Shown one piece after another: positions 1-64,000 of a stretch of 64,000 nt of DNA. The position numbers and the translations under genes were made by a program. The notes below the pieces were generated by a model, which was given only the letters and a program-made list of their open reading frames with translations, searched no databases and was not told the origin of the DNA. Location: contig NZ_CP046977.1 in the NCBI RefSeq assembly GCF_030408455.1, positions 1,550,001 through 1,614,000 of the forward strand, given 5' to 3'. Position 1 is the stretch's first letter. Each line of letters starts with the position of its first letter. The stretch is from Corynebacterium atrinae. Its GTDB lineage: Bacteria > Actinomycetota > Actinomycetes > Mycobacteriales > Mycobacteriaceae.

Positions 1-569
1 AGCTTGTCGATGTTCTTGGTCGGGTCGTTTGCCTGCCAGTTGCAAGCGCAGACCTCTTCCGACTGCAGGGCGTCGAGGACACGGAGCACCTCGTCGACGT
101 TGCGGCCGACTGCGTCCGGGGTGACGGAGACGAACTGGATGATGCCGTCGGGGTCGATGATGAAGGTCGCGCGATCGGCCACGCCAGCGGCGTTCTCGAC
201 GCCGAGGGCACGGATGAGGTCGTGCTTAATGTCAGCGAACATCGGGAATGGAACGTCCTTGAGCTCCGGGTGGGTGGCACGCCAATTGAAGTGAGCAAAC
301 TCATTGTCGGTGGAGCCGCCGAGGACCTGGGTGTCGCGGTCCTGGAACTCTTCGTCGAGCTTGCCGAAGGCGGCAATCTCGGTCGGGCAGACAAAAGTGA
401 AGTCCTTCGGGTAGAAGAAGACAATCTTCCACTTACCTTCGTACTTGTCCAAGGAGACGGTCTCGAAGTAATCCTCGGGCTGCGAAGCGTTGACTCCGTG
501 CAGGTCACCACCCTTCAATGCGGTGAGTTCGAACTCGGGGAACTTTTCGCCAACGGTCAGGATTGCCAT
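1..569 (-). CDS. ahpC: Alkyl hydroperoxide reductase AhpC (peroxiredoxin), 3' end outside window
   Basis: Typical 2-Cys peroxiredoxin that reduces H2O2, organic peroxides and peroxynitrite in the cytosol. About 189 residues are visible from ATG at 569. The peroxidatic cysteine lies in FTFVCPTEI (residue 61), and the C-terminal pair is in EEVCACNW (174 and 176), the arrangement of the mycobacterial AhpC that is recycled by AhpD. The C-terminus runs past the window start, so an ahpD downstream cannot be checked. The gene is divergent from oxyR, the classical actinobacterial arrangement, and it has a good promoter at 685-713. The family assignment is secure. Confidence 0.95.
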   Translation of the reverse strand, partial: MAILTVGEKFPEFELTALKGGDLHGVNASQPEDYFETVSLDKYEGKWKIVFFYPKDFTFVCPTEIAAFGKLDEEFQDRDTQVLGGSTDNEFAHFNWRATHPELKDVPFPMFADIKHDLIRALGVENAAGVADRATFIIDPDGIIQFVSVTPDAVGRNVDEVLRVLDALQSEEVCACNWQANDPTKNIDK

Positions 570-684
570 GAGTGTCTCCTTCTAGAAACGTCGAAATCTT
601 GGGGGCAACCGGCCAATGTGACCGGTGCAACTCTCCGCCATCAGGGCCGCCCCGGAAAGGGCAAGCCGGTGATGGCCGCCATCC

Positions 685-713
685 ATTATGCGCCTCCTCT
701 CGACGTACGTCAA
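685..713 (-). promoter_or_regulatory. Sigma-70-type promoter of ahpC
   Basis: On the minus strand TTGACG (708-713) and CATAAT (685-690) are separated by exactly 17 bp. The -35 overlaps a perfect palindrome GACGTACGTC (702-711). It lies in the ahpC/oxyR divergent region, where OxyR is expected to bind. This predicts a 5' leader of about 110 nt for ahpC. Confidence 0.55.
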
Positions 714-749
714 TAAACAAATCTTGCAAGTGTGTATATAGTGATAGGC

Positions 750-1691
750 ATGCACAATAAGGAGTACCGTCCTACCCTGTCTCAGCTGCGCACCTTTGTC
801 ACCATCGCGGAGAACAAACACTTTGGCTCCGCCGCAGCCAAGCTCGGAATCTCCCAGCCCTCGTTGTCCCAGGCTCTGGTCGCATTAGAGCAGGGGCTCA
901 ACATGCAGTTGATCGAGCGCTCTACTCGTCGGGTGATCGTCACCTCCGCAGGCGAAGCTCTCCTCCCTTATGCCAAGGCCACCCTCGACGCGGCAGATGC
1001 CTTCCTTGTCCAGTCACGAGGCAACGGTGGGACTCTGAGCGGGCCGCTAACCATTGGAATCATCCCCACAATTGCGCCATATATCTTGCCAGCACTGCTG
1101 AGGTCTCTCACGGAGGCATACCCAGAGCTTGAGCCGCGCATTATCGAAGACCAAACGCACCACTTGCTGGAAATGCTGCGTGATGGACACATTGATCTCG
1201 GCCTCATGGCGCTTCCCTCGGGTGCGCCGAGCGTCGTCGAAAAGCGACTTTATGAGGAGGACTTCGTCCTCGTTGTCACCGAAGACCATCCCCTGGCGGG
1301 CCGGACCGATCTCATCTTGAAATCTCTAGACGGCCTCAACCTACTGCTGTTGGATGACGGGCACTGCCTCCACGACCAAATCATTGATCTATGCCGGGCC
1401 GCGGATTTGAATCCTTCTGAAGTAACCAATTCGGATACCCGAGCGTCCTCCCTGACCACCGTCACTCAACTCGTGGCCAGTGGGCTCGGCGCAACGTTGG
1501 CCCCCTTGTCAGCGGTGGAGACCGAATGCTCTCGCCCCGGTCTCGCCACCGCCCGGTTCCGCGAAGACATTACGGCCCAGCGCGAGGTCGGCCTGGTGTA
1601 CCGCAGCTCCAGCTCTCGATCTAAGGAGTTCGAAGCCCTCGGCGAGTTGGCTACGGCCGCCTACACCGAGGCCGTGGCCGCTTACCGCTGA
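750..1691 (+). CDS. oxyR: LysR-type hydrogen peroxide sensor/regulator OxyR
   Basis: LysR-family transcription factor of 313 aa. The N-terminal winged HTH (about residues 5-65, LSQLRTFVTIAENKHFGSAAAKLGISQPSLSQAL) is followed by a LysR substrate-binding domain. The regulatory domain has a cysteine in the DDGHCLHDQ segment, at the position of the peroxide-sensing cysteine of OxyR, and a second in IDLCRAADL. These are the pair that forms the intramolecular disulfide in this family. An upstream in-frame start at 732 is possible, but ATG 750 gives the family N-terminus, and TATAGT at 737-742 sits so close that the transcript may be leaderless. It is divergent from ahpC, its likely target. Confidence 0.93.
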   Translation: MHNKEYRPTLSQLRTFVTIAENKHFGSAAAKLGISQPSLSQALVALEQGLNMQLIERSTRRVIVTSAGEALLPYAKATLDAADAFLVQSRGNGGTLSGPLTIGIIPTIAPYILPALLRSLTEAYPELEPRIIEDQTHHLLEMLRDGHIDLGLMALPSGAPSVVEKRLYEEDFVLVVTEDHPLAGRTDLILKSLDGLNLLLLDDGHCLHDQIIDLCRAADLNPSEVTNSDTRASSLTTVTQLVASGLGATLAPLSAVETECSRPGLATARFREDITAQREVGLVYRSSSSRSKEFEALGELATAAYTEAVAAYR

Positions 1692-2566
1692 TCGGGAACC
1701 GGCAGCGCTCCCCCGGACATTTGGCGGTAAAGCATCGCCGAGATGAGCAACCAGGCGGGCATGAGAATGATCATGGCAAATCCAAAGGTAATCAGCGCCG
1801 CCAACACCATTACCAGGATGGCCAGGAAGTGGAAGAGCAACAGCTTGGGATAGTTGGCCAGGCTGTTTTTCACTCCGGCCCTAAATGCCCCGGTTACTGT
1901 TTCTCGGCGATCCACCACGTAATAAAGGATGTAGGACGTCAACGGCGAGATCAGGACTGCCACGAGGATCAGCAGTGCCAGCGCGCCCAGCAGTCGCCCG
2001 AGCATGGCCATGGCCTCAGTGTCATCCCCCCACGTCGTGGGATCGGTGGTAAACACCGGCCAGATGACGGGCAGGACAATCACGGCCATGATGACTCCGT
2101 TGATGACTTGCACAAGGATCATCGTGACCAAAGAGGGAAGGAAATTGACGTTGCTGAAGAAGTCAGCCAGCTTCACCTTTGGCTGGTCGACCTGCTTTAG
2201 GGAGCCGTGGACGACAAAGATGCCCACTATCGCCATTGCCACCGACAGAAGCAGTTGAATCCCCTGGTAGCCGGTGCTGAGTTGGTAGGAGGTGTCCGAG
2301 GAATCCGCGCGGAAGGCGAAGTCAACGGAAAAGCTCACTACCGCTGATGCCAACAAGACCAAGAACGAACCAAGAACCCAGATGAGTGGCGTCCGGAACA
2401 TGGCTTTGAAACCCCAACCGATCGCATCCAAAACGTTGACCTTGCCCGTACCCGTCGGTTGGTCGGGCGAAGGCTGGGACGATTCCTGCCAGTTCCCGTA
2501 TCCGTAATTGGGCTGGTCTTCGGGATGCGGAGTGGAGGGGTAGGGGTCGTTTCCAGGCGTATCCAT
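1682..2566 (-). CDS. Integral membrane protein of unknown function
   Basis: Protein of 294 aa from ATG 2566; the open frame extends further upstream but without protein-like composition. Residues 1-45 are Pro/Gln/Ser-rich and probably cytoplasmic (many PxP steps). Then come about six hydrophobic segments, beginning with PLIWVLGSFLVLLASAVVSF. A soluble-looking stretch VDFAFRADSSDTSYQLSTG separates the first two. It resembles the DUF975/glycerophosphoryl-diester-phosphodiesterase-type membrane domain proteins of actinobacteria in layout, but I do not recognise a specific family. It converges on oxyR with a 10-bp overlap of the two 3' ends. Confidence 0.75.
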   Translation of the reverse strand: MDTPGNDPYPSTPHPEDQPNYGYGNWQESSQPSPDQPTGTGKVNVLDAIGWGFKAMFRTPLIWVLGSFLVLLASAVVSFSVDFAFRADSSDTSYQLSTGYQGIQLLLSVAMAIVGIFVVHGSLKQVDQPKVKLADFFSNVNFLPSLVTMILVQVINGVIMAVIVLPVIWPVFTTDPTTWGDDTEAMAMLGRLLGALALLILVAVLISPLTSYILYYVVDRRETVTGAFRAGVKNSLANYPKLLLFHFLAILVMVLAALITFGFAMIILMPAWLLISAMLYRQMSGGALPVPDQR

Positions 2567-2639
2567 GGCAACAGAATCCTTTCGTCGATTCGCGTCCAAG
2601 GTTACCGCCTTTCTCACGAGGTAACATCCAAGAACAGCT

Positions 2640-5600
2640 ATGACTACTGAACCTTTCTCTCTTACCCGCGCGGACCTCCTGGCACGCCTTCCGGAAGTTT
2701 CACTTGCCGACGAGCGCGCCTTCCGTCGTCGCCTGCACAAGGCGAAGGCGCCGAAGGCGCTGGCGGCGATCAACCGTGACATTGACGCGGCCGTCGATAA
2801 GCGGGCTTTGATTGACGCCGCAGTACCGGAAATCGACTATCCGGAGTCTCTTCCCGTTTCCGCCCGGCGGGATGACATCGCTGAGGCTATCGAAGCCAAT
2901 CAAGTCGTCATCATCGCAGGTGAAACCGGCTCCGGAAAGACAACGCAGATCCCTAAGATCTGCCTCGAACTCGGACGCGGACGCCGTGGCCTCATTGGCC
3001 ACACTCAGCCGCGTCGTCTCGCCGCCCGCACGGTGGCGGAGCGCATCGCCGAGGAATTGGGGCAAGAGATCGGTGAGACCGTTGGCTATGCGATTCGTTT
3101 CGACGACCGCGTCTCCCCTACGTCCGCCGTAAAACTGATGACTGATGGCATCTTGCTCGCTGAAATGCAGCGCGATAGAAACCTCAATGCCTACGACACG
3201 ATCATCATTGACGAGGCGCACGAGCGTTCCCTTAATATCGACTTCATCCTGGGTTACCTGCGTCAACTACTACCGAAGCGCCCCGACCTCAAGGTCATCA
3301 TCACCTCAGCCACGATCGATCCAGAGCGTTTCGCCAACCACTTCTCCGACGCTCAAGGCAATCCCGCGCCAATCATTGAGGTCTCGGGGCGCACCTACCC
3401 CGTGGAAATCCGCTACCAGCCCATGGAATTCAAGATGGCTGGAAAGGTCGTCGACCAGGATCCACTCGACGCCGTGTGTGAGGCATGCGAAGAGCTCATG
3501 GCAGAAGGTCCCGGCGATATCCTGTGTTTCTTCCCCGGCGAACGTGATATTCGGGACGCCATGGAAGCAATGGCGGGCCGAAAGTGGAAAGGAGTCGAGA
3601 TCACACCGCTGTTTGGCCGCTTGTCTAACCAAGAACAGCATCGCGTATTCCAACCTCACGCGGGGCGCCGAATCGTGTTGTCCACCAACATTGCCGAGAC
3701 CTCGTTGACCGTTCCCGGCATCCGCTATGTCGTGGATACCGGTACCGCGCGTATCTCCCGCTATTCCACACGCACCAAAGTTCAGCGCCTCCCGATTGAA
3801 CCGATCTCGCAGGCCAGCGCCAACCAGCGCTCCGGCCGCTGCGGCCGTGTGGCCGACGGAATTGCCATCCGGCTCTACTCAGAAGAGGACTTTGAATCAC
3901 GTCCGGAATTCACCGACCCCGAGATTCTGCGCACGAACCTGGCCAGCGTCATCCTGCAAATGGCACTCATGCGGCTGGGCGACATCACGGAGTTCCCCTT
4001 CGTCCAACCGCCCGAAAACCGTGCCATCCGGGATGGGCTTTTGCTCCTCCACGAGCTCGGTGCGCTCAATGAGGAAGAACGCGACGGCCAACCAACTCTC
4101 ACCCCCGTCGGACGTGATATTGCCCGCCTCCCCGTCGACCCCCGCATGGCCCGCATGCTCGTCGAAGCGAATCGATTGGGAGTGCTTGACGACGTCTTGG
4201 TCATCGTCGCCGCCATGACCATCCAGGATGTGCGCGAACGACCACTGGAATTCCAGGCACAGGCCGACCAGGCTCATGCCCGCTTCAAGTCACCCACCAG
4301 CGACTTCCTCTCCTTCCTCAAGTTGTGGGACTACATCGGTCAATCCCGAGACGACCTCACCGGCAATGCCTTCCGTAAGCGGATGAAGAAGGAATATCTT
4401 CACTACATGCGTATCCGTGAGTGGTACGACCTCGTGCGCCAGCTACGGGAGGTTTCCCGCCAGCTGGGGTGGACTACCCGCCACGAATCTGCAGATGAAC
4501 GCGACCCGGACGCCATCCACCAGTCCCTACTCGCTGGCTTGCTCTCTCACATCGGCGCTCGCGACGACAATACCCGCGAATTCAAGGGCGCCCGAGGCAC
4601 CCGCTTCATGGTGTTCCCTGGCTCTTCACTTGCCAAAAAGCCACCAGAGTTCCTCATGGCGGCCGAACTGGTGGAAACCTCTCGCCTATGGGCCAGAGAC
4701 GTTGCCAAAATCGAGCCCTCCTGGGTGGAGAAGCTAGCAGGCCCGCTGCTCAAACATCAGCATTCTGAGCCAACGTGGTCCCGCAAGCGCGCCTCCGGCA
4801 TTGCGCACCAAAAGTCCACGTTGTACGGCGTCACCATCGTCGCTGACCGAGTGGTGCCCTATCACGTCGTTGACCCAGAGGCCGCACGTGACATGTTCAT
4901 CCGGCACGCGCTCATTGAAGGAGATTGGACCACTCATCACACCTTCTTCCACGACAATGTGGGCAAGCTTGAATCGGCGGCAGAAGTTGAGGAGAAGGCG
5001 CGCCGGCGCGGCATGGTCGTCGACGAAGACTCGCTGTTCGATTTCTACGATGCCCGACTGCCCAAGACCATCACCACCGGCCGCCACTTCGATTCCTGGT
5101 GGAAGAAAGAGCGGCGGATTCACCCCCACCTCCTCGACTTCGATCCCGACACTCTCCTGGCCGAAGATGCCGACACCATTACCGAGGAGGCCTTCCCCGA
5201 TCGCTGGCGCACAGGGTCGATGACCTTTGATCTGACCTACCGATTCGAGCCCGGACACCCACAAGACGGCGTGAGCATTCTCATTCCAGTTCCCCTCCTC
5301 GCAGGTCTAGACACCGATGGTTTTGATTGGCTTGTTCCGGGGCTGCGGGAAGAGCTGATCACGGAACTTCTCCGTACTCTGCCCAAAGAAATGCGCCGCA
5401 CCGTCGTTCCAGCCCCAGATTTCGCAGCCCGGATTCTTCCCCGACTGATCCCCTATGAGGGTTCCCTCGTCGAGCAGATCACCGAGGTCCTTCACACCAT
5501 GGGACGGCCGAATATCGACGCCGCTTCCTTTCATCCTGCCGCTATCCCAGACCATCTGAAGATGACATTCGGAGCCGTGGACAAACGTGGAAAAGTCATT

Positions 5601-6545
5601 GACGCTGACAAAGTCCTCGCGGCCCTCGTTTCTCGCCAGGCAGGTTCCATTACATCTTCAGTCAGCCGACTTAGCCGGAAGGCCGAGTCCCAGGCAGTAT
5701 CGGAATGGACTCCAGACACCCTTGGAATCATCGATGAAGAGGTGCCAACCGTCGTCGACGGACACCAAGTCATCGCCTATCCCGCATTGGTAGTGACCCC
5801 AGCCGGGATCGAGGTTCGAGTACACCCCACCAAGGCGGCAGCCGATAGTTCAATGCTTACGGCCACCCTGACCATGCTGCTTCGCCAGATCGCCGTCCAA
5901 CCGAGCCCCATGGTCAAGGGTCTGCCCTTGCAACAGCGAGTAGCGGTCGATACCTACCCACACGGCGGCGCCACAGGTCTTGTCGACGATGCCCGAGTAG
6001 CCGCAGTTCGCGATCTCATGGTGGAAAACGGCGGACCCGTCAGAGACCCCGCCGAATTCACCGCGTTGGCCGCCAAGATTAAGCCCGAGGTGGCTGGCGT
6101 AGTCAGACGCTCTATCGTGGGACTCGCCCCCGCATTGGTTGAATATCACACCGTGGCCGAGGAGCTTTCGCAGTGGGATGGCGAGGCCATCGACGATATG
6201 AAGGCGCAGTTAGCTTTCCTCCTGCCAAAAAACGCCGTCACAGTCCATGGCATGCAGCACCTTCGACATCTCCCCCGCTACCTCCAAGGCATGCGCATTC
6301 GCCTCGAGGAGATGTCACTCGACCCGGGCAAAGACGCCGATCGACAAGATGAGATTGACCAAGCCAAGTCGTACTTGGACATCAAGTTGGCAAAACTCCC
6401 CAAAGGACGTGAGAAATCGCGAGAAGTCAAAGAAATCCGCTGGATGATTGAGGAGCTTAGGATTAGCCTCTTCGCCCAACGCCTCGGTACCGCCCGTCCG
6501 ATTTCCTTGCGCAGGATCGAAAAGGCAGTGGATAAGCTCCGCTAA
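2640..6545 (+). CDS. hrpA: ATP-dependent RNA helicase HrpA (DEAH box)
   Basis: Full-length HrpA-type helicase of 1301 aa, the usual size for the family. Motif I GETGSGKT is at residues 94-101, DEAH at 191-194 (IIIDEAHERS), motif III as SAT, and motif VI as QRSGRCGR. These are followed by the HA2/OB region and a long C-terminal DUF3418 domain. HrpA enzymes unwind mRNA and rescue stalled ribosomes. The gene stands alone, divergent from the membrane protein and convergent with nrdR, with 73 bp upstream and 13 bp downstream. ATG 2640 is supported by the start of similarity. Nothing unusual is seen. Confidence 0.95.
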   Translation: MTTEPFSLTRADLLARLPEVSLADERAFRRRLHKAKAPKALAAINRDIDAAVDKRALIDAAVPEIDYPESLPVSARRDDIAEAIEANQVVIIAGETGSGKTTQIPKICLELGRGRRGLIGHTQPRRLAARTVAERIAEELGQEIGETVGYAIRFDDRVSPTSAVKLMTDGILLAEMQRDRNLNAYDTIIIDEAHERSLNIDFILGYLRQLLPKRPDLKVIITSATIDPERFANHFSDAQGNPAPIIEVSGRTYPVEIRYQPMEFKMAGKVVDQDPLDAVCEACEELMAEGPGDILCFFPGERDIRDAMEAMAGRKWKGVEITPLFGRLSNQEQHRVFQPHAGRRIVLSTNIAETSLTVPGIRYVVDTGTARISRYSTRTKVQRLPIEPISQASANQRSGRCGRVADGIAIRLYSEEDFESRPEFTDPEILRTNLASVILQMALMRLGDITEFPFVQPPENRAIRDGLLLLHELGALNEEERDGQPTLTPVGRDIARLPVDPRMARMLVEANRLGVLDDVLVIVAAMTIQDVRERPLEFQAQADQAHARFKSPTSDFLSFLKLWDYIGQSRDDLTGNAFRKRMKKEYLHYMRIREWYDLVRQLREVSRQLGWTTRHESADERDPDAIHQSLLAGLLSHIGARDDNTREFKGARGTRFMVFPGSSLAKKPPEFLMAAELVETSRLWARDVAKIEPSWVEKLAGPLLKHQHSEPTWSRKRASGIAHQKSTLYGVTIVADRVVPYHVVDPEAARDMFIRHALIEGDWTTHHTFFHDNVGKLESAAEVEEKARRRGMVVDEDSLFDFYDARLPKTITTGRHFDSWWKKERRIHPHLLDFDPDTLLAEDADTITEEAFPDRWRTGSMTFDLTYRFEPGHPQDGVSILIPVPLLAGLDTDGFDWLVPGLREELITELLRTLPKEMRRTVVPAPDFAARILPRLIPYEGSLVEQITEVLHTMGRPNIDAASFHPAAIPDHLKMTFGAVDKRGKVIDADKVLAALVSRQAGSITSSVSRLSRKAESQAVSEWTPDTLGIIDEEVPTVVDGHQVIAYPALVVTPAGIEVRVHPTKAAADSSMLTATLTMLLRQIAVQPSPMVKGLPLQQRVAVDTYPHGGATGLVDDARVAAVRDLMVENGGPVRDPAEFTALAAKIKPEVAGVVRRSIVGLAPALVEYHTVAEELSQWDGEAIDDMKAQLAFLLPKNAVTVHGMQHLRHLPRYLQGMRIRLEEMSLDPGKDADRQDEIDQAKSYLDIKLAKLPKGREKSREVKEIRWMIEELRISLFAQRLGTARPISLRRIEKAVDKLR

Positions 6546-6558
6546 TTTAAAGAACCGA

Positions 6559-7032
6559 TCAGCGATCCACAGCCGAGTCTTCCTCTCGAGCCCTTCGATG
6601 CATGAGCCGGATCTCTGATTCAAAGTCTTCAGCAGACTCGAAAGACTTATACACGGACGCAAAGCGCAGGTACGCCACCTCGTCCAAGGCGCGGAGTGGC
6701 TCAAGGATTGCGAGGCCGATGGCGTTGGCGTGCACCTGTGAGCTGCCATGGCTACGCACGGTCTCTTCTACTTCTTGAGCAAGCCGCTTCAGCGCGTCAT
6801 CCGAAACATCCCGACCCTGACAAGCGCGCCGCACACCAAGCACGACCTTGTCACGACTGAACGGCTCCGTCACGCCATTGCGTTTAACTACCAACAGGAC
6901 GGCTTTCTCGATGGTGGTGAAGCGTCCCTGGCACTCGGTGCACTCCCGTCGACGACGAATCGCGGCGCCGGCATCAATGATGCGAGAGTCAATGACTCGG
7001 GAATGATCGTGGTGGCAAAACGGGCAATACAC
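6559..7032 (-). CDS. nrdR: Transcriptional repressor NrdR
   Basis: Repressor of ribonucleotide reductase genes that senses ATP/dATP. The protein is 157 aa. An N-terminal zinc ribbon ([15 protein letters not shown] and [11 protein letters not shown], giving four cysteines) precedes an ATP-cone domain ([16 protein letters not shown] onward). It ends in the charged tail typical of actinobacterial NrdR. It lies downstream of divS in the same orientation, close to lexA, the conserved corynebacterial order. No NrdR boxes were seen inside the window, as expected because the nrd genes are elsewhere. Confidence 0.96.
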
Positions 7033-7136
7033 AGTGAACTTCCTCAGCTAGCACAGGGAGCGAGATGATCGCACCAGTCATTGGCCTGGCACAGAGCTCA
7101 TGGTACCCGCCGCCGATCACGATGTAGCTGGCTCGA

Positions 7137-7523
7137 CTACTGGCCTGCAGCAGCCGGGGAAGAAGAGTAGCTATATCCCGTATCAATCGCCCCCGGGGTG
7201 GAGTCAGTGCCACTCTGCGACAAGGCGGCGGTAACCACGCAGACGCCAAACACCGCACCAAGTAGGTAAGTTCCGAAAGCTTGAAGGCTGCGCCGTCCAA
7301 GGCTGACAGTCTTCTTGGTTGGACCCGGATTTGTTCGAACGGATTCCAGCTCTTCACCTCGCCGCTCCGTTCGATCCGAAATGCGTAGAGTTCGAACAAC
7401 TCGCTGCTCTGCCGCCGCCTCACGATAACCGGAAGGCTCCCACACAGCCACCGCAGAAGGCGAGGAAATGCGGACATGCGGAGCGCGGCGACCTGCAGTA
7501 GTGCGATTGAGCGAGATGGTCAT
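7137..7523 (-). CDS. divS: SOS-induced cell division suppressor DivS
   Basis: Small membrane protein of 128 aa divergent from lexA. The N-terminal half is basic and variable (RTTAGRRAPHVRI), a single membrane segment lies near residues 82-101 (FGTYLLGAVFGVCVVTAAL), and the tail is short and Ser/Pro-rich. In C. glutamicum the gene at this place, divS, blocks FtsZ ring formation and elongates cells during DNA damage. The identification rests on size, topology and position next to lexA and nrdR rather than on a strong motif. Its start region faces the LexA-type sites, so SOS control is expected. Confidence 0.8.
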   Translation of the reverse strand: MTISLNRTTAGRRAPHVRISSPSAVAVWEPSGYREAAAEQRVVRTLRISDRTERRGEELESVRTNPGPTKKTVSLGRRSLQAFGTYLLGAVFGVCVVTAALSQSGTDSTPGAIDTGYSYSSSPAAAGQ

Positions 7524-7588
7524 GATGATATCCTTTCGTCGATGTGCGTCAGAGTATCGAGCGGACCCGACACTCTCGAACAGATATG

Positions 7589-7604
7589 ACGTTCATATGT
7601 TCGA
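7589..7604. promoter_or_regulatory. Candidate LexA (SOS) box between divS and lexA
   Basis: The sequence ACGTTCATATGTTCGA fits the actinobacterial SOS box TCGAAC-N4-GTTCGA in the right half completely and in 3 of 6 positions of the left half. It sits 66 bp upstream of divS. Other isolated half sites (TCGAAC at 7576, GTTCGA at 7617) surround it. Confidence 0.45.
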
Positions 7605-7667
7605 TGTAGCTGCTATGTTCGATTTATAGCACCCGTTCGAAAAAATGTCCACCCGCCGCAAAATATC

Positions 7668-7683
7668 TCGAACATTCGTACCA
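7668..7683. promoter_or_regulatory. Candidate LexA (SOS) box upstream of lexA
   Basis: TCGAACATTCGTACCA keeps the complete left half TCGAAC and 4 of 6 bases of the right half of the SOS box. It lies 116 bp before the lexA start, as expected for autoregulation of lexA. Confidence 0.5.
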
Positions 7684-7798
7684 AGTCGTGGTAAACATGT
7701 AGGTGATGGATGGCTCGGCAGAATCCACCATTCGAACTAGACACCTCAACCAGCCCGTTTCCCCACAACCACACCCCAACCGCAAAGGACCCAAAATC

Positions 7799-8527
7799 AT
7801 GGCACGCAGTGGCTCAACTCCGAAGGTCGACCCGACCGGCAAACCAGACCCCTCCGAACTTTCAGATCGCCAACGCCGGATCCTCGAAGTTATTAGGGAT
7901 GCGGTGGTTCTCCGTGGCTACCCGCCAAGCATTCGGGAAATCGGTGACGCTGCTGGCCTACAGTCGACCTCCTCCGTCGCCTATCAGCTCAAGCAGCTGG
8001 AAAAGAAGGGATTCTTGCGCCGCGACGCCAACAAGCCGCGCGCCGTTGATGTACGAACCCTTCCTTCCACCGACATGAAAAAGAAGCCGGGGCGCCGCTC
8101 GGCAGCTGAGGCATCTGGACCCAACTACCCCGATGCCCCTACCGACGCCAGCCCGACAAACTTCATTCCCGTTGTTGGACGCATCGCCGCCGGCTCGCCC
8201 ATCCTCGCCGAGCAGGATGTGGAGGAGTACTACCCGCTCCCTTCCGACATCGTCGGCGAGGGAGAGCTGTTCATGCTCAAGGTAGTGGGGCATTCCATGA
8301 AGGATGCTGGCATTCTCGACGGAGATTGGGTCGTTGTTCGTTCCCAGCCAGTAGCAGAGCAGGGCGAGTTTGTCGCTGCCCTCATTGAGGGTGAAGCCAC
8401 AGCCAAGGAGTTCCACAAAGACTCCACAGGCGTGTGGTTACTCCCCCACAACGATGACTTCGCTCCAATCCCAGCCGAGCATGCGGAAATCATGGGCAAG
8501 ATTGTGTCAGTTCTTCGTAAGCTCTAG
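7799..8527 (+). CDS. lexA: SOS repressor LexA
   Basis: Repressor of DNA-damage genes, self-cleaved when RecA is activated. The protein is 242 aa. The N-terminal winged HTH includes [24 protein letters not shown] split over residues 40-63, a basic linker follows, and a C-terminal S24 peptidase domain completes it. The cleavage site Ala131-Gly132 is in VGRIAAGSP, the catalytic Ser166 in GHSMKDAG and Lys203 in ATAKEF. The open frame begins at 7703, but ATG 7799 is chosen because AAAGGA lies 10 bp upstream and similarity begins there. It is divergent from divS. Confidence 0.95.
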
Positions 8528-8829
8528 GGACTGCATCTCTCCCATCGTCAGATGTCTGATGTAACCCCCTCGCAGCGAGCTAGACTATGCAGTCGCATCC
8601 CGACGTTACCCCCGAATTCGGGATGCGCCGAGGAAAAAGGGCCGCTCGTTACCGATGTAACAAACATAACTCAACGCGCTGAGCGGTTGTTTCGCGGATT
8701 TTCGGCCCAGAATTGCCCGAATGGGACCAAATGTGATGCGCTTTGTTGGGCTTTGCCCCCGATTTTTTGGGAGAATGGCACAAACGGGCATTTACCCGAC
8801 CGATTGTGTGGGAACGCGAGGAAATTGTG
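8528..8829. other. lexA-sugR intergenic region with a hairpin
   Basis: 302 bp without a convincing gene. At 8595-8626 GCATCCCGA and TCGGGATGC form a 9-bp stem around 14 bases. It is not followed by a T-run, so it is at best a weak lexA terminator. The rest should hold the sugR promoter. TGTGAT at 8728 is only half of a GlxR-type site. Confidence 0.35.
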
Positions 8830-9609
8830 ATGTATGCAGAGGAGCGTCGTCGGCAGATAGCCTCTTTGACGGCCGTCGAAGGGCGAGTCAACGTCACTGA
8901 GCTAGCTAGTCGGTTTGACGTTACCGCCGAGACCATTCGTCGCGATCTCGCTGTCCTGGACCGGGAGGGGGTTGTTCACCGGGTTCACGGTGGCGCAGTT
9001 GCCAGCCAAACATTTCAGACAGCCGAGTTCTCCCTCGACGCTCGATTTCGCTCCGCCCCGACTGCAAAATCAGCAATCTCCCGGGCAGCCCTCGAATTCC
9101 TCCCCGAAGCTAATGGGGGACTGTTTTTAGACTCCGGAACCACCATCGGCACCCTGGCAGAGTTGATCGCCGAGCAGCAAGATGCTGGCCAGTGGTCAAT
9201 CGTGACCAACAGTCTGTCAATAGCGCTGAACTTGGCCAACAAGGGACTGTCGAAGGTGCAGCTTCTGGGTGGCTCCGTTCGTGCGATTACCCAAGCCGTG
9301 GTCGGCGACACCGCGCTTCGCACTCTGGCTCTTATGCGGGCGGACGTAGCCTTCATTGGTACTAATGCCCTGACCTTGGATCACGGCTTGTCCACGGCGG
9401 ATGCCCAAGAGGCAGCGATCAAGTCCGCGATGGTCACCAACGCCCACAAAGTTGTCGTCCTCTGCGATTCAACCAAGCTCGGAAACGACTACCTCGTCAG
9501 CTTTGCCAGCATCAGTGATATCGACGTCGTTATCACGGACGCATCGGCGCCGGAGTCCTATGTTTCCGCACTTCGGGAACGCGAAGTGGATGTCATCATC
9601 GCCGAGTAA
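8830..9609 (+). CDS. sugR: DeoR-family regulator SugR of PTS and glycolytic genes
   Basis: DeoR-type repressor of 259 aa. The N-terminal HTH has the family signature (RVNVTELASRFDVTAETIRRD split at residues 18-38). The sugar-phosphate-sensing domain carries the SGTT loop (FLDSGTTIG) and the GTNAL segment. In C. glutamicum SugR represses ptsG, ptsF, ptsS and ptsI/ptsH and responds to fructose phosphates. The start is taken at ATG 8830, which follows GAGGAAATTGTG. It lies next to the PTS genes it should control. Unlike the C. glutamicum layout, no 1-phosphofructokinase gene follows on the same strand; a terminator follows directly. Confidence 0.9.
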   Translation: MYAEERRRQIASLTAVEGRVNVTELASRFDVTAETIRRDLAVLDREGVVHRVHGGAVASQTFQTAEFSLDARFRSAPTAKSAISRAALEFLPEANGGLFLDSGTTIGTLAELIAEQQDAGQWSIVTNSLSIALNLANKGLSKVQLLGGSVRAITQAVVGDTALRTLALMRADVAFIGTNALTLDHGLSTADAQEAAIKSAMVTNAHKVVVLCDSTKLGNDYLVSFASISDIDVVITDASAPESYVSALREREVDVIIAE

Positions 9610-9637
9610 GCGCGGCGTTGAAAACAGAGACAAAGAT

Positions 9638-9671
9638 GTGCCCCTCGAAACCTTTCTGGTTCGAGGGGCAC
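9638..9671. terminator. Bidirectional terminator between sugR and ptsI
   Basis: A perfect 12-bp stem GTGCCCCTCGAA / TTCGAGGGGCAC with a 10-base loop sits between the convergent genes. A-rich bases lie on the left and T-rich bases on the right, so it can stop both transcripts. Confidence 0.85.
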
Positions 9672-9691
9672 ATTCTCTTAATCGTCGATGT

Positions 9692-11374
9692 TTAGCCCAG
9701 GAGGAGCTCACGCACCGCGTCGCGGGCGGCTGCAGCACCGACGGACTCGAGAGCCAGGTCTGCGGCCTTCTTACAAGTCTCCAGATCCACCTTTGCCAAC
9801 TGGGCGCCGACTCCCGGCAGGGCCGTGGAAGCAGCCGAGAGGGAGTTAACACCAAGTCCGGTGAGGACACATGCCAGCATGGGGTCTGCGGCCGCCTCGC
9901 CACAGACGCCGACCGGCGTTTGGGTGTCGTTGCCGACGATGCAGGTATGACGGATCAGCCGCAGCACTGCCGGCTGCCAGGGGTCCGTCAGATATGCCAA
10001 CTGCGGAGAGAGTCGGTCAGCGGCCATCGTGTACTGGGTGAGGTCGTTGGTACCAATGGACACGAAGTCCAAGTGAGGCATGAGCTTGTCGGCCATGAGG
10101 GCGGCTGCCGGAACCTCGATCATCGCACCGGCGACGAGTCCACGCTCCCGGCACAAGCCGGCAAACCACTTGGCTTCACGCGCAGTGGCAACCATCGGTG
10201 CCATAACCCACGTCGGAGCGTCATCTCTGCGGTCTTCCGCAGCCTGGGCAATGGCGTCAAGCTGGCGAGTCAACAGCGGCTCATTGTTGTTGGCGATGCG
10301 CAGACCACGCACACCAAGCGCCGGGTTTTCCTCAGCGATCATGTTGGCGTAGGCGATGGGCTTATCCGAACCAGCATCCAAGGTTCGGATAACTACCTTG
10401 GAGGAGGGGAAGGCTTCGAACACCTTGCGGTAGATCTTGGCCTGATCGTCGACACTGGGCTCTTCGGATGCCGACAGGAAGCTCAGCTCGGTGCGGTAGA
10501 GGCCAATACCTTCAGCCTGACCCTCTGCAGCCAGACGCGCTGCGTTGCCGTCCGCGACGTTGGCCAAAAGCTGGACCCGGTAGTCGTCCTTGGTCTTGGC
10601 TGGACCACGCCACTGGGCGACGAGGGCAGCCGTCTCACGGGATTCGCGGACCTTTTCCTTCGACAGGACCGGGTCGGCGTTGAGGGTGATGGTTCCCATC
10701 GCGCCGTCAATAAGCACCATTTCATCCTGCTCGACGGAGCTGATGGAGGATCCTACGGCGACGATGCAGGGGAGGCTGAGCTGACGGGCGATGATTGCTG
10801 TGTGGCTAGTCGGGCCACCAAGCTCGGTTACCAGCGCCACGATGTTGTCGGTGTTCAGCGTGGCAGTGTCCGCGGGAGAGAGGTCATCGGCGAAGAGGAC
10901 GCCTTCCCCCTCGATCTCCGGCAGGCCCGGTTCCGGCTCGCCGCGGAGTTCCGCGAGGACTCGATCACGAATGTCCTTCAAGTCGGTGGTGCGCTCGGCC
11001 ATGAGACCGCCTGCAGCCTCGAACATCGACACAAACTTGTCCGTTGCCGCGGCTGTGGCGTTTTCCGCTGGCTGGCCCTTGGCAATGAACTTTTGAGCAG
11101 TCTTGCGCCAACCACGATCTTTAACCATTCCAGCAGTGGCCTTGAGGACCTCGGCGGATGAGCCCTCCAAATGCCCCGAGCGTGTCAGGAGTCGATCCGC
11201 GACCGTGTCGGAAGCGGCGACAAAGCGCTCATACTCAGCGTCGCGCCGGTCCTCCGGCACATCGTCTGCAGGCGTGGGCAGTTCGGGGCGGGGTCGGGCC
11301 CAAACGGCGGGGGCGTAGGCGATGCCGGCAACGACACCAGTTCCCTTAATAGAGGTGCTGTGAACAGCCTCCAT
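9692..11374 (-). CDS. ptsI: PTS enzyme I (phosphoenolpyruvate-protein phosphotransferase)
   Basis: General PTS component that passes phosphate from PEP to HPr in the cytosol. The protein is 560 aa, normal for the family. The phospho-accepting His191 lies in GGPTSHTAIIARQL, and the C-terminal PEP-binding domain has the conserved cysteine in VGVCGEAAADP. ATG 11374 matches the family N-terminus. The gene is divergent from fruK-ptsF-ptsH across a 334-bp regulatory region, so all general and fructose PTS parts are together. Confidence 0.96.
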   Translation of the reverse strand: MEAVHSTSIKGTGVVAGIAYAPAVWARPRPELPTPADDVPEDRRDAEYERFVAASDTVADRLLTRSGHLEGSSAEVLKATAGMVKDRGWRKTAQKFIAKGQPAENATAAATDKFVSMFEAAGGLMAERTTDLKDIRDRVLAELRGEPEPGLPEIEGEGVLFADDLSPADTATLNTDNIVALVTELGGPTSHTAIIARQLSLPCIVAVGSSISSVEQDEMVLIDGAMGTITLNADPVLSKEKVRESRETAALVAQWRGPAKTKDDYRVQLLANVADGNAARLAAEGQAEGIGLYRTELSFLSASEEPSVDDQAKIYRKVFEAFPSSKVVIRTLDAGSDKPIAYANMIAEENPALGVRGLRIANNNEPLLTRQLDAIAQAAEDRRDDAPTWVMAPMVATAREAKWFAGLCRERGLVAGAMIEVPAAALMADKLMPHLDFVSIGTNDLTQYTMAADRLSPQLAYLTDPWQPAVLRLIRHTCIVGNDTQTPVGVCGEAAADPMLACVLTGLGVNSLSAASTALPGVGAQLAKVDLETCKKAADLALESVGAAAARDAVRELLLG

Positions 11375-11708
11375 GGTTGTCTCCCATCTCGGATTGAGGA
11401 GTTCTCGAGTAATGCGACCAGCCTACCAATTTTCTGGTTTCCGGGCGTAAACTCTTGACAAACGGACACATTCGGACAATACTAAAAACACATTCGAGTA
11501 TCGAATGTGATCCATCGCACGACTCTAGGTTGTTATCTTAACGCGTCAGCCACCTCGCGACCAGCTAGAATTCCCCCAAGAACCCCATATTGCCAGCTCA
11601 AAGGCACTGTGAACATCTCCTGAGGTTCTAGCCAGCCAAGAGGCAGGTTGAGAGCAAAGAATCCACAAGTCGGACGTCGCCGGTTTCCGAACGGACAGGG
11701 AGCACCCC
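11375..11708. promoter_or_regulatory. ptsI/fruK divergent control region
   Basis: 334 bp without a gene; the fruR regulator found at this place in C. glutamicum is absent. It contains two CGGACA copies (11463 and 11473), a perfect 9+9 palindrome (11489-11509) and, overlapping it, a GlxR-like site TGTGA-N6-GCACG (11506-11521). Both promoters should lie here; I could not assign clear -10/-35 boxes. Confidence 0.55.
11489..11509. promoter_or_regulatory. Perfect palindromic operator candidate (ptsI/fruK)
   Basis: CACATTCGA and TCGAATGTG are exact inverted copies separated by GTA. Length, symmetry and place between divergent PTS genes are those of a dimeric repressor site. Which protein binds it is unknown; SugR is the nearest candidate. 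Confidence 0.6.
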
Positions 11709-12686
11709 TTGATTGTCACTTTGACCCCTAATCCCAGCATCGACGCGACTATGGAGTTGGACTCACCCCTCCAGCGGGGGCAGGTCATTCGCCCCGTGTC
11801 CATTTCCCAGGTCGCGGGAGGCAAGGGGATCAATGTCTCCCACGCGCTCGTGTTGGCTGGAGTCGAGAGCACCGCACTCTTCCCCGCCGATGAGGGCGAC
11901 CCCTTCCTCACGTTGGTCGCCAAAACGGGCATCCCCTACCGCCACGTTCCGGTGACAGAGAGCGTGCGAATCAACACCACCCTCACTGAGAATGACGGCA
12001 CCACCACCAAAATCAATGGCGCCGGTGCCACTCTCGATTCCCAGGCCCGCCAGCAAGTGGAAGAGTTTTTGATTTCATTGCTTGGCGCCAATGCCACCTA
12101 CCTGGTCCTCGCGGGTTCCCTGCCGCCCGGAGTGCCGTTGGATTGGTACACCAGCCTCCTAGCCCTCGTCCGTTCCAAGTTCCCGGACCTACCAATCGCT
12201 GTCGACACCTCGGACGAGGCCATCGCCTCCCTCGGGCGCAACCTCAACATTGCTGCCCCGACCTTGATCAAGCCCAACGGTCTCGAGATTGGTCAGATGG
12301 TGGGCGCTGACGGTGACGCAATCGAATCTGCCGCCGCCGAAGGCAACTTCGTTCCGGCGATCCGCGCAGGTCGACAGGTTGTTGACCGGGGGGTGGCGGA
12401 AGTGCTCGTGACTCTGGGTCCTGCGGGCGCAGTACTCGTGACGGAAGCAGGCGCCTGGGTGGCTACTCCCCCGCCCACCAACGTGGTCTCCACCGTCGGA
12501 GCAGGTGACAGCTCCTTGGCTGGCTACCTCATCGCTCGTTCCCAGGGCGACTCGCCCGCAGAGTGCCTCCGTCGCGCAGTCGCGTACGGTTCGGCTGCCG
12601 CTAGTTTGGCCGGAACAACTATTCCATCTCCATCACAACTCAATATGGCGGGCACAACAGTGCACGACCTCTCCCACGAAATCTGA
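11709..12686 (+). CDS. fruK: 1-phosphofructokinase (PfkB family)
   Basis: Phosphorylates fructose 1-phosphate, the product of PtsF, to fructose 1,6-bisphosphate with ATP. The protein is 325 aa. It has the PfkB N-terminal signature (AGGKGINVSHAL), the C-terminal signature with the catalytic Asp in VSTVGAGDSSLAGYL, and the start MIVTLTPNPSID usual for the family. The start codon is TTG at 11709; no ATG or GTG lies in a suitable position. ptsF follows after 9 bp, so the two are cotranscribed. Confidence 0.93.
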   Translation: MIVTLTPNPSIDATMELDSPLQRGQVIRPVSISQVAGGKGINVSHALVLAGVESTALFPADEGDPFLTLVAKTGIPYRHVPVTESVRINTTLTENDGTTTKINGAGATLDSQARQQVEEFLISLLGANATYLVLAGSLPPGVPLDWYTSLLALVRSKFPDLPIAVDTSDEAIASLGRNLNIAAPTLIKPNGLEIGQMVGADGDAIESAAAEGNFVPAIRAGRQVVDRGVAEVLVTLGPAGAVLVTEAGAWVATPPPTNVVSTVGAGDSSLAGYLIARSQGDSPAECLRRAVAYGSAAASLAGTTIPSPSQLNMAGTTVHDLSHEI

Positions 12687-12695
12687 GGAACAACC

Positions 12696-14756
12696 ATGAC
12701 CTCGCCGAACAATCAGATCATTACGAATGATCTGGTCCTCCTTGACGCCGACCTAGGCGCCTCACCCACCGATGTCATCACCCAGCTCGCCAACACCGTC
12801 GCGTCCAGCGGCCGGGCGACGGACGCCGCTCAGCTCGCTGAAGACGCTATCGCCCGCGAGTCGAAGGCCCCCACTGGGGTACCAGGCAAGGTGGCGATTC
12901 CCCACTGCCGCTCAGCAGCAGTAAGCGTGCCGACGCTCGCGTTTGCCCGACTCACCCGTCCCGTCAACTTTGGCGGTCCCGACGGCGATGCTGAATTGGT
13001 GTTCCTCATTGCCGCCCCGGAGGGCGGCGGCAAGGAACACCTCAAGATTCTGTCCAAGCTCGCCCGCGCTCTCGTCCGCGGTGACTTCCTCGAGCGGCTC
13101 CGTACCGCCAATTCCCCAGAGGACATCGTTCGGGACGTTATCGAGATCACTTCTGCAGAAAAGAAGCCTGCAGCCGCCTCAGCTGCCCCCCTTCCTGCGG
13201 GAAGACCGGGCGTCGATAAGCAGGTGACGCGCATTGTCGCGATTACCGCCTGCCCCACCGGCATAGCTCACACCTACATGGCGGCCGACGCCCTGGTCCA
13301 GGCTGCCGAGGCTCGCGACGACGTCGAGCTCGTCGTGGAGACCCAAGGTTCTTCCTCGACCAAGGCGATTGACTCTTCCCTGGTCAAGGCCGCCGATGCA
13401 GTGATTTTTGCCACCGACGTGGGAGTCCGCGACCGGGAGCGATTCGCGGGCAAGCCCGTTATCGAATCCGGAGTCAAGCGCGCCATCAACGACCCCAAGG
13501 TCATGATCGACGAAGCCATCGCCGCGGCGCAGAACCCCAACTCCCGCAAAGTCTCCGCCGGAGCGGCATCGGCCACAGCGGAAGAGGCGGGCAAGCAGCT
13601 GGGCTGGGCGCGCCGCATCCAACAGGCCGTCATGACCGGCGTTTCGTACATGATTCCATTCGTGGCTGCCGGTGGCCTCCTCCTGGCCCTCGGCTTCCTC
13701 ATCGGTGGCTACGACATGGCCAATGGTTGGCAGGCCATCGCCACCGGCCATTCGCTGGGTAACCTGCCCGGACACACCGTCGACGTTGACGGAGTCGCAG
13801 TTACCTTCGACCGTTCAGGTCTCGCGCTCTACCTCGGTGCTGTGTTGTTTGCCACAGGACAGATGGCGATGGGCTTCATCGTCGCCGCACTGTCCGGCTA
13901 CACCGCCTACTCCCTGGCGGGACGCCCCGGCATTGCCCCCGGCTTCGTCGGCGGCGCCATTTCCGTGCTGATCGGCGCTGGCTTCCTCGGCGGCCTGGTC
14001 ACCGGTATTCTCGCAGGCCTCATTGCCTACTGGATCGGTAATTGGAAGGTCCCGCGGATCCTCAACTCCCTCATGCCCGTGGTCATTATTCCGCTGCTGA
14101 CCTCGCTGACTATCGGCCTTGTCATGTTCTTGCTCCTCGGCCGCCCGCTGGCTGCCGCGATGACCGGAATGACCAACTGGCTAGGCGCGATGTCCGGCTC
14201 GTCCGCTGTCCTCCTCGGCGTGATCCTCGGCCTCATGATGTGCTTTGACCTCGGCGGACCCGTCAACAAGGCCGCGTACCTCTTCGCTACCGCAGGCTTG
14301 TCCACCGGTGACGAAGCCTCAATGCAGATCATGGCCGCTGTCATGTCCGCCGGTATGGTTCCCCCCATCGCACTGTCGTTGGCCACCCTCGTGCGTAAGC
14401 ACCTGTTTACCCCGGCCGAGCAGGAGAATGGCAAGTCTGCCTGGCTGCTGGGCCTGTCCTTCATCTCTGAAGGTGCCATCCCCTTCGCCGCTGCTGATCC
14501 GCTGCGCGTCATCCCCGCAATGATGGTCGGTGGTGCCACCACTGGCGCTCTGTCCATGGCCTTCGAAGTCGGTTCGCGGGCACCCCACGGCGGCGTGTTT
14601 GTCCTCTTCGCCATTGATCCCTGGTGGGGCTTCCTCCTCTCCATCGCTGTTGGCACCATTGTCTCTGCAATCGCGGTCATCGCCCTCAAACAGTTCTGGC
14701 CTAACAAGGCCGCTGAGGAAGCTGCCGCTCGCGGTTCGGTCGTGGCCGCCTCCTAG
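12696..14756 (+). CDS. ptsF: Fructose-specific PTS permease, EIIABC
   Basis: Imports fructose and phosphorylates it at C1. The protein is 686 aa with domains in order EIIA (phospho-His70 in KVAIPHCRS), EIIB (phospho-Cys186 in ITACPTGIAHTYMAADAL), a linker near residues 275-305, and the membrane EIIC domain (from about 310 to the end) with the conserved GGPVNKAAY and ISEGAIPFA segments. The single-chain A-B-C order is that of corynebacterial PtsF. It forms an operon with fruK, and ptsH follows after 54 bp. Confidence 0.96.
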   Translation: MTSPNNQIITNDLVLLDADLGASPTDVITQLANTVASSGRATDAAQLAEDAIARESKAPTGVPGKVAIPHCRSAAVSVPTLAFARLTRPVNFGGPDGDAELVFLIAAPEGGGKEHLKILSKLARALVRGDFLERLRTANSPEDIVRDVIEITSAEKKPAAASAAPLPAGRPGVDKQVTRIVAITACPTGIAHTYMAADALVQAAEARDDVELVVETQGSSSTKAIDSSLVKAADAVIFATDVGVRDRERFAGKPVIESGVKRAINDPKVMIDEAIAAAQNPNSRKVSAGAASATAEEAGKQLGWARRIQQAVMTGVSYMIPFVAAGGLLLALGFLIGGYDMANGWQAIATGHSLGNLPGHTVDVDGVAVTFDRSGLALYLGAVLFATGQMAMGFIVAALSGYTAYSLAGRPGIAPGFVGGAISVLIGAGFLGGLVTGILAGLIAYWIGNWKVPRILNSLMPVVIIPLLTSLTIGLVMFLLLGRPLAAAMTGMTNWLGAMSGSSAVLLGVILGLMMCFDLGGPVNKAAYLFATAGLSTGDEASMQIMAAVMSAGMVPPIALSLATLVRKHLFTPAEQENGKSAWLLGLSFISEGAIPFAAADPLRVIPAMMVGGATTGALSMAFEVGSRAPHGGVFVLFAIDPWWGFLLSIAVGTIVSAIAVIALKQFWPNKAAEEAAARGSVVAAS

Positions 14757-14810
14757 CTCTTTGCCTACACTGGATAGCACCATCCCTTTAGTTGAAAGGA
14801 CCTCTGCCCC

Positions 14811-15074
14811 ATGGCTTCTAAGACTGTTGTCGTCGGCTCCTCCGTCGGCCTGCATGCCCGTCCTGCTTCCCTCGTCGCCGACGCTGCTGGCGAATACGAT
14901 GAGGACATCATCCTCACCATGGCCGATGATGAAGACGAGGAAGCAGACGCTGCCTCCTCTCTCATGATCATGGCACTGGGCGCCGAGAAGGGTGACAAGG
15001 TCACCGTCACTTCTGACAACGCCGAGGCTGTTGAGAAGATTGCCGCTCTCATTGAGTCCGATCTGGACGCCTAA
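14811..15074 (+). CDS. ptsH: PTS phosphocarrier HPr
   Basis: Small cytosolic phosphocarrier of 87 aa that passes phosphate from EI to the EII proteins. The phospho-His15 is in GLHARPAS. The segment ASSLMIMALG is at the position of the regulatory serine of Firmicute HPr; corynebacteria are not known to use that serine through HPr kinase. A good ribosome-binding site GAAAGGA precedes ATG 14811. It is the last gene of the fruK-ptsF-ptsH unit and is followed by a strong terminator. Confidence 0.95.
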   Translation: MASKTVVVGSSVGLHARPASLVADAAGEYDEDIILTMADDEDEEADAASSLMIMALGAEKGDKVTVTSDNAEAVEKIAALIESDLDA

Positions 15075-15114
15075 GCTCAATGTTCTCCTAGCCCGATCTG
15101 GCGGCTAGTGAGCT

Positions 15115-15169
15115 ACTCCCCGGAGAGTCGGACTGAGATTTACAGGTCCGACTCTCCGGGGAGTTTTTT
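15115..15169 (+). terminator. Rho-independent terminator after ptsH
   Basis: A perfect 19-bp stem (ACTCCCCGGAGAGTCGGAC with its inverse copy from 15146) around a 12-base loop is followed by TTTTTT. It is one of the clearest terminators in the window. Confidence 0.95.
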
Positions 15170-15209
15170 CATGCTCGGAACTCGAAGATGTTGACGGTGA
15201 GCGAGCTGC

Positions 15210-15226
15210 TTGTTGGATTCCAACAA
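15210..15226. promoter_or_regulatory. Small perfect palindrome next to the IS target
   Basis: TTGTTGGA-T-TCCAACAA is an exact 8+8 palindrome. The 77-bp repeat made by the IS starts inside it (15221), so the copy on the far side of the IS keeps only the right end. Its function is unknown. Confidence 0.4.
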
Positions 15227-15297
15227 CTCTAATGTGAGTTATATCACCATCAGTGACGCACTTTCCGAGTCCCCGGGCCCGACTGAGTGCATATATC
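15221..15297 (+). repeat. 77-bp target site duplication, left copy
   Basis: Identical over 77 bases to 16978-17054. The IS sits exactly between the two copies, so this is host DNA duplicated on insertion. It contains a GlxR-type site at 15233-15248. Confidence 0.9.
15233..15248. promoter_or_regulatory. CRP/GlxR-type site (left copy)
   Basis: TGTGAGTTATATCACC agrees with the GlxR consensus TGTGA-NNTANN-TCACA at every defined position except the last. It was copied by the IS to 16990-17005. Confidence 0.55.
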
Positions 15298-16977
15298 CTG
15301 ACTTAGGCCAAATTAGTCAGACAGACGAGGAAGCTTAGCCAAGATCTCCTCAACCTCAGCAGGAACCGGGGACTGCGCATAAACAGTCTGACCAGCGACC
15401 TCAATAGTGAACGACCGGCACTTCTTCAACGTTCTCACCAGACGCTTCAACGACAACCCCGACGCCTGCTCCAACACATGCCCCACAGCCATCGCCGCCA
15501 TCACAATCGTCAAGTGCGCATCAATGGAATCCTTCTTCCGATGGAAGATCGGCCGGGCCTTCAGATCCGACTTCGCCATCCGAAACGCCTTCTCAATCTT
15601 GAACAACTGCCGATACGCCCCGATGACCTGCTCAGGATTCAGATCTACCCGTGAGGTCTCATAGCCTTTGACCCCAGCTAGCGCGCGGTGTTTATCCGCT
15701 AACGTGTGGTTGACCTGCTTATTCGGGGCTTTCAAGTCCACATAACGGTTTCGCTTGACCGGCACTTGACCTGCGACAGCTCGCTGCGCTTTCGCTACCT
15801 GCTCATCGATCCCTTTCAAGGTCCGGCGTGCCCGATCCCAGGAATACTGGTAGTAGGTCACCGAATGCGGGATACCATCGGGTCCACGGCCCGTGCGGTC
15901 AGCAAACCTCCATACCTGCCCGTCGGTGTAGTCCTCGAAGCTGCGCGTGGGTTCAGCATCAAGCCACACCTGCACCGGATAGGGAATGTCACGCTCCCGA
16001 GTACCGAGGATGTAGTGCAGTCCGGCATCCACGACGGCCTGCTTGTTACCGGCGGAGAACATCCCGGCGTCGGCGACGATGGTGATGTCATCAAGCTGAT
16101 AAGCATCCTTGAGCCGATCAATCATCGGCAACATCGTCTGGGTTTCGGCTTTGTTCCCCTCGAACGCCCCGATCGCTACGGGGAACCCAGCGGCATCAGA
16201 CAACAACCCGACGGTGATTTGGGGTTCCAGGCGACGCTCCTTCGAAAATCCTGGTTTCCGAAGGTCGTCGTCTTTGTCTGTTTCGAAGTACAAGGTCGTG
16301 ACATCGTAGAGGACCATCACGCCTGGGCCGATCCCAGCATGGGTGGCAAGTGCCTTTGTGACCTGGTCGCGGAAGGCGGTGGTGGCGTAGACGGGTAGGC
16401 GTCGTTGGATGGTGCGGTAGGAGGCAGAGGCGACACCGATTTCGGCGAGGGTTTCGATGGATTCGAACTTCGAACCGGGGTGGATGATCCGTGCGGTGAC
16501 TAGGTCGTAGAAGACTGGGTCATGATCGGTGGCCTCGTGTAGTCCCAGCTGGTGGTAGGCGCCGTGGATGGCGTTGATGAGGTGGTTGGCGCGTTCGCTG
16601 GTAATGGGTACGGGATTATCCACCGCGCCTGTCCCGGCTGGCATGGTGACCTCGTCGTTTAGTCCTAGGTCGAGGCCTATTTGATCGCCGTCGATCATGC
16701 GTTGGGCGCGGGCGAGAAGGAGGCTAAGTTCCTCATCAGTGTGGGCGGAGCCAAGGTGATTAAGAACCGGCTTTCGATTCCGATACCCCCAGATGACCTG
16801 CACAGCCGTGGCACCGGACGCAGTCGGTACGGTGCGGATCTTCGGTGGCATGATTCACAGCCTACTGCCACCCCCACTGCTACCCGCTTAGTCTGACAAA
16901 CAGCCCCTCACACCGCCAAAATGCCCAGGCCCAGACGTCAAGATGATCTGCGCCACACCAAAATGGCCTAAGTCAGG
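15298..16977 (-). mobile_element. IS1634/IS4-clan insertion sequence, about 1.68 kb
   Basis: The left end CTGACTTAGGCCA (15298-15310) is an exact inverted copy of TGGCCTAAGTCAG ending at 16976. One extra G at 16977 is either element or filler. A single intact transposase on the minus strand fills the element. The flanking direct repeat is 77 bp; long, variable duplications are a known habit of the IS1634 family (IS1634, IS1549). Identical flanks and an open transposase indicate a recent insertion. Confidence 0.9.
15313..16851 (-). CDS. IS1634-type DDE transposase
   Basis: Transposase of 512 aa, of IS1634/IS4-clan size. DDE residues fit the segments LYDVTTLYFET (first Asp), ITIVADAGMFS (second Asp) and AYRQLFKIEKAFRMAKSDL, the last being the Y-R-E-K signature of the IS4 clan. 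The frame is uninterrupted, so the enzyme may be active. The N-terminal 100 residues carry a GxxRNRKP segment common in this family. It lies entirely inside the IS. The function is secure; the subgroup is inferred from length and motifs. Confidence 0.92.
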   Translation of the reverse strand: MPPKIRTVPTASGATAVQVIWGYRNRKPVLNHLGSAHTDEELSLLLARAQRMIDGDQIGLDLGLNDEVTMPAGTGAVDNPVPITSERANHLINAIHGAYHQLGLHEATDHDPVFYDLVTARIIHPGSKFESIETLAEIGVASASYRTIQRRLPVYATTAFRDQVTKALATHAGIGPGVMVLYDVTTLYFETDKDDDLRKPGFSKERRLEPQITVGLLSDAAGFPVAIGAFEGNKAETQTMLPMIDRLKDAYQLDDITIVADAGMFSAGNKQAVVDAGLHYILGTRERDIPYPVQVWLDAEPTRSFEDYTDGQVWRFADRTGRGPDGIPHSVTYYQYSWDRARRTLKGIDEQVAKAQRAVAGQVPVKRNRYVDLKAPNKQVNHTLADKHRALAGVKGYETSRVDLNPEQVIGAYRQLFKIEKAFRMAKSDLKARPIFHRKKDSIDAHLTIVMAAMAVGHVLEQASGLSLKRLVRTLKKCRSFTIEVAGQTVYAQSPVPAEVEEILAKLPRLSD

Positions 16978-17054
16978 CAACAACTCTAATGTGAGTTATA
17001 TCACCATCAGTGACGCACTTTCCGAGTCCCCGGGCCCGACTGAGTGCATATATC
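16978..17054 (+). repeat. 77-bp target site duplication, right copy
   Basis: Exact copy of 15221-15297, directly right of the IS end. Removal of the IS and one copy restores a continuous intergenic region between ptsH and the gene at 17420. Confidence 0.9.
16990..17005. promoter_or_regulatory. CRP/GlxR-type site (right copy)
   Basis: Same 16 bases as at 15233. This copy remains about 415 bp upstream of the gene at 17420, facing no nearer start. Confidence 0.5.
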
Positions 17055-17419
17055 AATCGCTCACGCATGAATTGTGCGGCCCCCTCCCCCGTTTCCCCAG
17101 TTCCTCGAACTTTGGCTCAATTTCGCATGCAGTTGACTAATATCCTGACAGGCATTTCCCAGCTTCTCGCTGCCCTGCATGAGGTGTAGCTTGTCTTCAA
17201 GATGTTTTAAATCACAGGGATGCTCAAACGCTGACGTATTGAATTTAGTAGGACGCCGAAACGAACTATCAATCCGCCCATTGGCGGGACGCAGAAGTAC
17301 ATAGTTAGTGCGTAGTAATTAAACGTCAACGACACTGCTAGAAATTCTACAAACACACAGCGATCAACGGCACCCGAGAAACTGAATGACTGAAATAGAC
17401 GTTGGGAGTGTGAAAATCA
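17055..17419. other. Intergenic region upstream of the ATPase/YhgE pair
   Basis: About 365 bp, AT-richer than the genes around it. It has a small hairpin CCGCCC-ATT-GGCGGG (17276-17290) and no open frame with protein-like composition. It probably holds the promoter for 17420 and may be the remains of a lost gene, but I see no recognisable fragment. Confidence 0.4.
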
Positions 17420-18220
17420 ATGCCAGCTAAACAAGAAGACAGCGTGGATGAATTGGTTTTCCGAGTGCGAGACCTCCGGTTGCCGGCCGGAGGCACCCGC
17501 GAGAACTTTGAGATCGAACGCGGGCTGACCATGGTTCATGCGGGCAGAGAAGAAGGCGCCACGGTGTTGTCCATGGTTCTCGCCGGGCGGATGAAGCCCG
17601 AGGCGGGAGAATTTTACCTGTACGAGGATGAGGCTACTTCCGAGGCGCAGATGACACCAGGCATGCTGCACAAGCGGGTGGCCTTTGCGGGAGTGGACTT
17701 CCACCACCAGCTGGAAAGGGAAGTCGAGCTGTGGACCGTCATCAGCGAGCAGGCCTCCTGGGTCTCCCCGTGGTGGAAACTTGGCCCCAGTTCACTGGCC
17801 AAGATCCCCGGTTGCCTGCAGGCACTGGATGTGATGGGCCTGGAATGGAGTGATGACTTCGTCCGCCATCATCGCGTCTCGCACCTCGGAGTGGTGGACC
17901 GGGTGAAGCTGGGGATCGTCCTGGCTCTCATCGCCCGGCCAGATCCTTCGCTGTTCATCTTCGATGACATCGACCAGCTGCGCAGCTTGCGCGCACGTAA
18001 GCAGGTGTTGCTCTCGCTTCGCCGGCTTTCACGCGAATGGCGCGGCAGCGAAGAATCTGCTGACCCAGGACTGAGCTGTATTGCCGTCACCTCCAACAGT
18101 GACATCGATGGCATTTGTGATCACTTCATTTCGGTCACCAGCGATGACTACGATGCGGCGCATTCCGATGAGGGCTTGGTGACGGCCCAGATTGCCATGA
18201 ACCAGGAGGCAAAAGCATGA
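17420..18220 (+). CDS. ABC-type ATPase-like protein with degenerate Walker A
   Basis: Protein of 266 aa, the size of an ABC nucleotide-binding subunit. A Walker B-like strand is clear (PSLFIFDDID, near residues 175-184). The expected P-loop position reads HAGREEGATVLSMVLAG, lacking the GKS/T of a normal Walker A, and no LSGGQ signature is present (HLGVVDRVKLGIVLAL stands there instead). It overlaps the following YhgE/Pip gene by ATGA, so the two are translated together. It may be an ATPase that has lost catalysis, or a structural partner of the membrane protein. Not recognised beyond that. Confidence 0.65.
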   Translation: MPAKQEDSVDELVFRVRDLRLPAGGTRENFEIERGLTMVHAGREEGATVLSMVLAGRMKPEAGEFYLYEDEATSEAQMTPGMLHKRVAFAGVDFHHQLEREVELWTVISEQASWVSPWWKLGPSSLAKIPGCLQALDVMGLEWSDDFVRHHRVSHLGVVDRVKLGIVLALIARPDPSLFIFDDIDQLRSLRARKQVLLSLRRLSREWRGSEESADPGLSCIAVTSNSDIDGICDHFISVTSDDYDAAHSDEGLVTAQIAMNQEAKA

Positions 18221-20241
18221 TGCTCAATGGATTGCATTTGGGATCGGAACTCAAGCGCTTCAGCCGCGGCAAACTACCTCCCCTGGCCTTGACCGTCATC
18301 ATTATGTTGCCGCTGTTGTTCGGCGGTCTTTTCGTGTGGTCCTACTGGGATCCGATCGACCGCATCAATAAAATGCCGATTGCGCTAGTCAATTCCGACG
18401 AAGGTGCCAGCGTCGATGGTCAGCAAATCAAAGCGGCATCGCAAATCGTCGACAAGCTCCGAGAATCTGACCAAGTCCACTTGGAACAAGTCAGCAGCCA
18501 AGACGCACTGTCTGGCGTTAATGACGGTAAGTACTACTTCGCCATCGAATTCCCCACCGACTTCTCGGTGGCTGCGGTCAGCGCGAATTCGGATACCCCC
18601 CATAAAGCCAAGCTTAATGTTGTGTTCAACACCAACAACGGCTTCATGGCCATGACGCTGGGAAACCAGGTCGTGGTGAGAATCATTGACACCATCAACG
18701 AGGAACTCGGCGCGGAAGTTGCCTCCAAACTCTTGGTGGGGTTCAACACCATCGGCGAAGGATTGCACCAAGCCGGCGACGGCGCTTCCCAACTCGCCGA
18801 GGGCACCGGCACCGCCGAAGACGGTGCCACGAAGCTTGCCGACGGTGCGAGCCAGCTCAATGACGGACTTACCTCCGCCCAGGACGGGGTCGGCCAACTC
18901 GCGGAGGGCGCACAGAAGCTCGACGCAGGCATCAACAGCGCGGCAAACGGGGCAGACCAACTCGCGAGCGGCATGACTCGATTGCAATCAGCTACCGACG
19001 AACTGGGAGCTGGCGCAGGCCAGGTCGCCGATGGTGTCGACCAACTCACCGGCTTCGCCAGCGGAATCGAACAGACCCAGCAACAGCTCCTCGCTCCCCT
19101 GGTGAACTTGTCTGCCTCCCTGCGGGCTACCGGGCTGCCGCAGGCCATGGCCGCTGCAGATCAAGCGGATCAGATCATTGCCGGTCTCCAAAACCCTAAT
19201 GGCAACAACGTGTCCGAGTTGATCAGCAAGCTAGATCAACTCAACGCGGGAGCCAAGACGATCCACAATCAATTGGCCGATCCGGCAGCGGCTTATCGGT
19301 CCGGGGTCGACTCCGCGACCGCCGCATCGGGCCAGTTGGCCACGGGCTTGCACACGTTAGCCGATGGTTCGCAACAGTTGGTGATAGGGACCCAAACCCT
19401 CGCCGATGGCACGTCGAAACTAGTCGAAGGATCCAATCAGCTCACCGTCGGCGCGAATTCACTGGCTACCGGTTTAGTAAAACTCGATGACGGCAGCAAT
19501 GAACTTGCACTGAAACTCAATGAAAGCGCCACTCAGATACCAAACTTCCCGGAAGACACCCTGGATGACGCTGCTCGGAATGTATCCAGCCCCGCTGCTC
19601 TTAACTACACCAGCTCGTCCTCCCAGCTGTTCGGTGAGGGACTGGCCCCCATCTTCATCAGCTTGGGTCTTTTCATGGGTGGCACGGTCTGCTTCATGCT
19701 GCTGCGTCCCCTCCAGCGCCGCGCCGTCGACGCCGGGGCAAACCCATTGCGCGTCGTCATGGCCTCCTACATTCCGGCAATGCTGGTTGGTTTAGCCCAG
19801 GCCACCGTGATGTTTGGCATCCAGCGCCTCTTCATCGGTGTCCATGCGGTCAGCGAACTCGGCATGTGGGCGGCGATGTGCTTAACCTCCATGGCGTTCA
19901 TGGCCATTACCCAGGGTCTTAACGTGGTGTTCGGTTCCACGGTCGGTCGGGTGCTCTGCATCGCGCTCATGAGCTTGCAAATCGTTTCCTCGGGCGGAAT
20001 TTACCCGCCAGAGACCCAACCGCTACCGCTGAAGTGGTTCCACACCTACGACCCGATGACCTACTCGGTCAATCTGATCAGGCAGGCCATGTTTGGCATG
20101 TCTCCCGGGGATGACCGCGCGATCCAGGCCATTGTCGTGCTCGTGTGCATCGCGTTGGGCATGCTTTTGGCTTCGAGCTTGGCAGCCCGCCGCGAACGCC
20201 AGATTCGGATGAAGGAATTCCACCCGGAGGTCGCAGTCTAG
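18217..20241 (+). CDS. YhgE/Pip-family membrane protein
   Basis: Protein of 674 aa with the YhgE/Pip layout. One membrane segment near residues 20-45 (ALTVIIMLPLLFGGLFVWSY) is followed by a large extracytoplasmic part, then about five to six membrane segments from residue 480 to the end. The outer part has many degenerate repeats of the pattern DGxxQLxxG (residues 190-290 and 375-440), which predict long helices. Family members include the phage receptor Pip and the Firmicute type VII protein EsaA. It is coupled to the ATPase-like gene before it, so the pair may form an ABC-2-like exporter. No ESX genes are nearby. Confidence 0.85.
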   Translation: MMLNGLHLGSELKRFSRGKLPPLALTVIIMLPLLFGGLFVWSYWDPIDRINKMPIALVNSDEGASVDGQQIKAASQIVDKLRESDQVHLEQVSSQDALSGVNDGKYYFAIEFPTDFSVAAVSANSDTPHKAKLNVVFNTNNGFMAMTLGNQVVVRIIDTINEELGAEVASKLLVGFNTIGEGLHQAGDGASQLAEGTGTAEDGATKLADGASQLNDGLTSAQDGVGQLAEGAQKLDAGINSAANGADQLASGMTRLQSATDELGAGAGQVADGVDQLTGFASGIEQTQQQLLAPLVNLSASLRATGLPQAMAAADQADQIIAGLQNPNGNNVSELISKLDQLNAGAKTIHNQLADPAAAYRSGVDSATAASGQLATGLHTLADGSQQLVIGTQTLADGTSKLVEGSNQLTVGANSLATGLVKLDDGSNELALKLNESATQIPNFPEDTLDDAARNVSSPAALNYTSSSSQLFGEGLAPIFISLGLFMGGTVCFMLLRPLQRRAVDAGANPLRVVMASYIPAMLVGLAQATVMFGIQRLFIGVHAVSELGMWAAMCLTSMAFMAITQGLNVVFGSTVGRVLCIALMSLQIVSSGGIYPPETQPLPLKWFHTYDPMTYSVNLIRQAMFGMSPGDDRAIQAIVVLVCIALGMLLASSLAARRERQIRMKEFHPEVAV

Positions 20242-21197
20242 GAACGTTCAGACATTAGCCCGGCCAGCTCGTCCGCTTGCATCACCAGATCGGTGGCCCA
20301 AAATTCACGGCCCAGCGGGTGCCGCACGCTGGGTATTCCCTCCCCCGGTCGGCATTCCAGCACCGTATCTACCCACCGACGTGGCCAACCGCTATTGCCG
20401 TGCGCTGCGCCTAGCAGCGCACCGGCGATGGCGGCATTGGTGTCGGTGTCCCCGCCCATCCCGACGGCATCGATCAAGGCGGACTCGGGGTCGTCGAAAA
20501 GCATAAGTTGGCGTACCGCGATGGACAGCGCTAGAAGGACCCAACCCTCGTGGATCTCATAGGCACTGACGTCACCAGCCCGGCCGGCTGCGATGGCCTC
20601 CAGGACCGACTCATTGGTAGCAGTTGCTTCCATCGCGGCAATCATCTGCTCAGGGTCACCACCCCGAATGCCGGTCGTCAGTGCCGCTACGAATGCCGCG
20701 TTGGCGTCGACGCACACGGGATGGGGATGGGTCAATCGGGCATCAGCCCGGGCGAACTCGACGGCCGTAGCTAGACCAACTTCGCTGCGCACGCCGAACA
20801 CTCCCAGCGGTGACACGCGCATGAGCGCACCATTGGCTTGAGAATTCGCATTCACGGGCCCGCCAGATAACGCCGCCGCGCACGTACCACCAATGTCGAA
20901 GGGGCCGGTGGAATACCAGTGGACATATGAGGCAAAGACATCCTCGACGTCGAAGGTATCCCTGCGCTGCAGGCTGCGGATGAGCATCATGGCCATCTGC
21001 GAATCATCCGTGGGCTGCCCGGCGATGAGATCCCACGTGCCGCCGTCGGCCAGGTCGCGGACACCATCGGGATGAAGCTGCGCAATCCGAGCTGCAGATT
21101 GAAACTCCACGAGGCTTCCCAGCGAATCACCAATGAACTGACCGAGGAGGCACCCTCGGGCGCGGTCGCGTAGCAGATCTGCATCACAAAACGTCAT
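20238..21197 (-). CDS. ADP-ribosylglycohydrolase family protein
   Basis: Hydrolase of 319 aa of the DraG/ARH fold, which removes ADP-ribose from proteins or related substrates. The metal-binding acids are visible at both expected places: QPTDDSQMA (near residue 65) and GMGGDTDTNAAIAGALLGA (near residue 250). The N-terminal GCLLGQFIGDSLG is also typical. The 3' end overlaps the YhgE gene by 4 bp on the opposite strand. No ADP-ribosyltransferase is seen nearby, so the substrate is open. ATG 21197. Confidence 0.88.
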   Translation of the reverse strand: MTFCDADLLRDRARGCLLGQFIGDSLGSLVEFQSAARIAQLHPDGVRDLADGGTWDLIAGQPTDDSQMAMMLIRSLQRRDTFDVEDVFASYVHWYSTGPFDIGGTCAAALSGGPVNANSQANGALMRVSPLGVFGVRSEVGLATAVEFARADARLTHPHPVCVDANAAFVAALTTGIRGGDPEQMIAAMEATATNESVLEAIAAGRAGDVSAYEIHEGWVLLALSIAVRQLMLFDDPESALIDAVGMGGDTDTNAAIAGALLGAAHGNSGWPRRWVDTVLECRPGEGIPSVRHPLGREFWATDLVMQADELAGLMSERS

Positions 21198-21221
21198 ACT
21201 GCCCAGAATAAGGCCCCGAGA

Positions 21222-22508
21222 TTAGAAGGTGGCGTTCTTGCCTTCCCCGACGGACAGGTACAGCCGTTTGAGGATCGGGTAAGCGATGATGATGCCAGCT
21301 GACCCCCAGGCAATGCCTTCGAGTTCGACACCGAAGATGGACAACGTGAGGTTGCCGATACCGGCGACGAGGGCGACGGCGGCGGTTGTCAGGTTGACGG
21401 GATTGTTGAAGTTGACGTTGTTGTCCTGCCAGATGCGGATGCCCAGCATGCCGATGAGACCGTAGAGGACGAGTGTCGCACCGCCGAGCACTCCGGCGGG
21501 AATGGTGAAAATGAGCGCACCGAATTTCGGGATGAAGGCGAGGGCAATGGCGGTGGCAGCAGCGACCCAGTAGGCCGCAGTGGAGTACACACGGGTGGCT
21601 GCCATGACGCCGATGTTCTCGGCGTAGGTGGTGGTACCGGATCCGCCAAAGCTCCCGGCGAGGGTGGTGGCGAGACCATCGGCGACGAGAGCATCGCCTG
21701 CCAAGTCATCGAGGTTGCGCCCGGTCATTTCCGACACTGCTTTGACGTGTCCGACGTTTTCCGCGATGAGCACGATGATCACGGGCAAGGTGACCAGGAT
21801 GGCCGACAGATGGAACTCGGGCGAATGGAACTGGGGCAGGCCGAACCAGGCAGCGTCCCGGATGGCTTCGGTGGCGCCCGGAGCAAGGTTGCCAGTCACG
21901 GCGGCAAAGACCCACCCGACGACGACGCCAATGAGGATACCCAGGCGGGCGACCATGCCCCGCCCGGCCACGGTGGCTGCCAAGATTGCCAACAGAGTTA
22001 CCGCGGCAACCAGGGGCTGCGCCTGGAAGTTTGTGGCGGCGGTGGGTGCCAGATTCAGCCCGATGAGGGCGACAATGGCGCCGGTGACGGCGGGCGGCAT
22101 GACGGCGTCGATAACCTGCCGGCCGGCTGCTTTAATGATGAAGCCAACGCCAATGAGGGCCAGGCCGGTGACCAACACTCCGCCGATCTGCGCGCCGGGG
22201 CCATACGCCTGGCTGGCGGCGAGCGGAGCGATGAAGGCGAAGGATGACCCGAGGTAGGAGGGCAGTCGGTTCCGGGTGATGAGCAGGAAGATCATCGTTC
22301 CCAGGCCCGAAAACAGCAGCGTGGTGTTGACGGGGAATCCCGTCAGGGTGGGCACCAAGAGCGTCGCGCCGAACATGGCGATGACGTGCTGCATGCCGAT
22401 CCCGATGGTGCGGGGCCAGCTGAGTCTTTCTTCGGGCGCGACGACGGCGCCGGGGAGAATCTTCTTGCCGTCACCATGGACGGTCCAACCGAAGTACTTG
22501 TTAGTCAC
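21222..22508 (-). CDS. uraA: Uracil permease (NCS2 family)
   Basis: Proton-coupled nucleobase transporter of 428 aa with about 12-14 membrane segments. The NCS2 signature region (ENVGHVKAVSEMTGRNLDD with Glu near residue 236) and FGGSGTTTYAENIG (near residue 280) point to uracil specificity rather than xanthine or urate. The start MTNKYFGWTVHGDGK is the usual corynebacterial form. It follows hflX in the same direction with a 38-bp gap. In C. glutamicum a uracil permease is in the same place. Confidence 0.92.
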   Translation of the reverse strand: MTNKYFGWTVHGDGKKILPGAVVAPEERLSWPRTIGIGMQHVIAMFGATLLVPTLTGFPVNTTLLFSGLGTMIFLLITRNRLPSYLGSSFAFIAPLAASQAYGPGAQIGGVLVTGLALIGVGFIIKAAGRQVIDAVMPPAVTGAIVALIGLNLAPTAATNFQAQPLVAAVTLLAILAATVAGRGMVARLGILIGVVVGWVFAAVTGNLAPGATEAIRDAAWFGLPQFHSPEFHLSAILVTLPVIIVLIAENVGHVKAVSEMTGRNLDDLAGDALVADGLATTLAGSFGGSGTTTYAENIGVMAATRVYSTAAYWVAAATAIALAFIPKFGALIFTIPAGVLGGATLVLYGLIGMLGIRIWQDNNVNFNNPVNLTTAAVALVAGIGNLTLSIFGVELEGIAWGSAGIIIAYPILKRLYLSVGEGKNATF

Positions 22509-22546
22509 GGGATGTAGCGTACCGCCGCTAGCCCGGATCGTTGGTG

Positions 22547-24088
22547 CTAGTCCCCTGGATTATCCTCAACGATGAACTCCGACAATTCGGCGGCGAGGGA
22601 ACGGGGCAGGCGAACGTCGATTAGCGTGCCCTCGGCGCCGTACTCCTCCTTGCGGACGGTCCCATATTCGTGGAGCCGGGAGACGATGTCTCCGCGAGTA
22701 AACGGGATGAGCAATACGACGTGGGCGTCGAGGGAGTTAAGGAAAAGCTCGATGCGTGCTTCGAGCTCCGGGATGCCCTCCTTCGTCAAGGCAGACACAT
22801 AGACAACGTTGTCGCGGTCGAAGGCGTGCCGTAGCTCCGCCAGCACCAAGGGATCCGCGGCGTCGATCTTGTTCACCACGATGATCTCAGGCGGTGCGGG
22901 CTGCCCCGTCTCTTTGACGATGTCGTAGATCACCTTGTTAACCGCATCAATCTGCTTGAGCGGAAAAGGATCGGATCCGTCGACGACATGGAGCATGAGG
23001 TCAGCCGCCAGCACTTCCTCCAGGGTCGACTTGAATGCCTCGACCAGCTGGGTGGGAAGGTGGCGAACGAAACCGACGGTATCGGTGAACACGACGGCGC
23101 GGCCATCGGCCAGCTCGGCGCGACGCGTCGTCGGATCGAGTGTGGCAAAGAGCGCATTCTCGACGAGCACGCCCGCGCCCGTCATGGCATTAATGAGGGA
23201 GGACTTTCCCGCATTGGTGTATCCCGCGATGGCTACCTGCGGGATGGTTGAGTCCTGGCGGCGCTGGCGCTTGATCTCTCGTGCAGTTTTCATTCCGGCT
23301 AGCTCACGGCGCAGCTTAGCCATATCAGTACGCAGTCGTCGGCGATCAGCTTCAATGCGCGTTTCACCCGGGCCACGCAGGCCTACGCCGCCATTGGATC
23401 CAGCTCGGCCACCTGCCTGGCGGGAGAGGTTTCCACCCCAACCGCGCACACGCGTGTAGAGGTACTCCATCTGCGCCAGGCTGACCTGCGCTTTGCCCTC
23501 CTTGGACTTCGCGTGTTGCGCGAAAATGTCAAGGATGAGCATGGTCCGGTCGATGACCTTGAGGTTGAGCGCCGACTCCAGAGCGACGAGCTGGCCGGGG
23601 GTAAGTTCGCCGTCGCAGACGACGGTGTCAGCTCCGGTAGCGGCGATGATCTCCTTGAGCTCGTTGACCTTGCCGGAGCCAATGAAGGTACCCGGGTCCG
23701 GCTTGTCGCGGCGCTGGTAGAGGGTTTCTAAGACTTCGGCACCAGCTGTCTCGGCCAGGGCGGAGAGCTCCGCCATGTTTGCTTCGATCTCCGCAGAGCT
23801 CCCCTCGGTCCACACCCCGACAAGGATGACCTGCTCGAGGCGGAGTTTGCGGTATTCGACTTCGAAGCCGTCGGCGATCTCCTCGGATCGGATAGTGGTA
23901 TCGCTGCCGCGACGGAGCGCATGGCGCTCCGCCAAATCAAGCTCACCGACCGTCGGGGCGATCAACCCGGACAGATCCGTGCCTGGGTCTTCATCTGCGC
24001 TCGGCTGTGGGGCGTTATCGCGGAAGGCGCGGGCCAGCAGATCGTCGTGTGTGCTGTAGGACGTGCGGTTGTTGTCAGATTCAGTCAT
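22547..24088 (-). CDS. hflX: Ribosome-associated GTPase HflX
   Basis: GTPase of 513 aa that splits stalled or hibernating 70S ribosomes. The glycine-rich segment GGRAGSNGGVGLRGPGET (about 226-242) is diagnostic. The GTPase domain follows, with G1 GYTNAGKSS (289-297), G3 DTVGF and G4 NKID. The N-terminal 80 residues are an acidic extension usual in actinobacteria. ATG 24088. It is divergent from the small protein at 24187. Confidence 0.95.
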   Translation of the reverse strand: MTESDNNRTSYSTHDDLLARAFRDNAPQPSADEDPGTDLSGLIAPTVGELDLAERHALRRGSDTTIRSEEIADGFEVEYRKLRLEQVILVGVWTEGSSAEIEANMAELSALAETAGAEVLETLYQRRDKPDPGTFIGSGKVNELKEIIAATGADTVVCDGELTPGQLVALESALNLKVIDRTMLILDIFAQHAKSKEGKAQVSLAQMEYLYTRVRGWGGNLSRQAGGRAGSNGGVGLRGPGETRIEADRRRLRTDMAKLRRELAGMKTAREIKRQRRQDSTIPQVAIAGYTNAGKSSLINAMTGAGVLVENALFATLDPTTRRAELADGRAVVFTDTVGFVRHLPTQLVEAFKSTLEEVLAADLMLHVVDGSDPFPLKQIDAVNKVIYDIVKETGQPAPPEIIVVNKIDAADPLVLAELRHAFDRDNVVYVSALTKEGIPELEARIELFLNSLDAHVVLLIPFTRGDIVSRLHEYGTVRKEEYGAEGTLIDVRLPRSLAAELSEFIVEDNPGD

Positions 24089-24186
24089 TGTCTTTCAATT
24101 GTTCCATGTTATGAGCTGGAGCCGGTGAGAAGCCGGTGAGAGGTCAAGAACCACGGGTGTGGGAGATGCTATTAGACTGTCGGATT

Positions 24187-24918
24187 ATGAGCACCGACTT
24201 GAAGAGCATCGGCCTGGGTTTCGACCGCTGGCAGGATGCGGTGGAAGCCGCCATCGCCACCAATCAGCTGGCCGTGACCGGCGAAGTTCGCGGCGGGCAG
24301 CTAATCCAGTACGTGGACGCCTCCGGCGCGCAGATCAACATCTTGGCGGTGGAACCTTTTGCGACATTCGCGGGTTTCGATGCCGTGACGCAGACATTCG
24401 CCCACATCAGCATGGTCAATGATGTCCTCGCTTACTGCGAGATCATCGATTCCTTTGGCAATGTCATTACCGCCATTACCGCCAACCTGTCTCAGGGACC
24501 GCTCCTCGCGGAGGAGGCCACCCAGGAATGGCAGCAAATCGGCGTAACCGCGCTGGCTTTCGACTCCACGATCACCGATGCGGACCCCTCCTATGTCGGC
24601 CCGACCTTCCACTCCGAAGGCGCGCTCACTGTCGCCTCGGGCTCCGGTGCCGCTGCCCCCGATGCCTCGGCTACGTTTAGTGCCCGGATCATGGACGCGG
24701 AATACCGCACCAACCAACTCACCGGCCAGAGGTTCATCCATCTCACCGTTGATGGTGTCTTCCCCTTCGATGTGTGTCTTGGCGACGCCCCCGAGCTCCC
24801 GGCCCGGGACAGCATCATTTCTGGTACTGCACTACTCACCGCCTCGGTCCTGTCCCCTATCTCCGCCGGAGGTGGCTGCGGTGGTTGTGGTGGAAGCTGC
24901 GGCTGCGGCGGACATTAA
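24187..24918 (+). CDS. Conserved hypothetical with Gly/Cys-rich C-terminal tail
   Basis: Protein of 243 aa from ATG 24187; the frame is open from 24136 but has poor composition. No signal peptide or membrane segment. The body is rich in beta-forming residues with repeated ADASGA/TAITAN stretches. The last 16 residues are almost only Gly and Cys, with five cysteines as GGGCGGC followed by GGSCGCGGH. That tail resembles those seen on metal-handling or peptide-maturation substrates, but I do not recognise the family. A membrane protein follows in the same direction after 15 bp. Confidence 0.75.
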   Translation: MSTDLKSIGLGFDRWQDAVEAAIATNQLAVTGEVRGGQLIQYVDASGAQINILAVEPFATFAGFDAVTQTFAHISMVNDVLAYCEIIDSFGNVITAITANLSQGPLLAEEATQEWQQIGVTALAFDSTITDADPSYVGPTFHSEGALTVASGSGAAAPDASATFSARIMDAEYRTNQLTGQRFIHLTVDGVFPFDVCLGDAPELPARDSIISGTALLTASVLSPISAGGGCGGCGGSCGCGGH

Positions 24919-24933
24919 GCCGGAAGCGTGATC

Positions 24934-25464
24934 ATGAATGATCGACTACCCATCCAGCCGGAACCGAGTCGGTTTCGGTGGCCCCTGGTCGTCATCATCG
25001 TCTTAGCCCTGCTCGTTTTCGCCTGGTTGCGAGTGCAAGGCCTCCTACTTCTTTTGCCGATCTTCGCCATCGCAGCGTTGATGCTGTTGAGGCGACCGAA
25101 CTCCTCGGAGACTGATTCATTGCGCACCTCCATTGCGCTGTCCGCCGATGACATCCGCGACGTCATCGCCGAGTATGAGTATTTCTCTACTTCCCCGGAC
25201 GCCGACGCCCTCGCAGATCGGACGCTCCATCGCCCAGCATTGGCGGATCACTACTGTGACGATCCGGCTATTGAAAGCTTCCACCACCAGACTTCGACCG
25301 CGCGGCGCTATCTCTCGCGCTTGGACGCCCGTTTGGCCAATCAGGATCTAGAGGTCGGGCAGCTGGAAAACCTCCTCAACGTCACCGACGAGCGTGCGCT
25401 CGAGATTAAGAACGCGTGGCTCGAGGCGCGTCACGCCGCCAAACGTCTCGGCCCGAACTACTAG
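24934..25464 (+). CDS. Hypothetical protein with two N-terminal membrane segments
   Basis: Protein of 176 aa. The first 65 residues contain two hydrophobic helices (WPLVVIIVLALLVFAWL and GLLLLLPIFAIAALMLL). The remainder is an acidic, helical cytoplasmic part with many charged pairs. A GTG at 24928 is in frame, but GGAAG lies 7 bp before ATG 24934, which I prefer. It shares an operon with the Gly/Cys-tail protein. Its stop directly abuts the dapF stop on the other strand. No known family recognised. Confidence 0.75.
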   Translation: MNDRLPIQPEPSRFRWPLVVIIVLALLVFAWLRVQGLLLLLPIFAIAALMLLRRPNSSETDSLRTSIALSADDIRDVIAEYEYFSTSPDADALADRTLHRPALADHYCDDPAIESFHHQTSTARRYLSRLDARLANQDLEVGQLENLLNVTDERALEIKNAWLEARHAAKRLGPNY

Positions 25465-26259
25465 CTAGATCTCGACCTGCCCCGTCGCCACAATCTGCGA
25501 AGGCCCGGTCAACGTCGACTGCTCTCCGGAAATCTCGACGACGACCTCGCCTCCGGGGACGGCGACGGTGACACGGCCGTCGACAAGCCCAGCATCAGCC
25601 AGAGCAGCGCGAGCGGCCGCGACCGTTCCGGTTCCGCAGGAACGGGTTTCACCGACGCCTCGTTCGTAGACGCGCATGTGCACGCGGCCGTCGACCAGTG
25701 GCGTCACAATTTCGACGTTGACACCCTGGGGGAAAAAGTCCGGATCAAATTCCGGCGCGAGGAGATCCCACTCGGCGAGTGCCTCCGGCCTCAGGCCGGG
25801 TACGACGCAGGCGAGGTGCGGGTTGCCCATATTCACACCTAGGCCGGCTACGTGGATGTCGCCGATGCGCGCCGTCGAAACGCCGGTGACCTCTGCTGGC
25901 CCCATGTCGACGGTGACGATGGCATCTGTGTCGTCGAAAGATTTCACGACCACGCGGCGCTGACCGGCACGGGTATGCACAATGAATTCATCCGAGTCCA
26001 CCAGCCCGCGAGACCTCAGCCAATGGGCGAATACGCGAACGCCGTTGCCGCACATCTCGGCGATGGATCCGTCGGCATTGCGATAGTCCATGAACCAGCC
26101 GCCGTCCTGGGTGTCCACGCGTAAGACGCCGTCAGCTCCGAGGCTCGCTCGGCGGTCGCACAACGCCGCGATCTGCGCAGGGGTGGGGTCGGTCGGTCCG
26201 GGCAGAATGATGAAGTCGTTTTCGGTTCCGTGGCCTTTAGCAAAGTCGATGCGAGTCAC
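25465..26259 (-). CDS. dapF: Diaminopimelate epimerase
   Basis: Converts LL- to meso-diaminopimelate for lysine and peptidoglycan. The protein is 264 aa. The two catalytic cysteines are in [13 protein letters not shown] (Cys70) and [13 protein letters not shown]. The GTG start at 26259 overlaps the miaA stop as GTGA, with GAGG just before it, so translation is probably coupled to miaA. The open frame continues upstream inside miaA but without family similarity. Confidence 0.94.
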
Positions 26260-27152
26260 CTCAACAATTCTAGTGCGCGGGAGCGGGGATCGGCAGCTGC
26301 CTCTAGCCACTGCACCCGTGGGTCACGCTGAAACCAGGAGCGCTGGCGCCGCACGTAGCGACGGGTTCCGGTAATGGTGCGCTCGAGCGCCTCATCCCAC
26401 GTCAGCTCCCCCTCCATCGCGGCAAGTACCTGGGCGTAGCCGATCGCCCGGCCGGCAGTCGAGTCCGCCACGAGGCCCTCACTCACCAATTGCTCGACTT
26501 CAGACACGAGTCCCTGCGCAAACATCTGGCGCGTGCGAAGCTCGATGCGCGGATTGAGCCATTCCGCCTGCGTGCGCAGACCCAGAATGCGAGTCCCCCA
26601 ACGAGGCGGGGCATTTTTGGGTGGTTGGGAAGCCTTGAACGGTTGGCCCGTCAGCTCGATCACTTCGAGGGCGCGGACGGTGCGGCGGGGATCTTTGTCC
26701 TCAATGATGGCGGCCGCGGCGGGATCCTGTGTGGCCAGCTCCGCGTGGAGGGCGTCTATACCGACCTCGGCCAAGGTTGATTCCCACTTGGCCCGCACCT
26801 CCGGGTCGGTTGGGGGAAACTGCCAGTCATCGATGAGCGATTGCACGTACAACATTGAGCCGCCGACGAGGATGGGCACCCGGCCGCGGGAGATGATGGC
26901 TTCCACATCCGCGATGGCATCCGCTTGGTAGCGCGCCACCGACGCCGTTTCCGTGACATCCCACACGTCCAGCTGATGGTGTGGGATACCCGCGCGCTCC
27001 TCGATGCTCAGCTTGGCGGTGCCGATATCCATCCCCCGGTAGAGCTGCATCGAATCAACGTTTACGATCTCCCCGTTTAATTCCTCTGCCAGCGCAATGC
27101 CAAGGGCAGACTTCCCCGACGCAGTCGGTCCCACCACTGCAATGGGCAACAT
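26256..27152 (-). CDS. miaA: tRNA dimethylallyltransferase
   Basis: Adds the isopentenyl group to A37 of tRNAs reading UNN codons, the substrate for MiaB, which is encoded 4 kb away. The protein is 298 aa. The P-loop GPTASGKS is at residues 8-15, and the family signature [15 protein letters not shown] follows near residue 33. ATG 27152 lies one base after the stop of the gene before it. The longer frame (to 27191) has no similarity. Confidence 0.95.
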
Positions 27153-27153
27153 G

Positions 27154-27765
27154 CTACAGCTCCCATCCGGCGACAAAACGCCCGACACCAAGACTCAAGT
27201 CGGCAAAATGCACCTGTGCCTCACGGGGCGCCAGCGCGGCAAGTTCCATCCACAGGTCCGGCTCAATTACTCCGGCGGTGCGTAACGACGCCGCGTCCAT
27301 CTCCCCTGCCACATCCTCGCCGCCGAGAACTGCCCGGCACCATTCGTGCGCCCGTGGCGCCGCCTCCAGCAGGGCCAGCGGCGCGCGGGGGGTCAGCCCC
27401 GCGCTCCCATCCACCGCCACGATGGTGATCACACCCTCCGCGGGCTGCCCCAGGGTGCCGCGCACCGAGACCACCCGTGAGGCGCGCTCGGCCAGGGCGT
27501 AGCGCTGGACCAGCTCCGGTAGGAAGCGACCCGCCCCGACGTTGACGTGCGGGGCGCCCCACGCCCGGAAGGAGCCTTCGCAGGCGGTTTCCCACCGTGG
27601 GTTGCGGCTACCAACCAGCTCGATGGGCAGCGCGTCCGGGAGGGCGTCGATAAGCTCCCGGAGCGTGGCAAGCGCCGCGGCCCCGATGGTGTCCTGCGGG
27701 GACAACTCCGCCACGAGGGCGGGACTGGCGGGCATGACTAGCAGGTTCGGGGTCATCACCGACAT
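27154..27765 (-). CDS. Hypothetical protein, LigB/extradiol dioxygenase-like fold possible
   Basis: Protein of 203 aa cotranscribed with miaA and dapF. Similar proteins occupy this place in other corynebacteria and mycobacteria and have been described as class III extradiol-dioxygenase-like. I see the N-terminal [14 protein letters not shown] strand and the [19 protein letters not shown] segment, but not a clear set of metal-binding histidines, so catalysis is doubtful. The start is ambiguous between ATG 27765 and ATG 27756; neither has a strong ribosome-binding site. The open frame to 28248 is antisense to the DUF349 gene and is not coding. Confidence 0.7.
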
Positions 27766-27882
27766 ATTACTGACACGCCCCTTGGGCGCGCGGTATGTTA
27801 GGTGCAGCACATAGGGTGCCCACCTGGTGAGGTGCCCCGGCAGCCGTGACGCGCGGCACATCGACGAAGAGAGAAAACGACT

Positions 27883-29241
27883 ATGACTACTCCCCCCACG
27901 CCTTCCCCCACCCCCGGCAACATGCCCAAGCCGGGACCACGCCCGGGAGCGCACATGGGTAATCGTCCAACTCCTTCGCCGCGCCCCGCCGGGAAGACCG
28001 CTCCCCTGCCCGTCCCGCCCAAAAATGATCCGGCCAAGTGGGGTCGCGTCGCCGAAGACGGGACTGTCTTTGTCAAGACACCAGACGGGGAGAGGGAGAT
28101 CGGCTCCTGGCAGGCCGGCACTCCAGCCGAAGGCTTGGCTCATTACGGCCATCGCTTCGACGACCTGGCCACTGAGGTGGAGCTGCTGGAATCGCGCCTC
28201 AACGCCCACCCGGATGATGCGAACTTGATTAAGTCGACGGCCGCGCAACTGCGCGAGACCCTGCCCACGGCGGCCGTCATCGGTGACCTATCGAGCTTGG
28301 ATAAGCGCCTGAACACCATCATGGAACACTCCGCAGCCGCAGGTGAGCAGGCTAGGGCGGAAAAGGCTCGCCGCCGCGAAAAAGCTATCGAGCATAAAGA
28401 AAAGCTCGCGGCGGAGGCGGAAGACCTGGCCGAAAACTCCACCGAGTGGAAAGCCTCGGGCGATCGCCTGCGCGAAATCCTGGAAGAGTGGAAGACCATC
28501 CGCGGAATTGACCGCTCCACCGACGACGCGTTGTGGAAGCGCTATTCCCGCGCTCGGGATGCCTTTAACCGCCGACGCGGATCCCACTTCGCCGATCTCG
28601 ACCGGGGTCGCGCCGCAGCGCGCCGGGCGAAGGAAGCCCTCGTTGAGCGCGCCGAGGCTTTGAAGAACTCGACCGATTGGAATGAAACTGCCCGCGCCTT
28701 CCGTGACCTCATGAAGGAGTGGAAGGCCGCCGGTCGTGCCCCCCGCGAGGTGGACGACAAGCTGTGGGATGCGTTCCGCGGCGCCCAAGATCATTTCTTT
28801 AATGCCCGCAACGCCGAGACCGCTGAGCGGGATAAGGAGTTTGACACCAACGCGGCCGCCAAGGACGCGCTCATTGCGGAATATGACTCTCAAGTAGACC
28901 CCGCCAAGGGGCTCGGTGCTGCTCGTGCCAAGCTGCGAGAACTGCAGGAGAAGTGGGATGAGATCGGCTTCGTGCCACGAGGAAAGGTCGCGGAATACGA
29001 GGACAAGATCGCCGCGATTGAAAAACGGGTTTCCCAGGCCGAGGAGTCCAAGTGGAAGCGCACCGATCCGGAAGCCCAGGCCCGGGTGGATCAGTTCCGC
29101 GCGAAGGTCGCCGACTTCAATGCCCAAGCTGATGCCGCCGAAGCTGCCGGTAAGTCCGCTAAGGCCGCCACCTTGCGCGAGCAAGCCGCCCAGTGGCAGG
29201 AGTGGGCCGATACCGCCCAAAAGGCAGTGGAAAGCCAGTAG
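27883..29241 (+). CDS. DUF349 domain protein
   Basis: Protein of 452 aa. An N-terminal Pro-rich region (residues 1-50, many PTPSPxP steps) is followed by DUF349 repeats, each with the pattern WKxxGRxPREVDxxLWxxFRxxxDxFF (for example near residues 280-310). Long charged coiled coils follow. Actinobacterial relatives are annotated only as DUF349; eukaryote-like or regulatory roles are speculative. It is divergent from the miaA operon. The acetyltransferase gene starts one base inside its stop. Confidence 0.85.
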   Translation: MTTPPTPSPTPGNMPKPGPRPGAHMGNRPTPSPRPAGKTAPLPVPPKNDPAKWGRVAEDGTVFVKTPDGEREIGSWQAGTPAEGLAHYGHRFDDLATEVELLESRLNAHPDDANLIKSTAAQLRETLPTAAVIGDLSSLDKRLNTIMEHSAAAGEQARAEKARRREKAIEHKEKLAAEAEDLAENSTEWKASGDRLREILEEWKTIRGIDRSTDDALWKRYSRARDAFNRRRGSHFADLDRGRAAARRAKEALVERAEALKNSTDWNETARAFRDLMKEWKAAGRAPREVDDKLWDAFRGAQDHFFNARNAETAERDKEFDTNAAAKDALIAEYDSQVDPAKGLGAARAKLRELQEKWDEIGFVPRGKVAEYEDKIAAIEKRVSQAEESKWKRTDPEAQARVDQFRAKVADFNAQADAAEAAGKSAKAATLREQAAQWQEWADTAQKAVESQ

Positions 29242-30323
29242 TGCCCTTCGTCCAGTTTGCGCGGCCGGTTCCAGGTGAGGAACCGGCCGCCGGTCTTCGC
29301 GAGCTCGTGTTCATGTCCAACCTCGCGGCGCAGGAAACCACCGGCGACACGGCCTCATCGATGTCGGTGGAAAGGGTGGCTCACCGTCTGCGCGGCTCGT
29401 CCGTCTACGACTCCCGAGCATTAGCGCTTATCGACGCCCACGTAGCTTCCCCTCGCACTTATCCCGTGGTCGCTGACCTGGAGAATGGATGGGAGGTGTC
29501 CGGTTACCTCGTGTTGGGCCTGCCCCTGACCGAAGATCGCGACGTCGTCGACGTCGAGGTCATTCTCGATGCTGCCTTCCAACCCCTCCCCGGTGCCTCG
29601 CTCACACTTGCGGCGCGGGCTGTGTGGGACGAGCTCCTGGAGGAAGCAGCTCTATTCGCCGCGCGGGAAAATCGCAGCGTCCTGCAAAGCTGGCTTCTCC
29701 ACTCTCCGGCGGAGGAGCCGGGCACCGGCCCGAGCACCGAGGTCTTGGCGGATGCCGGATACCACCTCGGACTCACAGAGCTGCAGGGCTACATCGAGGT
29801 CGCGCCCCTCACATGCGAGTCTGACCTGAGCTTTTCCGTAGTTGAGGACCTAGACGTCCCGCCGGAATTGTTCGCAGCCGTAGTCGCGCTCTATCAACTG
29901 GCAGCCTCCAGCATTCCCCACGGCGGACTTCGGGCCACCGACATCGAATGGACTACCCAGCGGCTCATTGACGCCCGCGCAAGGCTCCTCGACACACACC
30001 GCCGATCCCTCCTAGTCCTGGCACACGATGCCGAAGGCGTGGTGGGAATGACGGCGGTAGTTCACCATGAGGGATCTGAGGACGGCGTCCTCGAACAAGA
30101 TCTCACCGTCGTGGTGCCCCGGGCCCGAGGGCGAGGCGTAGCCACCGCCCTCAAGCGCGCGCTGCTCAACGAAATCCCCCTGAGGTTCCCTGGGGCGCGG
30201 CGGGTTTACACGTCATGTGCCGTGGACAATGCCGCCATGATTGCGGTAAATGAGTCGCTGGGCTGGACGGTTATCAGCGGTAGCTCGGGATGGGAAAAGC
30301 GGCTCCCCTCGACTAAGGCTTAA
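29241..30323 (+). CDS. GNAT-family N-acetyltransferase, two-domain
   Basis: Protein of 360 aa. The C-terminal half is a GNAT domain with the acetyl-CoA loop VVVPRARGRGVATALKRALL (near residues 288-307) and the late CAVDNAAMIAVNESLGW segment. The N-terminal half looks like a second, decayed GNAT fold, as in mycothiol-synthase-like proteins. Start is GTG 29241, overlapping the TAG of the DUF349 gene, so translation is coupled. The substrate is unknown. It converges on the membrane protein at 30320 with a 4-bp overlap. Confidence 0.85.
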   Translation: MPFVQFARPVPGEEPAAGLRELVFMSNLAAQETTGDTASSMSVERVAHRLRGSSVYDSRALALIDAHVASPRTYPVVADLENGWEVSGYLVLGLPLTEDRDVVDVEVILDAAFQPLPGASLTLAARAVWDELLEEAALFAARENRSVLQSWLLHSPAEEPGTGPSTEVLADAGYHLGLTELQGYIEVAPLTCESDLSFSVVEDLDVPPELFAAVVALYQLAASSIPHGGLRATDIEWTTQRLIDARARLLDTHRRSLLVLAHDAEGVVGMTAVVHHEGSEDGVLEQDLTVVVPRARGRGVATALKRALLNEIPLRFPGARRVYTSCAVDNAAMIAVNESLGWTVISGSSGWEKRLPSTKA

Positions 30324-30997
30324 GGAGTATTTCGCCGATGCCGCTCGGCGGCGCGCCGACGGCGATCATCTTCCAAGAGTGGGTTGGTGTCCTCGGCGCT
30401 TTTCTGGCTGGTGACCATCGCCGAGCGCTGGGCATAACCCACCTCGTCGAGGACAGTTTGAGAGGCCCGGGACTCGGCGAGATTCTTCTGGCGATCGTCA
30501 CGACGCAAAGCCACCAGGCAGTACACCACGAATGCCAAGCCGACGGCCACGATGGAAAGCCACATGCCGATCGACAAATCCACGCCGTCTCCCGAACTAC
30601 TCCGCGTCTGACGTAGCCAAATGGCCAGGACAGAGTAAGGGAAGCCGACGGTGCAGAACATCCAGGCGATAAGCCCGAACACCGAGCGGCGAGTGATAAG
30701 GGTCAAGGTGGTGAACACACCCAGGCCCAAAAACAGCAGGGTGGAGTAAATGTACTCGGTAATCTTGATGCCTGACTCGGCGGCCGCCGGCATGCGGAGG
30801 AGGACCTCAAAGCCGCGGACGCTACCCGCCTGCGGCAGTAGCAACGCCACCACGTAGAGCAGCAATGCTGCCAGCAGAACATACTGATGATGTCCCAGGT
30901 GCATGCGCCGAGCAGCCTTTTTTTCTTCGACTGCCAGCTGGCGCACCGACGCGGCGGAAGCGCGGATTTCTTCGCTGCTTGGGGTGATCTCACTCAT
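30320..30997 (-). CDS. Hypothetical membrane protein, miaB operon
   Basis: Protein of 225 aa from ATG 30997 (MSEITPSSEE). A charged N-terminus of about 45 residues is followed by four membrane segments (for example YVLLAALLLYVVALLLP and IYSTLLFLGLGVFTTL), then a basic cytoplasmic tail ending DRRRRAAERHRRNTP. It lies 26 bp after miaB in the same direction, the place where C. glutamicum also has an uncharacterised membrane protein. The function is unknown. Confidence 0.8.
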   Translation of the reverse strand: MSEITPSSEEIRASAASVRQLAVEEKKAARRMHLGHHQYVLLAALLLYVVALLLPQAGSVRGFEVLLRMPAAAESGIKITEYIYSTLLFLGLGVFTTLTLITRRSVFGLIAWMFCTVGFPYSVLAIWLRQTRSSSGDGVDLSIGMWLSIVAVGLAFVVYCLVALRRDDRQKNLAESRASQTVLDEVGYAQRSAMVTSQKSAEDTNPLLEDDRRRRAAERHRRNTP

Positions 30998-31023
30998 GGA
31001 GAACACCTTAGCCCGCCAGTGTT

Positions 31024-32553
31024 CTAGCAGCCGCACTCCCCTGCAGCCGGGGCCGCCTCCGGGGCGGGAGCGCCGATGCGCGGGAGACCGAGACCGACGC
31101 CGATGGGCGCGGTCGTCGGAACGCGACCGGACGCAGACATGTCCCCTGCGAGCGTGCGGCGGTGGGTGAGCACGCCGGCGTCGGCAAGCAAATAATAAGG
31201 GGTGGAACCAGTAATGGTTGTCGTGACCATATCGCCGGGGCGGATGTCGCCGTCCAGCGCACCTTCGGGGACGAAGTGGACCAGGCGGCCATCGCGGGCA
31301 CGGCCGGTCATCCGGTGCGTCTGGTTATTTTTGCGGCCGCCCTCTTGGACAAGCAACTCAACTTCCGTGTCGATGAGCTGGCGGTTGCCTTCCGCCGAGA
31401 CCCGTTCCTGGAGGGCAACGAGTCGCTCAAAGCGCTCCTGCACAACATTTTTGGGTACCTGCTCGGCATAGGTCGCGGCAGGGGTGCCGGGCCGCGGGGA
31501 GTATTGGAAAGTATAGGCAGAGGTAAAACGGGCCTTTTCCACGACGTCAAGGGTGGCCTGGAAATCCTCCTCTGTCTCCCCGGGGAATCCAACGATGATG
31601 TCGGTGGTGATGGAGGCATGCGGCAGCTTCTCCCGCACCTCATCCAAGATGGCCAGGAACTTCTTCGATCGGTACGAGCGACGCATCTCCTTGAGCACCT
31701 TGTCCGAACCCGACTGCAACGGCATGTGCAACTGCGGGCAAATGTTCGGCGTTTCCGCCATGGCATCAATGACGTCGGAGGTGAACTCGGCAGGGTGTGG
31801 GGAGGTGAACCGCAAACGCTCGAGGCCGTCGATGTCGCCACAGGCGCGCAGCAGCTTGGAAAAGGCGCTACGATCTCGCTCAATTTCCGGGTCGGCGAAG
31901 TTGACTCCGTAGGAGTTGACGTTCTGCCCAAGCAGCGTCACCTCCGTCACTCCTTGATCTACGAGGGCCTGGACTTCCGCGAGAATTTCGCCCGGGCGGC
32001 GGTCAATTTCCTTTCCTCGCAGACTTGGCACAATGCAGAACGTGCAGGTGTTATTGCAACCGACGGAAACCGATACCCAGCCGGCATAGGCAGACTCACG
32101 CTTCGCCGGCAGAATCGAAGGAAACGCCTCCAGGGACTCAACGATTTCGACCTCGGCCGTCTGATTGTGCCGGGAGCGTTCCAGCAAGGTCGGCAGGGAA
32201 CCTATGTTGTGGGTGCCGAAGACCACGTCAACCCACGGAGCTTTGGTGACGACCGTGTCACGGTCCTTCTGCGCCAGGCAACCACCAACGGCGATTTGCA
32301 TGCCGGGGTGGTTGTTCTTTGTCGCCCGCAACTGACCCAGCGTGCCATAAAGGCGCTCATCAGCATTCTCACGGACGGCACACGTGTTAAAGACGACAAG
32401 ATCCGGTTCCTCCCCCGCCGCCGCGACGTAGCCGGCCTCCTCCAAGAGGCCGGATAGGCGCTCGGAATCATGCACGTTCATCTGGCACCCGAAAGTGCGG
32501 ACCTCATAGGTTCGGGGGTGATTGTCAAGGATTTGAAGGTTCTGCTGCGCCAC
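31024..32553 (-). CDS. miaB: tRNA-2-methylthio-N6-isopentenyladenosine synthase
   Basis: Radical SAM methylthiotransferase that finishes the A37 modification begun by MiaA. The protein is 509 aa. The three N-terminal cluster cysteines are in [22 protein letters not shown] and VGGCLAQKD. The radical SAM triad is GCNNTCTFC, and a TRAM domain is near residues 390-460. The tail ends AAGECGC. Start is GTG 32553; the longer frame lacks similarity, and no strong ribosome-binding site is seen. Confidence 0.94.
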
Positions 32554-32688
32554 GGGGTGCCATTCTAGCCGGGGGTGAGATGCCAACCAATTGCTGAGCC
32601 AGAGCGGGCAAGTCCACCCCAACCTGGACCGTTGCGTCAGGTTGTCAATTTGCTAGGCCATTGGGCGAACATTGCGTATGTAACGGGA

Positions 32689-32704
32689 TTTGCCACGTTG
32701 CAAA
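32689..32704. promoter_or_regulatory. Inverted repeat in the miaB/gluA region
   Basis: TTTGC-N6-GCAAA, perfect 5+5 arms, about 55 bp before gluA. It could be an operator for glutamate uptake; the binding protein is unknown. Confidence 0.3.
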
Positions 32705-32756
32705 ATCGTTAGCCGAAAATGCTCACTTTGCTACCGGATCGGCCTATAGTTCTCGT

Positions 32757-33533
32757 ATGACCCAGAACACACCTGCCACGGCTGAAGGATCAGGCAACAA
32801 GCCCATGATCCGGATGCGCGACGTGCAGAAGTACTTCGATGATTTTCAGGCACTCAAGGACATCAACCTGGAAATTCCCAGCGGCCAAGTCGTAGTCGTG
32901 CTCGGCCCCTCCGGCTCAGGAAAGTCCACCCTCTGCCGCACCATCAACCGGCTTGAGCCCATCGAGCAAGGCACCATCGAGATCGACGGTGTCCTCCTCC
33001 CTGAAGAAGGCAAAGACCTGGCTAAGCTGCGCGCCGACGTGGGAATGGTGTTCCAGCAGTTCAACCTCTTCCCCCACCTGACGATCAAGGACAACGTCAC
33101 GCTTGGCCCGATGAAAGTGCGGAAGTTGAAGAAGGCCGCCGCCTCCGAACGGGCAATGCAACTGCTGGAGCGCGTCGGCATCGCTAATCAGTCGGACAAG
33201 TACCCGGCGCAGCTGTCCGGTGGACAGCAGCAGCGCGTGGCCATCGCTCGCGCGCTGGCCATGAACCCCAAGATCATGCTTTTCGACGAACCAACGTCCG
33301 CCCTCGACCCCGAAATGGTCAATGAAGTCCTCGACGTCATGGCGGGCCTGGCTAAGGAAGGCATGACCATGGTCGTGGTCACTCACGAAATGGGCTTCGC
33401 TCGGCGGGCCGCCGATCGAGTTCTGTTCATGGCCGACGGAGCGATCGTCGAGGACTCCACCCCCGACGACTTCTTTTCCAATCCCAAGACTGACCGCGCC
33501 AAGGACTTCCTGGGCAAGATCCTGTCCCACTAG
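32757..33533 (+). CDS. gluA: Glutamate ABC transporter ATPase GluA
   Basis: ATP-binding subunit of the glutamate importer. It is 258 aa from ATG 32757. Walker [11 protein letters not shown]-loop VFQQFNLFP, signature [15 protein letters not shown] and Walker [14 protein letters not shown] are all intact. C. glutamicum GluA begins at the second in-frame ATG (32805, MIRMRDV). ATG 32757 lies 7 bp after TATAGT (32745-32750), suggesting a leaderless transcript with a 16-residue extension. First gene of gluABCD. Confidence 0.95.
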
Positions 33534-33571
33534 ACACCTCCACATCTTTACAACAGCAAAGGACCATCACC

Positions 33572-34447
33572 ATGAAGCGAAACATCTTCCGCACCGCAGC
33601 AATCGTCTCCACCACCGTTGTCGCTGGCGTCACCCTCGCAGCCTGCGGTTCCTCCTCGGGCGGCGGTGACGGCATGCTCGGCGCCATCGAAGCCGGGGAA
33701 GTCACCATCGGCACCAAGTACGACCAGCCTGGCCTGGGCCTGCGTAACCCTGACGGCACCATGACCGGCCTCGACGTCGACGTTTCCCAGTACGTGGTTA
33801 ACCACATCGCAGAGAAGAACGGCTGGGAGAAGCCGAAGGTCACCTGGCGCGAGACCCCCTCCGCTCAGCGTGAGACCCTCATCCAGAACGGCGAGGTCGA
33901 CCTCATCGCCGCGACCTACTCCATCAACAAGGGCCGCTCCGAGTCCGTCAACTTCGGCGGTCCTTACCTGGTAACCCATCAGGCTCTTCTCGTCCGCGAC
34001 GGCGAGACCGAGATCACCAACCTCGAAAGCCTCGACGGCAAGATCCTCTGCTCGGTCACCGGCTCCACCCCTGCTCAGAAGGTCAAAGACGCCCTCCCCG
34101 GTGTCCAGCTCCAGGAGTACGACACCTACTCCTCCTGTGTTGAGGCATTGCGTCAGGGCAACATCGACGCCATGACCACCGACGCCACCATCCTCCTGGG
34201 CTACTCCGCTCAGGCACCCGGCCAGTTCAAGGTCATCGAGATGGAGAAGGACGGCCAGCCGTTCACCAACGAGTACTACGGCATCGGCCTGGCCAAGGAC
34301 GACACCGAAGGCACCACCGCCATCAATGAGGCGCTGAAGGAGATGCAGTCCTCCGGAGAGTTCGACAAGCTCGTGAACAAGAACCTCGGCGGCATGGACG
34401 CGGTTTCCCCGGGTACTCCGGGCGACCTGTCCTTCCTCAATTCCTAA
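33572..34447 (+). CDS. gluB: Glutamate-binding lipoprotein GluB
   Basis: Extracytoplasmic substrate-binding protein of 291 aa, attached to the membrane as a lipoprotein. The signal peptide ends in the lipobox TLAAC with Cys25 modified, followed by a Ser/Gly linker. The remainder is a family 3 solute-binding domain (GTKYDQPGLGLRNPDG, DLIAATYSINKGRSE). ATG 33572 follows AAAGGA. It lies 38 bp after gluA in the same operon. In C. glutamicum the system takes up glutamate under carbon control. Confidence 0.95.
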   Translation: MKRNIFRTAAIVSTTVVAGVTLAACGSSSGGGDGMLGAIEAGEVTIGTKYDQPGLGLRNPDGTMTGLDVDVSQYVVNHIAEKNGWEKPKVTWRETPSAQRETLIQNGEVDLIAATYSINKGRSESVNFGGPYLVTHQALLVRDGETEITNLESLDGKILCSVTGSTPAQKVKDALPGVQLQEYDTYSSCVEALRQGNIDAMTTDATILLGYSAQAPGQFKVIEMEKDGQPFTNEYYGIGLAKDDTEGTTAINEALKEMQSSGEFDKLVNKNLGGMDAVSPGTPGDLSFLNS

Positions 34448-34480
34448 TCCCTACCCGACGTCCCCACTGAGGAGACCCTC

Positions 34481-35167
34481 ATGACCGACCTATGGGCTGA
34501 TCTTGGCCCACGGCTGTGGCCAGCTTTTTGGATCACCATCAAGCTGACCGTGTACTCCGCCTTCGGATCGATGATCCTGGGCACCATCCTCACAGCCATG
34601 AGGGTCTCCCCCGTCGCAATGCTGCGCGGGATGGCGTCCTTCTACATCAATACCGTCCGTAACACCCCGCTGACGCTCATCATCTTGTTCTGTTCCTTCG
34701 GCCTCTACCAGAACCTCGGGTTCGCCATGGCCAGCCGCGACTCCTCTACCTTCCTGGTGGACAACAACTTCCGGCTCGCGGTGCTGGGCTTCATCATCTA
34801 CACCTCAGCGTTCGTGGCCGAGTCACTCCGCTCAGGAATCAACACCGTCCACTTCGGCCAGGCGGAGGCCGCACGTTCCATTGGGTTGACGTTTCCCCAG
34901 ATCTTTAAAGAGATCATCTTCCCACAGGCTCTCCGCGCCGCAATTGTGCCGTTGGGCAATACGCTGATCGCACTGACGAAGAACACCACCATCGCCTCGG
35001 CCATTGGTGTCGCCGAAGCCTCCCTGCTCATGAAGTCCACGATTGAAATTCACGCCAACATGTTGTTTGCCGTGTTCGCAATCTTCGCCCTCGGATTCAT
35101 CATCCTTACCCTGCCCACCGGCCTCGCACTTGGCCGACTCTCCACCCGACTGGCGGTGAGGAAGTAA
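34481..35167 (+). CDS. gluC: Glutamate ABC transporter permease GluC
   Basis: Inner-membrane permease of 228 aa of the polar amino acid (His/Glu/Gln/Arg/opine) family with about five membrane segments. The ATPase-docking EAA loop reads [23 protein letters not shown] (near residues 127-149, split here as [10 protein letters not shown] and [12 protein letters not shown]). Its stop shares a base with the gluD ATG, so translation is coupled. ATG 34481 follows GAGGAGACC. Confidence 0.94.
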
Positions 35168-36105
35168 TGTCCGTACGCGCAACAGTTCTCTACGATGCTC
35201 CTGGCCCCCGCGGCCGCCAACTCAACCGGATCATCACTGGCATCACCGCCGTAGTCACCATCGCGATTATCTCGTGGGTCCTGTGGACCTTACAGGCTAA
35301 TGGACAACTCACAGCCGCGAAGTGGAGCCCGTTCCTGGACTCGCTGACGTGGAAGACGTACCTCTTGCCCGGCCTCTGGGGCACGCTGAAGGCGGCCTTC
35401 GCTTCCATCTTGCTCGCTCTAGTTCTGGGAGTTCTGCTAGGTCTTGGTCGCCTCTCCGAGATGGCCTGGCTCCGGTGGATCTGCGCCGTTATCGTAGAGT
35501 TTTTCCGAGCCATTCCGGTTCTGCTGCTCATGATCTTCGCCTACCAGCTCTTCGCCATTTACAATCTGGCGCCCCCGCGGGAACTAGCATTTGCCGCTGT
35601 CGTCTTCGGCCTGACGATGTACAACGGTTCGGTCATCGCGGAGATCCTGCGATCGGGGATTAGCTCGCTGCCAAAGGGGCAAACCGAGGCAGCACTCACC
35701 CTAGGCTTGTCGCACCGCCAGACGATGTGGTTCATTTTGCTCCCGCAGGCAGTCGCGGCCATGCTCCCGGCGCTAATCGCGCAGATGGTCATCGCGCTCA
35801 AGGACTCCGCTCTGGGCTACCAGATCGGCTACGTCGAAGTTGTTCGATCCGGCATTCAATCGGCGTCCGCGAACCAGAACTTCCTGGCTTCCCTCGTCGT
35901 CGTGGCAATCATCATGATCCTCATCAACTGGGCCCTGACCTCCCTCGCCCAGCGCATCGAGCGACAGCTCCGCGCTGGCCGTGCTCGCCGCAATATCGTG
36001 GCCAAGGTTCCCGAGCTCCCCCATCAGGGCCTGGATACCAAGGATAACGTCAACGTGGACTGGCACGATCCCGACTACGTCGAGATCAAGAACCCGGGCC
36101 AATAG
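35167..36105 (+). CDS. gluD: Glutamate ABC transporter permease GluD
   Basis: Second permease, 312 aa. It is longer than GluC because of an N-terminal extension of about 45 residues and a hydrophilic C-terminal tail of about 45 residues ([12 protein letters not shown] onward) ending in the acidic [15 protein letters not shown]. The EAA loop reads [20 protein letters not shown]. It is the last gene of gluABCD and is followed by a terminator at 36110. Confidence 0.94.
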
Positions 36106-36109
36106 CCTC

Positions 36110-36144
36110 AACCCGTGTCCCCTGCGAGTAGGGGTACACGGGTT
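36110..36144. terminator. Terminator after gluD
   Basis: AACCCGTGTCCCCT pairs with AGGGGTACACGGGTT with one bulged base around GCGAGT, followed by GTTTCGTTT. It lies between convergent gluD and recX and can serve both. Confidence 0.8.
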
Positions 36145-36178
36145 GTTTCGTTTCAGGGTGCCCCCTGCAGGGCATGGT

Positions 36179-36766
36179 TTAATCCCGCAGCTCGGTGATT
36201 CGTTGCTCCAGTGCCTCCCGCGCGATCCGCAGGCTCATTCCCTGAGCGAAACCCCTCCTCGCCAGCACGCCCACAATCCGGCGCAAAGCCTTGTCGCTCT
36301 CGGCTCGGTCTGCTGGAGCGACTTTCAGGCTGCGGGCCTTCTTCTCCGCCAGGGCGCATGCCATAGCAGCTTCGTCGTTCGCCGCGATCTGTTTGAGGGC
36401 TGCCCCGCGAGTAGCCGCGTCAACGCCCTTTTCTTTCAGCTCCTGATCGAGGACCCGAGCGGATTTCCCACGACGTGCGTGACGCTGCCGCACCCACTCG
36501 AAGGCGAAATCCTCGTCGTTGATGAGACCGACCTCCGCCAGGTCATCCACCACTCTAGCCACGACCTCAGCAGGAAACTCCGCCTGCAACAGGCGCTCGG
36601 TGAGCTCATGGCGGGAGCGGGCGCGCTGGTCCAATAATCCCAGGGCCCGCTTGCGGACGGCAGCCTTAGCCACCTCCTCCTCGGGATCAAACAGGCTGGG
36701 GCCGTTGCCGGCCGCATACTCATCCAGAGCACGCCGCAGTTGCTGGAGCTTTTCCGCTTGTTCCAT
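36179..36766 (-). CDS. recX: Regulatory protein RecX
   Basis: Modulator that caps RecA filaments. The protein is 195 aa, rich in Ala, Arg and Glu, and has the three-helix RecX repeats; the motif ARSRHELTERLL is typical near residue 50. It follows recA after 9 bp in the same direction, the usual actinobacterial recA-recX pair. ATG 36766. Confidence 0.93.
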   Translation of the reverse strand: MEQAEKLQQLRRALDEYAAGNGPSLFDPEEEVAKAAVRKRALGLLDQRARSRHELTERLLQAEFPAEVVARVVDDLAEVGLINDEDFAFEWVRQRHARRGKSARVLDQELKEKGVDAATRGAALKQIAANDEAAMACALAEKKARSLKVAPADRAESDKALRRIVGVLARRGFAQGMSLRIAREALEQRITELRD

Positions 36767-36775
36767 CGAAAGCCG

Positions 36776-37903
36776 CTACTCCGCAGCTGCGGCAGCGTCC
36801 TCGTCATCATCGAAGTCGACGTTGGGGACCATATCTACCGGATCATCGCTGAGATCAGATCCGTCAGCCGAGGCCGCCTCGGGGCCGATGCCCAGCTTGG
36901 CAAAGATCTTGCGCTCGATCTCATCTGCCAGCTCCGGGGTCTCTTTGAGGAGAAGGCGAGCCTTCTCCTTGCCCTGACCCAGCTGGTCACCCTCATAGGT
37001 GAACCAGGAGCCGGATTTCTTCACAATGCCGTTCTCCACGCCCAGGTCGATGATCGAGGACTCACGGGAGATGCCTTCGCCATACATGATGTCGAACTCG
37101 GCGATCTTGAAAGGCGGAGACACCTTGTTCTTAACCACCTTGAGACGGGTGCGGTTACCAATCGCATCCTGCCCGTCCTTCAGGGTCTGGATACGACGGA
37201 CATCGCACCGGACGGAGGAGTAGAACTTAAGGGCCTTGCCGCCGGTCGTGGTCTCGGGAGAGCCGAACATGACGCCGATCTTTTCTCGCAGCTGGTTAAT
37301 GAAGATGGCAGTGGTGTTGGAGGTGTGCAGCGCACCAGTCATTTTGCGCAGCGCCTGGCTCATCAGACGGGCTTGAAGGCCGACGTGACTGTCACCCATC
37401 TCGCCCTCAATCTCAGCCTTGGGAGTCAGGGCAGCCACCGAGTCAATAACGATGATGTCAATAGCGCCGGAACGAACCAGCATGTCCGCAATTTCCAATG
37501 CCTGCTCACCGGTGTCCGGCTGGGACACCAGCAGGGCATCGGTGTCTACGCCGAGCTTCTTGGCATAATCCGGATCGAGCGCGTGCTCCGCATCGATGAA
37601 AGCGGCAATACCGCCAGCCCGCTGCGCCTGCGCAATGGCGTGCAGCGCGACGGTCGTCTTACCCGAGGACTCCGGGCCGTAGACCTCAACGATACGGCCG
37701 CGCGGGAATCCACCGATACCCAAAGCGACATCGATAGCGGTGTTGCCGGAAGAAATGACCGAGATCGGCGGGCGGTTTTCATCGCCCAACCGCATGACGG
37801 CACCCTTGCCAAAATCCTTTTCAATCATCGCCAACGCGGAATCGAGCGCCTTTTGACGATCAGCCCCCGGGGCCGCAGCAGAGTTCTTCTTCTTCGGTGC
37901 CAT
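36776..37903 (-). CDS. recA: Recombinase RecA
   Basis: DNA strand-exchange protein and co-protease for LexA. The protein is 375 aa. Walker A GPESSGKT is at residues 76-83, Walker B in [12 protein letters not shown], and the L2 loop near [11 protein letters not shown]. The C-terminal acidic tail ends [13 protein letters not shown]. No intein is present, unlike some mycobacterial recA genes. ATG 37903 follows GGAAAG. A candidate SOS box lies about 190 bp upstream. Confidence 0.97.
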
Positions 37904-38089
37904 GGTGGTCTTTCCTTCTGATTGTTGAGGTGAGTTCGCTAACTGATCTTCGTGCTCAATGAGGTCCACACTCTTGTTAGACTTCCATTTCGCACGTTCG
38001 GCTCCCGAGACCCACATTTTTAGCTTTTGTCCTGTGAGGACACGCTAGCTCCGTGCCCGGACATCCCGGAACATCGCCTTCGAACTTAC

Positions 38090-38105
38090 ACGCACAACTG
38101 TTCGA
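38090..38105. promoter_or_regulatory. Candidate LexA (SOS) box upstream of recA
   Basis: ACGCACAACTGTTCGA has the full right half GTTCGA and 4 of 6 bases of the left half of TCGAAC-N4-GTTCGA. A second TCGAAC half begins at 38102, overlapping it. It lies between recA and the DUF3046 gene, both on the minus strand. Confidence 0.5.
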
Positions 38106-38140
38106 ACACAATGTGCAACACGTCGCTCGGGCCAAAATGG

Positions 38141-38356
38141 CTAGAAGCCGGGCCGATCTATCCCCAGACGACGCTCTTCGGGAACATCGAACTCCTCACA
38201 CAACTGGTGCCACACGGCCCGGAGGCCCTCCCCCTCCTCGATGAGCTGTTCGGGCGTTTTGCCGTACACCGCGAGAACGTGGGAGTGGACAATCCATTTG
38301 CCCCGGACGCTTCCAAACTCATCCTGAACCAATTGGTAAAACTCCGTCAATCGCAT
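38141..38356 (-). CDS. DUF3046 family protein
   Basis: Small protein of 71 aa (MRLTEFYQLVQDEFG start) of the DUF3046 family, which is regularly found just upstream of recA in actinobacteria. The function is unknown. The family pattern LxxxHVLAVYGKTPEQLIEEG (residues 27-44) is visible. The longer reading frame to 38689 is antisense to bioY and not coding. It is divergent from bioY, with the BioQ-type operator in the intergenic region. Confidence 0.85.
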   Translation of the reverse strand: MRLTEFYQLVQDEFGSVRGKWIVHSHVLAVYGKTPEQLIEEGEGLRAVWHQLCEEFDVPEERRLGIDRPGF

Positions 38357-38422
38357 GGCCCCGATAGTACTTACCCCGCCACTACCCCACCAAGCGACCC
38401 GAAAATACCCGCATATGGTCGA

Positions 38423-38435
38423 TGAACACTGTTCA
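38423..38435. promoter_or_regulatory. BioQ-type operator upstream of bioYMN
   Basis: TGAAC-ACT-GTTCA is a perfect palindrome of the kind reported for the corynebacterial biotin repressor BioQ (TGAAC-N3-GTTAC in C. glutamicum). It lies 18 bp before the bioY ATG and just upstream of a -10-like TAAGGT (38440-38445), so binding would block the promoter. Confidence 0.75.
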
Positions 38436-38453
38436 GTGCTAAGGTTTGCTTCC

Positions 38454-39050
38454 ATGACATCTTCTGCCACTAGCCGCCCAGCTCGGTCCTCGCGTTCGGG
38501 TGTGCAAGACCTCGCATACATCGCAGTATTCGCCGCCCTGCTCGTCGTTTTAGCTTTCGTCGCCATTCCGGTCGGTACTGCTGGCGTCCCGATCGTGCTA
38601 CAAAATGCCGCTGTGATCCTCGCGGGTCTCGTCCTCGGTGGACGCCGCGGCTTCCTAGCGGTAGCCCTCTTCCTTGGACTCGGTCTCATCGGCTTGCCCG
38701 TCCTCGCTGGTGGCCGGACTACGCTCGCTGCCTTGGCCGGCCCGACGGTTGGCTACTTGGTCGGTTACCTAATTTCTGCGGCTGTTGCTGGTTGGATCGC
38801 ATACCGCGCACCGGCCCGCAAGCGCGGTGCACAGGTTGCCTACTTTGCAGTTGCGGCGCTCGTTGGCCTGTTCCTCCAGTACTTCTTCGGTGTCCTCGGA
38901 CTCGTTTGGCGCGCTGGTTTGAGCCTCTCCGAGGCTACCGTCGCCCAGGTCCCCTTCCTCCTTCCGGATGCTGGCAAGGTGGCCGTCATGGTCATCATCG
39001 CCCTCGGCATTCACGCCGCCTTCCCGGATCTGCTTTCTCGTAAGAAGTAA
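38454..39050 (+). CDS. bioY: Biotin transporter S component BioY
   Basis: Substrate-binding membrane subunit of the ECF-type biotin importer. It is 198 aa with six predicted helices. The BioY signature region GVPIVLQNAAVILAGLVLGGRRG (residues 46-68, here split as GVPIVLQNAAVI and LAGLVLGGRRG) is clear. The start at ATG 38454 is preferred over the open frame to 38355. First gene of bioYMN; its stop overlaps the bioM start by one base. Corynebacteria are biotin auxotrophs or limited, so this uptake is important. Confidence 0.94.
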   Translation: MTSSATSRPARSSRSGVQDLAYIAVFAALLVVLAFVAIPVGTAGVPIVLQNAAVILAGLVLGGRRGFLAVALFLGLGLIGLPVLAGGRTTLAALAGPTVGYLVGYLISAAVAGWIAYRAPARKRGAQVAYFAVAALVGLFLQYFFGVLGLVWRAGLSLSEATVAQVPFLLPDAGKVAVMVIIALGIHAAFPDLLSRKK

Positions 39051-39748
39051 TGCCCACCATCACCTTTAACGACGTCTCCGTCCATTTCGACGGGGACGTC
39101 GAGCCCGTTCTCCAGGGCATCAATCTGCACCTTGACGAAGACCGCATCGGCATCATCGGGGCCAACGGCTCCGGCAAGTCGACCCTTGCCCGCCTCATCA
39201 ACGGCCTCGGCGAGCCAACCGGTGGGCAGGTGCTGGTGGATGACCGGGACGTCGCAAAGCATGGTCGTGACATCCGCCGACAAGTCGGCTTCGTATTCTC
39301 CGATGCGGAAAATCAGATCATCATGCCGCAGGTGCGTGACGACGTAGCCTTCTCCCTACGTCGGCTAAAGCTGTCAAGGGAGGAACGAAACAAGCGTGTC
39401 GACGCCGCCCTCGACCGCTTCGGCCTCACCCACCTCGCCGACGCCTCCCCCCACACGCTCTCCGGAGGGCAAAAGCAACTCCTCGCCCTGGCAGCCGTGC
39501 TGGTCATCGAGCCCGACATCATAATCGCGGACGAGCCCACCACCCTGCTGGACCTACGCAACCGCTCCCGCATCGCGCGCGAATTCTCCCAGCTGGAGCA
39601 ACAACTCATCGTGGTCACCCACGACCTAGACATCCTCGACGGCTTCGACCGCGTCATCTGCCTCGATGGGGGCAGCATCGTCGCCGACGGCCACCCAGAA
39701 GAAGTAACAACCTTCTACCGCACACTCATGGCGGAGCACCCCGCGTGA
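39050..39748 (+). CDS. bioM: Biotin ECF transporter ATPase BioM
   Basis: ATPase of 232 aa energising biotin uptake. Walker A GANGSGKST, Q-loop FSDAENQIIMPQV, signature LSGGQKQLLALA and Walker B PDIIIADEPT are complete. The Q-loop with ENQI is typical of ECF ATPases. The stop overlaps the bioN GTG as GTGA. Confidence 0.95.
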   Translation: MPTITFNDVSVHFDGDVEPVLQGINLHLDEDRIGIIGANGSGKSTLARLINGLGEPTGGQVLVDDRDVAKHGRDIRRQVGFVFSDAENQIIMPQVRDDVAFSLRRLKLSREERNKRVDAALDRFGLTHLADASPHTLSGGQKQLLALAAVLVIEPDIIIADEPTTLLDLRNRSRIAREFSQLEQQLIVVTHDLDILDGFDRVICLDGGSIVADGHPEEVTTFYRTLMAEHPA

Positions 39749-40356
39749 GAAACATCCCACTCGGTGTCTACGTCCCCGGCCACACCCTCATTCACCGGGT
39801 CCCAGCTGGCGCCAAATTCGTCGCTCTTCTCATCTACATCCTAGCCACTACCATCCTGGTGAAAACCTGGCCCCTCGCCCTCGCCTGCGTAGCTGTTGTC
39901 GCCATTTTGTACGTGATCGCCCGAATCCCACTTCGCCTAACCATCCAACAAACCGCTCCAGTCCTGCCAGTTCTGCTGGTACTGGGCGCCTTTCAATGGT
40001 GGCAGCGTGGCTGGGAGTTCGCCGCCGTCACGGTACTTACCCTGCTTTCTTCAGTGGCCGCGGCGGCTCTGCTCACGCTCACCACCACCATCGCCGAACT
40101 CATGAGCGCCATCGAACACGGCCTCGCCCCTTTTGCCCGCTTCGGCCTACCAGTTGAAACTATCTCCCTGGCTGTTTCCCTCACCATTCGGCTCATCCCA
40201 CTTCAGTTGGCAACCGTCACGGAGGTGCTCGCGGCGCGGAAAGCTCGCGGAGCTGGGTTTTCGATAGCTGCCTTCGGCACGCCGGTCCTGGTGCGTTCCA
40301 TTCGTCGCGCCCGTTTGCTCGCCGAGGCACTCATCGCACGCGGCGTCGCCGACTGA
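39745..40356 (+). CDS. bioN: Biotin ECF transporter T component BioN
   Basis: Transmembrane coupling subunit of 203 aa with about five helices. The two cytoplasmic coupling motifs of the CbiQ family appear as AARKARGAGF near residue 165 and IRRARLLAEALIARGV at the end. GTG 39745 overlaps the bioM stop. It completes the bioYMN operon under the BioQ-type site. Confidence 0.93.
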   Translation: MRNIPLGVYVPGHTLIHRVPAGAKFVALLIYILATTILVKTWPLALACVAVVAILYVIARIPLRLTIQQTAPVLPVLLVLGAFQWWQRGWEFAAVTVLTLLSSVAAAALLTLTTTIAELMSAIEHGLAPFARFGLPVETISLAVSLTIRLIPLQLATVTEVLAARKARGAGFSIAAFGTPVLVRSIRRARLLAEALIARGVAD

Positions 40357-40492
40357 TCGCGACGGGCTGATCCCGACCGGAACGCTCGCAGAACGCCTTC
40401 CACCGGGTGAAAACCCAGGTCGCCATCCAGCAGACCCAGTTCAGGTCGCGATCACGAGCAATAGAAAAGCGACCCCACACCACATAAGGCAT
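40331..40492 (-). CDS. Possible small Trp-rich protein, 53 aa
   Basis: An open frame of 53 codons from ATG 40492 to TGA at 40331, antisense to the last 26 bp of bioN. The product is basic and aromatic, with a run DLNWVCWMATWVFTRWKAF at residues 17-35 and a tail SRRRRVR. It has six tryptophans and two cysteines, and its third codon positions look biased to G or C as in real genes. No strong ribosome-binding site is seen, and a hairpin overlaps the start. It may be a real small protein downstream of pspA, or chance. Confidence 0.35.
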   Translation of the reverse strand: MPYVVWGRFSIARDRDLNWVCWMATWVFTRWKAFCERSGRDQPVAISRRRRVR

Positions 40493-40502
40493 GGGATCGC
40501 TT
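40467..40502. terminator. Terminator-like hairpin between bioN and pspA
   Basis: AAGCGACCCCA and TGGGATCGCTT pair over 11 positions with one C-A mismatch around a 14-base loop. It is flanked by AAAA on the left and TTAAATT on the right, so it can act on both bioN and pspA transcripts. Confidence 0.65.
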
Positions 40503-40524
40503 AAATTCCAACGGAGCGAGGTAA

Positions 40525-41355
40525 CTACTCCCCGCGCAGTTCCTTCATCCGCTGAGCGACAGCATCGTTAGAAACATTCGCGGAAGGCTGAGCGCCACCC
40601 TCGATTGCCTTGTCGGCACCAGAGGAGAGCTGGTTACCGCCCTGCATTTCGGCGCGGATCTGCTCGAGGCGGGAGTGGCCAGCCATCTGAATGCCGGCCT
40701 GCTGAACCTCAGCCATGCGGCCTTCAACCGAGTTCTGGGCGAGCTCAGCCTGGCCGAGGGCGTTGGCGTAGCGGCGCTCGATCTTCTCGCGGACCTGGTC
40801 AAGGTTCGGGGTGGAACCATTGGTGATGGCGTTCATGGACTGCAGGGACTCAGAGACCTTCTCCTGCATCTTCGCCTGCTCCAACTGGGAGAGCAGCTTG
40901 GTGCGCTCGGAGACCTTTTGCTGCAGGGCCATGGCGTTGCGTTCGACGGCCTGCTTGGCTTGGTCGGCCTGCTGGAGGGACTGGTCGTGGAGTTGCTTGG
41001 TGTCTTCGACGGACTGCTCGGCGGTGACAAGCTGTGCAGCGAAGGCCTCGGCGGCGTTTTCGTACTCCACGGCCTTTTTGTCATCGCCTTCGTTGCGGGC
41101 CTTGTCGGCCAGCTGGAGCGCTTGGCGGGTGTTGGCCTGGAGCTTCTCGATCTCACCGAGGCGGCGGTTCAGCTGCATTTCGAGCTGGCGTTGGTTGCCG
41201 ATGACGGCGGCAGCCTGCTGGGAGAGTTCCTGGTGCTGACGCTGGGCGTCCTCGATGGCCTGCTGAATCTGCACCTTCGGGTCCGCGTTCTCCTCGATCT
41301 TGGAGTCGAACAGCGCCATGAGGTACTTCCATGCCTTGACGAAGGGGTTAGCCAT
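40525..41355 (-). CDS. pspA: Phage shock protein A homologue (PspA/IM30)
   Basis: Peripheral membrane protein of 276 aa that stabilises the cytoplasmic membrane under stress. It has an amphipathic N-terminus ([19 protein letters not shown]), then a continuous coiled coil (about residues 25-225) rich in Gln, Glu and Ala, then a short low-complexity tail. It is the counterpart of the mycobacterial 35-kDa antigen, which also lies downstream of clgR. The intergenic 120 bp upstream should hold a ClgR-responsive promoter, but I saw no clear site. Confidence 0.92.
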
Positions 41356-41475
41356 GTCGGATGTGAGCCTTCCTAGATGAATACAGTAGAAGCGAGGAAC
41401 GCATCGTCCTCATCGCCACCATGGTAGCGGAGGAGTCTCGCTGCTGTGTAGGTAGAGGGGTGGGTTTTTGCACGT

Positions 41476-41796
41476 TTAGAGGTGCTCCGTCGCGAGCTTC
41501 TCCGCTACCGACTGCATGGCCATCGAGCCAGCGGCCTCAATGAGGACATCGGCAACTGAGGTGCCAAGTGCGTAACAGACAGAAGCGAGCAGCTCGGAGG
41601 ATACTTCCTTGCGGCCGCGTTCGAGTTCGGACAGGTAGCCGGGCGAGACGCGTGCTTGTTCGGCTAGCTCTCGCAGCGTGATGCCCTGGTCGGCGCGGAA
41701 GGCGCGGAGGGCACCACCGAGCGCCTCACGTAGCAGCAGCTCGGGAGTGCGGCGGGACGTGGTGATCGGGGATTCAAGGACAGCGGTGGTAACCAT
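41476..41796 (-). CDS. clgR: Transcriptional activator ClgR
   Basis: XRE-type regulator of 106 aa that activates clpP/clpC and other proteolysis genes in actinobacteria. The HTH is [21 protein letters not shown] (about residues 42-62, split as [11 protein letters not shown] and [10 protein letters not shown]), followed by [18 protein letters not shown]. Start ATG 41796 follows AAAGGGAGTA. The short C-terminus ending EHL recalls the Clp-degraded ClgR tail. It follows cinA after 8 bp, and pspA lies downstream. Confidence 0.93.
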
Positions 41797-41804
41797 TACT
41801 CCCT

Positions 41805-42287
41805 TTAACGTCGGCCCTGATTGTTTTGTTCCCGCACTCGTTGCAGCGCCCCGGTTAGCGCTTCGGCGACGGCTTCCTCCCGGATCTCGCGGCGTGATCC
41901 GGTCAGGTGCAGCACCTGCGTATCGACGCCGCCGGGTCCGGCGAAGCCGAGCCACACCTCGCCCACGGGGTGGCCGTCTTGGCCCTCCGGGCCGGCGACT
42001 CCAGTCAGTGATACTGCCCAGTCGGAGCCGCAGGCCTGGCGGCAGCCCGCCGCCATGGCGGCGGCGGTGGGGGCCGAGACGGGTCCGTGGGCGTCGAGAA
42101 GCTCTTGGGGGACGTGTGCAAGCTTGTGCTTGAGCTCGGTGGCGTAGGTGACCAGTCCTCCGCGGAGGACGGTGGAGGCACCGGGGACGTCGGCCAGCGT
42201 GGCGGAGGCGAGGCCCGCAGTGAGGGACTCACAGAAGGAGATGGTCTGACGCCGGGTACGGAGGGCGTCGATAAGCATCTGGATCAT
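41805..42287 (-). CDS. cinA: CinA C-terminal domain protein (nicotinamide-nucleotide amidohydrolase-like)
   Basis: Stand-alone CinA C-terminal domain of 160 aa, the PncC-type enzyme that deamidates NMN. The motif [21 protein letters not shown] (residues 17-37, split as [11 protein letters not shown] and [10 protein letters not shown]) carries the catalytic serine, and [11 protein letters not shown] and [10 protein letters not shown] follow. ATG 42287 overlaps the pgsA stop, so the two are coupled. The upstream open frame has no similarity. Confidence 0.9.
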
Positions 42288-42850
42288 TGCTTTTGCCGGG
42301 AGTCCAGCAGGTATTGCACGCCGGTGACCACTGTGACGGCCACGGCAGCGAGCATGACGATGAACACGGGGATGCCCATCCAGGTGGGGAACGGAATGAG
42401 GCAAAGGGCGACGGCGAGGGTCTGCAGGACGGTCTTGATTTTGCCGCCCTTGCTGGCCGGGACGACGAGGCCGCGGCGAAGCATGAACAGTCGCCAGAAA
42501 GTGATGCCGAACTCACGGATCACGATGAGAACCGTAACCCAGATCGGCAACGCGCCGGTGAGGTTGAGGCACACCAAGGCCGTCGTCATGAGCGCCTTAT
42601 CCGCGATCGGATCCGCGATTTTGCCGAAGTCGGTGATCAGTCCGCGACTGCGAGCAATGTCTCCGTCGAGTTTGTCGGTGTACATCAGCAGGGCAAATAC
42701 CGCGAAAGACCACCACATCCAGGAGACGTGCTGATTGTCACCCTTAAGGACGAGCCATGCAAACACCGGGATGAACAAGATGCGCAGGCTGGTCAAGACG
42801 TTCGGCAGGTTAAAGTTGCTCGGCTTGCCGTCCGCTGTCGACCGTGTCAT
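42284..42850 (-). CDS. pgsA: CDP-diacylglycerol-glycerol-3-phosphate 3-phosphatidyltransferase
   Basis: Makes phosphatidylglycerophosphate at the cytoplasmic membrane. The protein is 188 aa. The CDP-alcohol phosphotransferase motif DG-x2-AR-x8-G-x3-D-x3-D is intact in LDGDIARSRG and FGKIADPIADK (residues 62-83). About four to six helices. ATG 42850 is chosen over 42871. It starts the pgsA-cinA-clgR-pspA unit, the same order as in mycobacteria. Confidence 0.93.
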   Translation of the reverse strand: MTRSTADGKPSNFNLPNVLTSLRILFIPVFAWLVLKGDNQHVSWMWWSFAVFALLMYTDKLDGDIARSRGLITDFGKIADPIADKALMTTALVCLNLTGALPIWVTVLIVIREFGITFWRLFMLRRGLVVPASKGGKIKTVLQTLAVALCLIPFPTWMGIPVFIVMLAAVAVTVVTGVQYLLDSRQKQ

Positions 42851-42952
42851 TGCTCCACTCACCTCACACACCCTACCTTTCCTTCGGTTCGAGACGATGT
42901 TGAGCCGGATGAGGGTTAGCTGTCAATGCCAACCGGGCTAGAATCGATTGTC

Positions 42953-43243
42953 ATGAACCACTTTGCTGTCCACTACCTTTATGCCGCCGATTCGGAAGAC
43001 ATTGTGCGGGTTCGCCCCGAGCATCGCCAGTTCCTGGGGGAGCTGCGAGACAAGGGCCAGCTCGTCGGCTCCGGACCCTACGTGGACGGGCTCGGGGGCG
43101 CTTTGATTATCATTCGCCTGCCCGAGCCCGCGACCATCACTGATGCTGAAGAGCTGATGGATCAGGATCCCTTCACCCGGCAGCACTGCCTCGCAGGCCG
43201 CACCATCCGGGAGTGGAATCCGGTCATCAACGTCTTTTCTTAA
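42953..43243 (+). CDS. YciI-like protein
   Basis: Small protein of 96 aa with the dimeric alpha-beta YciI fold. The conserved His and Asp are in RPEHRQFL and MDQDPF, and the C-terminus has the typical AGRTIREWNPV. The role is not known; relatives bind small ligands or act as dehydratase-like enzymes. ATG 42953 is chosen. It is divergent from pgsA and converges on terC with a 4-bp overlap. Confidence 0.85.
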   Translation: MNHFAVHYLYAADSEDIVRVRPEHRQFLGELRDKGQLVGSGPYVDGLGGALIIIRLPEPATITDAEELMDQDPFTRQHCLAGRTIREWNPVINVFS

Positions 43244-44352
43244 GCGCGTTCCGGGCGATCGGCTGGGGCGGAAGCCCCGGAAGACTCAGCCGACTGCGCG
43301 GCGGTGCCCTCCATCTCCTCCTCGGTGAGTTCGTGGTCCCACTCAGGGGCACGGACACGGGTGTCGATCACACCTTGGGACTTGTCGTAGTGGTTGCGCC
43401 ACAGCGAGAGCACCACCGTGACCACCAGTATGCCGATGATGACAAGTAGCGAGAGCTCGGTCGGTATCTCCGGCACGGAGACGTTCTCACCGCCGTTGAC
43501 AAACGGCAGGTTGTTTTCATGCAGCGCGTGGAGCATGAGCTTGACGCCAATGAAGGCGAGGATAAGACCCAGGCCGTAGGGCAGGTAGACCAGGCGGTCG
43601 AGCAGGCCGTCGAGCAGGAAGTACATCTGGCGCAGGCCCATGAGGGAGAAGGCGTTGGTGGTGAAAACCAGGTACGCCTCGGTGGTGATGCCGTAGATCG
43701 CCGGGATGGAGTCGAAGGCAAACATGATGTCGACCATGCCGATGGCGACGAGCGCGACGAACAACGGGGTCAGGGCACGCTTGCCCTTGAAGCGAGTGAT
43801 CAAGGAATCACCGTGATAACCCGGAGTGACGGGAACGACCTTGCGTAGGAGCTTGATCACGCGCATGTCGTTGGGGTCAGTTTCCGGGGTGTCGTTTGCT
43901 TCGTCCCAGATGAGCTTGATGGCCGTCCACAACAGGAAGATGGCGAAGAGGTAGAACACATCCGACCAGGCGGCGATGACGGCCGCGCCAAGCAGGATGA
44001 ACGCCAGCCGGAAAAGCAGCGCCAGCGCGATGCCGATGAGCAGCACCTTCTGCTGGTACTTTCGCGGAATCTTGAAGGCACCCATGATGAGGGCGAAAAC
44101 GAAGAGATTGTCGACGCTCAGCGCCTTCTCCGTCACGTAGCCGGTGAAATACTCCACCCCGTGCTGGTGGTCCCACATGAAGTAGACGAAGACGCCGAAC
44201 AGCAACGCCAGGCCTACGTAGAACGCCGACCACAGGGCCGACTCCTTGAGCGTCGGCTCATGCGGGGTCTTAACGTGGGAATAGAAATCGAAGATGAAGA
44301 ATCCAGCGATGACCACGATGGTGGCCACCCAGATCCACAAGGGAACAGTCAA
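43240..44352 (-). CDS. TerC-family membrane protein, probable metal (Mn2+) exporter
   Basis: Membrane protein of 370 aa with about nine helices. The TerC signature acids are in EKALSVDNLFVFALIMG (near residue 75) and FAFDSIPAIYGITTE (near residue 220). A charged tail ends ASAPADRPERA. The start is TTG 44352, supported by GGAGG 9 bp upstream. The yybP-ykoY-like leader at about 44362-44492 argues for manganese export rather than tellurite resistance. The gene is sometimes called alx in other bacteria. Confidence 0.9.
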   Translation of the reverse strand: MTVPLWIWVATIVVIAGFFIFDFYSHVKTPHEPTLKESALWSAFYVGLALLFGVFVYFMWDHQHGVEYFTGYVTEKALSVDNLFVFALIMGAFKIPRKYQQKVLLIGIALALLFRLAFILLGAAVIAAWSDVFYLFAIFLLWTAIKLIWDEANDTPETDPNDMRVIKLLRKVVPVTPGYHGDSLITRFKGKRALTPLFVALVAIGMVDIMFAFDSIPAIYGITTEAYLVFTTNAFSLMGLRQMYFLLDGLLDRLVYLPYGLGLILAFIGVKLMLHALHENNLPFVNGGENVSVPEIPTELSLLVIIGILVVTVVLSLWRNHYDKSQGVIDTRVRAPEWDHELTEEEMEGTAAQSAESSGASAPADRPERA

Positions 44353-44361
44353 AGTACTAGT

Positions 44362-44492
44362 CCTCCGGTCGAAGTGTGCAAACGCTGACCGGAGGTCTCC
44401 CCCACCCTGCGGTGGAACGAAGGCCGACACGACCGGGAACCCTCAAGGATCCGTGTTGACGATCGGTGTCGCTTACGGGGTACTCCCCTCCA
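44362..44492 (-). ncRNA. yybP-ykoY (Mn2+) riboswitch candidate in the terC leader
   Basis: Reading the minus strand, the leader contains GGGGAGTA (44481-44488) and CGTCAACACGG (44451-44461), the two conserved blocks of the yybP-ykoY riboswitch. A GACCGG element and a hairpin follow before the GGAGG ribosome-binding site. It lies directly upstream of a TerC-family gene, the usual partner. A -10-like TATAGT on the minus strand at 44505-44510 would start the leader. The borders are approximate. Confidence 0.75.
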
Positions 44493-44539
44493 TGACGTAG
44501 AGCCACTATACACAGTCAGTCAAGTGGCGTCTGCACGGC

Positions 44540-44566
44540 GGGCCTAGAACACTGGGCCTAGAACAC
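44540..44566. repeat. 14-bp tandem duplication at the ftsK stop
   Basis: GGGCCTAGAACACT is followed at once by GGGCCTAGAACAC. One copy contains the ftsK stop codon and last codons, so the duplication repeats the end VF-stop of the gene in its 3' region. Probably slippage. Confidence 0.6.
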
Positions 44567-47332
44567 ACCGCCCGGCGGGTTGGCCGGGATGACCCTGGTT
44601 TCGTTGTCCTCGCCCTCCCAGCCTTCTTCCTTTGGGGCCTCAGCGGGATCAGCGCCCTTGATCATCCAAATGATGGTGTCGAGCTCCTCCGGTTTGACCA
44701 ACACGTCGCGGGCTTTGGATCCCTCAGAGGGGCCGACCACTCCGCGGGTTTCCATGAGGTCCATGAGCCGGCCGGCCTTGGCAAACCCAATGCGCAGCTT
44801 GCGCTGAAGCATCGAGGTGGACCCGAGTTGGGAGGTAACCACCAGCTCGACGGCCTCAAGGAGGTCATCCATATCTTTGCCGATGTCCTCGTCGATTTCC
44901 TTCTTCGCGTCGGAAGTCTTGTCCTCGGTGACGCCTTCGGTGTAGTTCGGCATCGCCTGGCCCTTAGCTGCTTCTACGACAGCCTGGACCTCTTCGTCGG
45001 TGACGAAGGCACCCTGGAGGCGCTGCGGCTTACCGGCGCCCTGCGGGATGAAAAGAGCATCGCCCATACCGATGAGTTTCTCGGCGCCAGCCTGGTCGAG
45101 GATAACGCGCGAGTCAGTGAGCGAGGAGGTGGCGAACGCGAGACGTGAGGGCACGTTGGTCTTGATCAAGCCGGTGACCACGTCCACGGAGGGTCGCTGG
45201 GTGGCCAGCACGAGGTGAATGCCTGCCGCACGCGCCTTCTGCGTGATGCGGACAATGGAATCCTCAACTTCCTTTGGCGCGGTCATCATGAGGTCGGCGA
45301 GCTCGTCGACGACACAAACGATGAACGGGTAAGGACGGTACTCGCGCTGTGATCCGAGGGGAGCCTGAACCTCGCCGGACTTGACCTTGCGGTTGTAGTC
45401 CTTGATGTGGCGCACGCGCGCGGACTTCATGTCCATGTAGCGCTGTTCCATCTCCTCCACCAGCCATTGCAGCGCAGCCGACGCCTTCTTCGGCTGAGTG
45501 ATGATCGGGGTGATCAGGTGGGGAATCCCCTCATAGGGAGTTAGCTCGACCATCTTCGGGTCGACGAGAATCAGGCGGACTTCGTCCGGGGTCGCGCGCG
45601 TTAGCAGCGACACCAGCATCGAGTTGACGAAGGCCGATTTACCCGAACCTGTCGAGCCGGCCACGAGGAGGTGCGGCATCTTCTGCAGGCTGTGCGAGAC
45701 GAACTCGCCCTCAATATCCTTGCCCAGCCCGATGAGCATGGAATCATGGTTTCCGCGGGTCGCCGGCGCATTAAGCACGTCAGCCAGGCGAACCATCTCT
45801 CGGTCGAGGTTGGGCACCTCAATACCGACGGCAGACTTGCCCGGGATCGGGGTGAGCAGGCGAACGTTGTCCGTCGCCACGGCGTAGGCGAGGTTCGATT
45901 GCAGGTTGGTAATCTTCGAAACCTTGACGCCCGGACCGAGCTCCACTTCGTAGCGAGTCACTGTCGGTCCGCGCGAGAAGCCGGTCACGGTCGCATCAAT
46001 CTTGAACTCACTGAAGACATCGGTGATGGCTTCGATGATCCGGTCATTCGTCTCGGTGCGCGTCTTCGGTGGAGCTCCCGCCACTAGCAGGTCGGTGCTC
46101 GGCAACTGGTAGTCCGACTCACTCTCCGGCTGGCGAGCTTCCGGTATCGGCAGATCTTTCTCCAGCTCTGATTTCGGCGTGCTTGCCGGAATAGCGGTGG
46201 CATCGATGCCTGAACGCGCCACGATGGCCTGGCGAATCGCCTCGCGGGAGTTGTCCACCGCATCGGGCGTCGCTACCGGAGTGTTAAACAGCGTGTGCTG
46301 CGTATCCAGCTCGAACTCGCCCTCATTGTCAGGTTCTTCGACCGGATATGCCTCCATCGGCGTCTTTGGCTTCCTGCTTATCGACGCCCGCGGCACTCGC
46401 GGTGCCCGCTCCCGTCCCTCTGCGAGGTCCTCAATGTCGTCCGAGGCATGCCCGTAGAGGTCATCATCGTAATCTTCGTCGACGTATTCATCGTCCGTTC
46501 GCCGCCCACGGGCGCCGAACATCTCCCGCACGTAATCCACAGCCTGGCGAGTCGTAATTCCCGTGACCTTGAGCGCACCATAGACGATGACGAGGATGAG
46601 CAGCGGGATAGCCACGTACTCGCTAAAGCCCGCGGCCAATAACCCGCCCGTCCACGCCCCGATAGCGCCTCCGGCGAGAAGGCGCTCAGACCACTGCGTT
46701 GGGTTTCCGGCTAGCAGGTGGACCAGACCGAGCATGGAAACCGCAATGAGCCCGGTGCCCAGGGCAATCCGGGAACCGGCCACTGTCAGCTGGCGCAAGT
46801 CCAGCATGAGGAAGATAGCGAGCCCCACCAATGCGACCGGCATGATGAGGGCACCCGCGCCGATAGCCAAATGCGCTGCGGTTGAAATGGCCGCGCCGAC
46901 GGGTCCGGCGATGTCCAACCACACCGAGGCGCCCAGCACTGCCGCTAAACCGATGAGAATGAGGGCGAGGCCGTCGTGATCGCGGGGCTCCCGTGGCTCG
47001 TGCGAGTCCTGGGGCTCCGGGCTCAGTTCCTGCTGGATGGGAGCGAGTGAATCATCATAGAGATCCTCGTTGCGCCGCGAGCGGGCAGCACCGCGGGTCA
47101 AGCTGCCCATACCCCGGGCCGTTGCCCCGAAGATCGCGCCAATGCCGTTGCCGACAGCCCGAACCGCGCTACCGGTCCTCTCTTCGGAGGTCTCGGCGGC
47201 GCGGAAAGCGGAGGTGGCTGGTTGGGCGCTTTGCCGTGACCGCGTGGTGCTAGCGGATGGGCGAGCGCGATCAGCCGAGCGGCCCGAGGGCGAGCGCTTG
47301 GTGGAACGGGATGCCGAGCTTCGAACAGACAT
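44558..47332 (-). CDS. ftsK: DNA translocase FtsK
   Basis: Division-associated DNA pump that resolves chromosomes at the septum. The protein is 924 aa. The basic Ser/Arg-rich N-terminus (about residues 1-90) is unusual in composition but common in actinobacteria. Four membrane helices follow (about 115-265), then an acidic linker, then the motor with Walker [10 protein letters not shown] and Walker [15 protein letters not shown], and a C-terminal gamma winged helix ([20 protein letters not shown]). The start could be GTG 47341 instead. Confidence 0.94.
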
Positions 47333-47418
47333 GGCCCCCACTCTAGTTGGTCAAGCCACACTATTCACATCAGCCACACCGGAAACTAGCACTCTTCCCG
47401 ACAGGATTTTCGTCAAGC

Positions 47419-48045
47419 CTAGACGCCTGACTTGCGGACATCGCCCGCATTTCCTTCCACGTCCACGTCCGCCGCATCGCGCCCGAACACCCAAAGAAGC
47501 AACTCACCAACGTCACCACTGACCCTCACTACGGCTTCGCCATTCTCCGCCACCCCACGCTTGTCAGCGCAGACGATGCGCTCCCGCCCCGCCGGCGCCA
47601 AAATAACCGGAACCTCAGAGTTCTTCAGCAACCGGGGAGCCATCATCTTCAGCGAACCATAGAGCTCGTCGTTGACGGCCTCGCTGAAATCACGCTTCTC
47701 ATACGTGCCACCACCGCGCCGCACATCCTCATGATGGATAAAGTGCTCGGTGGTATTCATCAGCCGATCGGCGTAGCGAGCCGGGCTGAGTCGCCCCGGT
47801 CCCGCAGCCCACTCGCCCACGATGTCCTCGTAGGGACGTTGCTCCACGGCGGCCGTGGTCTTGTCCAGCTGCCCCTTGAACAGTGGAACGAACATCCCGG
47901 CCGCAGCCAACGGACGGTGTTCCCGGATGAGCAAGTGGGTGGCTAAATCCTTCGTCGTCCACCCCTCACACAACGTCGGAGCGTCAGGACCGACCTCGAG
48001 GAACAAGTCGGCGAGGTTACGGCGTTCGGTGGCAGAAAAAGTCAT
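47419..48045 (-). CDS. TIGR03085-family protein (DinB/MDMPI fold)
   Basis: Protein of 208 aa of the actinobacterial TIGR03085 family, a relative of the mycothiol-dependent maleylpyruvate isomerase/DinB fold. The segments LCEGWTTKDLATHLLIREHRPL and NTTEHFIHHEDVRRG place the conserved histidines that bind metal in such folds. No substrate is known. ATG 48045 lies within the right part of a 12-bp hairpin, so expression may depend on read-through from rnj. Confidence 0.85.
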   Translation of the reverse strand: MTFSATERRNLADLFLEVGPDAPTLCEGWTTKDLATHLLIREHRPLAAAGMFVPLFKGQLDKTTAAVEQRPYEDIVGEWAAGPGRLSPARYADRLMNTTEHFIHHEDVRRGGGTYEKRDFSEAVNDELYGSLKMMAPRLLKNSEVPVILAPAGRERIVCADKRGVAENGEAVVRVSGDVGELLLWVFGRDAADVDVEGNAGDVRKSGV

Positions 48046-48071
48046 GCACCCCAGCATAGTGCTGGGGTGCA
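48045..48071 (-). terminator. Terminator-like hairpin after rnj, overlapping the next start codon
   Basis: Perfect 12-bp stem TGCACCCCAGCA-TAG-TGCTGGGGTGCA. On the minus strand it is followed by TGACTTTTTC, so it looks like an rnj terminator whose arm includes the first base of the ATG of the TIGR03085 gene. Confidence 0.7.
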
Positions 48072-48093
48072 TGGTTGAGACGGTTCTCCGTGG

Positions 48094-50202
48094 CTACAGC
48101 GACGGACGGGCGGAGGCGTGCACCTCGTCGTCGTCAATGTGATCATCGATGTCGGAGGACATCGGCACGACCGTCGGCAGGATCATCGGGGCGCGACGCC
48201 ACTTCTGCTCCACGAAACGGGAGACCTTGCGGCGCAGCTGCTGGACCATACGGTACGGATCGTTCTCACCCTCGGCAGCGAGGTCATTCATCGTGTTCTC
48301 CACGAGTTCCTTGACCTCCGGGGTGATACCGCGATCGTCCTCAGAGAAGCCCTTGGTTTCCACCTGCGGGGACTCCATCAGGCGACCGGTGCGGTTATCG
48401 ATCACGGCGGTGATGTTGATCAGGCCACCAGAGCCGAGGCTCGTGCGATCAGCCAATACGTCCTCATCGACCTCGCCCATGGTGGTGCCATCGACGTAGA
48501 GGTTACCAACGGACATCTGGCCGACCACGCGTGCCCGACCATCAACCAAGTCAACGACAACGCCGTTCTGCGCGAGAACCACGTTCTCACGATCCACGCC
48601 GGTGGAGATGGCTAGTTCCTTGTTAGCGCGCAGGTGGCGCCACTCGCCGTGGACCGGCATGGCGTTCTTCGGACGCGCAGCGTTGTACAGGAAGAGTAGC
48701 TCGCCGGAGTAGCCGTGGCCCGAGGTGTGGACCTTGGCATCCTTACCCGTGACCACGGTCGCGCCGATCTGCGCGAGCATGTTGAGGACGCCGAAAACAG
48801 CTTCCTCATTACCGGGAACGAGCGAGGAGGACAGGATAATCAGGTCGCCGTCGCGGACGGTGATCTGGCGGTGCTCACGACGGGCCATGCGCGACAGCGC
48901 AGCCATCGGCTCGCCCTGCGTACCCGTGGTGATGAGCATGACCTTGTGCGGCGCCATCTTCGCGGCATCGTCCATGGAGACGATAGTGCCGCGTGGGGCC
49001 TTGAGGTAGCCCATCTTCTCGGCGATCTCCATGTTGCGGATCATCGAGCGACCGTTGAAGGCAACCTTGCGGCCAGCGGCGACGGCGGCGTCGACAGCCG
49101 CCTGGACACGGTAGACGTTCGAAGCAAACGATGCCAGGATCACGCGCTGCTTGGCTTCGACAACGAGGCGCTTGATCGTGGGCGCCACCTCAGCCTCCGA
49201 GCCCGAGACACCCGGCGTGGTGGCGTTGGTCGAGTCGCAGAGCATGAGGTCCACGCCCTCATCACCGAAGCGAGATAGTGCCGGCAGATCGGTCGGTCGA
49301 CCATCCGTCGGGGTCTGATCGAGCTTGATGTCGCCGGTGTGAATGACCAGGCCGGCGCCGGTCTTGATTGCCAAGCCCAAGCAGTCCGGGATGGAGTGGT
49401 TGACGGCCCAGAAACGAATGTTAAACGGTCCGCGGTTCTCGTTGGACTGCTCGTTAACCTCGATCAGCTTCGGACGCTGACGGTGCTCCTTACACTTGGC
49501 GGCGATGAGAGCCGCTGTGAAGCGGGAAGCCAGAATCGGCATATCCGGACGCAGCTTAAGCAGCCACGGGATAGCACCGATGTGGTCCTCATGGCCGTGG
49601 GTGATCACGAGCGCATCGACGCGGTCAAGGTGCTTTTCGATCGGGCCGAAATCCGGCAGGATCAGGTCCACACCGGGCTCACCGGAGGACGGGAAGAGCA
49701 CACCACAGTCCACAATGAGCAGACGGTTGTTGTACTCGAAGACGGTCATGTTGCGGCCGATCTCGGAAATACCACCGAGGGCATAGATACGCAGGCCGTT
49801 CTTCGGAGCCTTCGGCGGCTCCGGAAGGCGCTTGGTCAGGTCTGCACCCTGCATGGACTTGACGACATTACGACGTCCCCGTCCACCCTGGTTGCTCCCG
49901 CCCTGATTCGCCTGGCCACCATTTCCGTTATTGCCACCGCGAGAACGCCCGCCGCGGCCATTGCGCTTGTTCGCACTGCGGGAACGATTGCCACCCCGAT
50001 TGGTGTCACCGTTGTCCGTCGCTGCCGAGTTTCCTGCGTTTCCTGCGGATTCGGTAGCGGCAGCGGTGCTGCCCTTCGTTTCCGAGGTCGGCGCCTGAAA
50101 GACCGGTGAAGCAGCGGAATTGTCGTTCTGTTGTCCGCTCGTGGCCTCCGGCGGGCCCGCCTTGCGGGTGACCTTCCGGGAACGATTACGGGATTCAGTC
50201 AT
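48094..50202 (-). CDS. rnj: Ribonuclease J
   Basis: Bifunctional 5' exonuclease/endonuclease of RNA decay and rRNA maturation. The protein is 702 aa. An N-terminal disordered part (1-110) has RGG-like repeats (NGRGGRSRGG, NQGGRGRR). The metallo-beta-lactamase core holds the HGHEDH motif in VITHGHEDHIGAIPW. A beta-CASP insertion and a C-terminal domain complete it. It follows dapA after 2 bp in the same direction, the common actinobacterial order dapB-thyX-dapA-rnj. Confidence 0.95.
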   Translation of the reverse strand: MTESRNRSRKVTRKAGPPEATSGQQNDNSAASPVFQAPTSETKGSTAAATESAGNAGNSAATDNGDTNRGGNRSRSANKRNGRGGRSRGGNNGNGGQANQGGSNQGGRGRRNVVKSMQGADLTKRLPEPPKAPKNGLRIYALGGISEIGRNMTVFEYNNRLLIVDCGVLFPSSGEPGVDLILPDFGPIEKHLDRVDALVITHGHEDHIGAIPWLLKLRPDMPILASRFTAALIAAKCKEHRQRPKLIEVNEQSNENRGPFNIRFWAVNHSIPDCLGLAIKTGAGLVIHTGDIKLDQTPTDGRPTDLPALSRFGDEGVDLMLCDSTNATTPGVSGSEAEVAPTIKRLVVEAKQRVILASFASNVYRVQAAVDAAVAAGRKVAFNGRSMIRNMEIAEKMGYLKAPRGTIVSMDDAAKMAPHKVMLITTGTQGEPMAALSRMARREHRQITVRDGDLIILSSSLVPGNEEAVFGVLNMLAQIGATVVTGKDAKVHTSGHGYSGELLFLYNAARPKNAMPVHGEWRHLRANKELAISTGVDRENVVLAQNGVVVDLVDGRARVVGQMSVGNLYVDGTTMGEVDEDVLADRTSLGSGGLINITAVIDNRTGRLMESPQVETKGFSEDDRGITPEVKELVENTMNDLAAEGENDPYRMVQQLRRKVSRFVEQKWRRAPMILPTVVPMSSDIDDHIDDDEVHASARPSL

Positions 50203-50204
50203 AT

Positions 50205-51158
<954 letters not shown>

Positions 51159-51171
51159 CTACGGGAATTGG

Positions 51172-51930
51172 CTAGAGTTCCGTGGCGTAGGGGCTAACGG
51201 CCATCTCTGATCCGTCCGCCAGGGTAGAAATTTGGAAATCTGAGAACAGCACCGGCGACTGCGTCTGCAACATCCGCAGGCAGGCAACGGCCAGCGCGCG
51301 GATCTCGACGTCCGCGTGCTCAGTGGCGCGCGCCCCAATGAAGTGACGCCACGTCCGAAAGTTGCCCGTGACAACGATCCGCGACTCGGTAGCATTCGGC
51401 AGCACCGCCCGGGCAGCTTGCCGGGCCTGCTTTTTCCGCAGCAAAGCGTTGGGCTCGTCCTCCAACTTGTCTTCGAGGGCGTCGAGAAGCTCTTGATAGA
51501 CAAACCGTGACTCGTCGACCGCATTGAGCACCAACTGACGCAGCTGCGGGTCCTCCGCTACCAGCGGAGGAAGGACGACCTCCGCCTCTTCGGTGTGCAC
51601 GAAACGTTGGGAAAGCTGAGAAAAGCTGAAATGACGGTGCCGAACAAGCTCATGCGAAGCGGAACGGGAAAGACCCCGAATATAAAGAGTCGCCGATGCG
51701 TGCTCCAGCAATGCCCAGTGCCCCACTTCCATGATGTGGCGCAAGTAGGCGTCATTCGCAGCAGTGCGGGGGTTGGGCTTATTGAACGACTCGTAACAAG
51801 CCCGCCCCGCGAACTCGACGAGTGCCTCCGTGTCGGTGGTTTCGGCATCTGCCACCCACTCCACCCCGGCAGGCTGAAAGAACGAAGTAGCGGCAATCAG
51901 CTGGACATCCAGCTCCACTGGTTTAGCCAC
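51172..51930 (-). CDS. thyX: Flavin-dependent thymidylate synthase
   Basis: FAD-dependent enzyme making dTMP with methylenetetrahydrofolate. The protein is 252 aa. The ThyX motif RHRxxSxxxxSxR is intact in [13 protein letters not shown] (near residues 97-109). GTG 51930 is preferred, with family similarity starting at [10 protein letters not shown]. It lies between dapB (4-bp gap) and dapA (58-bp gap) in one operon. Confidence 0.95.
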
Positions 51931-51934
51931 GACC

Positions 51935-52720
<786 letters not shown>

Positions 52721-52800
52721 CTACTCTAGGCGCGCACCATCCCAAGGGTGGGATGAGATGGAGGCCAATACTATTGCTTTGACCCGGCTAAGTTAGAAAC

Positions 52801-53409
52801 ATGAAGTTCCCTCAGTATGTGAAGCCCCTGGCCATCGTTGCCATCGTTTCCCTCACCCTGACCGCCTGCAGTGGCGCCACCGAAGAGACAACGCCGCCAG
52901 AGGTGGCTAATTCGGAATCCAAAACGTCGGTGATCCCGGCCATCACCTCCGAACTCGGGCCGATCCCGCCCGGCCAAACCAACCGCGCTGACAGGTGGCG
53001 CGACCCCTCCCCCAACTCCGAGCTCATGGTTACCGGGGTCACCCTGGAGGACCACGACGACTACGAGGCGCTCATCATCCAGCTCTCCGGCCTGGGTAAA
53101 CCCGGGTGGGCCACCTACTACACATCTGAACCAACCCAGCAAGGTTCCGGCAACCCCGTTGACTATGTGGGCAATGCCGCATTGCAGTTGACCATCATCG
53201 GTACCCCCTATCCCACGGGCACGGACCGCGACGCCGAAATGCTTCCCCACGGCGACTACCCCGGCGGCAGCGTTGTGCGGAGCATTAACTTCACTAGCGT
53301 CTTCGAAGCGCAGTCGGAATTCGTGATCGGCTTGGATGAGCAAGTCAGCTACAACCTCAAGTACGATCCCGACCTCAATCAAGTGGTAGCGGAGTTCGTC
53401 AAGGGGTAG
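52801..53409 (+). CDS. AMIN-like domain lipoprotein
   Basis: Putative cell-envelope lipoprotein of 202 aa. The signal peptide ends in the lipobox TLTAC with Cys23, followed by a linker rich in Thr, Pro and Glu. The remainder is a beta-rich domain with the pattern LMVTGVTLEDHDDYEALIIQLSG, as in actinobacterial AMIN-like proteins. The function is unknown; AMIN domains bind cell wall in other proteins. It stands alone between dapB and pnp. Confidence 0.8.
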   Translation: MKFPQYVKPLAIVAIVSLTLTACSGATEETTPPEVANSESKTSVIPAITSELGPIPPGQTNRADRWRDPSPNSELMVTGVTLEDHDDYEALIIQLSGLGKPGWATYYTSEPTQQGSGNPVDYVGNAALQLTIIGTPYPTGTDRDAEMLPHGDYPGGSVVRSINFTSVFEAQSEFVIGLDEQVSYNLKYDPDLNQVVAEFVKG

Positions 53410-53477
53410 CTTTCCAAAGATTCCCTTCTTAGAGAGTTCTGGTAGGCCCGACACGTGCCAGCCCAACAGACGACAAG

Positions 53478-53506
53478 GCCCGCGAGCCCCCAGGGGGCTC
53501 GCGGGC
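53478..53506. terminator. Bidirectional terminator between the lipoprotein gene and pnp
   Basis: GCCCGCGAGCCCCC and GGGGGCTCGCGGGC are perfect 14-base inverse copies with one A between them. TTT follows on the plus side and TTGT on the minus side. Confidence 0.85.
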
Positions 53507-53527
53507 TTTCCGCAATCAGTGAGGGAC

Positions 53528-55774
53528 CTAGTTGTCCTCAACCGGGGCGAGGGAGATCTTGCCGCGGTTGTCGATGTCAACGATCTCGACCTGAAGCTTG
53601 TCGCCGACGTTGACCACGTCTTCGACCTTCTCCACGCGGGTGTCGCCACCCAGCTTCGAGATGTGGACTAGTCCGTCGCGACCCGGCGTCAGGGACACGA
53701 ACGCACCGAACGGAACGGTCTTGACCACGGTGCCGAGGAAGCGCTCGCCGACCTTGGGCAGCTGCGGGTTGGCGATGGAATTGACGCGCTCGATGGCGGC
53801 GTCGGCAGCTTCGCCGGTGGTGGCGGAGATGTAGACGGTGCCGTCGTCTTCGATGGAGACATCAGCGCCGGTCTCTTCGGTGATGGCGTTGATGGTCTTG
53901 CCCTTCGGACCGATGAGCTCACCGATCTTGGACACGGGGACCTTGACGGAGGTGATCTTCGGAGCCAACGGGGACATCTCGTCGGGGCCGTCGATGACCT
54001 CAGCCATCGTCTCCAGGATCGCGGTACGCGCATCCTTGGCCTGCTCGAGGGCGTCGGAAAGCACCTGGGACGGGATGCCGTCGAGCTTAGTGTCCAGCTG
54101 CAGGGCGGTGATGAACTCGGAGGTGCCAGCGACCTTAAAGTCCATGTCACCGAAAGCGTCTTCGGCGCCGAGGATGTCGGTCAGTGCGACGTACTTCGTG
54201 TCGCCGTCAACCTCGCCGGAGACGAGGCCCATGGCAATGCCGGCGACGGGGGCCAGGAGAGGCACGCCGGCGTTGTACATCGACAGGGTCGAGGCACAGA
54301 CGGAACCCATGGAGGTGGAACCGTTGGAGCCGAGCGCCTCAGAGACCTGGCGGATGGTGTACGGGAAGTCCTCGCGCGACGGGATCACTGGCAGGAGGGC
54401 TCGCTCGGCGAGGGCACCGTGGCCGATTTCGCGGCGCTTCGGGGAGCCGACGCGGCCGGTCTCGCCGGTGGAGTACGGCGGGAAGTTGTAGTGATGGATG
54501 TAGCGCTTGGCCTTCTCCGGGGACAGCGAGTCGATCTGCTGCTCCATCTTGAGCATGTCCAAGGTGGTGACACCGAGGATTTGGGTCTCGCCGCGCTCGA
54601 ACAGTGAGGAGCCGTGGGCGCGGGGAATGAGCTCGACCTCGATGCCGAGATCGCGGATGGCGGCGACGCCACGGCCGTCGATACGGAAGCCCTCGGTGAG
54701 GATCTTCGTGCGGACGATGTTCTTCATCACGGCGTTGAACGCGGCACGAATTTCCTTGACAGCGTTCGGATCATCGCCGAAGTTGCTGATGAGCTGCTCT
54801 TCCACCTCGACCATGTAGTCGTTGGCGGCGTCTTCGCGCTCGTGCTTGGCCTTGATGGTCATGATCTGGCCGAGCTTGCGGGAGGCCTTCTTCTCCACCA
54901 GTGCGTACACGTCATCGGAGTACGGCGGGAAGAGCGGGAACTCGCGGGTGGCCTTGGCGGTCTCCTTGGCCAGGCCAGCCTGGGCCTTGCACAGGATCTC
55001 GATGAACGGCTTGGCAGCCTCGAGGCCTTCGGACACAGTGGACTCGGTCGGTGCGGGAGCACCGTTCTTGACCAGTTCGAAGACGTTATTGCCGGCGCCG
55101 GCTTCGACCATCATGATCGCGACGTCGTCGACCTTCTTGTTGCCCTTCTTTCGGGTCACCATGCGGCCAGCGACGACCATCTCGAACACGCAACGCTCGC
55201 GCTGCTCCTGGTTCGGGAAGGCGACCCACTGGCCCTTCGGGTGCTTGTCATCGGCGATCAGGGCCATGCGCACACCGCCGACGGGGCCGGACACGGGCAG
55301 TCCCGAGAGCTGAGTAGCGGCAGAGGCGCCGTTGATGGCAACGACGTCGTAGTAGTCTTCCGGCACCTGAGACATGACGGTGATGACGACCTGCACCTCG
55401 TTGCGCAGACCCTTCACGAAGGTCGGGCGCAGCGGGCGGTCGATGAGGCGACATGCCAGGATCGCGTCGGTCGAGGGGCGACCCTCGCGGCGGAAGAAGG
55501 AACCGGGGATGCGACCAGCGGCGTACATCCGCTCCTCGACATCGACGGTGAGCGGGAAGAAATCAAAGCCCTCGCGGGGCTGGTTGGATGCCGTGGTGGT
55601 GGCCAGCAGCATGTTGTCATCATCCAGGTAGGTGGTCACAGATCCGCCGGCCTGGCGCGCAAGCTGGCCAGTTTCGAAACGGATGGTGCGGGTACCAAAG
55701 TCCCCGTTATCAATAGTCGCGACCGCCTCGGTCACGCCGAACTCTTCATCAACGTTGATTTCAACGTTTGCCAT
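53528..55774 (-). CDS. pnp: Polynucleotide phosphorylase
   Basis: Phosphorolytic 3' exonuclease, also called GpsI in actinobacteria. The protein is 748 aa. Two RNase PH domains are joined by a helical linker. The catalytic acids lie in the second core near [19 protein letters not shown]. The KH domain has [18 protein letters not shown] (near residue 615), and the S1 domain ends the protein ([19 protein letters not shown]). It is transcribed after rpsO, but the 496-bp gap contains a decayed gene on the other strand. Confidence 0.96.
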
Positions 55775-55865
55775 ATGTGTTTTTCTCCTCTTGGGGTGTT
55801 GCTCGGCGATCGTCGGTGCCGCCGGTTTGAGCTGTCAAATACAACGAGTATCTACACTATCAGGC

Positions 55866-56205
55866 ATGTCAATGTTGGTGTTGTGGGCGTTGCCAACAAT
55901 CGTCTGACTGGCGGCGGGGAAACCGCGTTGCTTCCCGACGCCGCCATCACCCACACCTCCACCCGCACCTTCGGCGTTGCCAGCGCCATCACGGTCGCCG
56001 CGGCCGCCATCGGTGAGGAAATTTCTTCCTCTTCCCCCACCTTGTCCTTCTGCTTATCGACGCCCGCCTCTGGCCACTGTTGCCCGCAAAGTTTCTCATT
56101 TCAGTGTTGCTAGGGGTGCTGCGGGAGCGATCCAGCTTCCTGTGGCCGGCCGCGCTCGCCCACGTGATGGCCAATGTGGGCACCGGCTTGATCATCGTTG
56201 GGTGA
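55866..56205 (+). pseudogene. Remnant of a CPBP-family intramembrane protease gene
   Basis: Three reading frames together give a CPBP-like tail. MSMLVLWALPTIV (55866, then a stop) is followed in a second frame by ITVAAAAIGEE (GEE at 56012-56020). A third frame then gives FFLFPHLVLLLIDARLWPL and LISVLLGVLRERSSFLWPA, with ALAHVMANVGTG before the TGA ending at 56205. EE, H and HxxxN are the CPBP metal-binding residues. The frame breaks exactly at EE-x-FF, as one lost base would cause. The N-terminal two thirds are missing. Confidence 0.6.
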
Positions 56206-56214
56206 GAATCACCG

Positions 56215-56248
56215 AAGCCCGCCCCGCCGTAAACGGCGGAACGGGCTT
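56215..56248 (-). terminator. Terminator between pnp leader region and rpsO
   Basis: AAGCCCG-C-CCGCCG and CGGCGG-A-ACGGGCTT form an interrupted stem around TAAA, just after the rpsO stop on the minus strand. It can also end the decayed gene on the plus strand. No long T-run follows, so partial read-through into pnp is likely. Confidence 0.65.
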
Positions 56249-56270
56249 GCAGTAAAAGTCGTAGGCGCTC

Positions 56271-56540
56271 TTAGCGACGCAGGCCCAGGCGGGCGATCAG
56301 GTCACGGTAGCGGTCGATGTTGTTGGCTGCCAGGTACTTCAGCAGGCCACGACGACGTCCGACGAGGAGCAGCAGACCACGACGGGAGTGGTGATCGTGC
56401 TTGTGGAACTTCAGGTGCTCGGTCAGGTCGTTGATGCGCTTGGTGAGCATTGCCACCTGTGCCTCGGGGGAACCGGTGTCGGTCTCGTGGAGGCCGTATT
56501 CCTTGAGGATTTCGCTCTTCTGTGCAGAAGTCAGTGCCAT
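56271..56540 (-). CDS. rpsO: 30S ribosomal protein S15
   Basis: Small-subunit protein of 89 aa that binds 16S rRNA. The family signature (residues 38-68) includes [19 protein letters not shown] and [13 protein letters not shown] 56540 follows AGAAGAGAATC. It precedes pnp on the minus strand as in most bacteria, though separated by the CPBP remnant. Confidence 0.97.
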
Positions 56541-56655
56541 GATGATTCTCTTCTCGTTGTTTCAGTCCACATGAAATGTCCCGGGGCTCCGGGCGGCGCG
56601 ACTGCTGTGAACCGCAGTCATGATGAGCCTCGGGGTATGTTACCGGCCCGGGTGG

Positions 56656-57060
56656 CTAGCGACCAAATCCTTCATCGTCTTCCTCATTGTCGAAGCGAAG
56701 GAGAGTGAGCTTGGGCCTTGGCAGATCGTCTTCGTCAAAGGCCGCTTTCACGTCGTCAACGTCGAGGAAATGTACGGCCAGCGCCACCGAGTGTTCGCAC
56801 CAGGTCTTAAACAGGCCCGCCACGTCCGGACAGGAGCAGCCGGGCGCTACCGATATCGACTTTCCGTCCCATTCCAAGGAGGCGGTGAAGGGCTTGGGAT
56901 TACGAATGATGCCACCCAACCGCCGTGGCCCCTGGTAGATGACCTCGACGCCCGTGGATTCCACTATCGCTTTACCCGCCAGGAAATCCTCATAGTCCGC
57001 CTCTTTTTTCACCTGCTCGACGGAGAGGACATCGCGGATGTTCACGCCTGTGGCAGCCAT
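56656..57060 (-). CDS. SWIM zinc-finger protein
   Basis: Protein of 134 aa with a SWIM finger (CxC then CxH) in SCPDVAGLFKTWCEHSVALAV with the preceding Cys, near residues 73-94. The C-terminus is acidic (DEDDLPRPKLTLLRFDNEEDDE). SWIM domains bind DNA or protein. In actinobacteria they often accompany SNF2 helicases or VWA-MoxR modules, but none is next to it here. ATG 57060 lies inside the end of the 57042 gene, so the two overlap by 19 bp and are coupled. The larger frame (57120) is less likely. Confidence 0.75.
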   Translation of the reverse strand: MAATGVNIRDVLSVEQVKKEADYEDFLAGKAIVESTGVEVIYQGPRRLGGIIRNPKPFTASLEWDGKSISVAPGCSCPDVAGLFKTWCEHSVALAVHFLDVDDVKAAFDEDDLPRPKLTLLRFDNEEDDEGFGR

Positions 57061-57752
57061 GCATCCGCCTCCGTGTACACAATCGCGAATGGCAGCGTCG
57101 AGTTTTCTTCGCTGAACCACACGAGCACGGGACCATTCTCCCCCAGCACCACGGGCTGCTGTGGAGCGCGCATCGCACTGCGGATGATGACAGTCTCGGC
57201 TTCGACGCGCGCTCCCCGGTCATCGAGGTCGAGCGTGATTCTTTGCCGAGTCGGCCGATCCATTCCCTTGACAAAGGCCTCGTAGTCGACCTGTTGCGCC
57301 GGTACCTGAATGGGTGTGGTGTGGGCCTTAGCCGAAAACGTCTTCATCCAGCCGCGCACGCCCGCCACGATGGCCCAGGCATCGAGCTCCTCTTGAGTTT
57401 CGCTGGGCAGCTCGGCGAACCATGCCCAGACTTGGTGTTCCCCCAAGCGCATGGGTGCCCGGGCGAGAGTCACCTCCCCCACCTCGGCAACCATCCCTTC
57501 CTGAACGAGAACGCCCTGGTAGCTTCCCCCGCGGTACCCGTTGAAGGACACCCGCGAGGCATCCCACGACATGAGCCCCGTATCGATTGTGCAGGTGACC
57601 GCGAAGGGCGTGACCTCTACGACGGATAAACCGGCGAGGAGGTGGGGTAGCTCGCCGTCCAATTCGGCAGGCAAGTTCACCAGCGGCAGCTGCTCGGCGG
57701 CGATGCGCAAGGTCACGGGGTCGAAGGCGGCGACGCCCTCTTTGAATTCCAT
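57042..57752 (-). CDS. Hypothetical protein, nucleoside hydrolase operon
   Basis: Protein of 236 aa, soluble, mixed alpha/beta, with no signal or membrane segment and no motif I recognise. It is overlapped at both ends by its neighbours: ATGA with the nucleoside hydrolase before it and 19 bp with the SWIM protein after it, so all three form one operon. The SWIM protein probably works with it. Position: pfam-like DUF unknown. The tight coupling suggests a shared function in nucleoside salvage or nucleic acid handling, which is inference. Confidence 0.7.
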   Translation of the reverse strand: MEFKEGVAAFDPVTLRIAAEQLPLVNLPAELDGELPHLLAGLSVVEVTPFAVTCTIDTGLMSWDASRVSFNGYRGGSYQGVLVQEGMVAEVGEVTLARAPMRLGEHQVWAWFAELPSETQEELDAWAIVAGVRGWMKTFSAKAHTTPIQVPAQQVDYEAFVKGMDRPTRQRITLDLDDRGARVEAETVIIRSAMRAPQQPVVLGENGPVLVWFSEENSTLPFAIVYTEADAWLPQA

Positions 57753-58693
57753 CAGTGCTCACCTGCCAGGGAGGTCAACCGGGACATGAACTCACCGAGG
57801 AAGCGATCCACATCCACGCCTACCGCGACTCGGGAGGTCTTCACTGGATCATTGAGCCTGGTGTGGTCGCCGATGGTGCGCCCGCGAGTGGGGCCTTCGG
57901 TGTCCACCATCATGTTGATATCCACGGTGCTCACCAGCGTCGGATCAGCGGCCACCGCCACGGCCAAAGGATCGTGGAGCCCGCAGCCCCCGAGATCTGG
58001 ATCAAATTTTTCGTAGGAGCGGATGTAGTAGTCGGTGGCATCGGCGAGGAAGGTGCCACGCGCGGTACCCAGCTCCCGCCAGACAGCCGTTTCCTTAACC
58101 GTGAGCAGGGTCCGGAGTGTGACATCGAGCCCGATCATCGAGACGTCGCGGCAGCGCCGGAACACCAGGTCAGAGGCCTCCGGGTCTTGATGGATATTCA
58201 CCTCGGCCCAGTGTTTGATGTTGCCGGGCACGGTGAGGGCTCCGCCCATCATGACGATGTGCGCGTTCTCGGCGAAGAAGGGGTCTGCATCCACGGCCGC
58301 CGCTATGGTGGTCGATGGCCCCGTCGGCACAATCACGAGGTCATCGCCATGCTCCCGCACGGACCGCAGCAGGAAATCCACCGCACCTTCCTCCTGCACC
58401 TGCGCTTTCGGTTCAGGCAGCACGGCCTCCCCCACACCGTTGGAACCGTGGATGAAGGAGGAGATCTCAAGGACCTCGAACCCGGGTTTTTGCGGGCCGG
58501 CAAACACCGGCACTTCCTCGCGGCCGAAGAGCTCCAAGATAGCCAGGGCATTGCGAACCCCGGTTTCGACGAGGACGTTGCCATAAGTACCGGTGACACC
58601 GATCAACTCCAGTTCAGGCGAGCTAAGCGCGTAAACCAGGGCGAGCGCGTCATCAATACCGGTGTCTAGATCGAGGATTACTTTGCGTGCCAT
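57752..58693 (-). CDS. Nucleoside hydrolase (IunH family)
   Basis: Enzyme of 313 aa that splits the N-glycosidic bond of ribonucleosides. The calcium-binding motif DxDxGxDD is complete in LDLDTGIDDALAL (residues 6-18), VPTGPSTTIAAAV and the MGG segment are also present, and the last acid is in GCGLHDPLAVAVA. Specificity (uridine or inosine) cannot be read. It starts 12 bp after the ribF stop, so it may share the ribF transcript. Confidence 0.9.
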   Translation of the reverse strand: MARKVILDLDTGIDDALALVYALSSPELELIGVTGTYGNVLVETGVRNALAILELFGREEVPVFAGPQKPGFEVLEISSFIHGSNGVGEAVLPEPKAQVQEEGAVDFLLRSVREHGDDLVIVPTGPSTTIAAAVDADPFFAENAHIVMMGGALTVPGNIKHWAEVNIHQDPEASDLVFRRCRDVSMIGLDVTLRTLLTVKETAVWRELGTARGTFLADATDYYIRSYEKFDPDLGGCGLHDPLAVAVAADPTLVSTVDINMMVDTEGPTRGRTIGDHTRLNDPVKTSRVAVGVDVDRFLGEFMSRLTSLAGEH

Positions 58694-58705
58694 GGTGTCG
58701 GACTC

Positions 58706-59680
<975 letters not shown>

Positions 59681-59700
59681 CTACGGCATACACTTCCCGT

Positions 59701-60594
59701 ATGACTGATGCACTAGCCAGCTCGGGGCTCGTCGTGGTGGACAAGCCAGCCGGGATGACCTCCCACGATGTCGTGGCCCGCCTCCGCCGGATCTTCTCCA
59801 CTCGCCGGGTCGGCCACGCCGGGACGCTCGATCCCATGGCCACCGGCGTGCTGGTCGTCGGCATCGAACGAGGCACCAAGTTCCTCGCCCACCTCGTTGC
59901 CACCACGAAATCTTATGACGCCACCATTCGCCTCGGCGCGTCGACGACGACCGATGACGCCGAGGGTGAGGTGCTGAGTGAGGCTGGGGCGGCGTCGATA
60001 AGCAATGACGACGTGCTCGCCGCCATGGCGGCGCTGACCGGCGACATCATGCAGCGGCCCGCGTCCGTGAGCGCCATCAAGATCGATGGCAAGCGCGCGC
60101 ACGAGCGCGTCCGAGCCGGTGAGGAGATCGACATTCCGGCCCGCCCTGTCGCCGTCAGCCGCTTCGAGGCACTTGCTTATCGACGTCCCGCTGACTACCT
60201 CGACATCGACGTCACCGTCGATTGTTCCTCCGGCACCTACATCCGTTCGCTTGCCCGCGATCTCGGGGAAGCGCTCGGCGTCGGCGGGCACCTCACCGCC
60301 CTCCGACGAACAGAGGTCGGCCCGTTCCAGTTGAGTGATGCGCTAACGCTCGACGAGCTGGAAGCCTCCCCCCGACTCTCGCTCAGCCTTGACGACGCCC
60401 TCGCCCGCTCCTACCCGGTCCTCCACGTCAGCGAGGAGGAGGCGGCCGCCCTGGCCATGGGCAAATGGCTCGAACCCCGCGGGCTCTCCGGCACCCACGC
60501 GGCTGTCGCCCCCGACGGACGTTCCATTGCGCTGATTAGGGAAAAGGGTAAACGCCTGGCCACCGTGTTCGTGGCCCGCCCGAGCACTATCTGA
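59701..60594 (+). CDS. truB: tRNA pseudouridine-55 synthase TruB
   Basis: Forms pseudouridine 55 in all elongator tRNAs. The protein is 297 aa. The catalytic Asp44 is in RRVGHAGTLDPMATGVL, the start region has VVDKPAGMTSHDVV, and SGTYIRSLARDLG follows. A PUA-like C-terminal segment is present. ATG 59701 sits only 29 bp from the ribF start and may be leaderless. The 3' end overlaps the endonuclease-like gene by 8 bp on the other strand. Confidence 0.95.
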   Translation: MTDALASSGLVVVDKPAGMTSHDVVARLRRIFSTRRVGHAGTLDPMATGVLVVGIERGTKFLAHLVATTKSYDATIRLGASTTTDDAEGEVLSEAGAASISNDDVLAAMAALTGDIMQRPASVSAIKIDGKRAHERVRAGEEIDIPARPVAVSRFEALAYRRPADYLDIDVTVDCSSGTYIRSLARDLGEALGVGGHLTALRRTEVGPFQLSDALTLDELEASPRLSLSLDDALARSYPVLHVSEEEAAALAMGKWLEPRGLSGTHAAVAPDGRSIALIREKGKRLATVFVARPSTI

Positions 60595-61525
60595 GCGCTC
60601 GAAGCAGCATCTGGATAAAGCGGCTGTGGTCCCCGTTGCTTGCGGCCAAGTCTGCCCACGTCACATGGATGCGAGGGATACCGGCATTCGTCAACGCGCG
60701 ATCCCTCTCCCGATCCTTTCTCATCTGCTCCCGCGGCTCGACCCCCGTCGTGGCCCCGTCGTACTTCTGCTCCCCGTCGGTTTCCACCACAAGATACCCA
60801 TTGACCAGCAAGTCTCCCCGGTAACGTCCGCCCAATAGTTTGGGTTGTACCTCGATGCTCGTGACCTCCGGAAGGTCGACCAACAGGATCTGCGCCCGAG
60901 CCCACGACTCCGCCGGGCTCTCCGCCCGCCCATCCGCCAGCTCCAGCGCCCTGATCGCCCGCGAGCGAAACTTCATCCGCCCCAAGCCATCCAGGTGCTG
61001 CATTGCCACGGGCTTGGTGATCTGATCCATCCGCAAAATCGCGTCAAAAGCCAGAATCCCATCCGCAACCCCCTCGAATCGCGCCAGGTCGGCAGCCGTC
61101 CGGATTAAGCGCGTGACCCTGACCCCCGCCTCCTCGACGATGTGCTCATCCCACAGTTGCGTGTAGCGATACACCACTCCTCTCGGCCACTGAGCCTGCC
61201 GGGGAGCCCTCGACGCGCCCGGCAAACACAATTCCACCGGAGCATTCCTGCCCAGCACCGGCAACCCATGAAGTCTCGCCGCCGACTTACCCACCACCAC
61301 TGCCCTTCTCGCCCCTAAGCCCACCGCAAATGCCCTGATCGCTTCCCTGTCCCACCAGGTAAAACTCTCGAATGCCTCCGCGGGGACTGCGATTTCCGGG
61401 CATAGGGCGATAAACCTCCCCTGCGCCAGCTCCCTCGTGAACTTCGGTGTACCCGCCCGCGCGCTCCGCAGCTTGATGAACTCGATCTCTTGGCGCCAAT
61501 CCCGCATACCCGAAGTATTTGTCAT
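60587..61525 (-). CDS. Endonuclease-domain protein (DUF559/Vsr-like)
   Basis: Protein of 312 aa. The C-terminal third looks like a PD-(D/E)xK nuclease of the DUF559/Vsr type: SPAESWAR (acid near residue 200), YRGDLLVNGYLVVETDGEQKYD (the D and the E-x-D pair) and DRERDRALTNAGIPRIHVTW. The N-terminal part has an ARRAVVVGKSAARLHGLPVL segment typical of AbiEi-like antitoxin folds. This architecture is common in actinobacterial genomes, usually alone and with unknown function. The alternative start ATG 61507 is possible. It is followed upstream by the hairpin repeats. Confidence 0.75.
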   Translation of the reverse strand: MTNTSGMRDWRQEIEFIKLRSARAGTPKFTRELAQGRFIALCPEIAVPAEAFESFTWWDREAIRAFAVGLGARRAVVVGKSAARLHGLPVLGRNAPVELCLPGASRAPRQAQWPRGVVYRYTQLWDEHIVEEAGVRVTRLIRTAADLARFEGVADGILAFDAILRMDQITKPVAMQHLDGLGRMKFRSRAIRALELADGRAESPAESWARAQILLVDLPEVTSIEVQPKLLGGRYRGDLLVNGYLVVETDGEQKYDGATTGVEPREQMRKDRERDRALTNAGIPRIHVTWADLAASNGDHSRFIQMLLRALR

Positions 61526-61607
61526 CGAGGGCAGGCGTGGCAGAGTGCTAGGGCTTGGGCTGTGTAGAAGCCCTGATGTGAGTGGGGGTTATCCACAGGA
61601 GTGTTCC

Positions 61608-61705
61608 GGAAAGTGCAATTCGACTTGACCAATTCCACTTCACCCATTAATCGAGTACCCCTCGTCCCCTACTCGATTAATGGGTGAACTCAGATCGCAC
61701 TTTCC
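61608..61705. repeat. Long hairpin element, copy 1 (98 bp)
   Basis: The element begins GGAAAGTGC and ends with the inverse GCACTTTCC. The inside holds 19-base arms from 61639 (TTCACCCATTAATCGAGTA) to 61688 (TACTCGATTAATGGGTGAA) that pair perfectly around CCCCTCGTCCCC. It shares almost all bases with copy 2. It is not coding, lies after the 5' end of the endonuclease-like gene, and is too long for a simple terminator. Confidence 0.85.
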
Positions 61706-61756
61706 CACCGCGGGCTCTGCGGACGCCTCAACCTTGCGCACTGACCAGGCTCACCC

Positions 61757-61853
61757 AAAAGTGCAATTCGACTTCACCAATTCCACTTCACTCATTAACC
61801 GAGTACCCCTCGTCCCCCACTCGATTAATGAGTGAACTCAGATCGCACTTTCC
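61757..61853. repeat. Long hairpin element, copy 2 (97 bp)
   Basis: Second copy in the same orientation. Arms are 61787-61805 and 61818-61836. Compared with copy 1, one stem pair changed from C-G to T-A on both arms (position 6), which keeps the pairing; two other changes give C-A and A-C mismatches. It ends 4 bp before the pptT stop, so it could also stop that transcript. Confidence 0.85.
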
Positions 61854-61857
61854 GAAC

Positions 61858-62523
61858 TCAGGCGCCCGCGATCACCGCGGTCGTCGCGACGACGTACCCG
61901 TCGCGGATGACCCAGCGACCTTCGATGAAAGGCACCGGTGTGGGGCGGACGAGTAGGTAGGAGATGAAGGTACCGTCGTCGCGCAGATCGATTTCCGCCT
62001 GTTCGAACCCGAGCCAGCGGTGGGTCATGGGGAACCACGCCTTATAGGTCGCTTCTTTTGCGCAGAAGAGGAGGCGGTCGGCGCAGTCGATGCCGTTGAC
62101 GGCGAGGCGTTCGAGTTGGGCCATTTCACCGGGGCGAGCGATGGAACTGACGACTTCGCAGGGGAGGGGTTCGGCGGGTTCGGCATCGAGGCCCATGGAG
62201 CGGACATGAGTTTGGGGGGCGACCACTGCCCCGCGGAATCCCTCGGTATGGGTCATGGAGCCAGTGATGTGCGGCGGCCAGAGTGGCATGCCGCGTTCGC
62301 CGCGGAGGATGGGTTCGGCTTCGCCGAGGCCAAGGTTCCGTAGAGCCTGATGGGCGCACCAACGAGCATCACCGAATTCGGCTTTGCGCAGGTCAACGGA
62401 GTGAAAGACGAGGGCTTGCTCCAGGGGATGGAGGCCTTGGAAGTTCTGCAGGTCGGGGCGCTCGCGGTCGGTGATGACGTAGCAGAACTTGGCGGAGTCG
62501 GGGAAGAGAGAGGAATCAAGCAT
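61858..62523 (-). CDS. pptT: 4'-phosphopantetheinyl transferase (PptT-like)
   Basis: Activates acyl and peptidyl carrier proteins by adding phosphopantetheine, as needed for mycolic acid synthesis. The protein is 221 aa. The magnesium-binding pair is in GLDAEPAEPL, and the second signature is CAKEATYKAWFP. ATG 62523 overlaps the end of the metallophosphoesterase gene; GTG 62532 and TTG 62535 are also in frame. The hairpin element lies 4 bp after its stop. Confidence 0.92.
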   Translation of the reverse strand: MLDSSLFPDSAKFCYVITDRERPDLQNFQGLHPLEQALVFHSVDLRKAEFGDARWCAHQALRNLGLGEAEPILRGERGMPLWPPHITGSMTHTEGFRGAVVAPQTHVRSMGLDAEPAEPLPCEVVSSIARPGEMAQLERLAVNGIDCADRLLFCAKEATYKAWFPMTHRWLGFEQAEIDLRDDGTFISYLLVRPTPVPFIEGRWVIRDGYVVATTAVIAGA

Positions 62524-63325
62524 CGTTCTCACCAACCGTCATTACTGGGTAAGGCCAAGCATTGAGGTGGCCGTGGCGTTCCCATTCGCGCGGGTAGCCG
62601 AGGGAGACCTCGATGTGGGGGATGCCATCGACGAGGCGTTCTCCAGGCATGTGGAGGTGCCCGTATATGACCGCTTGAGCTTTGTAGCGCTCCGGCCAGG
62701 TGCGGGTATGGCGGGTGCCGCACCACAGTCCGATCTCGGAAATGCGCATGTCCAGGGTGGGATCTTGGACGAGGGGCCAGTGGTTGATCAGGATGGTCGG
62801 GCCGTCGATACGCGAGAGGCGTTTGATGGAATACGCCAGTCGGTCCCAGCACCAGGCACGAATGTCGACGAAGGGGGCGATGGCGAACTCGTCGGTCATC
62901 ATGATCTGTTTTGCCCGTGCGGCGTCGATGGCTTGCTCGACGGTGAGGCCGGGTCGGCGGAAACTGTAGTCATACAGGGTAAACAGCGGAACAATTGTCA
63001 CTCCGTTGAAAACCGGGTAGGGGTCTTCCGGGGTGAAGATGTCAAGGGCGCGGCAGCCTTCCACCAGTTCGGTGTACTTGTCGCGCCCTTGAAAGCGTTC
63101 GGTAGAGCGGGAGAAGAGTTCGTGGTTGCCGGGCACCCAGATCACCTGGGCGAACCGGGAACGGAGTTGTTTAAGGATCCGGAGGACGAGGTCCGTGCGT
63201 TCTGCCACGTCGCCGGCGACGATGAGCCAGTCGGAAGGGTCGGCCGGTTGGATTTCGTCGATGCGAACCGCATTCGCTTTGACGGCTGCGTGTAAGTCGC
63301 TGACGGCCCACAATGTGGTGCTCAC
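62516..63325 (-). CDS. Metallophosphoesterase
   Basis: Calcineurin-type phosphoesterase of 269 aa. Metal ligands are in AVSDLHAAV, IVAGDVAERT, VPGNHELFS, ILINHWPL and IYGHLHMPG, the five usual blocks. GTG 63325 is preferred over GTG 63334 because AAGGAGG lies 8 bp before it. It overlaps pptT, an arrangement also seen in other mycolata where the esterase precedes PptT. The substrate is unknown; mycobacterial PptH removes phosphopantetheine from carrier proteins and is encoded next to pptT, which fits well. Confidence 0.88.
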   Translation of the reverse strand: MSTTLWAVSDLHAAVKANAVRIDEIQPADPSDWLIVAGDVAERTDLVLRILKQLRSRFAQVIWVPGNHELFSRSTERFQGRDKYTELVEGCRALDIFTPEDPYPVFNGVTIVPLFTLYDYSFRRPGLTVEQAIDAARAKQIMMTDEFAIAPFVDIRAWCWDRLAYSIKRLSRIDGPTILINHWPLVQDPTLDMRISEIGLWCGTRHTRTWPERYKAQAVIYGHLHMPGERLVDGIPHIEVSLGYPREWERHGHLNAWPYPVMTVGENDA

Positions 63326-63360
63326 GTTGGCCACCTCCTTCCTCGTGTCATCTTATGCCC

Positions 63361-64000
63361 TCACTTGTCTATCACAGCCCACTTCATCGATTGGAAACGC
63401 CAGATCACCGCCAGCATTCTCAACACGATGAAGGCGAGCAAGCCGATCCAGATACCGGTGAGTCCGCCGTCGACGGCGAAGGAGATCCATACGCCTGGCA
63501 GGAATCCGAAAAGTACAGCGCCAATGGTGATGGTGCGGAGGAAGGCAGCGTCACCTGCTCCGAGAAGCACGCCGTCGAGGGCGAAGACAACACCGCCAAG
63601 GATGATCATGCAAATCATCAGCCACCACGGCGTAGCAATCGCGTCGAGGACCGATTGGTCGGTGGTGAAGATGCGCGGAATAACACCCGCAAACAGCGCG
63701 AACACCAGAGCCAAACCCGCAGCAAAGACCATGGAGTAGATGGTCACTTTCTTGCCCACATGCTTGGCGACGTCCACCGCTCCCCGCCCGAGCGCCGCCC
63801 CTGTCAGGGCCTGCGCGGCGATGGCGAGTGAATCTAGCACGAGGGTAATGAAGTTCCACAGCTGCAGGAGGATCTGGTGCGCGGCCAATGAGGCGGTGCC
63901 AAAACGTGCTGCGACAGCCGCCGCTGAAACAAAAGCTACTTGGAAGGACAACGAACGGAGAATCAGGTCGCGGCCCATCACCAGTTGACGGCGCATGATC
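63361..64000 (-). CDS. dinF: MATE-family efflux protein, 5' end outside window
   Basis: C-terminal part (213 codons visible) of a MATE exporter of the DinF type with about six membrane helices. Typical segments are SLAAHQILLQLWNFITLVLDSLAIAAQALTG (split as SLAAHQILLQLW and LDSLAIAAQALTG) and FALDGVLLGAGDAAFLR. The frame continues past 64000 without a stop, so ATG 63996 is internal. In corynebacteria dinF lies near rbfA and truB, as here. The substrate is unknown. Confidence 0.88.
   Translation of the reverse strand, partial: IMRRQLVMGRDLILRSLSFQVAFVSAAAVAARFGTASLAAHQILLQLWNFITLVLDSLAIAAQALTGAALGRGAVDVAKHVGKKVTIYSMVFAAGLALVFALFAGVIPRIFTTDQSVLDAIATPWWLMICMIILGGVVFALDGVLLGAGDAAFLRTITIGAVLFGFLPGVWISFAVDGGLTGIWIGLLAFIVLRMLAVIWRFQSMKWAVIDK

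Follow-up and report, generated by a model that had tools for sequence, protein, structure and literature searches.

The window analyzed here, a stretch of 64,000 nt, carries two tandem copies of a multi-copy palindrome whose tie to a nuclease-type gene family is well supported. The palindrome is likely the protein's own site, and it is probable that it represents the cognate site of the neighboring AbiEi-like nuclease-type protein and has spread in the manner of REP sequences. That the predicted nuclease drives this spread is a good but unproved hypothesis. The features of the locus are as follows.

61608..61705, no strand assigned: palindromic element copy 1 (72.5 bits against the covariance model R1, itself one of the 20 copies from which R1 was built)
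61758..61853, no strand assigned: palindromic element copy 2 (66 bits against R1, also within the model)
61589..61597, plus strand: TTATCCACA, a DnaA-box-like 9-mer between the palindrome and the gene start
60587..61525, minus strand: gene for an AbiEi-like protein of 312 aa (306 aa in P0001), from a family with a Vsr/MTES_1575-type nuclease signature
59701..60594, plus strand: truB-like gene, a neighbor (name read from the sequence)
61858..62535, minus strand: phosphopantetheinyl transferase (PPTase) gene (Pfam 4PPT_N, ACPS), a neighbor and not part of the element, its 3' end bordering copy 2

The two tandem palindromes of about 97 bp reported in the initial annotation are both present as described, and a direct repeat of 106 nt at 61610 and 61758 (148 nt between starts) is 92% identical. 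Copy 1 has a 94-bp core at 61610–61703; its left arm comprises 61610–61623, an extra 14-bp unit at 61624–61637, and 61638–61656, followed by the spacer at 61657–61670 and a right arm formed by 61671–61689 and 61690–61703. Copy 2 has its core at 61758–61851 and its spacer at 61805–61818. The inner 19-base stem pairs at 19/19 positions in copy 1, copy 2 displays an arm pair of 18 nt with 94% complementarity, and the two further uncompensated changes that had been claimed are found in copy 2. The compensated change seen previously also stands: at stem position 6, copy 1 has C-G and copy 2 has T-A. Both window copies are of the long form, with a core of 94 bp versus 80 bp, and the extra 14-bp unit in one arm offsets the outer ends from the inner stem; because of this 14-nt offset, a hairpin scan with 28-nt arms overlooked them. 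Folding of 61590–61870 as RNA gave −92.5 kcal/mol (z −7.67), an energy that 0 of 200 shuffles reached, and thus the window hairpins are beyond chance.

A BLAST search with copy 1 against its own genome (G000, chromosome of 2.72 Mb), as the initial annotation had suggested, returned 45 matches at E ≤ 10, which reduce to 20 places in 19 loci once opposite-strand and short matches are merged. Eighteen of the places are clear and two are weak (39 kb and 2327 kb); places whose best match was no better than E 0.8 were left out of this count, and a place at 1826 kb was inspected and contained no copy. With 18 copies outside the window, the idea of a repeated palindromic element with a REP- or MITE-like distribution was borne out, and the element is more than a local duplication of a terminator. 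The copies measure 80 bp in 15 cases and 94 bp in five, all five of the latter carrying one extra 14-bp unit in either the left or the right arm. At the 18 loci beyond the window, no ORF of at least 80 aa with coding-like third-position GC runs across the element, and four flanking ORFs overlap the elements there by 1 to about 20 bp. Plasmid and phage collections contained no match to the element, a genome contig collection lacked an exact 21-mer from it, and Rfam 15 gave no match over the gathering score in the window.

Comparison with the close relative G169 disclosed turnover of this family (family 1). Fourteen of the 19 loci were comparable, of which eight keep the element and six are without it in G169; the other five had no full-length match in the G169 stretches taken. 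Either gain or loss could account for these six sites, whose junctions are not clean. At one family-1 locus, about 8.6 kb in G169 (L195, 3353–11926) separates flanks that lie close together in G000, with the element retained at one end of that stretch.

All copies follow one plan: an outer 14-bp unit, in the long form an extra 14-bp unit, an inner 19-bp unit, a 14-nt spacer, and then the mirrored order. The same plan appears with different letters in G102 (CCCCAATTCGA...) and with GGGTATTCGAG... in G139, G019, and G225, and in G121 the sequence ATGCCCGCCAAGAG recurs every 14 bp. Of 45 copies from G000, G169, G102, G019, G139, and G225, all but one have a 14-nt spacer (44 copies: 41 counted; L182, L190, and L193 anchored on the outer motif and read by eye), the exception being L185 with 15 nt. 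The spacer measures 24–25 nt in 4/4 copies of G121 and G095, exceeding the shorter class by about one DNA helical turn. Pairwise identity among 18 copies was 0.355 in the spacer versus 0.785 in the arms. A spacer of fixed length and free sequence, together with a class longer by one helical turn, fits proteins bound to double-stranded DNA better than an RNA loop.

The palindromes lie approximately 83 bp 5' of the start of the AbiEi-like gene, a linked gene that the initial annotation had missed. PADLOC matched AbiEi to residues 71–153 of the window protein (E 2.3e-5); the protein itself had no match in Pfam or NCBIfam, falling below the PF18741 model, and a PDB profile search returned one chance-level match (E 0.46). 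Among 18 homologs, four matched the MTES_1575 Vsr-type REase domain (PF18741, best E 2.8e-4), three AbiEi_4 (PF13338), and one DUF559, and P0002 is annotated by a source as a DUF559 domain protein. The E, Q, D, ExxG, and KY positions do not vary among the 18 homologs and hardly vary among 10 divergent ones, L285 departing; we take these to be the catalytic residues of a Vsr-type or PD-(D/E)XK nuclease. A literature search found nothing on DUF559 with AbiEi, and nothing evidently related on DUF559 with palindromes, subscription papers being mostly outside the search.

No DUF1814 toxin gene was found adjoining the AbiEi-like gene, whose neighbors are the PPTase gene and the truB-like gene; the latter overlaps it tail to tail by 8 bp (60587–60594). 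We compared 75 named loci with PPTase and truB-like genes. In 67 of them the two genes lie within 500 nt with no homolog between, and a homolog is placed between them in four (L052, L053, L055, and L056). L052 has a palindrome of its clade's type between the PPTase and truB-like genes, and that of L053 is degenerate, its fold being no more stable than those of shuffles (z −0.80). L055 and L056, from C. hylobatis and C. lemuris, each have a long palindrome on the downstream side of the PPTase gene, next to a homolog 49–50% identical; the palindrome is unrelated in sequence and, by eye, likewise shows a 14-bp repeat.

The association of palindrome and gene extends well beyond the window. A palindrome was present within 350 bp at 35 of 48 Corynebacterium homolog loci and 15 of 23 loci in other genera, compared with one of 45 PPTase control genes, nearly all from Corynebacterium (Fisher p of 1e-13 and 2e-8, respectively). 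The scan used 20-nt arms with at least 17 pairs and a span of up to about 111, and was fixed after the element copies and L052–L056 had been seen, with the 350-bp limit fixed after the first scan results. Loci were the best matches of homolog searches: 54 in Corynebacterium minus four duplicates or halves and two at contig ends, and 24 in other genera (L271–L294) with one dropped; as some are orthologs at one and the same locus and the six genomes with orthologs may be related, the counts are not independent. By subset, 22 of 28 Corynebacterium loci from the first search and 13 of 20 later ones (L250–L270) have a palindrome. The hairpin background was 0.076 per kb over 1.36 Mb, or approximately 0.05 per gene. 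At this threshold 13 of the 48 Corynebacterium loci and eight of the 23 others showed no palindrome, including L227 of G000, and some of the palindromes counted in either set may be terminators.

Arm self-identity near Corynebacterium homologs at a lag of 14 was 0.414, versus 0.22–0.29 at 19 other lags (6–25), and 95 background hairpins gave 0.277 at lag 14. The other genera displayed no lag-14 peak (0.292). Their palindromes are often shorter, G+C-rich, and without a 14-bp repeat, and some of them may be terminators.

Matches to R1, which was built from the 20 copies and served to find copies, occurred in 8 of 242 Corynebacterium genomes (E ≤ 0.001, strict filters, at most 19 candidates scored in each). 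Six of the 242 genomes, every one of them belonging to these eight, encode homologs of at least 60% identity; homologs at E ≤ 1e-40 occur in 34. The single R1 match of G095 is not near any homolog among the matches listed. In G169 the protein is 89% identical and six orthologous palindromes are 77–94% alike in their arms. Between clades at 61–63% protein identity, six same-locus pairs were 0.59–0.62 alike, versus 0.57 for cross-clade pairs generally, and for copies at different loci the likeness reached 0.81 within G000 and 0.79 in a pooled set from G139 and G019 (six copies, two out of register being left out). Sites that occupy the same locus in different clades thus conform to the sequence of their own clade. 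Read by eye, the palindrome next to one G121 homolog (L235) belongs to the type seen in that genome's dispersed copies.

G000 encodes three homologs, and flanking by a palindrome combined with scatter across the genome was found for two of them. The window gene pairs with family 1 and its 20 copies. For the homolog at 2371737, the palindrome stands 179 bp from the match on the 3' side and belongs to a second family, which occupies 21 distinct places in G000 (E ≤ 1e-3) and 13 in G169 (E ≤ 1e-5), with weaker ones beyond; ten copies that were read have near-perfect ends of approximately 19 bp and a conserved interior. The third homolog, at 2011588, lacks a palindrome that passes the scan threshold (L227). 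About 157–221 bp upstream of it, TGATCGCGAC occurs twice without a mismatch and once as a diverged inverse (L245, 3112–3176). A third dispersed family is built from this 10-mer, and a search for pairs of it 14 bp apart gave 30 matches in G000 and 42 in G169, with none for a reversed control. The link of the third homolog to family 3 is only suggestive, because the two-unit pattern has no match at that homolog itself and was chosen after the motif had been noticed in the flanks.

Two further observations concern families 2 and 3. A likely family-3 copy is located in the window at 40354–40454, after the end of a BioN-type transporter-like ORF and before a PspA-like ORF (names by eye), with TGATCGCGAC and TGATCCCGAC 14 bp apart and an inverse 10-mer about 70 bp further on. 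Families 2 and 3 repeatedly adjoin in a composite-like manner (near 70.6, 264.9, 388.3, 1144.6, 1356.0, 1522.4, and 2294.9 kb of G000), and family 3 also occurs at steps of approximately 105 bp (1654 and 1981 kb).

The position of the palindromes bears on the alternative that best survives, a plain autoregulatory operator, in which the AbiEi-like part represses its own gene and the nuclease has no part in any spread. Among Corynebacterium homologs, 31 palindromes lie on the 5' side, 27 of them at 59–177 bp from the match start, as would be expected of an operator, and AbiEi and Rv2827c are described as autoregulating through inverted repeats (PMC7319586). The dispersed copies would then reflect ordinary duplication or a regulon; extended left flanks are common to L008, L009, L014, and L024 (by eye), which indicates that these copies were duplicated together with flanking DNA. 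Against this, 14 of the 45 Corynebacterium palindromes are 3' of the gene, with palindromes on both sides at seven loci, and at L251, L252, and L253 the same or a similar palindrome flanks the gene on both sides. In other genera nine palindromes are 5' and ten 3', with both sides occupied at four loci. An operator alone would not predict the 20 and 21 dispersed places of families 1 and 2, the turnover, or the likeness across loci. We regard this operator account, taken as a whole, as unlikely.

MITEs are short, gene-less, dispersed elements with inverted ends, and the element here resembles them in all these respects. It could accordingly be the MITE of an unlinked transposase, its linkage to the nuclease gene being a by-product of intergenic insertion; multiple copies, palindromic ends, a patchy presence in eight of 242 genomes, and the near-perfect ends and conserved interior of family 2 agree with this. 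The element ends read by eye as CCAAAAGTGC, GGGGTATTCG, or AAACCCCAATTCG. All 16 exact matches to the end motif in G000 fall within the ends of the short elements, so that no parent transposon with the same ends appeared among these exact matches. Of the empty sites in G169, the two cleanest (L024/L199 and L015/L204) have diverged flanks, and by eye no target-site duplication was visible there. Unlike a MITE, the element showed no parent or target duplication where looked for, and its core is fixed in length and free in sequence. The linkage to one gene family is far above the control, and a search restricted to the Y1 transposase family (PF01797) found none in six of eight genomes, namely G000, G169, G102, G201 (= G139), G202 (= G225), and G203, with matches in G204 and G205. 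A RAYT was consequently rejected as mobilizer in G000. Y1 transposase matches are present in the C. hylobatis and C. lemuris genomes that hold L055 and L056. Taken together, these results make a MITE improbable.

A transcribed RNA hairpin, acting as a bidirectional terminator or RNA-processing site, is about equally improbable, and here the pairing itself can be weighed. The fold is strong, several copies have AAAAG...CTTTT ends, and several lie between convergent ORFs (L003, L004, L009, and L019 among them). For the 18 G000 copies that remained after two recent duplicates were dropped, arms of the same copy agreed at 27.4 of 33 positions versus 25.9 of 33 for arms of different copies (permutation p = 0.0008), with 26.7 versus 25.0 in G169 (10 copies, p = 0.019). 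The excess was not significant in G102, G019, and G139 (six, four, and four copies), two of these sets holding out-of-register copies; L185, L191, and L193 were cut out of register, which depresses the own-arm values of G019 and G139. In the 33-pair structure, 86.7% of cells pair versus 83.9% when shuffled, and pairs changed on both sides number 13 versus 9.2.

The tie between the arms of one copy is therefore real and small, and it leaves room for selection on a hairpin. The initial annotation held that pairing had been kept through compensation. The C-G/T-A pair itself stands, and over the 20 copies the claim is weakly supported: at the corresponding positions (A2 columns 35/74) we counted CG in 11 copies, UA in two, UG in one, and no pair in six, so that three of nine departures from CG still pair. 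Most of the palindromy consists of two half-sites of one shared motif. The arms of one copy agree with each other barely better than with those of other copies, a result that favors double-stranded half-sites over an RNA hairpin, and on the pair counts and arm permutation the RNA reading of the element was set aside. Other features also disagree with an RNA hairpin or terminator. L009, L010, and L015 directly follow ordinary-looking intrinsic terminators (by eye), the 94-bp copies have an unpaired 14-nt unit in one arm, and the spacer is either 14 nt or about one helical turn more. For the stem and T-run of an intrinsic terminator the picture is mixed: the inner stem is A+T-rich, short T-runs occur in the G000 copies, and the GGGTATTCGAG-ended copies of G019, G139, and G225 have none. 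A terminator scan of 61400–62000, admitting loops of 3–8 only, found none.

The 9-mer at 61589 recurs at related genes. Either TTATCCACA or a one-mismatch form is present within 300 bp upstream of 31 of 50 Corynebacterium homologs (L215–L270), in both orientations in 14 of the 31, compared with five of 50 downstream regions, 135 of 3000 random windows, and two of 63 PPTase upstream regions. In other genera the numbers are eight of 23 upstream and none of 23 downstream. Six such 9-mers lie in the first 6 kb of the chromosome and six near its end, around ORFs read by eye as dnaA and dnaN; given these neighbors, we take them to be DnaA boxes. The spread of the copies over the chromosome and these 9-mers could suggest chromosome-organizing or replication-linked sites read by a host protein, a highly improbable reading given that the element was undetected in 234 of 242 genomes (E ≤ 0.001, strict filters), that two or three unrelated families occupy one genome, and that the 9-mers belong to the upstream region of the gene.

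Under the preferred reading, a cognate site of the AbiEi-like nuclease-type protein, each 14-bp arm unit would be the half-site of one monomer, an assignment made by analogy with the inverted-repeat binding of AbiEi and Rv2827c. Two to three units per arm would face each other over the 14-bp spacer, of which the length would matter and the sequence would not, and the protein assembly would sit symmetrically over it. Copies adjacent to the gene may serve as operator of the AbiEi-like gene, and the remaining 18 would be dispersed gene-less repeats that stand to this gene as REPs do to RAYTs. A predicted action at the spacer is suggested by the nuclease signature and by a spacer of fixed length and free sequence, and the copies could have spread through copying, through conversion, or by being duplicated along with their flanks. 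The copy number, the architecture, the palindrome–gene linkage, the co-divergence, and the within-clade likeness across loci were observed directly; that the protein binds the palindrome, acts as a nuclease at the spacer, regulates its own gene, and drives the copying is inferred.

More tentatively, and with more doubt than confidence, the palindrome and gene might belong to a class-wide two-component repeat system of Actinomycetia, unrecognized so far, composed of an AbiEi-like Vsr-type nuclease and half-site arrays. The nuclease would be expressed from a promoter with DnaA-box-like sites, would read the half-site arrays (14-bp units in Corynebacterium), act on the free spacer, and copy or convert palindromes into intergenic sites. 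If true, such a system would be an analogue of REP-RAYT that arose with an unrelated enzyme. To our knowledge, REP-RAYT and IS-MITE are essentially the only pairs in which a bacterial palindromic repeat has so far been matched to its cognate enzyme. An uncharacterized actinobacterial protein family gains a concrete DNA partner, many homologs having their own candidate site, and the function of AbiEi-like/DUF559 proteins becomes directly testable through binding and cleavage assays with sites swapped among paralogs. The diverged protein–site pairs also form a natural set with the order half-site, fixed spacer, half-site.

Three known systems resemble parts of this arrangement. The Vsr-family MTES_1575 domain (PF18741) is shared through the four of 18 homologs that match it; in the system described, that REase domain sits in giant proteins with HEPN, transglutaminase, and helicase domains, whereas here it would belong to a protein of approximately 300 aa with an AbiEi-like part (PMC3710099). 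AbiEi and Rv2827c bind inverted repeats that precede their genes, the spacers measuring 3 and 13 bp (PMC7319586). The present system is alike in its AbiEi-like protein, in inverted repeats upstream of the gene, and in two spacer lengths about 10 bp apart (3/13 there, 14/24–25 here); it differs in units of 14 bp versus 23 bp, in the nuclease signature of the homologs, in lacking a DUF1814 neighbor, and in its dispersed copies.

The third system, REP-RAYT, differs in several respects. The enzyme here is not of the Y1/PF01797 type, and by eye no GT(A/G)G head as in REPs stands beside the palindromes. The element is 80–94 bp with iterated 14-bp arms and a 14-nt spacer, whereas a REP is a short palindrome, with 37–427 perfect copies reported for Stenotrophomonas compared with approximately 20 copies here (PMC2817692). 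In both systems, palindromes flank a nuclease-type gene, are scattered intergenically, vary from lineage to lineage, and diverge with the linked protein, and families 2 and 3 stand side by side here as REPs do in composite arrays (PMC2817692).
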